From Coprothermobacterota bacterium (GTDB lineage: Bacteria > Caldisericota > JANLFM01), in contig JAPLHV010000068.1 in the NCBI GenBank assembly GCA_026389455.1, positions 1 to 37,645 on the forward strand: a stretch of DNA of 37,645 bases, in the 5' to 3' direction. The notes below the pieces were generated by a model. It saw nothing but the letters and a program-made list of their open reading frames with translations, made no database searches and was not told where the DNA came from. Position numbers and translations under genes: made by a program. Shown here one piece after another: positions 1 to 37,645 of this stretch. Numbering within the stretch: the stretch's first letter is position 1; every line of letters starts with the position of its first letter.

Positions 1-64
1 GATCCTTTTTCAAATGGAGTGGGTAAGGTAGTCTGGTGACAAAAAAGAGGCGTGCTGCGCAGAT

Positions 65-102
65 GGATAGACCTCCAGTCCGGATTGACCGGAGGTCTAT
101 CC
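65..102. repeat. Perfect 12-base inverted repeat with 14-base loop
   Basis: GGATAGACCTCC at 65-76 is exactly complementary to GGAGGTCTATCC at 91-102. It lies just inside the left end of the IS remnant, ahead of the transposase fragment. It could be a hairpin that limits read-through into the transposase, or another inserted palindrome; the sequence does not decide. Confidence 0.7.
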
Positions 103-291
103 GGGAAGCTTTATTCGAGAGAGCGTTGCGACTTGACCCCCCTTGGAAGATCACAAGGATCGAGTTCCGCGAAGTCGAAGAGGTCATCAAGGCATTCATC
201 GATTTTCCCGAGGGCGCCTTTTCTGCTGTCCCCTTTGCGGCAAGCCTGTCAAGGCTTACGACACGACAGAGAAGGAATGGCGCAGCTCGAT

Positions 292-311
292 AGCTCCCGG
301 CAGGGTGTTCT
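292..311 (-). repeat. Single unit of the dispersed 18-base repeat family (terminal type)
   Basis: AGCTCCCGGCAGGGTGTTCT differs by one base from the copy at 5656-5675. It lies in the remains of the ISL3 transposase, between the part encoding EWR and the part encoding RHRYAE. Strand is given so that the GCCGGGGGCT form is the forward unit. Confidence 0.75.
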
Positions 312-350
312 GGAGAATGAGGCATCGCTATGCCGAGACAGCCTGTGCGT

Positions 351-371
351 GGGCGGGTTTGAAACCCGCCC
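351..371. repeat. Palindrome GGGCGGGTTT-g-AAACCCGCCC
   Basis: The two ten-base arms are perfectly complementary around a single central base. The right flank reads CTACG and the left flank CGT, so the element resembles the GTAGGGGC...GCCCCTAC class of interspersed palindromes. A second member with different arms is at 18836-18859. Confidence 0.75.
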
Positions 372-450
372 CTACGAGGACCATTCCGGCGTAGACCATA
401 TCGGGGTCGATGAGATCTCAAAAAGGGGGTGACTATCCCTGAGATTATTC

Positions 451-477
451 CTGGGACCGCGGCGCCCCAGTGCGGCA
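451..477 (+). repeat. REP-like hairpin element, copy 1
   Basis: The copy begins CTGGGACCG and continues with the core GGCGCCCCAGTGCGGC, a variant of GCCGCACCCCAGTGCGGC, whose arms GCCGCAC and GTGCGGC pair around CCCA. It shares an upstream GAGATTATT-CCTGGG context with copy 2, so the pair looks like a local duplication of about 85 bases. Confidence 0.75.
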
Positions 478-534
478 AATTTGAGATCGGGACTGTCCTT
501 GTGACTGAGACCACCCCTGAGATTATCAGCTTTC

Positions 535-561
535 CTGGGACCGCCGCACCCCAGTGCGGCA
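535..561 (+). repeat. REP-like hairpin element, copy 2 (consensus form)
   Basis: CTGGGACCG is followed by the perfect hairpin core with arms GCCGCAC/GTGCGGC and loop CCCA. Other copies are at 451-477, 6045-6071 (opposite strand), 11031-11057 and 32994-33020. Confidence 0.8.
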
Positions 562-659
562 TCAGTAGTGAAGTGACAGAAGACAACCGCTTTGGGGAAC
601 AACCAGCCCGAGGGTGGCACTCTCGCGACTATCTGCTCCACTTCAACACAGAACGCCCT

Positions 660-731
660 GCCGGGGGCTATCGAGTTGCCGGGGGCTATCGAGTTGCCGG
701 GGGCTATCGAGTTGCCGGGGGCTATTCAGCT
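660..731 (+). repeat. Four tandem copies of an 18-base unit
   Basis: GCCGGGGGCTATCGAGTT is repeated at 660-677, 678-695 and 696-713 without change, and a fourth diverging copy follows at 714-731. The array is preceded by GAACGCCCT. On the other strand it ends AGCCCCCGGCAGGG followed by CGTTCTGTGTT, a terminal sequence shared with the other loci of the family. The unit length is a multiple of three, so open frames run through it, but the repetitive translation is not a credible protein. Confidence 0.95.
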
Positions 732-884
732 CGGAACAGCCTGCGGCAGCATGTCTTCTCCTGCCGCAAGCTGGTAGGTTACCCACTTGAAATGAGAAGG
801 AACCGAAAAAAAGCTTTCCTTTCAGGGGTCAGTTGTCCTAGAATAACAATTACGGCAGATAGACTCTGTTGAGGAGGTATTATC

Positions 885-2288
885 ATGGCATTTGATTCGG
901 TGAAGTCAATTATTGGAGAAGCGGTCCTGAAGCAAGGCATGAACTACCTGGCCAAGGATCCCGAAAAGAACTTGGTGAAGTTGGCTAAGTGGGCTGACGC
1001 CATCGCCAGGGAACCTATTCACAAGCAGTACACTCGTGCTCTGGTGGCAGAGTTCTCAGACCCCGATCACCCAATGAGCAAAGTATTCTTCAAGCTCCTT
1101 CGCCAGACCTCGAAAAACGTGCGCGAGAAGCTGGTGATAAACTTCTTCCTCAACGCCAACCTGATCGGCGTTCCCAAGCTGAAAGAGAGCAAGAAGAAGT
1201 TCGGTGTGCATATCCCGTGGTGTATCTTGATCGACCCCACAGGCCGCTGCAACTTGCGCTGCAAGGGATGCTGGGCTGGGGAGTACGATCGCACCCAAGA
1301 TATGGATTACGCCACCTTGGACCGCATTATCAGCGAGGGGGAGGAGCTGGGCATGCACTTCTTCCTCTACTCCGGGGGGGAGCCCACGGTGAGGATGAAC
1401 GATGTTCTCTCGCTGGCAGCGAAGCATAATGATTCCCTCTTCTTCTCCTTTACCAATGGAACCCTGATCACTAAGGAGGTGGCCCGCAGGGTAGAGGAAG
1501 TGGGGAACCTTGCTTTCGCCATCTCCATCGATGGTTTGGAGCAGGCAACTGACGAGCGCCGGGGAAAGGGCGTTTTCCAAAAGGTGATGCAGGCCATGGA
1601 CAATCTACGCGAGGCCGGCTGTATTTTCGGCTTCTCTGCGACATATAGCCGGGCCAACACCGAGGAAGTGGCATCGGATGCCTTCATCGACCTGATGATC
1701 TCCAAGGGATGCCTTTACGGTTGGCTCTTCACCTACGTGCCGGTCGGCGGCGACAGTGACTTGGAGTACATGGCCACCCCGGAGCAGCGGGCCTTGATGT
1801 TCCACGCAGTACAGCAATGGCGCAAAGAGAAAGCTGTTGTGGTGGCTGACTTCTGGAACGATGGCGCACTCACCGAAGGGTGCATCGCCGGTGGCCGGGC
1901 TTATTTTCACATCAATGCGCAGGGGGAAGCGGAACCCTGCGCTTTCGTTCATTACGCCAACGTTAATATGAAGAACACTTCTCTGCTGGACGCCTTGCGT
2001 TGCCCGCTCTTCAAGGCTTACCAGTCGATGCAACCCTTTAATCACAACCATATGCGACCATGCCCGATCATCGACAATCCGGTTGCCCTGGAGAAGATGG
2101 TGGGCGAGACAGGGGCGTACTCTACCCAGAAGAATGCCCTCAGCGCTGCCCAACTCTGTCGCCCGCTGCACAGCTACGCCAAGGAATGGGGCGAGACCTC
2201 CGCCCCCCTCTGGGATGAGTGGGAGACCTTACGGCCGATTTACACCGGAGCCCATATCGCCAGCGACACCAAATACGAGGAAGAATGA
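885..2288 (+). CDS. Radical SAM protein with SPASM-like C-terminal cysteines
   Basis: A 467-residue cytoplasmic protein. The radical SAM signature C-x3-C-x2-C is seen in GRCNLRCKGCW (Cys122, 126, 129), followed by the SAM-binding YSGGEP motif and the SIDG motif of the partial TIM barrel. The C-terminal third has more cysteines (EGC, EPCAF, LRCPLF, RPCPII), which suggests one or two auxiliary Fe-S clusters as in SPASM/twitch enzymes. The first 105 residues form an alpha-helical extension without a motif I recognise. The start is fixed by AGGAGG at 872-877. The gene stands alone and is followed by a terminator, so context gives no substrate. I do not recognise the specific subfamily; peptide or cofactor modification is possible. 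Confidence 0.9.
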   Translation: MAFDSVKSIIGEAVLKQGMNYLAKDPEKNLVKLAKWADAIAREPIHKQYTRALVAEFSDPDHPMSKVFFKLLRQTSKNVREKLVINFFLNANLIGVPKLKESKKKFGVHIPWCILIDPTGRCNLRCKGCWAGEYDRTQDMDYATLDRIISEGEELGMHFFLYSGGEPTVRMNDVLSLAAKHNDSLFFSFTNGTLITKEVARRVEEVGNLAFAISIDGLEQATDERRGKGVFQKVMQAMDNLREAGCIFGFSATYSRANTEEVASDAFIDLMISKGCLYGWLFTYVPVGGDSDLEYMATPEQRALMFHAVQQWRKEKAVVVADFWNDGALTEGCIAGGRAYFHINAQGEAEPCAFVHYANVNMKNTSLLDALRCPLFKAYQSMQPFNHNHMRPCPIIDNPVALEKMVGETGAYSTQKNALSAAQLCRPLHSYAKEWGETSAPLWDEWETLRPIYTGAHIASDTKYEEE

Positions 2289-2321
2289 CTCCTACCGCCA
2301 GTGGTTGAGGCGGAGGAGGTT

Positions 2322-2352
2322 AAGAAGGGTGGCGCCGGCCACCCTTCTTTTT
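2322..2352 (+). terminator. Intrinsic terminator after the radical SAM gene
   Basis: AAGAAGGGTGGC (2322-2333) pairs perfectly with GCCACCCTTCTT (2338-2349) around GCCG, followed by a short T run to 2352. It abuts the stop of the convergent Nif3-family gene. Confidence 0.9.
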
Positions 2353-2353
2353 G

Positions 2354-3106
2354 TCAGTAGGGGCTGGGCAAGTCGAGGAAAGTATGGTGCAGGCTGAAGC
2401 GCTCGGCCAGCAAGTCGCCTAAGGCACGGATTCCCAGTGTCTCAGTGGCGTAGTGGCCGGCGAAGAGAACGCTCTGGTGGGCGTCTTCGGCCAGGCGGTA
2501 AGTGCTGTGGCTGCTCTCCCCGGTCAAGAGGAGGTCGAAGCGTTCCAGGCCCTGGTCCATAACATGGCCGCCGGCTCCTGAGACCAGGGCAACGGTGCGG
2601 ATCTCTTGAGCGCCGAAGTCCAACGCTTGCACTTCCCCCTCCAACTGATCGGCCAAGAATGTCGCCAGCTCCGGCAAGGGACGAGCGACTGGCAACCTTC
2701 CTGCCAGACCGATCGTTCTGCCGTGGTACTCGCCAAAAGGGACGAGCTCCTCCAGTTGGAGCAGGCGAGCCAGCAAGGCGTTGTTGCCTACCTCTGGATG
2801 CATGTCCAGGGGAAGGTGGCAGGCGTAGAGACCTACGTGGTTTTCCACCAGCAGGCGAATCCGTTGGTAGTACACCCCGGTCAGGGCGAAAGAGGTTCCC
2901 CAAAATAAGCCGTGATGCACCAGCAACAACTGGGCTCCCTCCTCCACCGCCGCCTGAAAGGAGCTTATGCCGGCGTCGACGGCAGTGACGATCCTCTCGA
3001 TTTCCTCCGGCCCTTCCACCTGCAGCCCGTTGAGGGAATCGTCAGCGATTTCCTTCACTTTCAAATAGTCCTCTAAAAATGTAATCAATTCCTTTTGCTT
3101 CATCAT
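2354..3106 (-). CDS. Nif3-like dinuclear metal-centre protein (GTP cyclohydrolase I type 2/YqfO family)
   Basis: The 250-residue protein has the Nif3/DUF34 metal ligands: the HH pair in LLLVHHGLFWG (His64, His65), CHLPLDMHP (His97, Asp101) followed by GNN, and near the C-terminus GHYATE (His218, Glu222). These bind two metal ions in the toroidal hexamers known for the family. Length fits the short form without the inserted PII-like domain of YqfO. The molecular function of the family is not settled, so the old name GTP cyclohydrolase I type 2 should be read with caution. It lies 7 bases downstream of the GH3-like gene, so the two are probably cotranscribed. Confidence 0.9.
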   Translation of the reverse strand: MMKQKELITFLEDYLKVKEIADDSLNGLQVEGPEEIERIVTAVDAGISSFQAAVEEGAQLLLVHHGLFWGTSFALTGVYYQRIRLLVENHVGLYACHLPLDMHPEVGNNALLARLLQLEELVPFGEYHGRTIGLAGRLPVARPLPELATFLADQLEGEVQALDFGAQEIRTVALVSGAGGHVMDQGLERFDLLLTGESSHSTYRLAEDAHQSVLFAGHYATETLGIRALGDLLAERFSLHHTFLDLPSPY

Positions 3107-3113
3107 CTCTCCT

Positions 3114-4112
3114 TCATCCTGGGAACATGTGCTTCAGGTAGTAACCTAGCCGCGTCGTTCGACCATCTTTCCCCAAGACTCGCCAGTTTCCCTCGCCGAG
3201 GTGGAGGAGAAAGTCGCCGATGCGGTAGCGGGGAAGCGCCTGGGTGGAAACGATCAGGCTGCCGGTCTCTCCGCGCCGAGTATCGGCCGATGGGAAAATC
3301 CCCTTGCCCGTCTCGATCTCAAAGAAGCAAGTGGAACCCTGGAGCGACAGTCCAGCATCGTTTCTACCGCCGGCTGATTCTTCCGATTGGAAGGCGAAGA
3401 GGCCCTCGGCGGCCGAGTAGAACTCCAAGACCTGTAGGTGGGGGACCAAGCGCCTGACTTCCGCTGCGAAGAGCCGGCCGATCTCGGCCATCCCGGTAAG
3501 AAAGGCACAGCGTAGCGGTTTCAGCAGATCAACCTTTCCCTGACCGACGATGGAACGTAGGAAAGCCACCACCTGGGCTGCCGGGCCGACCAGCGCCTCC
3601 GTCTGAGGGATGATCAGCTTGGAAATGGCCAGAAATGAGGCGTCTTGGGTGGGAGTCTCCGGGGGGAGAATGACCAAACCGGTGGCCTCCAGTTGCTTGG
3701 CCAAGGCGGTGAAGGAGGGAATGGTTCCCTTCGTGGTCGTTACCTCTTCCACTGCCAGGCTAACCAAACTGAAGGCCTTCTTTCCGGGGGAGAGCCACCG
3801 GCGCATCCAATTGCCCAGCGGCTGCGCTGCCTCTTCAAGCATCGCTTCAGAATAAGGGATCTGCTTGGGTGGCCCGGTGAATCCCCGTGTCCGCAAGAAC
3901 ATCGTCAAATCGTTTGGGAAATAGGCTGCTGGATCCTCGGCGATTCTACGGTAGGAGATGACCGGGAAGTACCTAACATATTCCTCGTAGCTGCGGATCT
4001 CGCCGAAAGTAGAGGCGAATCGCCGTGTACGATAGGCTGCCACGAGGGCGGGAAGGGGGTGGGGTAGAATCCTTGATCCGTGCATCCTTGCAATGTACCA
4101 CAACTGGTGCAA
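3114..4112 (-). CDS. Short GH3/PaaK-like adenylate-forming protein
   Basis: The 332-residue protein resembles the GH3 auxin-conjugating branch of adenylate-forming enzymes. It has an early SYEEYVRYFPVISY stretch; a degenerate ATP loop, RTRGFTGPPKQIP, in place of the usual S-S-G-T-T-G-x-P-K-x-IP; LEFYSAAEG, equivalent to the Y-x-x-S-E-G motif; and ETGSLIVSTQALPRYRIGD, equivalent to the L-Y-R-Y-x-x-GD motif. Typical family members have about 500 residues; this one stops shortly after the Y-R-I-GD motif and lacks the C-terminal lid domain. The start is uncertain: TTG at 4112 gives the full length and an ATG near 4085 is an alternative. It could be a degenerate but functional acyl-adenylating enzyme. 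No substrate can be inferred. Confidence 0.65.
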   Translation of the reverse strand: MHQLWYIARMHGSRILPHPLPALVAAYRTRRFASTFGEIRSYEEYVRYFPVISYRRIAEDPAAYFPNDLTMFLRTRGFTGPPKQIPYSEAMLEEAAQPLGNWMRRWLSPGKKAFSLVSLAVEEVTTTKGTIPSFTALAKQLEATGLVILPPETPTQDASFLAISKLIIPQTEALVGPAAQVVAFLRSIVGQGKVDLLKPLRCAFLTGMAEIGRLFAAEVRRLVPHLQVLEFYSAAEGLFAFQSEESAGGRNDAGLSLQGSTCFFEIETGKGIFPSADTRRGETGSLIVSTQALPRYRIGDFLLHLGEGNWRVLGKDGRTTRLGYYLKHMFPG

Positions 4113-4211
4113 GACCTGAGATGACGGATGGGTATGATAGAATAGGGAAGGAAAAACCAGGCAATCAGGAGAAGAGAGAATGGAACGGCAAAACGGTCAT
4201 GAGGCGGGAAG

Positions 4212-5018
4212 ATGACTCCCAAAGGGGAATTGCAGCAGCTTGCTCGTCAACAGGAATTACGCCCTCAAGAAAGGACGGGGCGGTGGATCTTGGCCGTAAC
4301 TGCGTTGACCGTCCTGGCGTGGTCGGCATGGAAAGGGATGCGGCGGGTCGATGCCCCCCGCCAAGCCAACCTGGAGGGGTTAGAGGAGGAAGGCTTGGCC
4401 GAGAGTTTCACCCGGCTCAGCAGGATGCCCCAGTTCCGCGCTCTGCGCTGGATTTTCTTACACCGGTTAGCCAAATATCGGCCCTCCGGCCTAGTGGTCG
4501 ACATTGGCTGCGGCCCGGGGTTGCTGGTGGAAGCCATCGCCCTTCGCTATCCGGCTCTTCGTTTGGTCGGAGTTGATATCGCCGCCCCTATGGTAGCCCG
4601 CGCTTGTGAGCAGGTCGCGGCGAGCGGGTTGGCAGGGCGGGTGAGCTTTCGTGTCGGGGACGCCCAATCGCTGCCGTTTTCCGACGCCAGCGTAGATTTC
4701 CTTGTCAGCACCCTTTCCTTGCACCACTGGCCCGACCCAGTCGCCGCCTTGGCCGAGGCTTGGCGGGTGTTGCGGCCCGGTGGCCAATTCCTATTCTTTG
4801 ACTTGCGGCGGGATGCGCCGCGCTTCGCCTATCGCCTTGCCTGCCTGGTCACTCGCTTCGTCGTTCCCCTAGCCATCCGTCGCATCGGTGAGCCGCTCGG
4901 CTCCTTCCGCGCCGCCTATACAGCCAGGGAAGCGGAGCAGCTACTGACCGGCAGCCTCTTCGCCGATTGGTCGGTTGGTCTTGGCTCAGCTTGGCTTTTC
5001 CTTTGGGGTAGGCGCTGA
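4212..5018 (+). CDS. Class I SAM-dependent methyltransferase (methyltransferase 11 type)
   Basis: The 268-residue protein has motif I VVDIGCGPG (residues 95-103), the acidic end of beta 2 in VGVDIA, a GDAQSLPFSDASVDFLVSTLSLHHW motif II/III region (split here as GDAQSLPF and LSLHHW), and WRVLRPGG. Residues 25-40 (WILAVTALTVLAWSAW) form a hydrophobic segment unusual for this class and may tether the enzyme to the membrane. If translation began at the internal ATG at 4338 the segment would be lost. GGCGGGAAG just before 4212 supports the longer form. It is divergent from the GH3-like gene. The substrate is unknown; the UbiE-like layout suggests a small molecule or lipid. Confidence 0.85.
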   Translation: MTPKGELQQLARQQELRPQERTGRWILAVTALTVLAWSAWKGMRRVDAPRQANLEGLEEEGLAESFTRLSRMPQFRALRWIFLHRLAKYRPSGLVVDIGCGPGLLVEAIALRYPALRLVGVDIAAPMVARACEQVAASGLAGRVSFRVGDAQSLPFSDASVDFLVSTLSLHHWPDPVAALAEAWRVLRPGGQFLFFDLRRDAPRFAYRLACLVTRFVVPLAIRRIGEPLGSFRAAYTAREAEQLLTGSLFADWSVGLGSAWLFLWGRR

Positions 5019-5033
5019 GGCTGCGGACTGTCG

Positions 5034-5758
5034 ATGGACACAGTCGCCCGATCTTTTCCATTGCTGTTTATTTGGCTTGTTTTGGCATGGCTTGTCATCT
5101 TCGTCTCCATCCTGGTTGTACTCGACGTTTCCAAGCTCTCCTAGCTGGGATCGCCGGCGGCATCCTCTATTTCCTGGTGGATTACGGTATCTTCTACCTT
5201 GCCCTGGGCACAAGGGTCATCACAGGCGCTGACACCTTCCGGCTCCTTCTCTGGCTCAGCTTCAGCTACGGCCTTACCAATTTCGCTTGGATCTAGCTAT
5301 TGCTGGACCGCGACCGGCTGGCGCCCGAGTGGAGCATACTGATCATCAGTGCCTGGCTGGCGGTAGCTTTGCTCAGCCAGAACTTCAGCGGGGGCAGCCC
5401 GATGATCCAGATCAGCCGGGGCGCAGGTTCCTACCATGGAGCAATGGCCTTGATCCTCTTTACCGGCTATGCCTGGCTGAGTATGAGCAACATTCGCGCT
5501 CGAGCTCGGCGTTGTGCCATAGTGAGCATCCCGCGCCTGCTGGCCATCGGAATTTGCGTCCAATTGGCTTGGGAATCAGCGCTCCTCCTGAGCGGCATCC
5601 GCCCTCCCGGTATCAGTGCGCTGATCGTCAATTCCTTGATCGAGACCAACTTGGTAGCCCCCGGCAGGGTGTTCTAAATGCCGTACCTCTTCTGGATCCA
5701 CAAAGCCTTCAGCCGCCGCTGGCAGGAGGACTTGCGTCCAGTCTACAAGAAGGAATAA
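5034..5758 (+). pseudogene. Decayed multi-pass membrane protein gene
   Basis: The reading frame starts at 5034 with a hydrophobic helix (LLFIWLVLAWLVIFVSILVV), shifts frame between about 5130 and 5145, then continues as hydrophobic segments (LLAGIAGGILYFLVDYGIFY, LLLWLSFSYGLTNFAW). It meets an in-frame TAG at 5294, goes on through four or more further hydrophobic stretches (WSILIISAWLAVALL, AMALILFTGYAWL, LLAIGICVQLAWESALLL), meets a TAA at 5675 inside a repeat unit, and ends in the same frame with MPYLFWIHKAFSRRWQEDL and a stop at 5756-5758. One frameshift plus two stops make it a pseudogene. I do not recognise the family. It follows the methyltransferase by 15 bases and was probably once in its operon. 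Confidence 0.7.
5656..5675 (-). repeat. Single repeat unit inserted in the membrane-protein pseudogene
   Basis: AGCCCCCGGCAGGGTGTTCT matches the unit at 292-311 in 19 of 20 positions. It lies between codons for SLIETNL and MPYLFW and reads V-A-P-G-R-V-F-stop in the gene's frame, so it adds about eight codons and a stop without shifting the frame. Confidence 0.8.
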
Positions 5759-6101
5759 CGCTTCCTCTTCTCTGGATTGTCTGGTATCAGCCTTCAGTCA
5801 CAAATCTTTGGGCTGGGCTGCGGAAATTCCCACCGAGTGAGAATGAAAGCCATTGGGAACCTTGATCATCCCAGCTGACGGGAGTGGCACACATTCTTTA
5901 CCTAGAGGGGCCAGTCCTAAGACTGCAACCCACTTCAAATGAAACAAGGGAAGATCGTAGGCAGTGCGCCTCCGGACTTTCATCGAACCGTACCCATTTG
6001 ACTCTCTTCTTATCGTGTCAGGAAAGGAGAATCTCACATGCGGTTGCCGCACTGGGGTGCGGCGGTCCCGGGCGAGGGGGAATTGAGGGAGGAGGAACTG
6101 G
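5759..6101. other. Gene-free interval with a solo IS end and a REP-like element
   Basis: No convincing coding sequence is seen. 5928-5945 (ACCCACTTCAAATGAAAC) resembles the right end of the IS remnant at 781-798. A REP-like hairpin occupies 6045-6071, immediately beyond the stop of the gene at 6102, where it could act as a transcript end for the minus-strand operon. Confidence 0.5.
6045..6071 (-). repeat. REP-like hairpin element, copy 3
   Basis: On the minus strand this is the consensus form: a GGGACCGCC head followed by the core with arms GCCGCAC/GTGCGGC and loop CCCA. It lies about 30 bases past the end of the Mth938-like gene. Confidence 0.8.
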
Positions 6102-6464
6102 TCAGCAGGTGATGTGCAAGAGGGCAATCACGGCTCCCTTGGCCTCGTTCCAACGCTCGATCGCTTGTGGCGTCGGCAGAAGCTCCACTGCGCAATTCTT
6201 TTTCTGAAGGTACGCTGCTGCCTCTGGGGAGAGCACGACCAGCCCGGACTGGCCAGACCCTACGATGAGAAGCTCGGCGCCTTTTTCGAAGACATCTTCG
6301 GCCTCCTGTAGGGAAATAGTATGCGAGGTTCCGAAGACAGCCTTGGAAAGATCCTTTTTCCGCTTTTCCACCGACCCGTTCAGACGGATGACCGCATCGC
6401 ACTTGATCCGTTTCTCGTCCACGACCAGGTAACCGAAACCTGTCTCCTGGATCTTTGGTTTCAT
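6102..6464 (-). CDS. Mth938-like domain protein
   Basis: The 120-residue protein has the features of the Mth938/NDUFAF3 fold: an N-terminal GFGYLVVDEKRIKCDAVI strand pair, a central ELLIVGSGQSGLVVLSPEA segment matching the family's L-(I/V)-(I/V)-G-x-G-x-x-G-x-(M/V)-x-(V/L) motif, and VELLPTPQAIERWNE ending in ALLHITC (family form AALHLTC). It is small and soluble, with no enzymatic residues established. AGGAGG sits 8 bases before the ATG. It follows the molybdopterin lipoprotein by 54 bases on the same strand and is probably in its operon. Confidence 0.85.
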   Translation of the reverse strand: MKPKIQETGFGYLVVDEKRIKCDAVIRLNGSVEKRKKDLSKAVFGTSHTISLQEAEDVFEKGAELLIVGSGQSGLVVLSPEAAAYLQKKNCAVELLPTPQAIERWNEAKGAVIALLHITC

Positions 6465-6518
6465 TTCAAAACCTCCTCGTCAGATCAGATCTGTCTCTTC
6501 GCTCGCCCAGGTTGCTCA

Positions 6519-7178
6519 TTAGCGGAAGTACGATTGGTCCAGATCGCCACTGTCGGAGTAGCCGCGGATCTCCCAGTAGCCCTGGTAGTCGGCGTTGGCC
6601 GACAATTCGATGGCCTTGACCCAGCGGATCCACTTGTAACCCCACTTTTCCTCGGCCACTAGCTCGAAAGGGAAGCCCCGGTCAGCGGACAATTGGATCT
6701 GATTCATCTTGTTAGCAAGCAACAGATCCCGGTTGACGACGAACTCCAGGGGCAGGGAAGTGGTGTAGCCGTCCACCGCAGTGAAGATGACAGTGTTCGC
6801 CTCAGGTTTGACGCCGGCCTGCTGGAAAATATCTTTCAAGCGCGGTCCCTCCCACAGTACGGTGGCGTCCCACCCCTCCACGCAGTGCAGGGCAACCACC
6901 TTCTTGAAGCTGGGGAATTGGGAGAGAACCTGGTCGTAGGGTAAGGAGAGGGTCTTCGTGACAAGGCCTTTCACCTCCAGGCGGTAGGTAGCCAGGTCGA
7001 CTTTTTGGGGTCCGGAGATGGAGTTCTCCCGGAAGCTGGTCACCGAATCGAGCCGCTGTCCCTGGTAATCCCGCACTTCCACTGCTTGCAATGGCTGCTG
7101 TTCAGGCGAGGTGACGCAGCCGGCGAAGAGTCCACCGAAAAGAGCTGCCAGCAGAAAACCGAGAACGACCCGTTTCAT
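6519..7178 (-). CDS. Molybdopterin-binding oxidoreductase, exported lipoprotein (SUOX/YedY-like domain)
   Basis: The 219-residue precursor has a lipoprotein signal (FLLAALFGGLFAGC, lipid Cys21). The mature part is a sulfite-oxidase-type molybdopterin fold: YRLEVKGLV at the domain start, ALHCVEGWDATVLWEG, in which Cys99 would be the molybdenum ligand, then TAVDGYTTSLPLEF and FPFELVAEEKWGYKWIRWVKAIEL, which match the family's C-terminal (P-x-R-x-x-x-P-x-x-x-G-x-K-x-x-K-W) region in reduced form. It would sit on the outer face of the membrane and reduce or oxidise a small substrate. No membrane haem partner is beside it. The natural substrate cannot be told from sequence. Confidence 0.9.
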   Translation of the reverse strand: MKRVVLGFLLAALFGGLFAGCVTSPEQQPLQAVEVRDYQGQRLDSVTSFRENSISGPQKVDLATYRLEVKGLVTKTLSLPYDQVLSQFPSFKKVVALHCVEGWDATVLWEGPRLKDIFQQAGVKPEANTVIFTAVDGYTTSLPLEFVVNRDLLLANKMNQIQLSADRGFPFELVAEEKWGYKWIRWVKAIELSANADYQGYWEIRGYSDSGDLDQSYFR

Positions 7179-7291
7179 TTCAGTATAACCTCATACTTCA
7201 TGAACCTTTTTCCGTTTCTCGCTATTCCCGGATTCACCCTAACGAATCGCGCAGACAGCGACTCATCGGGGATCCCGCAGCAACCGCAATC

Positions 7292-7321
7292 AAAAAGCAG
7301 TGCCGCGCGGCACTGCTTTTT
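7292..7321. terminator. Perfect bidirectional terminator palindrome
   Basis: AAAAAGCAGTGCCGC (7292-7306) is the exact complement of 7307-7321, giving A5 on one side and T5 on the other. It ends the minus-strand iorA-iorB transcript and shields the molybdopterin lipoprotein gene downstream. Confidence 0.9.
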
Positions 7322-7339
7322 GATGAGGAACAGAGAGGG

Positions 7340-7903
7340 CTATTGTTGAATGGCGATGGCTTGGCGACCCAGCTCGAAGGCCTTCAGGTTCTCCTCCAGG
7401 AAGCGTTTTACGTTCTCTTCGATAACCTGGCGGAAGACCTCTGCCGGGAAAGGGAAGAAATGGCTGGCTGCCCCCAACAAGACGATGTTGGCGGACTGGA
7501 CGCTGCCTGCCTGCTTGGCCAATTCGGTGGCGGGGAGGAGGAAGAAGCCGTGCTTCCGTGCCTTGATCAAGATCTCTTCCTGGGAGAAGGAGACCGGGTT
7601 GGTAGCGAAGTTGCTGCTGGCGATGGCTTTCCCTATCGGGGCCAAGTATTGGATGTAACGCAGCGCTTCGACCGGCTCCAAGCCCAGCAAGATGTCGGCC
7701 GAGCCTTGCTCGATGAGCGGGCTCCAGACTGTTTCACCGATCCGCACCAGGGACTGCACTGACCCGCCTCGCTGGGCGAGTCCTTTGATCTCGGAGCGTT
7801 TCGCCTCCAGGCCTTGGCTGAGCGCTGCCTTGGCGATGAGGCCGGCCACCAGCAGGTTACCCTGGCCGCCCACCCCAGCGATGACGACATCTACCTTGTT
7901 CAT
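7340..7903 (-). CDS. iorB: Indolepyruvate:ferredoxin oxidoreductase, beta subunit
   Basis: The 187-residue protein begins DVVIAGVGGQGNLLVAGLIA, the gamma-type domain signature of 2-oxoacid:acceptor oxidoreductases, then KRSEIKGLAQRGGSVQSLVRIG and SADILLGLEPVEALR, all characteristic of IorB. With IorA it oxidatively decarboxylates arylpyruvates from aromatic amino acids to aryl-acetyl-CoA, reducing ferredoxin. Its ATG overlaps the end of iorA by four bases (ATGA), so translation is coupled. The order is iorA then iorB, as in most anaerobes. Confidence 0.95.
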   Translation of the reverse strand: MNKVDVVIAGVGGQGNLLVAGLIAKAALSQGLEAKRSEIKGLAQRGGSVQSLVRIGETVWSPLIEQGSADILLGLEPVEALRYIQYLAPIGKAIASSNFATNPVSFSQEEILIKARKHGFFLLPATELAKQAGSVQSANIVLLGAASHFFPFPAEVFRQVIEENVKRFLEENLKAFELGRQAIAIQQ

Positions 7904-9450
7904 GCGGCTTTCCTCCTTTTCCCCTCGGTCAGGCAGGGGGAGCGCGAGATCAGCGCCATCGGCCCCGGTTGGGCGTAGGCTTGGCGGAAGACCTCGTCCA
8001 ACTCAGCCTCCGGGTGGTAAGGATTGACCACTTGGAAGGGTACTCCAAGTCCGCCCAAGACTCTTTCCAAGGTTACCGGCGCCTTCCCATCGTTGTCCCA
8101 GGCAGGAGTGGGCTGACCCCCGGTCATGGCGGTGATCTCGTTGTCCAGGATCAAGACCAGCAGGTCGGCCCGGTTATGCACCGCATCGACCATTGGCGGC
8201 AGACCGGAGTGGAAGAAAGTGGAGTCGCCCAGCACGGCCACCGGTTTGATGCCGGAATAGGCCAAACCCAAGGCCATGCCGATGGAGGCGCCCATGCAGA
8301 CGATGGTATCGATCACTTCCAAGGGAGGAAAGGCGGCCAACGAGTAGCAGCCGATGTCGCCGGTTACCACTGGCGGAGCCAACCGCTTGAGGGCGGCGAA
8401 GGCCCGATTGTAGCCGCATCCCACACAGAAGCCGGGATAGCGGGGCGGCAGGCCAACCTCCGCCGGACGGTGGGAGTAGGGGAGGGAGAGCGCTTGAGCC
8501 ACCAGATCGGGGGTCATCTCCCACTCCCTGGGCAAGGTTCCGTCCAGCTTTCCGTGGACCTTGGGATCCAGTCGGGCGAGAGCCCGCTCTACCAGCGGTT
8601 CGCCTTCCTCTACGACGATGATCTCTTGGCAGTGCTCCAGGAAGCGCTTTAGCAGCGAGCGAGGAAGAGGGTAGGAGCCGATTTTGAGCAGGGAATCGGC
8701 GCCGTTCCAGTGTTCGCGAACGTGCGCATAGGCGACACCCGAGGCGATGATGCCGCGCTCCTTGGAGAGGAGGTGGATCTCATTGAAGGGCAGATCCTCG
8801 CTGATCGCTTCCAGCTCTCGTTGCCGGGCGTTCAGCTCCTTGTGGAGGAGCTTGGCGTGGGAGGGGACCACTACCCAGCGGCGGCGGTCATGCCGTAGGA
8901 GAGTCTCGTTGACCGGCCGGCGCGTGGAGTCGGTCGCAACCGAGCCCTCGCCGTAGCAAACACGGGTCACCAGACGTAAGAGGACGGGAAGGCGCAACCG
9001 CTCCGAGATCTCGAAAGCGGTCTGGGTCATGGTAAAGGCTTCCTGGGGATCGCTCGGCTCCAGGCAGAAGGTTTTAGCAAAGGCTGCCAGCAAGCGGGAG
9101 TCCTGCTCATTCTGCGAAGAGTACATGCTCGGGTCATCCCCCACAGCCAACACCAGTCCGCCGTTCACTCCGGTGAAAACACTGTTCACGAAGGGATCCA
9201 TGGCCACATTCAATCCGACATGTTTCATCGAGACCAAGGCGCGTTGGTTGGCGTAGGAGGCTCCGAGGGCCGTTTCATAGGCCACTTTCTCGTTGATGCA
9301 CCAGTAGATGGGAACCCCCGACCCGGATCGGCCGATGGCCTCTTGAATCTCCGAGGCCGGAGTCCCCGGATAGGCGGCGGAGAGACTACAGCCGGCCTGG
9401 ATCGCTCCCCAGGCCACAGCCTCGTCTCCGGTCCACAACTGTCTGCTCAT
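7900..9450 (-). CDS. iorA: Indolepyruvate:ferredoxin oxidoreductase, alpha subunit, without the C-terminal ferredoxin domain
   Basis: The 516-residue protein has the IorA order: pyrimidine-binding domain at the start (GDEAVAWGAIQAGC, YPGTPASEI), SMKHVGLNVAMDPF, the middle domain, then the thiamine-pyrophosphate domain with FCVGCGYN, GDIGCYSL, MGASIGMALGLA and VLGDSTFFHSGLPPM followed by ILDNEITAMTGGQ. It ends at SRSPCLTEGKRRKAA. Most IorA proteins run about 600 residues because a two-[4Fe-4S] ferredoxin-like domain follows; it is absent here and the stop overlaps iorB, so this is not a sequencing break. AAGGAG lies 8 bases before the ATG. Confidence 0.93.
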   Translation of the reverse strand: MSRQLWTGDEAVAWGAIQAGCSLSAAYPGTPASEIQEAIGRSGSGVPIYWCINEKVAYETALGASYANQRALVSMKHVGLNVAMDPFVNSVFTGVNGGLVLAVGDDPSMYSSQNEQDSRLLAAFAKTFCLEPSDPQEAFTMTQTAFEISERLRLPVLLRLVTRVCYGEGSVATDSTRRPVNETLLRHDRRRWVVVPSHAKLLHKELNARQRELEAISEDLPFNEIHLLSKERGIIASGVAYAHVREHWNGADSLLKIGSYPLPRSLLKRFLEHCQEIIVVEEGEPLVERALARLDPKVHGKLDGTLPREWEMTPDLVAQALSLPYSHRPAEVGLPPRYPGFCVGCGYNRAFAALKRLAPPVVTGDIGCYSLAAFPPLEVIDTIVCMGASIGMALGLAYSGIKPVAVLGDSTFFHSGLPPMVDAVHNRADLLVLILDNEITAMTGGQPTPAWDNDGKAPVTLERVLGGLGVPFQVVNPYHPEAELDEVFRQAYAQPGPMALISRSPCLTEGKRRKAA

Positions 9451-9757
9451 TGGCTCACTCCTTCTCTTTCTGGATACGTTGTTGTGAGTGACTCTCGCAA
9501 GTCAAGCCGGGATAAGTCTTGGCCCGGCGGGAACAGTTGGCGAGGGTGGGGATGAGTGGCGCTTATGTTCGAGCCTCTAGCGATCATCGCCTTGACTGTA
9601 GAGAAATCTCTTGCCAAAGGCAAGCTGAAGGATGCACAATGAGAACGAAGCGGGACGTACCGCTGTTGATGACGGTGCAGAGAGCCGGGAAGTCTCCGCT
9701 GCTCGTTGACTAAAGCAGATCTGTTGCTGCTGAAAGCTGCCAACGGAAGGAGGAACG
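9451..9757. other. Divergent intergenic region between iorA and the molybdenum hydroxylase operon
   Basis: No coding sequence is seen. On the minus strand TTGCCT (9618-9623) and TACAGT (9595-9600) with a 17-base spacer form a candidate iorA promoter. CTTGCC-AAA-GGCAAG near 9613-9627 is a small hairpin overlapping it. On the plus strand GGAAGGAGG lies just before the start at 9758. A GCAGAGAGCCGG stretch around 9680 recalls a T-box but the antiterminator motif is lacking (see rejected items). Confidence 0.4.
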
Positions 9758-10600
9758 ATGCTCAAGCAGGTAGTCGACTACTTTAGCCCCACTGGCTTGG
9801 GGGAGGCCGTAGCCCTTCTCCGTCAATTCCCGGGGGAAGCAGCCCTGGTGGGGGGCGGCTTGGATCTCTCCTGGAGGCCGCGCAAGCACGCCCGGGCGCT
9901 GATTGGCTTGGATCGGCTGGCGCTGACCTACCAGGAACCTCGTGAGAAAGGCTTGGCCATCGGCGCAACCACCACTCTCCTCCAGATGGTTGAGTCACCC
10001 CTCTTGGCTGCGTACCAGGGCGGATTCCTGCCGCGCGTTCTAAACCGCGTTGCCACCTCTCTCCTGCGTGGGATGATCACCATCGGCGGGGCATTGGTAC
10101 GAGCCTACCCCTGGGCTGACCTGCCTTGCCTCTTCCTCGGTTTGGAGGCGCAGGTCGTCCTTTACGACGGGAACGACCGCCTGCTCTCCCTTGCCGACTA
10201 CTACGCTGACCGCTCCCTGCGCGGGCCGGATGGCCCGCTCTTGCGCGAATTATTATTGCCACCACTGGAAGGGAGCCGGATCGCCTACCAGCGCTTCACC
10301 CGCACGGCAGTAGATATCCCACTCTTGAACCAGCTCTTGCACATACGATGGGAAGAGAGCCGCGTAGCCGAGGCGTGCGTTTGGCTGGGCGCCCGTCCCG
10401 GCGCAGCTCAGCGGGTGACCGAGGTAGAGACGCTGCTGGTGGGCAGCAGCCTAACCGGGGAGGAGCGCGAGCAGGCTGTAGTCCGGATGCGCGAGCAAGC
10501 CGAGGTAGAGAGCGACCTTCGCTTGAGCGCCGATTACCGCCGCCATCTAGCTGGAGCGCTGCTGCGACGAAATCTCGAGGAGGTGGCCGATGCTGCTTGA
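9758..10600 (+). CDS. Molybdenum hydroxylase, FAD-binding subunit (CoxM/XdhB type)
   Basis: The 280-residue protein matches the FAD-binding subunit of the xanthine dehydrogenase/CO dehydrogenase family: YFSPTGLGEAVALL at the start, ALVGGGLDL for the flavin ADP loop, LAIGATTTL, and LLRGMITIGGALVRAYPWADLPC in the position of the usual R-N-x-(A/G)-T-(I/L)-GGN-(I/L)-(C/A)-x-A-x-P-x-(A/G)-D (split here as LLRGMITIGG and AYPWADLP). The C-terminal CO dehydrogenase flavoprotein domain follows (TRTAVDIPLLNQ). It passes electrons from the 2Fe-2S subunit to an acceptor. AAGGAGG lies 6 bases before the ATG. It is the first gene of the three-gene operon and overlaps the next. Confidence 0.9.
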   Translation: MLKQVVDYFSPTGLGEAVALLRQFPGEAALVGGGLDLSWRPRKHARALIGLDRLALTYQEPREKGLAIGATTTLLQMVESPLLAAYQGGFLPRVLNRVATSLLRGMITIGGALVRAYPWADLPCLFLGLEAQVVLYDGNDRLLSLADYYADRSLRGPDGPLLRELLLPPLEGSRIAYQRFTRTAVDIPLLNQLLHIRWEESRVAEACVWLGARPGAAQRVTEVETLLVGSSLTGEEREQAVVRMREQAEVESDLRLSADYRRHLAGALLRRNLEEVADAA

Positions 10601-11111
10601 CTTTGTACTGAACGGGATAGAGACATCCTGGAGCGTCCACCCGGGAGAGAGCCTCTTTGAGGCTCTGCGACGCCATGGGCGCCTGGAAGTGAAGGGCAAC
10701 AACTGCGGCAACGGGGAATGCGGCGCCTGCACTGTCCTCTTGGAAGGAGTGCCGATCCCCTCGTGCGCCTTGCTGGCTGGTCGAGCCGCGGGGAAGCGAG
10801 TGGAAACGGTCTCCTCGCTGGGGACTCTGGAACATCTTCACCCCCTGCAGCAAGCCTTCCTGGAGCATAGTGCCGTCCAGTGCGGCTACTGTGTGCCTGG
10901 CATCCTGCTTTCAATGAAGGCGCTTCTGGCAAGAGAATCGACTCCCAGCCGGGAGAAGATTGCAATCGCTTTGTCGGGCCACCTCTGCCGTTGCACCGGT
11001 TATCTACAGCAGATCGAAGCAGTGGAAGCGCTGGGATCGTCGCACCCCAGTGCGGCAGAAACGAACGCTGCCAATTGCCAGGATCGGGAAGGAGACACCG
11101 ATGGACGCTAA
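10590..11111 (+). CDS. Molybdenum hydroxylase, 2Fe-2S subunit (CoxS/XdhC type)
   Basis: The 173-residue protein has both iron-sulphur domains: a plant-type ferredoxin cluster (NCGNGECGACTV, Cys39, 44, 47, with Cys59) and the family-specific helical cluster (CGYC at 98-101 and CRC at 133-135). The conserved protein ends about residue 147 (EAVEAL). The rest (GSSHPSAAETNAANCQ and on) is not family sequence: codons 148-156 are a REP-like element (11031-11057). The start overlaps the FAD gene by 11 bases behind an AGGAGG, and the end overlaps the Mo subunit gene, so the three are translationally coupled. Confidence 0.93.
   Translation: MLLDFVLNGIETSWSVHPGESLFEALRRHGRLEVKGNNCGNGECGACTVLLEGVPIPSCALLAGRAAGKRVETVSSLGTLEHLHPLQQAFLEHSAVQCGYCVPGILLSMKALLARESTPSREKIAIALSGHLCRCTGYLQQIEAVEALGSSHPSAAETNAANCQDREGDTDGR
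11031..11057 (+). repeat. REP-like hairpin element, copy 4, inside a coding sequence
   Basis: CTGGGATCGT is followed by CGCACCCCAGTGCGGCA, matching the consensus except at two or three bases of the left arm. It encodes residues 148-156 of the 2Fe-2S subunit, past the last conserved residue, and lies about 45 bases upstream of the start of the Mo subunit. Confidence 0.75.
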
Positions 11112-13410
11112 ACGCAGCGTCGGCGCCAGCCCGATCAAGATCGACGGCCCTTCGTTGGTCACCGGCCAATCCGTCTACGCAGACGATATCCAGCTTCCCG
11201 GCCTGCTCTACGGTAAGATCCTGCACAGCCCGTTTGCTCACGCCCGAATCGAGGAGATCAATACGGCCAAGGCCGAAAAGCTCCATGGGGTGGCCCTGGT
11301 GCTGGACCACCGCTCGGTTCCTCGTAAGGCTTATACCACGGCCGGCCAAGGGTACCCCGAGCCGTCCCCCTACGACAACTTCATCTTCGACCACACCGTT
11401 CGTTTCATCGGAGACCGGGTCGCGGTGGTCTTTGCCGATTCGTTGGAGGAGGCCGAGGAAGGTCTTTCCTTGATCGAGGTGCGCTACCACGAGCTGCCCG
11501 CCGTCTTCGACCCAGCCGAGGCACGCCGTCCCGGTGCGCCGCGGGTGCATGAAGAGCCGGAGATCCAGGGCGCTTTCGACCCAGCGCGGAACCTGGTCAC
11601 TCATCTCGACCTGGAGATCGGCGCGGTGGAGGAGGCTTTGGCTCTCGCCCCTGTCCGCGTGAAGGGAACCTGGTCGACCCCCTTTTATCAGCATGTGCCG
11701 ATGGAGACGCATATCACCCTTTCCTGGCTGGATGAGCGAGGCCGTTTAGTTCTGCGCACTTCCACCCAAGTGCCATTCCATGTCCGCCGCATCTTGTCTC
11801 GTATCCTGGACCTTCCCTTGTGGAAGATTCGAGTGATCAAGCCCCGCATCGGTGGCGGTTTCGGCGGCAAACAGGAAGTGCTGCTGGAGGATCTCTGCGC
11901 CTTGGCCACGCTGCGGACCGGCCGGCCGGCGCGGATTGAGCTGACCCGAGAAGAGGAATTCGTCTCTTCCCGCCTGATGCACCCGATGGATGTGCGCGTC
12001 CGACTCGGCGCGGGGCGAGATGGGATCCTGCAAGTTCTTGAAATGGAGATCTTATCTAACACCGGCGCTTACGGGACGCACGGAGCCACCATTTTCTTCA
12101 ATGCCGGCAGCAAGACCCTGCCGCTCTATAATAAGGCAGAGCACGTCCGCTTTGCCGGCGACGTGGTCTATACCAACTTGCCGGTGCCGGGCGCCTACCG
12201 CGGTTACGGCGCCACCGAGGGATATTTCGCCTTGGAGTGCGCCATGGATGAGTTGGCCGGCCGGCTGGGGCTCGACCCCCTAGAGTTGCGCCGCCGAAAC
12301 CACATTCGCTCCGGGGAGAGTTCTCCCATCTTCCGCAAGCTGGGGGAAGGCCGCGAGGGGGTACCCCAGATCATCGCCAGTTGCGGCTTGGAGGAATGCA
12401 TTGAACTCGGCCGGAGGGCCATCGGCTGGGACGAGAAGCGCAGTCGACCTCGACAGGTGGGGTCACACACTTTCCGCGGCCTGGGGATGGGGATCTTTAT
12501 GCAAGGATCGGCCATCCCCTTGGTTGATATGGCCGCCGCAACCATGCGTATGAACGAGGACGGTTCCTTCCAGCTTTTCATCGGCGCCACCGACATCGGC
12601 ACCGGTTCAGATACGATCCTTGCCCAGATCGCCGCCGAAGTCTTATCTGTGCCATTAGAGCGTTTCGTAGTCACATCCTCGGACACCGATCTAACCCCCT
12701 TCGACAAAGGAGCTTACGCCTCCAGCACGACCTTTCTCTCCGGGGAAGCGGTGCGCAAATGCGCTCTGGCGTTAGGTGAGAAGATTCTGGCGGTGGCCGC
12801 CGTTCTCCTCAGCGAGCCGACGGAGGAGCTCCTGTTGGTGGAAGGAGTCGCTCGTTCCACCGCCACGGGAAAACAAGTAACCTTGGAGGAGATCGGGATG
12901 CGCTGTTTTTACTTGGCCGGGCAGCAGCAGTTGGAGGCTTCCGCTTCGCACGTCTCCGAAGTCTCTCCGCCGCCCTTCTCGGCTCATTTCGCCGAGGTGG
13001 AAGTGGATACCGAGACAGGTTGCATCAAACCACTGCGTTATGTAGCGGCCGTGGATTGCGGTCAACCCATTCACCCTGGGCAAGCTCGCGGCCAAATAAT
13101 AGGCGCCTTGGTCAACGGCCTGGGCTTCGCCCTCAGCGAGGAGCTTCGTTTTTCACCGCGGGGCGCAGCCCTCAATCCCAACTTCTTCGATTACAAGATT
13201 CCCACATCTCTTGATTTGCCTGAGATCGAGACTATTTTCGTCCATACGGAGGAGCCCTCCGGCCCGTTCGGCGCAAAAAGCGTGGGAGAGATCTGCATCA
13301 ACGGCCCAATGCCGGTCATTGCCAACGCTGTCTACGACGCGGTCGGGATCCAATTGAAACGAGCTCCATTCACCCCGGAGTCGGTGCTGCGTCTCTTGGG
13401 AAAGCTGTGA
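11101..13410 (+). CDS. Molybdenum hydroxylase, molybdopterin-binding catalytic subunit (xanthine dehydrogenase family)
   Basis: A 769-residue subunit. The N-terminal a/b hammerhead domain (SPIKIDGPSLVTGQSVYADD, KILHSPFAHARI) is followed by the molybdopterin domains with IGGGFGGK (about 250-256), GAYRGYGATEGYFALE (about 364 on) and, near the end, GPFGAKSVGE (721-730), whose Glu730 is the expected catalytic base. GAYRGYGA places it with the xanthine/nicotinate dehydrogenase branch; CO dehydrogenase has AYxCSFR at that site. The ATG at 11101 is preceded by AAGGAG and aligns with the usual N-terminus; earlier in-frame codons overlap the 2Fe-2S gene and are not needed. Purine or N-heterocycle hydroxylation is likely, the exact substrate unknown. 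Nearby hpt and folate genes are compatible with purine use. Confidence 0.92.
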   Translation: MDAKRSVGASPIKIDGPSLVTGQSVYADDIQLPGLLYGKILHSPFAHARIEEINTAKAEKLHGVALVLDHRSVPRKAYTTAGQGYPEPSPYDNFIFDHTVRFIGDRVAVVFADSLEEAEEGLSLIEVRYHELPAVFDPAEARRPGAPRVHEEPEIQGAFDPARNLVTHLDLEIGAVEEALALAPVRVKGTWSTPFYQHVPMETHITLSWLDERGRLVLRTSTQVPFHVRRILSRILDLPLWKIRVIKPRIGGGFGGKQEVLLEDLCALATLRTGRPARIELTREEEFVSSRLMHPMDVRVRLGAGRDGILQVLEMEILSNTGAYGTHGATIFFNAGSKTLPLYNKAEHVRFAGDVVYTNLPVPGAYRGYGATEGYFALECAMDELAGRLGLDPLELRRRNHIRSGESSPIFRKLGEGREGVPQIIASCGLEECIELGRRAIGWDEKRSRPRQVGSHTFRGLGMGIFMQGSAIPLVDMAAATMRMNEDGSFQLFIGATDIGTGSDTILAQIAAEVLSVPLERFVVTSSDTDLTPFDKGAYASSTTFLSGEAVRKCALALGEKILAVAAVLLSEPTEELLLVEGVARSTATGKQVTLEEIGMRCFYLAGQQQLEASASHVSEVSPPPFSAHFAEVEVDTETGCIKPLRYVAAVDCGQPIHPGQARGQIIGALVNGLGFALSEELRFSPRGAALNPNFFDYKIPTSLDLPEIETIFVHTEEPSGPFGAKSVGEICINGPMPVIANAVYDAVGIQLKRAPFTPESVLRLLGKL

Positions 13411-13414
13411 CGAG

Positions 13415-13861
13415 ATGAACGGAGAAACCCAACCGCCGCGTTTAGACAACACCCCTCGTTTTGCTAGAGGGCAGGTCTGGCTAAATTTGCTGCTGGTTGC
13501 CCTGCTGGGCCTTCTGGTTCTCTCCGGCTACGCGCTTTACCAACGCTACACTGGCTATGTCGAGGCGCGAGAGTCACTTTCCCAGGTCGAGCAGGAGCGG
13601 TTCTCCCAAGAAGAGGCCTTCAATGCCCTACAGATTCGCGCCGAGGAGGCTGAGTCACCCTTCCAGATGGAGCAGGTTGCCCGGAACGAGCTTGGGATGC
13701 TCAGACCGGGGGATACCGTCTTTCGTCTCTCCCCGGAACTGCTCAACTCCATTACTCCATCTGAACCGGCCGCCTCGATCCCCCAGCGGCAAGGAATCCT
13801 AGGCTGGCTGGAGCAGACCTGGCAGGTCGTGGCTGACTTCTTCCGATCGCTCTTGCGTTAG
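13415..13861 (+). CDS. divIC: Septum formation initiator (DivIC/FtsB family)
   Basis: The 148-residue bitopic protein has a charged cytoplasmic tail, one membrane helix (about 22-42, WLNLLLVALLGLLVLSGYAL) and an extracytoplasmic coiled coil (about 48-85, ESLSQVEQERFSQEEAFNAL), then VARNELGMLRPGDTVFRL, the conserved E-x-x-AR-x-x-LGM-x-x-PGE-x-x-(Y/F)-x-(L/V) end of the DivIC family. In complex with FtsL and DivIB/FtsQ it supports division septum assembly. It is four bases downstream of the Mo subunit stop but belongs with the tRNA-tilS-ftsH block by conserved order. Confidence 0.88.
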   Translation: MNGETQPPRLDNTPRFARGQVWLNLLLVALLGLLVLSGYALYQRYTGYVEARESLSQVEQERFSQEEAFNALQIRAEEAESPFQMEQVARNELGMLRPGDTVFRLSPELLNSITPSEPAASIPQRQGILGWLEQTWQVVADFFRSLLR

Positions 13862-13872
13862 GAAACCTGTCC

Positions 13873-13901
13873 TTGACCCCCGCCCAGTTTCGGCATAAGA
13901 T
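13873..13901 (+). promoter_or_regulatory. Sigma-A type promoter for the tRNA-Met pair
   Basis: TTGACC (13873-13878), a 17-base spacer and TAAGAT (13896-13901) lie 11 bases before the first tRNA nucleotide. Four of six bases match at -10 and five of six at -35. Confidence 0.8.
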
Positions 13902-13912
13902 AGACTTGTTGG

Positions 13913-13989
<77 letters not shown>

Positions 13990-13999
13990 ATTTTTTTTT

Positions 14000-14076
14000 G
14001 GCGGCGTAGCTCAGTTGGTCAGAGCAAGCGGCTCATACCCGCTGCGTCCGGGGTTCGAATCCCTGCGCCGCCACCA
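14000..14076 (+). tRNA. Elongator tRNA-Met (CAU)
   Basis: The 77-nucleotide cloverleaf has acceptor GGCGGCG/CGCCGCC with encoded CCA, anticodon stem GCGG/CCGC and loop CTCATAC. The body resembles Bacillota elongator tRNA-Met (GGCGGYGTAGCTCAG start). The CAU anticodon would also fit tRNA-Ile2, which needs the lysidine made by TilS, encoded next; the acceptor and anticodon-stem sequence make Met the better call. Confidence 0.9.
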
Positions 14077-14084
14077 CTAAGAAG

Positions 14085-15464
14085 ATGGCGCCAAGATCCT
14101 CTTTTTTGTGCAAGCTGACGGCTTCTCTTCGACAAATTCCCCCATTGCGAGCAAATCCGCATTTGGTCGTTGGTGTTTCGGGGGGGGCGGATTCATGCGC
14201 CCTGCTCCTTTCTCTCGCCGAGACGGGCCGCTTTCCCCTCTCGGTAGCCCATTTCCAACACGGGCTACACCCCGGCGAGGAAGGTGACTATCTTTTCGTC
14301 AAGGCTCTTGCTGAACGCCTTGGTCTGTCTTGTGCTCTCGGTCGCGGCGAGGTGCGGGAACGTCGCCATCGAGAGGGGCTTTCCCTCGAGGAAGCCGCTC
14401 GAGCTGAGCGGTTTCGTTTTTTGGAGGATCTGCGGTGTAGCCTCGGAGCTGAGTGGATTGTCCTCGGCCACACCGCCGACGACCAGGTCGAGACGATCTT
14501 GCTGCGCTTGCTGCGAGGAGCAGGTTTGTCTGGGTTGAAGGGAATTACACTCTGCGATCAGGAACGCCGCGTCCTTCATCCCTTGCTGAGCCATTGGCGG
14601 CGGGAAACAGTTCAGTACTGTCAGCGGCGCGGCTTGGAGCCTCGCCAAGACCCCAGCAACAGCGACTTGGCCATCCCCCGTAATTTCCTCCGCGAGGAGG
14701 TCCTGCCGCTCTTGGAGAGGCGCTTCCCGGGATGCAAGCAAGCCATGGTGAGAAGCAGCGACATTCTGGCGGGAGAGGAGGAATACCTGTTAGGGCAAAG
14801 CCGGCAGGTTGTTCGGAGCTTCTGCCGGCAGGAGGGAGAGGACGTGCGCCTGGCTGATGGGATCCGAGGGTTGCCCACGGCGCTGGCCCGGCGGGTGCTG
14901 CTGAATGCCCTGCAGGAGTGCAAAGGGGAGACCTCCTTTCAGGAGGAGGAAGCGGTGCGACTGCTGCTGACTGGAGAGACCGGTCGAAGCGCCGATCTTA
15001 AAGGTGGCTGGCGGGCGCTGCGCAGCGGCGACGGTGTTGTCCTGACGCGAAAGAAGCCGGTCTCGCTCTCTCCCAACGCTTTTCAGGCGCCTCTTCAAAT
15101 CCCGGGGCGAACTGTTTTACCGGACAGCCGGATGGTGCTGGCCGGCTGGATCCCCTGTCGCGAGATCCATCTTGGCGGCCCCGGCTCTATCCTACGACCC
15201 GAGGCGGCAAGCGGCAGCCTGCGCTTCTGGCAGCCCGGGGATCGATTTCAGCCACTCGGTTTCCCCCACGAGCGCAAGTTGCAGGATTTCTTTACCGACC
15301 GCAAAGTTCCGCGCCTTGTGCGGAGGCGAGTTCCGCTCTTGATCTGCGAGGAGGAAGTGGCTTGTCTGGTCGGGATGGCTGTAAGTGAGCGCTGGAAATT
15401 GGAGGAACATCACGTGCAGGCCTTGTACCTTCGCATTGAAGAAAAGGAGGAAGACGATGCTTGA
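14085..15464 (+). CDS. tilS: tRNA(Ile)-lysidine synthase
   Basis: The 459-residue protein has the N-type ATP pyrophosphatase P-loop SGGADS (32-37), HFQHGLHPGEE, the EEAARAERFRFL and LGHTADDQVETILLRLLRG stretches typical of TilS, RNFLREEVLPLLE, and a C-terminal domain with FWQPGDRFQPLG and KLQDFFTDRKVPRLVRRRVP (split here). It converts C34 of the CAU-anticodon tRNA-Ile to lysidine so that it reads AUA. It starts 8 bases after tRNA-Met and overlaps hpt by eight bases. The Shine-Dalgarno is weak (AAGAAG). Confidence 0.95.
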   Translation: MAPRSSFLCKLTASLRQIPPLRANPHLVVGVSGGADSCALLLSLAETGRFPLSVAHFQHGLHPGEEGDYLFVKALAERLGLSCALGRGEVRERRHREGLSLEEAARAERFRFLEDLRCSLGAEWIVLGHTADDQVETILLRLLRGAGLSGLKGITLCDQERRVLHPLLSHWRRETVQYCQRRGLEPRQDPSNSDLAIPRNFLREEVLPLLERRFPGCKQAMVRSSDILAGEEEYLLGQSRQVVRSFCRQEGEDVRLADGIRGLPTALARRVLLNALQECKGETSFQEEEAVRLLLTGETGRSADLKGGWRALRSGDGVVLTRKKPVSLSPNAFQAPLQIPGRTVLPDSRMVLAGWIPCREIHLGGPGSILRPEAASGSLRFWQPGDRFQPLGFPHERKLQDFFTDRKVPRLVRRRVPLLICEEEVACLVGMAVSERWKLEEHHVQALYLRIEEKEEDDA

Positions 15465-15999
15465 TGAACTAGAACGAACGCTGTTTGACGAGGAGAGGAT
15501 CCGGACGCGGATCGCAGATATGGGGCGGCAGATCGCCCGAGACTACAGGGAGGACAAGCTGCTGCTGATCGGGGTATTAAAAGGAGCTTTCATCTTTTTG
15601 GCTGACCTGGTGCGGGCCATTTCCATCCCGGTGGGGATCGACTTCGTCGGGGTCTCCAGCTACGGGACTCACACCAAGAGCACCGGTGTGGTGAGGATCG
15701 TCAAAGACCTCGACGCACCCATTGCCGGGAACAATGTCCTGGTGGTGGAGGATATCGTCGACACCGGCCTCACGCTCTCTTATCTAGCCACTCTCTTCCG
15801 CGAGAGGGGCCCGAAGAGCCTTCGGATCTGCACTTTTCTGGACAAACCGGAGCGGCGCGAGATTCCCTTGGCGGTGGATTACGTCGGCTTCACCATCCCC
15901 AACGAGTTCGTCGTCGGTTACGGACTCGACTACAATGGGCGCTACCGCAACCTGCCGATCGTGGCTACGCTGAAACCCAGCGTCTATTCAAAATCCTAG
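15457..15999 (+). CDS. hpt: Hypoxanthine phosphoribosyltransferase
   Basis: The 180-residue enzyme contains the PRPP-binding loop VLVVEDIVDTGLTL (residues 94-107), LLIGVLKGAFIFLADL near the N-terminus, and the C-terminal YVGFTIPNEFVVGYGLDYN base-binding segment of HPRT. It salvages hypoxanthine and guanine to IMP and GMP. The start at 15457 follows AAGGAGG; an in-frame codon upstream lies inside tilS and gives non-family sequence. The tilS-hpt-ftsH order is conserved across Bacillota. Confidence 0.96.
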   Translation: MLDELERTLFDEERIRTRIADMGRQIARDYREDKLLLIGVLKGAFIFLADLVRAISIPVGIDFVGVSSYGTHTKSTGVVRIVKDLDAPIAGNNVLVVEDIVDTGLTLSYLATLFRERGPKSLRICTFLDKPERREIPLAVDYVGFTIPNEFVVGYGLDYNGRYRNLPIVATLKPSVYSKS

Positions 16000-16015
16000 G
16001 GCAGAGGGCTATAAT
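15987..16015 (+). promoter_or_regulatory. Candidate promoter of ftsH
   Basis: TATAAT (16010-16015) is a perfect -10 hexamer. TTCAAA (15987-15992) 17 bases upstream matches the -35 in four of six positions and overlaps the end of hpt. ftsH starts 33 bases downstream. Confidence 0.65.
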
Positions 16016-16048
16016 AGGGCCAGTTTGAAAAAAGGACGGTTCTGACTT

Positions 16049-17851
16049 TTGCGCACGAACATCTGGCGAAGCATCGCCATTTACGCATTAATCGCTTTGT
16101 TGTTGTGGGGCGTTTGGCAGCTTCTCTTCGGCCAGCCGGCAGCCCAAGTGATTCCCTATGCCACCCTCAAAGAGATGGTCGCCCAAGGCAAGGTGACAAA
16201 TGTAGATTTCAGCGAGACCCAACTCAGCGGCACTCTTAAGGATGGCACTGCCTTTACCTCCGAGTGGCGTCCGGGCGTAGACTTGGATTTCATTCCTCTC
16301 TTGGAGCAGAACAAGGTTTCCTATGCTTTCCTTCCACCCCCCTCCAACTGGTTGCAGATGGTGCTTATCTACGGCCTGCCGCTCATCCTCTTGATTGGTT
16401 TTTGGTATTTCATGTTCCGGCAGTCGCAAGGGGGAGGCAACCAAGCCTTCTCTTTCGGCAAGAGCAAAGCTCGCCTTTTCTTGGATGACCGCCCGCGGGT
16501 CACCTTCAACGATGTGGCCGGAGTCGACGAGGTGAAAGAGGAACTGCAAGAGGAGATCGAGTTCCTGAAGAATCCCAAGAAATTCCAAGCTCTGGGAGCC
16601 AAGCTTCCCAAGGGGGTGCTCCTGGTAGGACCCCCTGGCTGCGGCAAGACCCTGCTGGCACGAGCCCTAGCCGGCGAGGCGGGGGTGCCCTTCTTTTCCG
16701 TCTCCGGCTCGGAATTCGTAGAGATGTTTGTCGGTGTAGGCGCTTCCCGTGTTCGCGACCTCTTCTCTCAAGCCAAGAAATATGCTCCTTGCATCGTCTT
16801 TATCGACGAGATCGACGCGGTCGGCCGCCTGCGTGGAGCCGGCTTGGGAGGCGGGCACGACGAGCGAGAGCAGACGCTCAATCAGTTGCTGGTGGAGATG
16901 GATGGTTTCGATGCCAACGTGGGGGTCATCATTGTCGCCGCTACCAACCGGCCGGACATCCTCGATCCTGCCTTGCTGCGTCCTGGCCGTTTCGACCGGC
17001 GGGTGGTGGTGGATGCAGCGGACATGGCCGGACGAGAAGCCATTCTCCGCATTCACGCCCGCAACAAGCCGCTGGAGAACCCGGATGACATGAAGACCAT
17101 CGCCCAGCGAACCCCCGGCTTCACTGGGGCCGACCTGGAGAACGTAATGAACGAAGCCGCGCTGCTGGCCGGCCGCTTGGGCAAGAGCCAGATCACCAAC
17201 CAGGAGATCAACGAAGCCATCGAGCGAACCATCGCCGGCCCCCAGAGGAAGAGCCGCCTTGTCTCGGAAAAGGAGAAAGAGATCATCGCCTTGCATGAGA
17301 CCGGCCACGCCTTGGTCGGCCGCCTCCTGCCCGGAGCGGATCCGGTGCAGCGCATCTCCATCATCTCGCGCGGGATGGCTTTGGGTTATACCATCCAGAT
17401 GCCCACCGAGGACCGCCATGTGCGAACCAAAGCCGAGCTGTTGAATATGATCGCTTTCTCGATGGGCGGTCGCGCCGCCGAGCAGGAGATGCTGGGGGAG
17501 ATCACCACCGGAGCCAAGAATGACTTCCAGAAGGCCACCGAGCTGGCCCGCCAGATGGTCTCGGAGTGGGGGATGAGCGATAAATTGGGACCGATCTCCT
17601 ACTCCAATAAAGAGGAGATGGTGTTCCTCGGCCGCGATCTAACCCGCGAGCGCAACTACTCTGAGGCGGTGGCCTTGGAGATCGATGAGGAAATCAGGAA
17701 AGTGATCAACGGTTGCTACGATGCAGCAGTGCAGATTATTCTCGCCAACCGCGTCAAGCTGCGGCGGATCGCCGGCATCTTGATGCAGCGTGAGGTATTG
17801 GAGGGAGACGAACTGGAGCGGCTTCTCACCGAGGAATCCGCGCCTGGGTAA
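16049..17851 (+). CDS. ftsH: ATP-dependent zinc metalloprotease FtsH
   Basis: The 600-residue membrane protease has two N-terminal membrane helices (about 7-27 and 102-123) flanking the extracytoplasmic domain, an AAA+ module with Walker A GPPGCGKT (194-201), Walker B IVFIDEID, the second region of homology ([20 protein letters not shown]) and the zinc motif HETGH (416-420; usually HEAGH). It degrades membrane and short-lived cytosolic proteins. The start is TTG at 16049 behind AAAGGACG; no better codon lies near. It has its own promoter but also follows hpt closely. The family's common acidic C-terminal tail is short here. Confidence 0.96.
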
Positions 17852-17852
17852 G

Positions 17853-18770
17853 GTGATCGCAAATCAGGAACCACTCGTCGAGTGCGTCCCAAACTTCTCT
17901 GAAGGCCGGCGGTTGGATGTATTGACAGCTCTCGTTGAGGCGGTCAAGAGCGTCCCTGGTGTTCGTCTCCTCAGTCATTCCGCCGACCCAGACCACAACC
18001 GTTCTGTCTTCACTTTCGTGGGCGCTCCCGAACCGCTGCTGGAAGCTGCTTTTCGCGCCGCCCGGACAGCAGTGGAGAAGATCGACATGGAGCATCACCG
18101 GGGACAGCATCCACGCATTGGGGCAGTCGATGTGGTGCCCTTCGTGCCGATCTTCGGAGTAAGTATGGAAGAGTGCGTGCATCTGGCCGAACGGATGGCG
18201 GAGCGTCTTTGGGGAGAGTTGGGGGTGCCGGTGTACCTTTACGGTCAAGCGGCTCGCTGTAGCGAGAGAGTTCGTTTGCCGGCGGTGCGACGTGGCCAGT
18301 ACGAAGGATTGAAAGAGAGCATTCACCGAGTCGAGCGTTTCCCCGATATAGGGGAGCCTCGCCTTCACCCGACCGCTGGAGCAGCCGCAGTGGGAGCGCG
18401 AGAGCCTTTGGCAGCTTTCAATATCAATCTGCGCGGGGCTGACTTGGAGGTAGCCCAGCGGATCGCTCGAGCTGTGCGGGAGAGCTCAGGGGGGTTGGTT
18501 CATCTGCAAGCGCGGGGGATGTGGATGGATTCTAGAGGGCTAGCTCAAGTCTCGATGAACCTCTTGGACTACCGTTCCACTCCGCTCTACCGGGTGTTTG
18601 AGTTGGTTCGGATGGAAGCCGAACGCTTCGGCGCGGTGATCGCCTCCAGCGAGGTGATCGAGCTTCTGCCATTGGACGCGGTGCTGGAAACCTTCTCTCA
18701 TTACCTCCGGCTGGACTCTTTCGGGCGGGGGCAAGTGTTGGAATGGCGCCTCCTGGAAGAGGAATCGTAA
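17853..18770 (+). CDS. ftcD: Glutamate formimidoyltransferase (formiminotransferase)
   Basis: The 305-residue protein has the complete formiminotransferase N- and C-subdomains: [59 protein letters not shown] and [28 protein letters not shown] (split). The cyclodeaminase domain of the bifunctional enzyme is absent. It moves the formimino group of formiminoglutamate to tetrahydrofolate, as in histidine or purine breakdown. GTG at 17853 is the likely start; it lies one base after the ftsH stop with no well-spaced ribosome site, so it may depend on coupling to ftsH. Its stop overlaps the folE start (TAATG). Confidence 0.9.
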
Positions 18771-19507
18771 TGGAAGAAGACACCCTGCCGGGGGCTGTCA
18801 AGCTGCCGGGGGCTGTCAAGCTGCCGGGGGCTAGTAGGGGCGACGCATGCGTCGCCCCTGCGCAGGCTGTGGAGTTGCTCGAGGAGCTCCCCTCGAGTGA
18901 AGCAAAAGACGACAGCGCCGCCGGCGAAGCTCGGCCCATCGACCAGGAACGGATCCAGCGAGCTGTGCGGGAGATTTTGGAAGCTATTGGCGAAGACCCC
19001 GAGCGGGAAGGGTTGCGCCATACCCCTGGAAGGATCGCCCGGATGTATGCCGAGTTCTTTTCCGGCAGTGAAGAGCAAGCCTTGCAACAGCTCGCTGTCG
19101 GTTTCAGGGAGCCGCACTCGGAGATGATCCTGATACGAAATATCGCTTTCCACTCGATTTGCGAACACCATCTGCTTCCCTTTTCAGGTTGCGCCCACGT
19201 TGCCTACATCCCACGGGGGAAGATCGTCGGACTTTCCAAGATTGCCCGCACGGTGGACATCCTGGCTCGTCGCCCGCAAATTCAGGAACGTTTGACTTCG
19301 CTCATCGCGGATGTACTGGAACGAGGGCTTGACCCTATGGGAGTGGCGGTGGTAGTGGAAGCTGAGCATCTGTGCATAGTCATGCGGGGAGTTAAGAAGC
19401 CGGGAAGCTTCGTCACCACCTCCGCCTTGCGTGGCGGCTTTCGCACCAACCCGGCAACCCGTGCCGAATTCTTTTCGCTGGTCGCCTCCGGGCGGGAGAG
19501 ACTCTGA
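18770..19507 (+). CDS. folE: GTP cyclohydrolase I with repeat-derived N-terminal extension
   Basis: The 245-residue protein carries the whole FolE core from about residue 58: [28 protein letters not shown] with the zinc ligands Cys131 and His134, [18 protein letters not shown], and [17 protein letters not shown] with Cys202. It makes dihydroneopterin triphosphate, the entry to folate and also to queuosine. FolE usually starts only a few residues before the core. Here residues 6-17 ([12 protein letters not shown]) are encoded by the 18-base tandem repeat, and the next dozen by a 24-base palindrome. The ATG is preceded by GAGGAA inside ftcD. Confidence 0.93.
18787..18834 (+). repeat. 18-base tandem repeat array within folE
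   Basis: Two full copies of GCCGGGGGCTGTCAAGCT (18787-18804, 18805-18822) and a partial third (GCCGGGGGCTAG, 18823-18834) follow ACACCCT. They are translated in frame as LPGAVK repeats. The unit differs from that at 660-731 in three positions (GTC-AAG-CT against ATC-GAG-TT). Confidence 0.92.
18836..18859. repeat. Perfect 24-base palindrome within folE
   Basis: AGGGGCGACGCA (18836-18847) is the exact complement of 18848-18859. It directly follows the repeat array and encodes part of the non-conserved FolE extension (SRGDACVAP). It belongs with the 351-371 palindrome to a GTAGGGGC...GCCCCTAC-like class. Confidence 0.9.
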
Positions 19508-19508
19508 G

Positions 19509-20708
19509 ATGTTGCCCCCCGTCTGCCGGGCGCTGCGCTCACGGGGGGAGCTGGAAGAGGCCCTGCGAGAGGTGCAGGCTTCTCCAGCCTCCTGGCCGAT
19601 CATGGCCGCCAAAGGACACTTCCTGGCCGTTCAAATCTGTGATTTGGATCCCCGCGCTGCCAACATCTTGAAACAGGAGATGCTAGCCCGCGGTGGGGAG
19701 GCAGCCATCTCCTGGGAAGTGCTGAGCCTGCACAATCAACCCACTGACGCTCTCCTGCTGGGGACGCAAGCCCAACTAGCCCAGTTGGCCGAGAAGTTGC
19801 GGCAGCAACCCTTTGGGCTGGCCACCCTGGCCACCCGGCTAGACCGGCTAGTAGGATCCTGCGAAAGCATTCCCCCTTGTATTTCGTTTCGCGGTCGCCC
19901 TTTTCCTTGGGGGGAGCGGACTTTCCTGGTGGGGATCCTCAATTTGACCCCCGATTCCTTCTCCGGCGATGGACTAAGCGGACACGTGGACCAGGCGTTG
20001 GCGAAAGCAGAGGCTATGATCAAGGAGGGAGCCGACATCTTGGACGTGGGAGGAGAGAGCAGCCGCCCCGGACATCTGCCGGTGGAGGTCGAAGAAGAGT
20101 GGGGGCGGGTGCGTGATTTCCTCTCGGAGTTCCTCCCCCAGGCCGCTGTGCCCGTCTCCCTGGACACCTGCAAGGAGGAGGTGGCCCGGCGTGGCTTGGA
20201 GCTGGGGGTGGATCTGATCAATGATATATGGGGATTGCGCCGCGGACGCGGCATTGCCAAACTGGTCGAGGCGCATGGCGCGGGGCTGATCTTGCAGCAC
20301 AACCGAAGCAAGGCTGAATACCGGCATTTTCTCCCGGAGGTGATGGCAGACCTGGAGGAAAGCCTGTCTTGGGCTCTGGAAAATGGCGTCCCCAAGGAGA
20401 AACTGATCGTCGACCCCGGCTTCGGTTTCGGCAAATCGGCCTCCCAGAATTACACCCTGCTTCGCGAGCTGAGGGCTTTTCGCGGCCTCGGGCAACCGCT
20501 CCTGGCAGGAGTCTCCCGGAAGTCCTTCCTAGGGTTAGCCGACAGCCGCCCTCCCGCTCAGCGAACTCTTGCCACTGCTGCTGCAGTGGCCTTGGCGGTG
20601 GAGGGCGGCGCCGATCTGGTGCGAGTGCATGAGGTGCAGGCCATGCGAGAGGTGGTGCAAGTTTGCGACCGGATCCTGCGCGGCGAGCGGAATCTCTCAC
20701 CTTCCTAA
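19509..20708 (+). CDS. folP: Dihydropteroate synthase, long form
   Basis: The 399-residue protein has an N-terminal domain of about 125 residues (LPPVCRALRSRGELEEAL to the region ending SFRGRPFPWGERT) followed by the catalytic TIM barrel: LVGILNLTPDSFSGDG, ADILDVGGESSRPGH, VSLDTCKEEVARRGLELG, LINDIWGL and IVDPGFGFGKSASQNY. The extra N-terminal domain is seen in some Clostridia-type FolP proteins. It joins p-aminobenzoate to the pterin made downstream of FolE. The ATG at 19509 is one base after the folE stop, preceded by GGGAGAG. folE-folP adjacency indicates a folate operon; folB and folK are not in the window. Confidence 0.95.
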   Translation: MLPPVCRALRSRGELEEALREVQASPASWPIMAAKGHFLAVQICDLDPRAANILKQEMLARGGEAAISWEVLSLHNQPTDALLLGTQAQLAQLAEKLRQQPFGLATLATRLDRLVGSCESIPPCISFRGRPFPWGERTFLVGILNLTPDSFSGDGLSGHVDQALAKAEAMIKEGADILDVGGESSRPGHLPVEVEEEWGRVRDFLSEFLPQAAVPVSLDTCKEEVARRGLELGVDLINDIWGLRRGRGIAKLVEAHGAGLILQHNRSKAEYRHFLPEVMADLEESLSWALENGVPKEKLIVDPGFGFGKSASQNYTLLRELRAFRGLGQPLLAGVSRKSFLGLADSRPPAQRTLATAAAVALAVEGGADLVRVHEVQAMREVVQVCDRILRGERNLSPS

Positions 20709-21211
20709 CTCGGGGGGCGATCATCGCTTCCCTCTATTTGACTCTTACCCTGCTCTTCGCCGGGGTCAGCTTCCAGGCTGTGCAGGTGCGGGTAGCGGAA
20801 GCCCTCACCGTGCTCCCCTTTTTTTTCCCGGAAGCGGTCTGGGGAGTGGCACTGGGGGTGGCGTTGGCCAATCTCTTCTCTCCCTTCGGGGTGATCGACT
20901 TGGTATGCGGCAGCTTGCTCTCCCTGATCGCCGCTCTTGGCACCTTCCTCGTGGGACGGTTGCTGCGGCCGTACCTGAAACGGGGGTGGGCGGTCGTCCT
21001 GGCGGCGCTTCTAGCTCCCCTCTTCCCGGTTCTCGCCAACGGGTTCGGCGTCAGCGGATATCTCTTGCAGTTTGGCCTCGTTTCTGACTACACTTACTGG
21101 GGACTGACGGTCAGCATTCTGATCGGCCAGACCGTGGCCTGCTACGGTCTGGGTGGTCCCCTCCTGCTGGTATTGACGATGCGATGGCGTGAAACTGGAA
21201 AGATCTTCTGA
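20663..21211 (+). CDS. queT: QueT family ECF transporter substrate-binding (S) component
   Basis: The 182-residue hydrophobic protein has about five to six membrane helices and the QueT signature RVAEALTVLPFFFPEAVWGVALG (split as RVAEALTVLPFF and PEAVWGVALG), ANLFSPFGVIDLVCGSL and the later GYLLQFGLVSDYTYWGL. QueT proteins take up a queuosine precursor and use the shared ECF energising module, which is not in this window. The likely start is TTG at 20663, behind GAGAGGTGG and 46 bases inside folP; no ATG or GTG occurs before the first helix. Its place after folE fits deazapurine metabolism. Confidence 0.85.
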   Translation: MRPDPARRAESLTFLTRGAIIASLYLTLTLLFAGVSFQAVQVRVAEALTVLPFFFPEAVWGVALGVALANLFSPFGVIDLVCGSLLSLIAALGTFLVGRLLRPYLKRGWAVVLAALLAPLFPVLANGFGVSGYLLQFGLVSDYTYWGLTVSILIGQTVACYGLGGPLLLVLTMRWRETGKIF

Positions 21212-22059
21212 TGCCCTTCAAAGTCGGTCTGGCCCAGATCGAGTGCCGTCTCGGCGACGTGCGGGTCAACCTGCAAAAACACATGCAATACCTTGAGTTG
21301 GCCAAAGCCCAGAAGATTGACTTGCTCATCTTCCCGGAGCTTTCTCTGACCGGCTGCAACCTGCAGGATGCTGCCTGGGAGGTGGCGCTCAGTTTGGACT
21401 CGCCCCCATTGCAGGCACTGTTGCGCATCTCCCAGGAGATTTCCTTCGTGGCAAGTTTCGTGGAGCGTCACGACGGTTTTCCAGTTATTGCCGCCGCTTA
21501 CTTCGAGGGCGGCCAGATCCGTCATATCCACCGCAAGGTTTACCTGCCCACCCATGGTCTTTTCCAGGACGGTCGCGATTTTGCCCGAGGCGATGCGATC
21601 CGAGCCTTCGACACCAAGTTCGGCCGGATGGGAATGCTGATCTGCCGAGATGCCTGGCACCTTTCCTCGGCTTACCTTCTGGCTCAAGACGGCGCCCGCT
21701 ATCTGGCTCTGGTAAACGCCTCACCGGTGCGCGGAGTGCGAGGAAAGAACCCTGACCCCGACCCGCAACTGAAGAGCCTCTTCAATGTATACGCCACTTA
21801 CCTTAACCTTTTTATCTTCTTCGCCCACCGTGTCGGTTTCGAAGAAGGGCTTTGCTACTACGGCGGCTCGGTGATCCTGGATCCCTTTGGGCGAACGGTT
21901 GCCTCAGCCCCCTACTTCGTCGAGGATTTGGTGGTAGGAATGGTAGATGAGTCCCTCACTGAACGCCGCAATGCTATTGTGCCGCTGGGCCGGGAGGAAG
22001 ATCTCAATCTAGTGCAGCGCGAGATAGAAAGGATAACCCATGAACGTGCGAGCCATTGA
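21211..22059 (+). CDS. Carbon-nitrogen hydrolase, probable glutaminase subunit of NAD synthase
   Basis: The 282-residue nitrilase-fold protein has the catalytic triad in FPELSLTG (Glu43), IHRKVYLPT (Lys109) and GMLICRDAWH (Cys145). LPTHGLFQDGRDFARGD resembles the N-terminal glutaminase domain of glutamine-dependent NAD synthases. It overlaps the following nadE by 20 bases, so it most likely supplies ammonia to NadE as a separate subunit; in many bacteria the two are fused in one protein. The ATG overlaps the queT stop by one base (TGATG). Confidence 0.88.
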   Translation: MPFKVGLAQIECRLGDVRVNLQKHMQYLELAKAQKIDLLIFPELSLTGCNLQDAAWEVALSLDSPPLQALLRISQEISFVASFVERHDGFPVIAAAYFEGGQIRHIHRKVYLPTHGLFQDGRDFARGDAIRAFDTKFGRMGMLICRDAWHLSSAYLLAQDGARYLALVNASPVRGVRGKNPDPDPQLKSLFNVYATYLNLFIFFAHRVGFEEGLCYYGGSVILDPFGRTVASAPYFVEDLVVGMVDESLTERRNAIVPLGREEDLNLVQREIERITHERASH

Positions 22060-22873
22060 CCTAACCATCCAAGTTCGTCTTGCTGAGGATATCATCATCC
22101 GTTTCCTCCGTGCCGAGACCAAGAAGGCTGGTTTCCGCCGCTACGTTCTGGGACTCTCCGGGGGATTGGACTCCGCTCTCCTGGCCGCACTAGTCGTAGC
22201 TGCCCTGGGCAAAGCAGCGATCCTGCCTTATTTCCTTCCTTTCCGAAGCTCGAGCCCAGCCAGCGAGAAGGATGCTGAACGAGTATGCCAACAACTCGGT
22301 TTGACCCTGCGCCGGATCGAGATTACCGCTCAAGTGGAGGCTTACTTCGAGCAAGTCGGCGAGGCCGACGCACTACGGAGGGGCAACAAGATGGCCCGTG
22401 AGCGGATGGCGATTCTCTTCGACCAAGCCATGGCCCATCAAGCTTTGGTGGTAGGCGCCAGCAACAAGTCCGAATTGCTGCTGGGTTACGGCACCTGGTT
22501 CGGAGATCTGGCTGCATCCTCTTTTCCTATCGGCGATCTCTATAAGACTCAGGTTCGTCAGATGGGGCGGGATCTGCAATTGCCGGCAGAAGTGCTGGAG
22601 AAAGCGCCGACCGCTGACCTTTGGACTGACCAAACTGACGAGGGTGAACTGGGATTCACCTACGAGCTGGCTGACCAGATCCTCTTCCTCTTCGTTGAGG
22701 AGCGGCTGGCCGAAGCGGAGATCGTGCGGGCCGGTTTCCCCCCGGCAACCGTCGGGGCGATCACTAATCGGATCCGCCAATCCCAGTTCAAGCGCCGACT
22801 TCCTCCCGTATGTAAGCTATCCAGTCGCACTGTAGGGTGGGATTTTCGCTATTTGCGAGACTGGAAGGGGTAG
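22040..22873 (+). CDS. nadE: NAD(+) synthase, synthetase subunit
   Basis: The 277-residue protein has the ATP pyrophosphatase loop SGGLDS (40-45), LLGYGTWFGDLAASSFPIGDLYKTQVRQM (split as LLGYGTWFGD and FPIGDLYKTQVRQM), APTADLWTDQTDEGELGFTY and a C-terminal QSQFKRRLPPVCKLSSRTVGWDFRY (split) typical of NadE. It amidates nicotinate adenine dinucleotide. The lid motif DQTDE and the KR-x-x-P end are intact. It starts inside the amidase gene, which suggests a one-to-one complex. Confidence 0.95.
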   Translation: MNVRAIDLTIQVRLAEDIIIRFLRAETKKAGFRRYVLGLSGGLDSALLAALVVAALGKAAILPYFLPFRSSSPASEKDAERVCQQLGLTLRRIEITAQVEAYFEQVGEADALRRGNKMARERMAILFDQAMAHQALVVGASNKSELLLGYGTWFGDLAASSFPIGDLYKTQVRQMGRDLQLPAEVLEKAPTADLWTDQTDEGELGFTYELADQILFLFVEERLAEAEIVRAGFPPATVGAITNRIRQSQFKRRLPPVCKLSSRTVGWDFRYLRDWKG

Positions 22874-24583
22874 ATGAGCAAGCCCTTCCCGGTCCTTGTC
22901 GGGGCCAGCACCGATCCTGGCCAGCAAAAAGTTAACGAGGATGCCTTCTACATCTTTGAGAACCGCGTTTCGCCAAAGAACCCACTCCTCTTGGAGGGGC
23001 TCTATGCGGTGGCTGATGCCGATAGTCCGGACGCCCGAGGTGACGCCGCCTCCCGTCTCGTGCTGACCACAATTGCCCAGAAAATGGAACCCATCCTGGG
23101 ACATGAGGAAGGGTCTCTGCTGCGCAGCCTCCAGGAGGGAATCGAGGAAGCCCACCGGCGCTTGCAAGAATTGGCTCGTCACGAAAACTGGCGGAACATC
23201 CGCGTCTCCCTGGCTTGCGTCCTGTTGATCGGAACTCATCTAGTCTATACCTCGGCGGGGAGTTGTTCGATCTTTCTCCTGCGCGATGATGAGCTTCGCG
23301 AACTGAGCCACACCGCCCCCTTGGTCCAGGGACAAGAAGTGCTTTCGCCGGCCTTGGGTGAAGAAGGTTTTCGCACTGATGTCTTCGAAGTTCGCCTGCG
23401 AGAAGGGGATAGTCTACTTCTTGCCACGGACGGGTTAGTGGAGCGAGTTCGCTACCGCGACCTGGCGGAGGTTCTTCACTGGAGCCTTTCCCCACAAGCG
23501 GCCGGCGATCGGCTGCTTTCACTTGCAGTGAGGGCTGGGAGCCGTGAAAACATGACCGCTCTGGTGCTGGACATCCAGCCGTCTCGGCATGGCAACAGCA
23601 ACTGGTGGAAGATTGCCCTGGGGTTGCTGGCAGTCTTGGCCGTAGGGTTCGCCATCACCTTCATCCTGCTGCAGAGGCGAAGCCCCCCGTCGGAGACGCC
23701 AAGCTCTAGCGCCAGCTCCTCCAGCGAAGCCTCCAGTGAATCCCTGAGCGCTCGCTACATCTTCCTTTCCGGCTTGCAGGATCCCTACGCTTTGCTCCAA
23801 GTGGGAGATATATTTTATGTTCTGGACAATGGGCAGAAAAAAGTCTTGGCCTACACCAGCAATGGTGAGCCGGTGGAATCCTTCGACGGTGTATTGAAGG
23901 AAGCCGAGGCTCCCTGCGATTTGGTAGAGGGATCTACCGTCCTCTTCGTGTTGGATGCAGCGGGTAAGATCTTCGCCGTCTCGGTGCCTGACGGCACTGT
24001 GGAGACGGTGGAAATCGACATGGGTGAAAAGGGTTCCCTCTCTTCGCCCCGGGCCATCGCCTTTGATGGATCCTATTATTACATCGCCGATCGCGGCAAT
24101 GACCGGATCGTTTATTTGGATCGCAACTTCAGCTACGCCGGCGAGTATGGCGGCTTGGCGGACGGGAAACCGCTGCTGGAGAAACCCAACGGTCTGGCCG
24201 TGGACGATGCCGGCAATCTCTACGTCAGCCTGAAGGACGCTCACCAGGTAGTCAAACTGGACCCAAATGGACAAGTGATCGCTCGCGCTTCTACCGAGGC
24301 TACTTCGATCGGCATTTACGATGGGCCGGCGGACCTTGCCCTAACCGCCAACCAGCAACAGGTATTAGCGCCGGAGATGTCCCTGGACAAGGTTCTGGTC
24401 TATGATGCCGAGCTGAATTTACAGTACAAGGTCGGACGCGAGCAGTTGCCCGGCGCCAACTTCCGCGACCCGAAGAGTGTCTTTGTTTCAGGACAGGCCC
24501 TTTACGTGGCTGGCGGATCGAGTGAAGACGGGCAGGGGACTGTCTGGCGAATCCCTTGGAACCTGGTCCTCGGTACCCCCTAA
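22874..24583 (+). CDS. Membrane PP2C-like phosphatase fused to an NHL-type beta-propeller
   Basis: The 569-residue protein starts directly after the nadE stop. Residues 5-235 are a PP2C-type phosphatase domain: QQKVNEDAFYIF (Asp23), LYAVADADSPDARGDAAS (Asp48, with the usual DGMGG loop changed to DADSP), LLLATDGLVERV (Asp186) and SRENMTALVLD, where Glu225 replaces the usual Asp of the D-N motif. One membrane helix follows (about 245-266), then a Ser-rich linker (270-292), then an extracytoplasmic domain of about 275 residues with repeated NHL-like blades (YIADRGNDRIVYLDRNF, NGLAVDDAGNLYVSLKDAHQ split here). This layout suggests an outside sensor controlling a cytoplasmic Ser/Thr phosphatase. 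The altered metal loop leaves activity open. No kinase gene is in the window. Confidence 0.85.
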   Translation: MSKPFPVLVGASTDPGQQKVNEDAFYIFENRVSPKNPLLLEGLYAVADADSPDARGDAASRLVLTTIAQKMEPILGHEEGSLLRSLQEGIEEAHRRLQELARHENWRNIRVSLACVLLIGTHLVYTSAGSCSIFLLRDDELRELSHTAPLVQGQEVLSPALGEEGFRTDVFEVRLREGDSLLLATDGLVERVRYRDLAEVLHWSLSPQAAGDRLLSLAVRAGSRENMTALVLDIQPSRHGNSNWWKIALGLLAVLAVGFAITFILLQRRSPPSETPSSSASSSSEASSESLSARYIFLSGLQDPYALLQVGDIFYVLDNGQKKVLAYTSNGEPVESFDGVLKEAEAPCDLVEGSTVLFVLDAAGKIFAVSVPDGTVETVEIDMGEKGSLSSPRAIAFDGSYYYIADRGNDRIVYLDRNFSYAGEYGGLADGKPLLEKPNGLAVDDAGNLYVSLKDAHQVVKLDPNGQVIARASTEATSIGIYDGPADLALTANQQQVLAPEMSLDKVLVYDAELNLQYKVGREQLPGANFRDPKSVFVSGQALYVAGGSSEDGQGTVWRIPWNLVLGTP

Positions 24584-24590
24584 AGAAACC

Positions 24591-24644
24591 AGCCCCCGGC
24601 AGCTAGACAGCCCCCGGCAGCTAAAAAGCCCCCGGCAGGGTGAT
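24591..24644 (-). repeat. 18-base tandem repeat array upstream of the malic enzyme
   Basis: Read on the plus strand the units are AGCCCCCGGCAGCTAGAC (24591-24608), AGCCCCCGGCAGCTAAAA (24609-24626) and the terminal type AGCCCCCGGCAGGGTGAT (24627-24644). It fills most of the 87-base gap between the phosphatase stop and the GTG of the malic enzyme, just before the ribosome site. Confidence 0.93.
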
Positions 24645-24670
24645 ACCATCCAGGAGAGGAGAAACCAATC

Positions 24671-26005
24671 GTGGACAAGAAAGAACTGCTGGCTAAAGCC
24701 AATAAGCCATCCGAAGAGGCTATGCGTCTTCACCCCTTTTACCGCGGCAAGATCGAAATGGCGCCGAAGCGCTGTATCCGCTCGGTGGAAGACTTCGCCA
24801 TTTGGTACACCCCCGGAGTGGCTGCCCCTTGTAAGGCGATCCAGAAAGACCCCGAGCTGGTCTACGAATACACTAACAAATGGAACACAGTGGCGGTGAT
24901 CTCGGACTGCACCAGGGTCCTCGGCCTGGGCGACATCGCTCCCGAGGCGGGCTTACCGGTGATGGAAGGGAAGGCTCTCCTCTTCAAGTACCTGGGCGGC
25001 GTGGACGCCTTCCCGCTGACCCTGGACACCAAAGACCCCGCCCGCTTCATAGACATCGTGAAAGCATTGCAACCGGCCCTAGGAGGCGTCAACCTGGAGG
25101 ATATAGCCCAGCCCAAGTGTTTCGGCATTCTCGACCAACTGCGGCAGGAGATGCGCATCCCGATCTGGCATGACGACCAGCAAGGCGCCGCCGCCGTCAC
25201 CCTGGCCGGGCTGATCAACGCCTTGAAGATCGTCGGCAAGCCGCTGGGGGAGATCCGCTTGGTCATGGTCGGCGCCGGCGCCGCAGGTTTGGCAACCTAC
25301 CGCGTCTTGCGGGCGGCCGGTTTGAAGCCGGAACAAGCTGTCTTAGTGGACGAGCACGGTATTCTGGGGCCCTGGATGAGCGAGCTGGAGGGTGAAAACC
25401 CGACTCTTTTCACCAGCCTGCAAGGGACCAACCCGGAGCGACTTCACGGCGGCATCGAAGATGCGATGCGCGGCGCCGATGTCGTCATCGCCTACTCCAA
25501 ACCCGGCCCCGATACCATCGCCCCGGCTTGGATCGGCCGCATGAGCAAGGATCCGATCCTCTTCGCTTGCGCCAACCCGGTCCCTGAGATCTGGCCTTGG
25601 GATGCACACGAGGCCGGCGCCCGGATCGTGGCTACCGGCCGCTCCGACTTCCCAAACCAAGTGAACAACTCATTGGGTTTCCCCGGTATCTTTCGCGGCG
25701 CACTGGATGTACAGACCCGCGCCATTTCCGACGAGATGTGCATCGCCGCGGCAGAAGCCTTGGCTGCCTCGGCCGAGCGGAGCGGCCTGCGCGAGGACCG
25801 CTTGATCCCCACCATGGATGACTGGACGGTTTTCGTCGAAGAAGCCGTAGCAGTCGGGATGAAGGCCGTCGAACAGGGTCTAGCCCGCCTTGCGCTCAGT
25901 GAGGAGGAGCTTCGGGGGCAAGCCCAGCGAATCATTCGTCGGGCGAGAAGGGAAACGGAGGTCTTGGCGCGGGAAGGGCTCGTCCCGTTGCCCCCGGCGG
26001 AGTAA
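24671..26005 (+). CDS. Malic enzyme (oxaloacetate-decarboxylating malate dehydrogenase, short form)
   Basis: The 444-residue enzyme has WYTPGVAAPC with the catalytic Tyr region, TRVLGLGDIAPEAGLPVMEGKALLFK (split as TRVLGLGDIAP and GLPVMEGKALLFK), PIWHDDQQGAAAVTLAG with metal-binding Asp residues, VMVGAGAAGLA as the Rossmann loop, and ATGRSDFPNQVNNSLGFPG. It lacks the phosphotransacetylase-like C-terminal domain of long MaeB. It converts L-malate to pyruvate and CO2 with NAD(P) reduction; the coenzyme cannot be told safely. GTG start behind AGGAGAGGAG. It stands first in the run with fumarase and the downstream glycosyltransferase/deacetylase genes. Confidence 0.93.
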   Translation: MDKKELLAKANKPSEEAMRLHPFYRGKIEMAPKRCIRSVEDFAIWYTPGVAAPCKAIQKDPELVYEYTNKWNTVAVISDCTRVLGLGDIAPEAGLPVMEGKALLFKYLGGVDAFPLTLDTKDPARFIDIVKALQPALGGVNLEDIAQPKCFGILDQLRQEMRIPIWHDDQQGAAAVTLAGLINALKIVGKPLGEIRLVMVGAGAAGLATYRVLRAAGLKPEQAVLVDEHGILGPWMSELEGENPTLFTSLQGTNPERLHGGIEDAMRGADVVIAYSKPGPDTIAPAWIGRMSKDPILFACANPVPEIWPWDAHEAGARIVATGRSDFPNQVNNSLGFPGIFRGALDVQTRAISDEMCIAAAEALAASAERSGLREDRLIPTMDDWTVFVEEAVAVGMKAVEQGLARLALSEEELRGQAQRIIRRARRETEVLAREGLVPLPPAE

Positions 26006-26008
26006 ACG

Positions 26009-26851
26009 GTGCGGGAGGTCGCTGTCTCACTGCTGCGGGATGCTGTTCGGGACCTCTGCCTGGAGGCCAATGCAGTCCTGCCGGACGATACCCTGCAAGC
26101 CTTGGAGCAGGCGCTGGTTGAGGAAACATCACTGCGCGGTCGCTCCATCCTGGAGGAGATCTTGGCTAACGACCATCTAGCAGCCAGTTGCCGGCTGCCG
26201 GCCTGTCAAGACACGGGGTTGGCCATCCTCTTTCTGGAGCTGGGGCAGGATGTTTCCCTGGTTGGAGGCGATCTGTGCCAGGCTATCAATGAAGGGGCGC
26301 GTCAGGGCTATCGTCGGGGATACTTGCGCAATTCGGTCTCCAAGGATCCGCTGCGGCGGGCCAATAGTGGCGACAATACACCGGTCGTGCTGCATGTGGA
26401 AGTGGTCCCAGGCGATTCCCTACGGCTCGTCCTCCTTCCAAAGGGCGGGGGGGCGGAGAACGCCAGCGCACTGTCGATGTTGACTCCCGCCAGCGGCTGG
26501 GAGGGGGTGCGAAGCTTCGTCCTAGAGCAGGTCTGTCGTGTCGGCCAGGGCGCCTGTCCTCCGTTGGTGCTGGGGGTGGGGGTGGGCGGCTCCTTTGAAA
26601 GCTGCGCTTTTCTGGCCAAGAAGGCCTTGCTCCGCACCCTCAGCAGTTCGCACCCGGATCCCCAGGTGGCTGCTTGGGAGGGCGAATTGCGGATGGCGAT
26701 CAACGACCTCGGCATCGGGCCGATGGGCTTGGGAGGACGAACCACTGCCCTTTCAGTGACCATCGAAGTGGCTCCCTGCCACATCGCTTCTCTGCCTGTG
26801 GCCTTGAACCTGAACTGCCACTCACACCGGCGCCGGAGCGTGATCTTATGA
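26009..26851 (+). CDS. Fumarate hydratase, class I, alpha subunit
   Basis: The 280-residue protein matches the N-terminal half of oxygen-sensitive Fe-S fumarases and tartrate dehydratase alpha: RLPACQDTGLA (Cys66), LRNSVSKDPLRRANSGDNTP, LLPKGGGAENASALSMLTPA, GQGACPPLVLGVGVGGSFES (Cys183) and GPMGLGGRTTAL. A cysteine near the end (NLNCHSHRR, Cys270) would be the third [4Fe-4S] ligand. It hydrates fumarate to L-malate; L-tartrate dehydratase is an alternative that sequence alone does not exclude. GTG start three bases after the malic enzyme stop. The stop overlaps the beta subunit (ATGA). Confidence 0.92.
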   Translation: MREVAVSLLRDAVRDLCLEANAVLPDDTLQALEQALVEETSLRGRSILEEILANDHLAASCRLPACQDTGLAILFLELGQDVSLVGGDLCQAINEGARQGYRRGYLRNSVSKDPLRRANSGDNTPVVLHVEVVPGDSLRLVLLPKGGGAENASALSMLTPASGWEGVRSFVLEQVCRVGQGACPPLVLGVGVGGSFESCAFLAKKALLRTLSSSHPDPQVAAWEGELRMAINDLGIGPMGLGGRTTALSVTIEVAPCHIASLPVALNLNCHSHRRRSVIL

Positions 26852-27414
26852 AAACCACCTCTCTGCACACTCCCCTCACGGAAGCCGACTTGCTGCCTCT
26901 ACAGGCTGGGGATCGGGTGCTCCTCAACGGGCGCCTCTACACCGCCCGCGACATCGCTCACCAACGCCTGGCTGCCGTGTTAGCCCAGGGGTTCCCCCCA
27001 CCATTCCCATTGGAAGGGTCGGTGATTTACTACTGCGGCCCTTCGCCGGCGCCGCCAGGTCAGGTCATCGGGTCGGCCGGCCCAACCACGGCGAGCCGCA
27101 TGGACCCCTATACCTCAGCCCTGTTGGCGGCCGGAGTGAGGGCAACCATCGGCAAGGGGCCGCGCTCTCCGGCTGTACAACAAGCGATGGCCCAATACCG
27201 CGCCATCTACCTAGCGGCGACAGGCGGCGCCGGCGCACTACTGGCTCAAACGATCATCACCGTTGAGCTCGTAGCTTACCCAGAATTGGGGCCGGAGGCT
27301 ATATACTGTTTGCAAGTTGTCGATTTTCCAGCAATCGTAGCCATCGACCTGGCTGGCCGAGATTTGTACCAGGAGGTCCGGCAGCAAACGGTTTGCGGTG
27401 GTGCGGAATGCTGA
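26848..27414 (+). CDS. Fumarate hydratase, class I, beta subunit
   Basis: The 188-residue protein matches the C-terminal half of class I fumarases: LQAGDRVLLNGRLYTARDIAHQRL (split), VIYYCGPSPAPPGQVIGSAGPTTASRMD (split as VIYYCGPSPAPPGQ and GSAGPTTASRMD), AGVRATIGKG, YLAATGGAGALLAQTI and a C-terminal VVDFPAIVAIDLAGRDLYQE. It completes the active site with the alpha subunit. The ATG overlaps the alpha stop and the stop overlaps the next ATG by seven bases, so all are coupled. Confidence 0.93.
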   Translation: MKTTSLHTPLTEADLLPLQAGDRVLLNGRLYTARDIAHQRLAAVLAQGFPPPFPLEGSVIYYCGPSPAPPGQVIGSAGPTTASRMDPYTSALLAAGVRATIGKGPRSPAVQQAMAQYRAIYLAATGGAGALLAQTIITVELVAYPELGPEAIYCLQVVDFPAIVAIDLAGRDLYQEVRQQTVCGGAEC

Positions 27415-28046
27415 CCTTGCCCAACTGGGTGCGACAGATCACGGTCGGCTCCCTGCAAACCAACGCCTACCTGCTGGAACTGGGAGAAGTCTATTGGCTG
27501 ATCGATCCAGGCGGGGAGGGGAACCGCCTGGCTGCTCTTTTGCCGCGCGAGAAGGATGTAACGGTGTACTTGACTCATGGTCACGCCGACCACTGGGCCG
27601 GCTTGCGCTCCCTCCAGCTGCATAGGACTGGCTTGCGCTGGTTTTACCCACGGCAGGACGAAGAGATGATCACCGGAGTAGACCGGCGGTTCCTCTCTTT
27701 CCTTGGCGAGGATTTCCCTGAGCTCACCGGCCTACCGCTGGAGGCGCCGCAGGAGTTGGATGCCGGGGGGAGATGTTTTTCCTTTCTTCATTTCCCCGGC
27801 CACACCCCCGGGCACTTGGCTATCTTCTGCGAAGACTGCCCCCGCGGAGGTCTGCTCTTTGCCGGCGACCTCCTCTTTCGAGGGGGAGTAGGTCGAACCG
27901 ACTTGCCCGGCGGCTCCTTCCGACGCCTCCAGGAGAGCCTCTCTCGGCTCTTGAAGCTGCCGGGAGAGACGGTCGTCTGCCCTGGTCACGGCCCTCTTAC
28001 TACCATCAATGCAGAGCGAGAGATGATCGAGGATTTATTGGCGTGA
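27408..28046 (+). CDS. Metallo-beta-lactamase-fold hydrolase (glyoxalase II-like)
   Basis: The 212-residue protein has the dinuclear zinc motif THGHADH (His57, His59, Asp61, His62), FPGHTPGH, LFAGDLLFRGGVGRTDLPGG (GD-x-LF-x-x-x-x-GR-x-D, as in glyoxalase II-like proteins) and CPGHGP. Such enzymes cleave thioesters or act on persulfides or lactones. Its ATG overlaps the fumarase beta stop and its stop overlaps the glycosyltransferase GTG (GTGA). In view of the BshC-like gene downstream, a role on thiol adducts is attractive but is inference. Confidence 0.88.
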   Translation: MLTLPNWVRQITVGSLQTNAYLLELGEVYWLIDPGGEGNRLAALLPREKDVTVYLTHGHADHWAGLRSLQLHRTGLRWFYPRQDEEMITGVDRRFLSFLGEDFPELTGLPLEAPQELDAGGRCFSFLHFPGHTPGHLAIFCEDCPRGGLLFAGDLLFRGGVGRTDLPGGSFRRLQESLSRLLKLPGETVVCPGHGPLTTINAEREMIEDLLA

Positions 28047-28738
28047 GCGACCTGATCTTGATGCCCTGTTACAACGAAGCGAAGACGCTCCCCGGGGCGG
28101 TGGCCGAAGTACTGCGCTGGCGAGGGGAGGCCGACGTGCTGGTAGTCGATGACGGCTCGCAGGATCAGAGCCTTCAGTTGCTGGCCGGATTCCCGGTGGC
28201 CTTGCTGCGTCATTGCAATAACGAGGGCTATGGGCAAACGCTGATAGATGGTTTCGCCTACGCTGCTACCCACCGCTACCAAGCGTGCGTCACTTTGGAT
28301 TGCGACGAGCAGCACGAGCCGCACCTGATCCCCCGGTTTTTGGCTGAGCTGTCCGACTGCGATGTGGTCTCCGGCAGCCGCTACCTGGAGGCGAGCGAAG
28401 GGATTCCTCCACTCGACCGCTATCAGATCAATCAGGAGATCACCGAGTTGCTCCGTTCTCTCACCGGTCTCTCCTTGACTGATTCCTTCTGCGGTTTCAA
28501 AGCTTATCGCGTGGCGGCCTTGGATCGTTTGCAACTGGACGAGCCGGGCTACGCCTTCCCGGTGCAGTTCTGGATGCAAGCCGCTCGGGCCGGCCTGCGG
28601 GTCAAGGAGATTCCCGTCTCGCTAATCTATAAAAACTTCTGCCGAAGATTTCCGGGTTCCCTCAATACCCCGGAGATCCGCCGCCGTTACTACTTGCGCG
28701 TCATTGAAGAGGAGGCCAAGAAATGGCAAAAATCCTAG
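28043..28738 (+). CDS. Glycosyltransferase family 2 (dolichol-phosphate mannosyltransferase-like)
   Basis: The 231-residue protein has a GT-A fold: LILMPCYNEAKTLPGAV, VLVVDDGSQDQSLQLL, NNEGYGQTLIDGF, VTLDCDEQHEP in the place of the D-x-D metal motif (DCDEQH is the DPM1-type form), DVVSGSRYL, and DSFCGFKAYRVAAL. There are no membrane helices. The start is GTG at 28043 with GAGG ten bases before; ATG at 28061 would remove six residues from the first strand. It overlaps the deacetylase by 16 bases. The donor and acceptor are unknown; polyprenyl phosphate is the usual acceptor in the DPM1 group. Confidence 0.88.
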   Translation: MSDLILMPCYNEAKTLPGAVAEVLRWRGEADVLVVDDGSQDQSLQLLAGFPVALLRHCNNEGYGQTLIDGFAYAATHRYQACVTLDCDEQHEPHLIPRFLAELSDCDVVSGSRYLEASEGIPPLDRYQINQEITELLRSLTGLSLTDSFCGFKAYRVAALDRLQLDEPGYAFPVQFWMQAARAGLRVKEIPVSLIYKNFCRRFPGSLNTPEIRRRYYLRVIEEEAKKWQKS

Positions 28739-29406
28739 CCCTCGGGGCACACCCCGATGATGTCGAGATCGGCATGGGGGGAACCATCCTGGCCCTCAAG
28801 GCAGCGGGGCACACGGTTGCCATCTGTGACCTGACCAATGGGGAGCCAACGCCGATGGGCACGGTGGATGCCCGCCTGGCCGAGAGCCGGGAGGCAGCCC
28901 GCCTGTTGGGCGTAGACCAGCGCTGGACCCTGGACCTGCCCAATCGCTACCTGCGCGACACGGTGGAGGCTCGTGTCAAGGTGGCCGAGGTGATCCGGCG
29001 CTTCCGCCCGGATGCTCTCTTTATGCACTACTGGAGTGACGCCCACCCTGACCACGTGGCCGCCAATCAATTGGCTGAGGCCGGCCGCTTCTACGCCAAG
29101 TTGACCAAGACCGACTGGGAGGGCGAGCCTTTCTTTCCGCCCCGCATTTATTGTTTCTTCTCCAACCACTTCCGCGCCGTCTTCCAGCCTGACTACATTC
29201 ACGATATTTCCCCCTACATGGAGCAGAAGCTGGAAGTCCTGCGAGTTTACCGCACCCAGTTCAACCCCGAACGGAGCAACCTGGCCGTCTTCGACCAAAT
29301 TAAGGCGATGGGGATGTGGTGGGGCAACCGTGGCCGATTTCAGTTCGGCGAGCCCTTTGCCAGCCGCGAGGAGATCGGTTTACGAAACCTGGAGGCGCTC
29401 TTGTGA
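28723..29406 (+). CDS. PIG-L family deacetylase (BshB-like)
   Basis: The 227-residue zinc deacetylase has LALGAHPDDVEIGMGGT (His10, Asp12, Asp13), LTNGEPTPMGT, RLAESREAARLLGV, and WSDAHPDH with His108 and His111. ICDLTNGEPTPMGTVD and the length resemble BshB1, which deacetylates GlcNAc-malate in bacillithiol synthesis, and MshB-type enzymes. ATG start in the end of the glycosyltransferase gene behind a GAGGAGG. The GTGA overlap with the next gene couples it to the BshC-like protein, which supports a role in a related pathway. Confidence 0.9.
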   Translation: MAKILALGAHPDDVEIGMGGTILALKAAGHTVAICDLTNGEPTPMGTVDARLAESREAARLLGVDQRWTLDLPNRYLRDTVEARVKVAEVIRRFRPDALFMHYWSDAHPDHVAANQLAEAGRFYAKLTKTDWEGEPFFPPRIYCFFSNHFRAVFQPDYIHDISPYMEQKLEVLRVYRTQFNPERSNLAVFDQIKAMGMWWGNRGRFQFGEPFASREEIGLRNLEALL

Positions 29407-30797
29407 TTATTCCCCCGGGCAACCGGGAGGCGCGGTTAAATCCAGCTCTGGAGATTTGGCCACACCTGGTGGAAGCGAACCGGCGTCTCCCCCTCGCCCC
29501 GATGTTGGAGGATCTGCGAGCGCAAGCCCGCCGAGAGTTCGCCGATTTGACCGGCCTCTCCCCCTCCCAGCCATTGGTGATGACCGGCCACCAGCCTGAG
29601 TTCGTCCACCCCGGCGTATGGATGCGTTTTCTTTTGCTGGACTTGCTGCGCCAACGTTGGGGGTTGGAGGGTGCAGCCTTTGCCGTGGACTCCGACCTGG
29701 CCGACGAGCCGGCCGTAGAGGTTCCCTTTCTCTGCCGTGGCGAGTTGTTGCGGCGGCGAGTGGAGCTGGCCACAGAGGGTGGCGCCACCTACGAGAGCCT
29801 CCTTTCGCCCTCCGCCGAGGCTTGGCGCCGTTTCTGTAAAGTCATTGAGGAGGCATTAGCTTGTCCGGCAGGCGCTCGCGCTCGTTTGGCCTTTCGCCGC
29901 GTTGGCTCGTTCATTCCGCCGGCCGGCAGTTTCCCGGCCTTCTCGGTGGCGCTTCGGCGTTTCTGGGAGGGAACACCCAGCTACCCAGAGATTCACCTCT
30001 CTGTAATAACTCGAATTCCCAGCTTCGGTCGCTTTTTCCTGCTATTGGCAGAACAGGCCCTCTCTTTTGCCGTAACTCTAAATACAGCGCTGGCCGGGTG
30101 GCGGGTACGACACCGGGCTCGCTCCACAGCGGTCCCCTTCCCCGACCTGGAGATCGGACCGGGGCGAGTAGAGTTGCCCTTCTGGTGGGAAAAGGAGGGA
30201 AGACGTTCACCTCTTTTCCTCAAGGAAGGGCAACTATGGATCCAGGATCAACCCTTGGGGACCATCAAGGAGGCGCTGGCGGCCGCTGCAATACGTCCTC
30301 GGGCGGTAAGCCTGACCCTTTTCATGCGCCTTTGCCTGGCCGACCTCTTCTTGCACGGGGCTGGTGGAGCAGACTATGAGGAGGTCACTGACGAGGTCAT
30401 TCTCCGCTTCTTCCATGCCACCCCCCCAGCTTTCGTCTCAGCGACGCTGACCCTTTTTCTACCGGGTGAAGAACCGTCGGCTGGATCTCTCAAGCGTTTG
30501 CTGCGCGATCTGGAGCAACGGCCGGAGCGTTACCTGGCCAATTCGCAGCGAGCCGCGCTGATAGCGGTGATCACTCAGAAATCAGCCACGATGTCTTCGG
30601 GCAAGTTGGACAGAACCGGTTACCGGGCGCTGCAAGCTGCCAACGAAGGACTGCGCCGCCCACTGCGGGGCCAGATCACCGCTTTGGAAAAGCGCGTTGC
30701 TGATGCCGAGTCAGCCCGCGACGTACTTTCCTTCCGCGGCTACCCCTTCTTCTTCTTCCAAACTGAGGAGCTGCGCGAACTACTGGCAGCCCTTTGA
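29403..30797 (+). CDS. Conserved protein, possible distant BshC relative
   Basis: The 464-residue protein is not canonical BshC, yet the layout is similar. PLVMTGHQPEFVHPGVWMR (about 58-76) parallels BshC's V-V-x-GQQ-x-GL-x-TGPLY, followed by AAFAVDSDLADEP where BshC has a strand ending in E-D-H-D. Near 305-340, RAVSLTLFMRLCLADLFLHG and GADYEEVTDEVI parallel BshC's R-P-x-x-x-x-x-L-x-P-x-x-A-x-x-x-GP-G-E-x-x-Y-W. The end FRGYPFFFF resembles its last conserved stretch. BshC adds cysteine to GlcN-malate. GTG start at 29403 with GGAGG 8 bases before. I recall similar proteins beside PIG-L genes in other phyla but no characterised one. The link to BshC is by pattern only. Confidence 0.55.
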   Translation: MIIPPGNREARLNPALEIWPHLVEANRRLPLAPMLEDLRAQARREFADLTGLSPSQPLVMTGHQPEFVHPGVWMRFLLLDLLRQRWGLEGAAFAVDSDLADEPAVEVPFLCRGELLRRRVELATEGGATYESLLSPSAEAWRRFCKVIEEALACPAGARARLAFRRVGSFIPPAGSFPAFSVALRRFWEGTPSYPEIHLSVITRIPSFGRFFLLLAEQALSFAVTLNTALAGWRVRHRARSTAVPFPDLEIGPGRVELPFWWEKEGRRSPLFLKEGQLWIQDQPLGTIKEALAAAAIRPRAVSLTLFMRLCLADLFLHGAGGADYEEVTDEVILRFFHATPPAFVSATLTLFLPGEEPSAGSLKRLLRDLEQRPERYLANSQRAALIAVITQKSATMSSGKLDRTGYRALQAANEGLRRPLRGQITALEKRVADAESARDVLSFRGYPFFFFQTEELRELLAAL

Positions 30798-30888
30798 TCA
30801 CAGGATCGCTCGGATCGCCCCGGCCTTCTCTTGGAAAAACAGGGTCGGGCATCCGGGCAGCGTCTCTTTGGGAGACGCCGAGTTCTTA

Positions 30889-30950
30889 ACCCGCAGCAGC
30901 CTGTTGACAGCACGCAGCAGCGAGTTGACAGCCCGCGGCAGCGAGTTCTG
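30889..30950 (-). repeat. Diverged 21-base tandem repeat related to the 18-base family
   Basis: On the plus strand: a 20-base first unit (ending CTGTTGAC), AGCACGCAGCAGCGAGTTGAC without its last base within 30909-30929, and AGCCCGCGGCAGCGAGTTCT from 30930. The unit is three bases longer than elsewhere, and the end GTTCTGTGTT matches the flank of the array at 660-731 read on the minus strand. It lies in the 235-base gap between the BshC-like gene and pdp; no gene is seen in this gap. Confidence 0.8.
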
Positions 30951-31032
30951 TGTTAGGCTATGACAGAGAAAAGACCGCACTGCCAGTTTCCCCTGGTGGG
31001 TTGAGCTGGGGGAGGCAGTGCGAGGAGAGGTC

Positions 31033-32349
31033 ATGATAAGAACGGTCGACTTGATCCTCAAGAAACGCAATGGACAGGTTCTCCTTCCCGCGGAAATCGC
31101 TTATTTGGTGGACGGTTTCACTTCGGGTGAGATCCCTGACTACCAGATGGCCAGCTTTCTGATGGCGGTCTATTTCCAGGGCATGGAGGAGGCCGAAACC
31201 CAAGCCTTGACCCGCAGTATGATCGACTCGGGGCGGATCCTGGACCTCTCATCGCTACCCGGTCCAACTGCTGACAAACACAGCACAGGCGGGGTCGGAG
31301 ACAAAGTTTCCTTGGTGGTAGTGCCATTGGCGGCGGCCTGCGGGCTCTACCTGGCCAAGATGTCCGGTCGTGGGCTGGGCCATACCGGGGGAACCATCGA
31401 CAAGCTGGAGTCGATCCCTGGTTTCCGCACCAACCTGACCGTGGAGCAACTACTAGCCCAGGTGCGGTCCATCGGCTGCGCCATTATCTCCCAGACCCCC
31501 GATCTGACCCCGGCCGACGGTAAGATTTACGCCCTACGAGACGTCACCGGCACAGTGGACAGCCTCCCCCTGATCGCTAGCTCGGTGATGAGCAAAAAGA
31601 TCGCCTCGGGCGCCCAGCACATCCTCATCGACGTAAAGTGCGGCTGGGGCGCCTTCATGCGCGATCTGCCCCAAGCCGTCGAATTGGCCAACATCATGGT
31701 TCACCTGGGGCGGGAGATGGGGCGGAAGGTGGGCTGCGTAATCTCGCCGATGGAGGAGCCGTTGGGCTGGGCGGTAGGAAACAGCGTGGAGGTGGTGGAA
31801 GCGATTCAAACCCTAAAAGGGGACGGACCACCGGATTTCGCACGAGCGGTGCGTCACCTGACCGTCGAGTTGCTGCGCTTGGCCGGGTCGGTTACGACCC
31901 TAGCAGAGGCCGAAGATCAAGTGGAGAACGCCTTGCGTAGCGGCGCCGCCTTGCAGCGTTTTGCCTGGATGATCGAAGCCCAAGGCGGTGACGCCCGGGT
32001 GACGGACGATCCCGGCCGCTTGCCAAGAGCTCATCTGGAGGCCGTTCTGGAGGCGCCCGGAGACGGGTTTCTGGCCGAAGTTGACGCTCTTCAGGTGGGT
32101 CACGCAGCCATGCTCCTGGGAGCCGGCCGGCAGAAGAAGGGAGACGTCGTGGATCCCGGAGCTGGCCTTCTTCTAGCCCGTAAGGTGGGCGAGGAAGTGC
32201 GTCGCGGCGAGCGCTTAGTCACCCTCTATTCCAACCGGACGGAAGGTCTGGAGCGGGCGCTGCAATTCCTGCAAGGAGCCTTCTCCCTTTCCCCTGAGCG
32301 AGTCGCCCCCAGCCCTCTCTTCCTCGGCAAGGTGGGGATCGATGGGTAG
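31033..32349 (+). CDS. pdp: Pyrimidine-nucleoside phosphorylase
   Basis: The 438-residue enzyme has the anthranilate-phosphoribosyltransferase-like fold of thymidine/pyrimidine phosphorylases: EIAYLVDGFTSGEIPDYQMASFLMAV (split as EIAYLVDGFTSGE and IPDYQMASFLMAV), ADKHSTGGVGDKVSL (phosphate site), KMSGRGLGHTGGTIDKLESI (split; family signature), SSVMSKKIASGAQHIL and the C-terminal barrel domain. It splits uridine or thymidine to base and (deoxy)ribose 1-phosphate. ATG at 31033 behind AGGAGAGG is preferred to GTG at 31018. The stop overlaps the M50 protease gene by eight bases. Confidence 0.95.
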   Translation: MIRTVDLILKKRNGQVLLPAEIAYLVDGFTSGEIPDYQMASFLMAVYFQGMEEAETQALTRSMIDSGRILDLSSLPGPTADKHSTGGVGDKVSLVVVPLAAACGLYLAKMSGRGLGHTGGTIDKLESIPGFRTNLTVEQLLAQVRSIGCAIISQTPDLTPADGKIYALRDVTGTVDSLPLIASSVMSKKIASGAQHILIDVKCGWGAFMRDLPQAVELANIMVHLGREMGRKVGCVISPMEEPLGWAVGNSVEVVEAIQTLKGDGPPDFARAVRHLTVELLRLAGSVTTLAEAEDQVENALRSGAALQRFAWMIEAQGGDARVTDDPGRLPRAHLEAVLEAPGDGFLAEVDALQVGHAAMLLGAGRQKKGDVVDPGAGLLLARKVGEEVRRGERLVTLYSNRTEGLERALQFLQGAFSLSPERVAPSPLFLGKVGIDG

Positions 32350-32989
32350 CTTTGCCTCCAACCCGGTGGTCTTCATCCTCACCATCATCAGCCTGGTTTT
32401 CAGCATCATCCTGCACGAGGTAGCCCACGGCTGGGTAGCCGAACGCTGCGGCGATCCCACAGCCCGGATGGCAGGCCGAGTCACCCTCAACCCACTGCCG
32501 CACATCGATCTGGTGGGGACCATCCTCTTGCCCCTGGTGCTAATCGTCACTGGGAGCGGATTCATTATCGGCTGGGCCAAGCCGGTGCCGGTGAACTTCT
32601 ACCGCTTGCGCCACCCCCGGCGCGACACCATTTTGGTGAGCGTCGCCGGCATTCTGGCCAACCTCTCTCTGGCGCTGGTGGCCGGTATGCTCTTCCGCCT
32701 CTTCGGTCTGCTGCCTTATTCCAGCTTCAGCTTGGGGCTGGAACAGTTCCTCTTTTACCTGGTGAACATCAACCTGGTGCTGGCTATCTTCAACCTAATC
32801 CCAATTCCGCCTCTGGACGGCTCCAAGGTGCTGGCCGCCCTCCTTCCGCCTCGCCTGGAGATGATCTTCTTCGGCCCCCAGGCCGCCTGGATCGGCACTA
32901 TGCTGCTCTTTGTGCTGCTCTATACCGGCTTGCTGGGGCGCATACTGGGACCTTTAGTGAACGGCCTGCTGCGCCTGCTATTATTCTGA
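32342..32989 (+). CDS. M50 family site-2-type metalloprotease
   Basis: The 215-residue integral membrane protein has the zinc motif HEVAHGW (His25, Glu26, His29) in the first membrane helix, GRVTLNPLPHIDLVGTILLP, and the third ligand in NLIPIPPLDGSKV. There are five to six predicted helices and no PDZ domain, as in the YwhC/FtsH-independent short M50 group. Possible role in intramembrane proteolysis; substrate unknown. It is commonly next to pdp or tRNA ligase genes in Clostridia. It overlaps pdp. Confidence 0.93.
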   Translation: MGSFASNPVVFILTIISLVFSIILHEVAHGWVAERCGDPTARMAGRVTLNPLPHIDLVGTILLPLVLIVTGSGFIIGWAKPVPVNFYRLRHPRRDTILVSVAGILANLSLALVAGMLFRLFGLLPYSSFSLGLEQFLFYLVNINLVLAIFNLIPIPPLDGSKVLAALLPPRLEMIFFGPQAAWIGTMLLFVLLYTGLLGRILGPLVNGLLRLLLF

Positions 32990-32993
32990 CAGG

Positions 32994-33020
32994 CTGGGAA
33001 CGCCGCACCGCAGTGCGAAA
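32994..33020 (+). repeat. REP-like hairpin element, copy 5 (diverged)
   Basis: CTGGGAACG is followed by CCGCACCGCAGTGCG, so the left arm and loop are shortened and the last bases (GGC) are replaced by AAA. It sits five bases after the protease stop. Confidence 0.65.
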
Positions 33021-33162
33021 AATAGGTTAAACCCCCTGGATCTTCGCTCATTTCTTGCCAAATGGAGAAAATATGGTGAAAAAGACTAGTCTGGAAGACC
33101 CGCGATGGGTTATAGTAAGACAGTAAGAAAGCAAAAAACTAAACTTGGAGGTGTACAAGAGA

Positions 33163-35433
33163 ATGAAGAAACGATGGATGGATCTCTGCAGGAAGGCGGG
33201 GGTCGCGCTATTGGCCGGTCTCTTCCTCTGCTCTCTGCTGGCAATGCCGCTGATACAGCCCGCAGCAGCGGTCGGTTTAATCAACCCGGGCGGGGTATGG
33301 AACTATCTGACGGCCTCCCCTGATCAGGTCACCCAAGGGACAATTGTTCGATTTGATTTTTCCTTCACCACCGATGTCCAAACGCTTAGCCGGTCGCTGC
33401 AGTTCATCCCCAATCCCAACGTGGGACCTGGGGAGCCTCTCGCCATCGTCGACGTCAGCCCAGGTCTGCGCATCGATGCCGGCGCCGGCCAAGTGAACAT
33501 TGTTTGGCCGGACATGGAGATGCCGGCCGGCGCCGAGCTCTCCGGCTACGCCCACTTCCGCGTAGTCAACCCGCAGCCGAACTCCACCATCGCCGTCACC
33601 GCCCGTTTCACACTTATGCAGCCGGACGGGATGGCCCTGAACCCGGAGAACTACGTCAGTTTGACGGTTGCCGGCGGCCAGCAAGGTCCCCTCACCATCC
33701 TCAAGAACGCCGACCGCAGCCAGGCCAACGCCGGGGATAGCTACAACTACAACATCACTATCACCAACCCCAACGATCAAGCCGCCTCCAACATTCGCGT
33801 GGTGGACACATTGGGCGGTTACCTCACTCCCAAGGTGGGGCAGATAGGCGGTCCCTCCATTCAGGGCAATACCCTAACCTGGAACCTGCGCGATCCCCTC
33901 TACCCCGGACAAACCTACAACATCAGTCTGGCGGTACAGGTCGCTGCGAACGCTCCGGATGGCTATGTGATCAACAACACGGCCGTGGTCTACGCCGCGG
34001 GTCTTCCGCAGAATCAGGATGCCGCCCTGGCGGTGACGGTGAAGAACGCACCGGCGCCGCCGGCATTCACCATGACCATGGGGGTCAACCCCACTTCGGT
34101 CGGGCCGGGTGGCGCCTTCCGCCACACCATCAACTTCAACAGCGGCAACAGCCCGTTGATCACCCAGGCCTTCTTCCAGGTGGTTCTGCCCTCCAACGTG
34201 GGGTTCGTCGCCGCCAGCGGCGGGGGGACCCTCAACGGCAATACGGTGCAGTGGTTCACCGGCAATATCTACCCCAACCAGTCGCTGCAGATGACCCTCG
34301 ATCTACAGGTGGGCGCTAACGTACCGGCGGGCACTGCCATCATCAACTCGGTGAACTTCCAAGGCCGCACCAGCCCAGGCTATTTCCCGATCAACACCAG
34401 CGCCCAGTCTCCTGCCGTGACCGTCTCCGCCCCCCAGATTACCCTCTCCCAGAAGGTGGATCCGGCCAACGTGGCGGCCGGCGGCAAGGTGACTTTCACC
34501 GTTTTCGCCCAGAACGTCTCCTCCGGCTCCGCTGTCAACGGCCAACTGGTCTACACGGTGGATCCCAACTTGATCAATCTCTCCTTCAACCCCTTGCCGG
34601 CCAGCCAGAGCGGCAATGTTTACACTTGGAACTTCGGCTATTTGGCCGCCCAACAGATTGCCCAAGTGATCATGAGCGCCTCCGTCGCCTCTAGTGTGAC
34701 CGCAGGCAAAACCCTCACCAACGCAGGCGTCTTCACTGTCGGTGGCAGCCAATACACCAGTTCAGCCGGGGTTTATATCAGCTCCACCCCTCCTCCGCCG
34801 GTCATTAGCTTTCCCGATGTGCCCAACTTCTACTGGGCCTATGATGAGATCATGGCCATGGTCAAAGCCGGCGTCATCAAGGGGTATCCGGATGGCACCT
34901 TCAAGCCCGAACTGCCGGTGACACGCGCCGAATTCTGCAAGATGATCGACCTTTCAATGGGCTATACGATCCCAGCCAGCGTCTCTCGCCCGCCTTTCCC
35001 CGACCTCTCTCCCGATAACGCCTGGGCTTGGCCTTACATCCAGGTGGCAGTGGACAAAGGATTGGTCACCGGCTTCCCGGACGGCACCTTCCGCCCCAGC
35101 GACTCAGTCACCGAGGCCCAGATCTTTGCCATTATCACCCGCGCCAAGGGCTGGCCTCTGGTTAACCCGGTCAGCGCCTCACAGATCTATATCGCCGAAG
35201 AGCCGGCCACCGGCAACCCCAACTATGATCTGCGTCCCTTCACCGCCGACACCTGCTGGTACTACCAGTATGTTGGCACGGCGATCCAGTACGCTATCCT
35301 GATGGTTCCGGACGACCCGCATCAGATCACCTGGCCCGGCCCGGTCCCAGGCACCTACACCTACTACTTCAACACCTCCGCTTACCGCGCCGAGACGGCC
35401 GTCTACCTCTACCGGATGATGGGCGGGAAGTAA
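33163..35433 (+). CDS. Secreted surface protein with DUF11-like repeats and C-terminal SLH domains
   Basis: The 756-residue precursor has a Sec signal (AGVALLAGLFLCSLLAMPLI, probable cleavage after PAAA). The middle has three or so beta-sandwich repeats resembling the DUF11/conserved-repeat domain (ILKNADRSQANAGDSYNYNI and LSQKVDPANVAAGGKVTFTV). From about residue 545 come SLH modules: FPDVPNFYWAYDEIMAMVKA with GYPDGTFKPELPVTRAEF, then FPDLSPDNAWAWPYIQVAVD with GFPDGTFRPSDSVTEAQ, and a divergent third ending YRAETAVYLYRMMG. SLH modules attach the protein to pyruvylated cell-wall polymer. Start at ATG 33163, with GGAGG 11 bases before; TATAGT at 33111-33116 may be its -10. A terminator follows. 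Confidence 0.92.
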   Translation: MKKRWMDLCRKAGVALLAGLFLCSLLAMPLIQPAAAVGLINPGGVWNYLTASPDQVTQGTIVRFDFSFTTDVQTLSRSLQFIPNPNVGPGEPLAIVDVSPGLRIDAGAGQVNIVWPDMEMPAGAELSGYAHFRVVNPQPNSTIAVTARFTLMQPDGMALNPENYVSLTVAGGQQGPLTILKNADRSQANAGDSYNYNITITNPNDQAASNIRVVDTLGGYLTPKVGQIGGPSIQGNTLTWNLRDPLYPGQTYNISLAVQVAANAPDGYVINNTAVVYAAGLPQNQDAALAVTVKNAPAPPAFTMTMGVNPTSVGPGGAFRHTINFNSGNSPLITQAFFQVVLPSNVGFVAASGGGTLNGNTVQWFTGNIYPNQSLQMTLDLQVGANVPAGTAIINSVNFQGRTSPGYFPINTSAQSPAVTVSAPQITLSQKVDPANVAAGGKVTFTVFAQNVSSGSAVNGQLVYTVDPNLINLSFNPLPASQSGNVYTWNFGYLAAQQIAQVIMSASVASSVTAGKTLTNAGVFTVGGSQYTSSAGVYISSTPPPPVISFPDVPNFYWAYDEIMAMVKAGVIKGYPDGTFKPELPVTRAEFCKMIDLSMGYTIPASVSRPPFPDLSPDNAWAWPYIQVAVDKGLVTGFPDGTFRPSDSVTEAQIFAIITRAKGWPLVNPVSASQIYIAEEPATGNPNYDLRPFTADTCWYYQYVGTAIQYAILMVPDDPHQITWPGPVPGTYTYYFNTSAYRAETAVYLYRMMGGK

Positions 35434-35458
35434 ATAGCGCCTCGCTCAACCGATGATC

Positions 35459-35486
35459 AAAGGACCGCCCGCAAGGGCGGTCCTTT
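35459..35486 (+). terminator. Terminator hairpin after the SLH protein gene
   Basis: AAAGGACCGCCC (35459-35470) pairs perfectly with GGGCGGTCCTTT (35475-35486) around GCAA, a stable tetraloop. The T tail is short and interrupted (TTTCTCTT). Confidence 0.88.
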
Positions 35487-35744
35487 CTCTTCCTCCGGCG
35501 TCATTTGAACCATGATCTATGGCTCTTTGTCGATCTTTGGTTCCCTTGAAAGGGCTTATGGAAGGATCGGCCCTACCTCTTAACGCAACAGGATCTCCGC
35601 CGCTATGAAGCTGGATCGGAAAAGGTCCCTACTGAGTCCCGAGCTGCTCCTCGATGCGCGGTTTAATCATCGCGGATCTCGAAGAGCAAAGGAAAAAGCG
35701 CATCATTCCTGAAGAATTCAGCCGTGTTCGCGAAACGACCATGT
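35487..35744. other. Gene-free interval before the tRNA genes
   Basis: No recognisable gene or RNA is seen. A short open frame from 35654 (MRGLIIADLEEQRKKRII at its start, about 38 codons) has no ribosome site that convinces and no known relative; it may be a fragment. Confidence 0.4.
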
Positions 35745-35773
35745 TTGCGCCTCCTCGATTGATCTGTTAAGAT
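35745..35773 (+). promoter_or_regulatory. Promoter of tRNA-Asp
   Basis: TTGCGC (35745-35750), a 17-base spacer and TAAGAT (35768-35773) lie 11 bases before the tRNA, the same arrangement and -10 as at the tRNA-fMet gene. Confidence 0.7.
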
Positions 35774-35784
35774 AGGTACGGCGC

Positions 35785-35860
35785 GGGGTCGTGGTGTAGC
35801 GGTTAACATGCCAGCCTGTCACGCTGGAGACCGCGGGTTCGATTCCCGTCGACCCCGCCA
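35785..35860 (+). tRNA. tRNA-Asp (GUC)
   Basis: The 76-nucleotide cloverleaf has acceptor GGGGTCG/CGACCCC, anticodon stem CCAGC/GCTGG with loop CTGTCAC, T loop TTCGATT, discriminator G and an encoded CCA. Confidence 0.96.
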
Positions 35861-35877
35861 CCTCGAAAAAGGCATCT

Positions 35878-35910
35878 TCCGGCTTCTTCACAAAAGAAGC
35901 CGGATTTTTT
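35878..35910 (+). terminator. Intrinsic terminator after tRNA-Asp
   Basis: TCCGGCTTCTT (35878-35888) pairs with AAGAAGCCGGA (35894-35904) around CACAA, followed by six T. Confidence 0.95.
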
Positions 35911-35980
35911 GGTGCATGCTATCCATTCCGCACTATCAAAGATGATTGATCCCGTTGAACTGCCTCCTTCCGTCCTCTCG

Positions 35981-36009
35981 TTGACGGTTCCCTGCTGACC
36001 CTTTACAAT
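35981..36009 (+). promoter_or_regulatory. Promoter of tRNA-Phe
   Basis: TTGACG (35981-35986), a 17-base spacer and TACAAT (36004-36009): five of six matches in each box, 10 bases before the tRNA. tRNA-Phe is therefore a separate transcription unit from tRNA-Asp. Confidence 0.85.
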
Positions 36010-36019
36010 TCTTTCTCAT

Positions 36020-36095
36020 GCCGAGGTAGCTCAGCTGGTAGAGCACTTGACTGAAAATCAAGGTGTCGGCGGTTCAACTCCGCCCCTCGGCACCA
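36020..36095 (+). tRNA. tRNA-Phe (GAA)
   Basis: The 76-nucleotide cloverleaf has acceptor GCCGAGG/CCTCGGC, anticodon stem CTTGA/TCAAG with loop CTGAAAA, T stem GGCGG/CCGCC and an encoded CCA. Confidence 0.96.
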
Positions 36096-36188
36096 CTTTA
36101 ATTTCCCTTCGGCAATGCATCTTGCTTTTCTGCTTCCATCCACTCATCGCGTACACACCCGGAGAAGCGGGGAGAGGGAACTGTCCCA

Positions 36189-36749
36189 TTAGAAGCTCCA
36201 GGGAGTGGCCACCACTAGGAACTCAGCCGTCTTTTTGCCGTCATTGCGGAAATAATGGGGGAGGATCGCTTGATAGTAGAGCGTGTCCCCTTCATGCAGG
36301 TCGAACTCGGAAGCTCCCACGGTGTAGTGAATCTCACCCTTCAAAACCCAGATGAACTCCCACCCTTCGTGCCCGAAGGGCTTTCCACCGTTCGTTCCCA
36401 CCGGAAGACGGATCAATGCTGGCTCAAGCTTCGATTTGGGGTCGGTCAGGAGCCATTCCTCAGTGCACTTCTTGCCTTCGCAGACGTTCAGGATCATCGC
36501 TCGTCGCTCTTCCTTGCGGGAGAGTTGAATGGAAGCCTCTATTTCATCGAGGAAGAGAGAGGCCAACGGCACTTCCAGCGCGTTGGCGATCTGGCGAAGG
36601 TTGATGATGCTGATGTTGGCTTTTTCGTTCTCCACCCGAGACAAGTATGGGACTGAGAGCCCGGTCTGCTCGGCCATTTCCTGCAAGGATAGTCCGGCAA
36701 CGGCTCGCAGCGCTTTCAACCGCTGGCCGATTCCAGTATGTCCGTTCAT
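36189..36749 (-). CDS. XRE family transcriptional regulator with C-terminal cupin domain
   Basis: The 186-residue protein has an N-terminal helix-turn-helix (about 8-65: RLKALRAVAGLSLQEMAEQT, GLSVPYLSRVENEKANISI, IANALEVPLASLF) and a C-terminal cupin_2 barrel (about 115-180: GHEGWEFIWVLKGEIHYTVG, EGDTLYYQAILPHYFRN). XRE-cupin proteins such as PuuR regulate polyamine, amino-acid or aldehyde metabolism, often next to aldehyde dehydrogenase or glutamine synthetase genes. Here the divergent neighbour is the remnant of an aldehyde dehydrogenase, so the original target may have been lost. GGAGAGGTG lies just before the ATG. Confidence 0.92.
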   Translation of the reverse strand: MNGHTGIGQRLKALRAVAGLSLQEMAEQTGLSVPYLSRVENEKANISIINLRQIANALEVPLASLFLDEIEASIQLSRKEERRAMILNVCEGKKCTEEWLLTDPKSKLEPALIRLPVGTNGGKPFGHEGWEFIWVLKGEIHYTVGASEFDLHEGDTLYYQAILPHYFRNDGKKTAEFLVVATPWSF

Positions 36750-36799
36750 CTGTTCTCACCTCTCCTTTGTAAAGGGATTGTCCTCATCGATGCTCCCCA

Positions 36800-36829
36800 A
36801 GTATAGCGAGAGGATTCACCCGGCATCAA
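36800..36829 (-). promoter_or_regulatory. Candidate promoter of the XRE-cupin gene
   Basis: On the minus strand TTGATG (36829-36824), an 18-base spacer and TATACT (36805-36800) lie about 50 bases upstream of the start. Confidence 0.5.
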
Positions 36830-36871
36830 TCACAGGGGTTCTGGTTTCTTGGAGTTCATTGGAAGATCCCC

Positions 36872-37342
36872 TTCTACATCGAGCTGGGGAAACAGGAAGG
36901 CGCTACGTTGAAAGTGGGCGGCCACCGCATTTTGACGGAACCCCTGGATAAGGGGAACTATCTCGAACCGACCGTCTTCGTCGATGTGACCAATTCGATG
37001 CGCATCGCCCAAGAGGAGATCTTCGGTCCGGTACTCTGCGTGATCAAGTTCGAGACTGAAGAAGAGGCTGTGACGATGGCCAATGACAACGAGTGCGGCC
37101 TAGCCTCAGGAGTCTGGACGCAGAACTTCAGCAAAGCGCTGCGAGTGGCCAAAGTAATCCGCACCGGGAAAGTCTGGGTCAATACCTATGACCAAGTCCC
37201 GGCAAATGTTCCCTTTGGCGGTTGCAAGCGCTCCGGTTTTGGTCGCGAGACGCACAAGATGGTTCTGGACGAATACTCCAGCTTCAAGAACATTTATCTG
37301 GCTTTCGAGGAGATGACTTTCGGGCTTTACCCCGAGTCGTAA
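36872..37342 (+). pseudogene. Aldehyde dehydrogenase, C-terminal fragment only
   Basis: From 36872 the frame reads FYIELGKQEGATLKVGGHR, then YLEPTVFVDVTNSMRIAQEE with IFGPVLCVIKFETEEEAV, GLASGVWTQNF, GKVWVNTYDQVPANVPFGGC and KRSGFGRETHKMVLDEYSS, the unmistakable last 155 or so residues of an NAD(P) aldehyde dehydrogenase. The coenzyme domain's first part and the catalytic Cys/Glu region (about 340 residues) are missing. Upstream of FYIELGK the frame stays open but no longer resembles the family, and it runs into the promoter region of the XRE gene, so a deletion joined the two. No intact copy is in the window. Confidence 0.88.
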
Positions 37343-37361
37343 ACCTCATAGGTGTTATGAA

Positions 37362-37396
37362 CTGAAGCGGCGGGTCGATTGCGCCCGCCGCTTCAG
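37362..37396. terminator. Perfect 13-base inverted repeat after the aldehyde dehydrogenase remnant
   Basis: CTGAAGCGGCGGG (37362-37374) pairs with 37384-37396 around a nine-base loop. There is no T run, so it is a hairpin that may slow or end transcription rather than a textbook terminator. Confidence 0.65.
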
Positions 37397-37510
37397 ACAG
37401 CCCTTCTTAAACCATCAGCGCTCTTCCCTTCCATAACGAGACAGTCACCAAGAGCATCCTTTGGTCACATTTTCTCCTAGAAAGCGTATTCTCTGGTGAA
37501 CAGGTGTAAA

Positions 37511-37645
37511 CGCTCATCATAAAGTTTACCACCGCGCTCATCAAATAGTTTACCAGTCTGAGCAGGGGTGAGACCCGAACTTCCGGGTCATGGCGTCGTA
37601 CTCTCCAGGACAAGGACGAGGAGAGGATGAGAAAAATGGCCCCCC
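37511..37645 (-). mobile_element. Probable end of an IS21-type insertion sequence
   Basis: Two 20-base direct repeats, CGCTCATCATAAAGTTTACC (37511-37530) and CGCTCATCAAATAGTTTACC (37535-37554), differ at two positions and are spaced 24 bases. Multiple terminal repeats containing GTAAACT and TGATGAGCG are typical of IS21-family ends. No transposase is visible before the window ends, so whether this is an intact element or a solo end cannot be seen. Confidence 0.5.

Follow-up and report, generated by a model that had tools for sequence, protein, structure and literature searches.

Probable recent mobility of a repeat of about 21 bp in a Coprothermobacterota genus

How did a short repeat unit come to lie inside a gene, beside a stop codon and in frame with the codons on both sides? 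The question arises at positions 5654-5677 of the window, that is, the whole stretch of 37,645 nucleotides analyzed here, which belongs to the draft genome of a Coprothermobacterota bacterium (G000, contig C201, 2.63 Mb). A previous sequence-only reading of this DNA had described an interruption of 24 bases containing the unit, to which it attributed the stop codon, and had proposed that the unit can be a mobile or slipping insertion and not only an intergenic feature. The closest relative, a genome of the same genus (G001), was used for comparison; the window and G001 displayed a DNA identity of 84% in an alignment of 1.1 kb spanning the host gene, with about 88% given for this region as well.

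When the translation was checked, the flanking codons were found in one frame and the interruption read VAPGRVF-stop, as described. The length of 24 bases was not maintained, however: in the same gene of G001, which is intact and lacks the repeat, the net difference was a single gap of exactly 21 bp (about 21-24 bases had been anticipated for an intact homologue), and the frame was unchanged by the unit. At the junction, AACTTG-GGT-GTG-CCG in G001 corresponds to AACTTG-GTAGCCCCCGGCAGGGTGTTCTAA-ATG-CCG in the window, and the protein ETNL-GV-PYLFWIHKAL to ETNL-VAPGRVF-stop-MPYLFWIHKAF. The extra residues were absent in all 26 homologues obtained from many phyla in a scan of genome_contigs, where ETN(L/M) runs directly into G(V/L/M/I)P and the protein continues past the site as GxP...IH/IY/IF (26/26). 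The homologues thus neither share the eight residues nor lose the match downstream, the two outcomes that the reading had named as speaking against an insertion, and because none of them carries the extra residues the insertion was assigned to the lineage of the window. The unit length of 21 bp was fixed from other copies with unambiguous edges. The stop codon is supplied by the repeat only in part, since its T is the last base of the unit and the two A's belong to the host; the earlier attribution therefore stood for the T but not for the A's. No inverted repeat around the site was found in a local repeat search. The exact 20-mer of the unit had no matches in viral_contigs, and an Rfam scan of the whole window returned nothing beyond four tRNAs.

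The host gene is a pseudogene. The interruption at the unit had been recognized previously, but two further lesions had been overlooked, a 1-bp deletion and an in-frame TAG, the latter at a position occupied by Trp in 25 of the 26 homologues and by Tyr in the remaining one (Table 1). The repeat as the killer of the host gene was consequently rejected, as these two lesions are also present and any of the three may have come first. Pfam and NCBIfam searches of the gene gave no match.

Table 1. Coordinates of the repeat copies, the host pseudogene and its lesions in the window
Positions	Strand	Feature	Basis or remark
294..311	+	Unit copy within a larger dispersed repeat	
650..725	-	Array of 18-bp period with GGGCG-type terminal unit at its end, within a larger dispersed repeat	
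5034..5758	+	Pseudogene of a conserved membrane-like protein	G001 orthologue intact, 234 aa
5117..5118	+	Site of 1-bp deletion (frameshift)	Relative to G001
5294..5296	+	In-frame TAG	Trp in homologues
5655..5675	+	Inserted 21-bp unit TAGCCCCCGGCAGGGTGTTCT, lacking in G001	Alignment to G001, motif counts
5675..5677	+	TAA stop: last T of unit plus host AA	Edge of unit deduced from copies whose junctions are unambiguous
18777..18832	-	Array of 18-bp period at the 5' end of folE	Together with neighboring palindrome, in-frame insertion of 72 bp, not in G001
24590..24645	+	Array of three units (56 bp) separating a stop codon from a malic-enzyme-like gene	Absent from G001
30888..30951	+	Array of CGC-GGCA-GCG subfamily, 21-bp period	One unit in G001, two more in the window (+42 bp)

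The unit, YAGCCCCCGGCAGGGTGTTCT, is about 21 bp long and represents one of three related subfamilies. Its 18-mer CCCCCGGCAGGGTGTTCT, allowing up to 2 mismatches, matched 398 times in G000, 57 times in G001 and 5 times in the genome G003, none of the other 58 genomes having more than 2 matches, and matches of any kind occurred in 6 of the 61 genomes; the reversed pattern, used as control, had none in G000. In the window alone, 6 matches with up to 3 mismatches were obtained where 0.10 were expected. The abundance of the motif is far beyond chance, and the unit is common only in this genus, with a few copies in one member of the family. Two sister motifs, allowing up to 1 mismatch, appeared 270, 102 and 77 times (AGCCTGCGGCAGCATG) and 103, 51 and 2 times (AGCCCGCGGCAGCGTG) in G000, G001 and G003, respectively, and both were absent from the other 6 of the 9 genomes searched. 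A common plan, AGCC-XYZ-GGCA-X'Y'Z'-NG with complementary arms, was found in the three subfamilies. In a 726-kb sample, the stem arms around GGCA were matched in 232 cases (CCC/GGG 156, TGC/GCA 55, CGC/GCG 21) vs. 16 crossed, a matching among subfamilies that may stem from only two evolutionary events. Units internal to arrays (e.g., AGCCCCCGGCAGCTTGAT) were devoid of arm pairing, and the RNA folding energy of the unit was no better than that of shuffles. A literature search, which reached few subscription papers, found no published account of this repeat in Coprothermobacterota.

Other copies in the window are associated with genes that, from the appearance of their proteins, we take to be folE and a malic enzyme. 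The 72-bp insertion in folE sits directly after the start; the palindrome included in it, GTAGGGGCGACGCATGCGTCGCCCC at 18833-18860 after the array, has the look of a GTAG-type REP. The first 880 positions of the window form a larger composite dispersed repeat in which the unit appears repeatedly, along with a GGGCGGGTTTGAAACCCGCC palindrome and a CTGGGACCGCCGCACCCCAGTGCGGC motif, and similar flanks recur in the genome sample. A lone intergenic copy of the GCCGCACTGGGGTGCGGC motif lies at 6046-6070. Elsewhere in the sample, short degenerate repeat runs of ACTAAACCACTTAACCACT type were observed beside the unit (L063 about 4300-4400 and L062 about 6060-6110).

Empty sites were searched in a comparison of 884 kb from G000 and 756 kb from G001, in which alignment blocks no shorter than 500 bp covered 272 kb of the former. 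With a loose motif, 587 clusters of G000 had flanks and 437 of them were without a usable orthologous pair; with the strict motif, 51 of 216 clusters were testable, having unique flanks and an orthologous place, as flanks repeated in the sample had been deliberately excluded. Of these 51 copies, 43 had no counterpart in G001; the alignment showed a single clean gap for 27 and was more complex for the other 16. Their absence indicates a recent spread of the repeat family and bears out the mobility suggested for the unit. Chance matches of the looser motif, taken as control, presented no gap in 92 of 99 cases. Inserts were mostly 18n or 18n+3 bp in length (21, 36, 39, 54, 57, 72, and 108 among the clean ones), and new sites carried either one 21-bp unit or a series of 18-bp units with the same terminal unit at its end. 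Copies were found in both orientations, between and inside genes. No target duplication was detected at unambiguous junctions such as L100 15114, L098 14887, and L090 2016; a clean duplication of TA fits L063 9722 but was discarded, as it fails at the same three sites. An A stood to the left of the empty site in 12 of the clean cases (n = 27; P = 0.005 for a background of 21% A), a weak preference that gap placement can bias. A role as DNA-uptake sequence was also rejected, since the copies are inserted and tandem.

Insertions were considered as in-gene when they lay inside a G001 ORF of at least 300 aa and at least 30 bases from either end; two sites at the edge were excluded from the frame test. 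Twenty of the 43 new insertions were in-gene, so that, as had been proposed, the unit is not confined to intergenic DNA. Eighteen of these 20 had a length divisible by 3, vs. 11 of 21 in shorter or no ORFs (P = 0.015); for clean sites alone the difference was not significant (14/15 vs. 7/10; P = 0.27), and units of 18 and 21 bp favor multiples of 3 even without selection. A script found a stop in 3 of 15 in-frame inserts, the one in pyrG being due to off-frame placement of the gap (no stop by tblastn). In conserved genes, units were found on either strand, in frame and as hexapeptide repeats (argS, hisS, thyX, mutS2 and, in the window, folE). According to Pfam and NCBIfam, the hosts include arginyl-tRNA synthetase, histidyl-tRNA synthetase, ThyX, MutS2, and CTP synthase, along with a CHAD protein, a SpoIID-domain protein, an Xaa-Pro peptidase, and a PEGA protein; (VKMPGA)n, (VNLPGA)n, (APGNLI)n, PAAARP, and (CGSMST)n are among the inserted peptides. 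Several inserts are placed at a protein terminus or between domains: in hisS the insert separates the catalytic from the anticodon domain (codon 373), and in the Xaa-Pro peptidase it falls at codon 117, near the end of the N-terminal domain. In the CTP synthase gene pyrG (L098, G000:C238, about 19130-19270), a 132-bp insertion replaces the conserved AGTMS and nearby residues differ from those of G001. This interrupted pyrG is the only CTP synthase copy found in G000, which may point to a non-functional gene or to an incomplete draft. In one HD-domain gene and one histidine-kinase gene, a stop is introduced by the insert no more than 20 codons from the end, an event of the same kind as in the window gene.

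We consider it likely that the unit represents a non-autonomous mobile repeat of very small size (about 21 bp), one of three subfamilies, which has spread recently through this Coprothermobacterota genus by insertion and growth of arrays in the way proposed here. A new copy would be inserted as single-stranded DNA folded at the XYZ-GGCA-X'Y'Z' stem, through a putative enzyme acting in trans, giving no target duplication and with a mild preference for A just upstream; arrays would then enlarge by slippage or unequal exchange. Insertions inside genes would usually add a short peptide repeat, and they could be tolerated because the steps are of 18 or 21 bp and most frames through the unit are open. 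Near the 3' end of a gene, an insertion may leave a new stop, as in the pseudogene of the window. More tentatively, and with some doubt, we would extend this reading to a mobile family of 18-21 bp, among the smallest known, that enters coding genes on either strand in frame, expands to hexapeptide repeats in housekeeping enzymes, and is moved by an unrecognized trans-acting enzyme on a hairpin of three base pairs.

A mobilizing enzyme was searched for and not found. One possibility, which we regard as unlikely, is that the unit is a REP of GTAG type and owes its movement to a resident RAYT/Y1 transposase. Eight Y1_Tnp matches are present in G000, the core of the unit is hairpin-like with no visible target duplication, and such REPs are located inside ORFs and provide stop codons to them according to one report (PMC3733652). 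Against this, the base before AG in the unit is C or T and the one before that is mostly A, the tag being usually ACAG or ATAG and not GTAG; beyond its 3 bp the stem has only weak outer pairs; adjacent units form direct tandem repeats and not inverted pairs; and at the three Y1-transposase loci inspected among the eight of G000 the unit did not adjoin the gene (nearest 2 kb). One Y1/RAYT gene (L183 3393-4352) is flanked by short inverted sequences of AATTGGGGTCACATCTTC type, which are not REPs.

Arrays offered a second explanation, in which the unit is merely a slipping tandem repeat growing in place, without mobility. Neighboring units were 18 bp apart in 259 pairs, and arrays were homogeneous inside, adjacent 6-bp spacers being identical in 136 of 165 cases within arrays as compared to 9% between arrays. 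Arrays differed between G000 and G001 by whole units, in steps of 18 or 21 bp; at L100 17987 G001 has one more 18-bp unit than G000. Slipping, the other behavior suggested by the sequence-only reading, was thus observed, but as the whole explanation it is quite improbable, given the single 21-bp units found at unique places that are devoid of any seed motif in G001 (e.g., window 5655, L098 14887, and L090 2016). Dispersal by reverse transcription of an RNA intermediate, a route reportedly proposed for cyanobacterial SDRs, is equally improbable; no RVT_1 match was found in the five genomes searched, among them G000 and G001, both incomplete.

It could also be argued that the repeats are old and were precisely deleted from G001, the window representing the ancestral state. 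The motif was present in G001 for 8 of the 51 testable copies of G000, so some copies are older than the split. As a general explanation, however, this would need precise removal at 43 separate sites, and homologues from many phyla lack the insert of the window; in the reverse direction, 7 of 17 strict copies of G001 were missing from G000, each genome having its own set. We judge it highly improbable. That the inserts are artifacts of assembly or sequencing is hardly credible, for although G000 and G001 are drafts in many pieces (263 and 280 contigs), three diverged subfamilies recur in three separate genomes, frame is kept in most genes, and spacers are specific to each array.

The movement of repeats of about 20 bp has long been an open question, for which the two close genomes provide dozens of pairs of filled and empty sites. 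With three subfamilies at different stages of spread and inserts in conserved enzymes, the choice of target, the ends of the unit, the tolerance of proteins, and candidate enzymes become testable. The inserts also display a simple route by which proteins acquire short peptide repeats.

Among known systems, the SDRs of Nostoc and its relatives, which Elhai and colleagues reportedly described in 2008, are said to be of 21-27 nt and high copy number, and to form several families with a small common hairpin and compensatory changes; recent mobility and nested or embedded copies are also attributed to them. Like the SDRs, the unit of about 21 bp occurs in many dispersed copies (398 near-copies) and has empty orthologous sites (43/51); its matched arms in three subfamilies (232 vs. 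16) may correspond to such a hairpin, but folding is no better than in shuffles and the independent events are few. In contrast with the SDRs, it belongs to another phylum and has another sequence, expands as 18-bp tandem arrays and sits in frame in conserved protein genes, and no HIP-like host site was seen; precise insertion of SDR5 within HIP1 is cited in PMC4390886.

In-frame location in conserved protein genes, with tolerance of the insert, is described for Rickettsia palindromic elements (RPEs) in PMC2229807 and PMC10969869, the former including one RPE-modified enzyme that is translated and active. The unit resembles them by lying in frame in argS, hisS, thyX, mutS2, folE, and the Xaa-Pro peptidase and SpoIID-domain protein genes, whereas RPEs are palindromes of 105-150 bp with terminal inverted repeats and the unit has 18-21 bp, no long palindrome, and tandem arrays. 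With GTAG/CGTC REPs and REPINs it shares a length of about 20 bp, a hairpin-like core, and the capacity to occur within ORFs and furnish them with stop codons, but it lacks a GTAG tag consensus and inverted pairs and does not adjoin the RAYT genes inspected. MITEs (e.g., NEMIS, RUP, ERIC), some of which are fused in frame to genes according to PMC2229807, are likewise non-autonomous and dispersed; the unit differs from them in being about five times shorter, with neither terminal inverted repeats of the usual size nor target duplication. The unit, then, fits no single family's full definition, and on this comparison it would stand closest to the SDRs by size, copy number, and possibly hairpin, and to the RPEs by its in-frame insertion.

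Follow-up and report, generated by a model that had tools for sequence, protein, structure and literature searches.

Bacillithiol and mycothiol are made by the same logic. In the bacillithiol pathway, the retaining GT4 glycosyltransferase BshA acts first, followed by the PIG-L deacetylase BshB1 and by BshC, and in mycothiol synthesis MshA, likewise a GT4 enzyme, MshB, and MshC place GlcNAc on a non-malate acceptor, deacetylate it, and ligate cysteine. Characterized pathways with a glycosyltransferase, an LmbE deacetylase, and a class-I-synthetase-like ligase in this order make cysteinyl-glucosamine thiols. The locus described here shares with bacillithiol synthesis the order glycosyltransferase, LmbE-type deacetylase, and predicted BshC-fold ligase, but its candidate first enzyme belongs to the inverting family GT2, whereas both BshA and MshA are GT4 enzymes. 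Gene surveys score a genome as bacillithiol positive only if BLAST finds bshA, bshB, and bshC (PMC6282198, PMC12719100) and would therefore miss genomes that carry this locus.

The locus lies in the window, the whole stretch of 37,645 nucleotides that was analyzed, where seven genes occupy positions 24671-30797 of the plus strand. A malic enzyme (24671-26005) is followed by the alpha (26009-26851) and beta (26848-27414) subunits of a class I fumarase, a glyoxalase II-like MBL-fold hydrolase (PF00753; about 27408-28046), a GT2 glycosyltransferase of 231 residues (PF00535; 28043-28738) as the candidate first enzyme in place of BshA, a PIG-L/LmbE deacetylase of 227 residues (TIGR04001; 28723-29406) as the candidate second enzyme, and a BshC-like protein of 464 residues (29403-30797) as the candidate amino acid, possibly cysteine, ligase. 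Malic enzyme and fumarase alpha are separated by 3 bases, and from there onward successive genes overlap by 4, about 7, 4, 16, and 4 bases, with the GTG start of the BshC-like ORF overlapping the PIG-L stop. The single direction, the order, and the overlaps of 4 to 16 bases from fumarase alpha onward are all present as described in the original prediction, which read the seven genes as one possible malate-fed, bacillithiol-like pathway. That grouping holds in part: GT2, PIG-L, and the BshC-like gene belong together far beyond chance, but the malate enzymes accompany them in one genus only. The conserved system consists of the last three genes alone, hereafter the trio.

We scanned one genome per GTDB species for BshC-like loci, obtained at least 543 candidates, and kept 80 named loci, mostly from metagenome-assembled genomes and spread over about ten phyla. 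In 72 of the 80, GT2 sits just 5' of the BshC-like gene, and 53 have the ordered arrangement GT2-PIG-L-BshC-like, while neither GT2 nor PIG-L was present in any of 28 control loci. Eight loci have no upstream GT2: L086, L104, and L116, which stop at a contig end, and L082, L094, L107, L137, and L141, which do not. Other genes that recur beside the trio in these 80 loci are lineage specific, none being shared across phyla. The trio is a real and widely conserved unit, and its genes accompany each other across many phyla, including in genomes without bshA and bshC.

The Planctomycetota have a looser arrangement, with PIG-L adjacent in 0 of 19 loci. Two planctomycete-like genomes (G188 and G325) and one other (G257) encode an unlinked BshB1-type PIG-L protein that nests inside the PIG-L group of the trio. 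The BshC-like protein is found in 133 of the 294 species sampled in the phylum of G188, which we took to be Planctomycetota, some of these proteins being divergent, and the family also occurs in about ten other groups. Blastopirellula marina DSM 3645, which is in culture, and Planctomycetes bacterium Pan216 each encode GT2 and the BshC-like protein. In the source phylum, all sampled genomes outside the source family lack it. Pairwise distances of GT2, PIG-L, and BshC-like proteins correlate with each other (r of 0.84 to 0.87, reached in 0 of 2,000 permutations), a correlation that partly mirrors shared species history.

Among 386 genomes searched with a profile, 15 clearly encode the BshC-like protein. 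A gap in the scores sets the GT2 clade apart (293 to 362 bits in 15 genomes, 259 bits in G317, and 169 bits for the next); this clade is present in all 15 BshC-like genomes and in 1 of the other 371 (Fisher P = 4e-26, uncorrected for kinship of the genomes). In the lone extra genome, G317, the contig breaks off within PIG-L, the gene next to GT2. A BshB1-type deacetylase is also encoded in 15 of 15, one of them a partial protein that scores below the cut-off (G106, 126 bits). The association of GT2 with the BshC-like protein spans many phyla of this sample. Two weak profile matches were left uncounted, one a divergent BshC-like protein in a genome with no GT2-clade member (G142) and the other with nothing of the trio near it (G359).

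Canonical BshC (PF10079) is absent from the source genome and from all 15 genomes with a BshC-like protein, and none of these has a BshA above the TIGR03999 cut-off of 273.7 bits. The best match in the source genome reaches 106 bits, and the same search detected BshA in Bacillus subtilis, Thermus, and Deinobacterium. Of the two outcomes named in advance as contrary to the original prediction, a complete canonical gene set elsewhere in the genome and a trio that never recurs in other genomes, neither was therefore encountered. Canonical BshC occurs in 71 of the 386 genomes with zero overlap with the 15; taken alone (P = 0.08), this mutual absence is only suggestive. A trio genome (G199) and a genome with canonical BshC (G336) belong to the same family. 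We considered and rejected one apparent intermediate: in G138 and G278 the operon of canonical BshC also contains a PIG-L gene, a GT4-like gene (BshA, as judged by eye), and a GT2 gene, but this GT2 is DPM-like. The bacilliredoxin BrxA did not help to tell whether a product is bacillithiol-like, as it is absent from the trio genomes and also from most of the canonical genomes tested.

We propose that the trio encodes a three-step route of the bacillithiol/mycothiol type to Cys-GlcN-X, in which X is probably anionic but other than malate, and we give this reading about even chances of being correct. In the first step, a nucleotide sugar would donate GlcNAc, which GT2 would attach to X, an acceptor with an anionic group; as GT2 should invert, the product would be beta-linked, whereas that of BshA is alpha-linked. 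The BshB1-type deacetylase, for which homology makes a strong case, would then free the amine to give GlcN-X, and the BshC-like protein, judged from its fold and gene linkage, would couple this amine to an amino acid, with cysteine the likeliest. The end product, Cys-GlcN-X, would be a low-molecular-weight thiol, and the pathway would stand in for bshA and bshC in the carrier genomes. Conservation, linkage, and co-occurrence of the trio, the missing bshA and bshC, the folds, and the changed substrate-contact residues are direct observations; from them we infer GlcNAc as the sugar, the nature of X, cysteine, and the role as a thiol. Built by an inverting GT2 on a new acceptor that carries a phosphate or some other anionic group, and completed with cysteine by a divergent BshC, such a beta-linked compound might even be the main low-molecular-weight thiol of many lineages, including Planctomycetota, Coriobacteriia-type Actinomycetota, Nitrospinota, Atribacterota, Armatimonadota, and others, a wider reading whose chances we place somewhat short of even.

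We found no published description of the trio in the open-access literature, subscription journals being largely outside the search. Within the literature searched, the combination of genes, the GT2 in the place of BshA, and the BshC-like family are new, and the parts are known families or folds. If the proposal is true, much of bacterial diversity possesses a thiol that is so far uncharacterized, and the BshC-like protein would provide a second, distant BshC-type enzyme for working out the ligation mechanism. The question is directly testable, since the locus is defined by three genes and some carriers are in culture.

The predicted structure of GT2 (pLDDT 95.4) is a bare, soluble 231-residue domain of GT-A fold, with no added membrane part and with a DxD motif, and the nearest folds in the PDB are ArnC, DPMS, and GtrB, followed by GpgS. 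GpgS (glucosyl-3-phosphoglycerate synthase, GT81) belongs to a CAZy family other than GT2 and is retaining. It is a soluble enzyme with a small anionic acceptor and has a fold similar to that of the trio GT2 (Foldseek TM about 0.75), but it was not matched in a sequence-profile search at E<=1e-8. With ArnC, DPMS, and GtrB, the trio GT2 shares the GT-A fold, the DxD motif, and also both phosphate-binding arginines of DPMS; it differs from them in its lack of an added membrane domain and in an acceptor loop and C-terminal region that do not align. The arginines in question, Arg117 and Arg131 of DPMS, have roles in the acceptor-phosphate site (PMC5526996) and are kept as Arg113 and Arg126, both invariant in 20 sequences, but DPMS Ser135 aligns with an invariant Asn. 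Retention of the arginines together with the Ser-to-Asn change suggests an acceptor that is anionic and is bound in a changed way.

These features also bear on the main rival to the thiol pathway, a lipid-linked aminosugar, in which GT2 would make polyprenyl-phosphate-GlcNAc, PIG-L would deacetylate it, and the BshC-like protein would aminoacylate the resulting amine to give a donor for envelope modification. The proximity of GT2 to ArnC, DPMS, and GtrB speaks for such a role, and the two conserved arginines would fit a lipid acceptor as well. However, the enzyme is a bare GT-A domain, the serine that DPMS needs for phosphate positioning is replaced, and a similar fold is found in the soluble GpgS. 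Furthermore, the trio deacetylase groups with BshB1, whose substrate is soluble, and no neighbor shared across phyla adjoins the trio in the 80 loci. We regard the lipid-linked product as unlikely, if still an explanation of some weight.

The BshC-like protein has no match in Pfam or NCBIfam, and a PDB sequence search with its family found nothing. Alignment of the family with BshC by hhalign is too weak (E = 0.015, probability 3%) for homology to be argued from sequence, and we dropped that line; structure carries the link. A family model built on the relative from G270 (pLDDT 92.8) matched a single PDB entry at E<=0.001, BshC 4WBD (E = 2.1e-13, probability 1.00), with TyrRS next in the ranking, and over the whole chain the two superpose with a TM of 0.5 and an rmsd of 10 A. 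At this threshold neither MshC, which is CysRS-like, nor CysRS was matched. In a joint alignment, the invariant motifs TGHQP, DxD, and HGxGGxxY align with TGQQ, SDHD, and GGPxExxY of BshC. The model thus assigns the protein the BshC fold, and the label given to it at first reading is right, since 4WBD is the only significant match. According to a 2015 review (PMC4360819), the cysteine-ligase activity of BshC had at that time no in vitro demonstration.

The amino acid specificity of the BshC fold cannot be read from sequence, and the motifs of the BshC-like family differ from those of BshC. Both points leave room for a non-thiol conjugate, in which the enzyme would add another amino acid or a carboxylic acid to GlcN-X to make a cofactor, an osmolyte, or a natural product. 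We consider this rather improbable: the known pathways with the same enzyme order yield cysteinyl-glucosamine thiols, and the broad distribution and varied context of the trio suggest a general metabolite.

The PIG-L protein of the window passes the NCBI BshB1 equivalog model TIGR04001 with 185.1 bits against a cut-off of 182.5, as do all 10 other trio deacetylases tested. The scores span 185 to 217 bits, the partial G106 protein excepted, compared to 244 to 270 bits for canonical BshB1 proteins. The MshB model, in contrast, gives trio PIG-L proteins about 26 to 43 bits against a cut-off of 224. They form a separate group beside BshB1 (support 83/95), and the nearest solved structures are TT1542 and B. 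subtilis BshB1. Sequence comparison thus puts the trio deacetylase on the BshB1 side of the PIG-L family, in agreement with its first assignment as a BshB-related enzyme.

Docking to BshB and the mutants R53A, R53K, R109K, and H110A implicated these residues in GlcNAc-malate binding (PMC4101496). The catalytic HPDD and HPDH motifs and the equivalent of Arg53 are intact in 67 of 67 trio deacetylases, but the Arg109 position, in a register confirmed against 2ixd, is Ala in 60 of the 67, including the window protein, whereas 10 of 12 canonical proteins have Arg or Lys there. A minority of the trio enzymes, such as that of G199, retain the Arg109 equivalent. The group also has invariant residues of its own (Pro42-Thr43-Pro44, Asn74-Arg75, Arg122, Lys126, and His149). 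The frequent loss of Arg109 argues against malate as the aglycone.

This loss weighs against the possibility that the product is bacillithiol itself, with GT2 in the place of BshA and malate as the acceptor. A BshB1-type deacetylase, a predicted BshC fold, and malate enzymes adjoining the trio in the source genus would all fit, but the BshC-like family is very distant from BshC, the malate enzymes are not conserved neighbors, and GT2 should invert and would therefore yield the beta anomer instead of that of bacillithiol. We judge this reading to be quite improbable. Bacillithiol by a different first step, the first of two products envisaged in the original prediction, is therefore unlikely given the malate genes confined to one genus, the lost arginine, and an MBL gene confined to one family. 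The second, a new malate- or lipid-linked aminosugar, fared better as far as an aminosugar-linked compound, probably a thiol, is concerned, and its malate part fails.

A malate-fed operon, in which the acceptor of the sugar would come from fumarase and malic enzyme and the MBL enzyme would act on the product, is barely credible despite the tight gene overlaps in the source genus, since locus comparison contradicts it as a general mechanism, with malic enzyme and fumarase missing at the trio in G002 to G004 and in 80 of 80 named loci and MBL linked in the source family only; it may at most apply within the genus. Malic enzyme and fumarase adjoin the trio only in G000 and G001, the members of the source genus, and we rejected malate coupling on this synteny and on the Arg109 loss. 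Their position next to the trio is a local accident of that genus and no part of the conserved system. Outside the source family, no named locus has an MBL gene beside the trio; in 5 of 5 members of the family the gene lies upstream of GT2, as an accessory confined to this family. The other four genomes of the family have NadE and a PP2C/NHL protein, then MBL, GT2, PIG-L, and the BshC-like gene. Three members outside the genus also carry, 3' of the BshC-like gene, genes that, judged by eye from the initial residues, are succinyl-CoA synthetase-like.

The canonical BshC of the bacillithiol pathway is itself adjoined by a DPM-like GT2 in two of the sampled genomes, G138 and G278 (loci L177:6604-10628 and L178:2627-8462), and the same clusters also hold a PIG-L gene and a GT4-like gene, the latter looking like BshA. 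Two other sampled genomes, G199 (locus L040) and G336 (locus L180), belong to the same family, yet one carries the trio of GT2, PIG-L deacetylase and BshC-like protein whereas the other carries canonical BshC, so that one pathway may have taken the place of the other. A BshC-like protein of a divergent type, with the motif TSHQP, is encoded in genome G142 (L181:5092-6489); neither GT2 nor PIG-L was found beside its gene at this locus, and the protein is perhaps another branch of the BshC-like family.

Upstream of the trio, the gene at 22874-24583 codes for a PP2C/SpoIIE-type phosphatase domain and, after it, an NHL-like propeller. It lies between NadE and the MBL/GT2 block, a synteny kept in all five members of the family formed by the window genome and its four relatives.

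Three short tandem arrays in the window (659-725, 18785-18832 and 24590-24638; 2.7-3.7 copies per array) are built from one shared 18-base unit, TGCCGGGGGCTNTCNAG, in either orientation and form a dispersed repeat family, the last array sitting between the PP2C/NHL and malic enzyme genes. A further tandem repeat, with 2.7 copies of a 21-base unit (30892-30947), separates the BshC-like gene from that of a pyrimidine-nucleoside phosphorylase.
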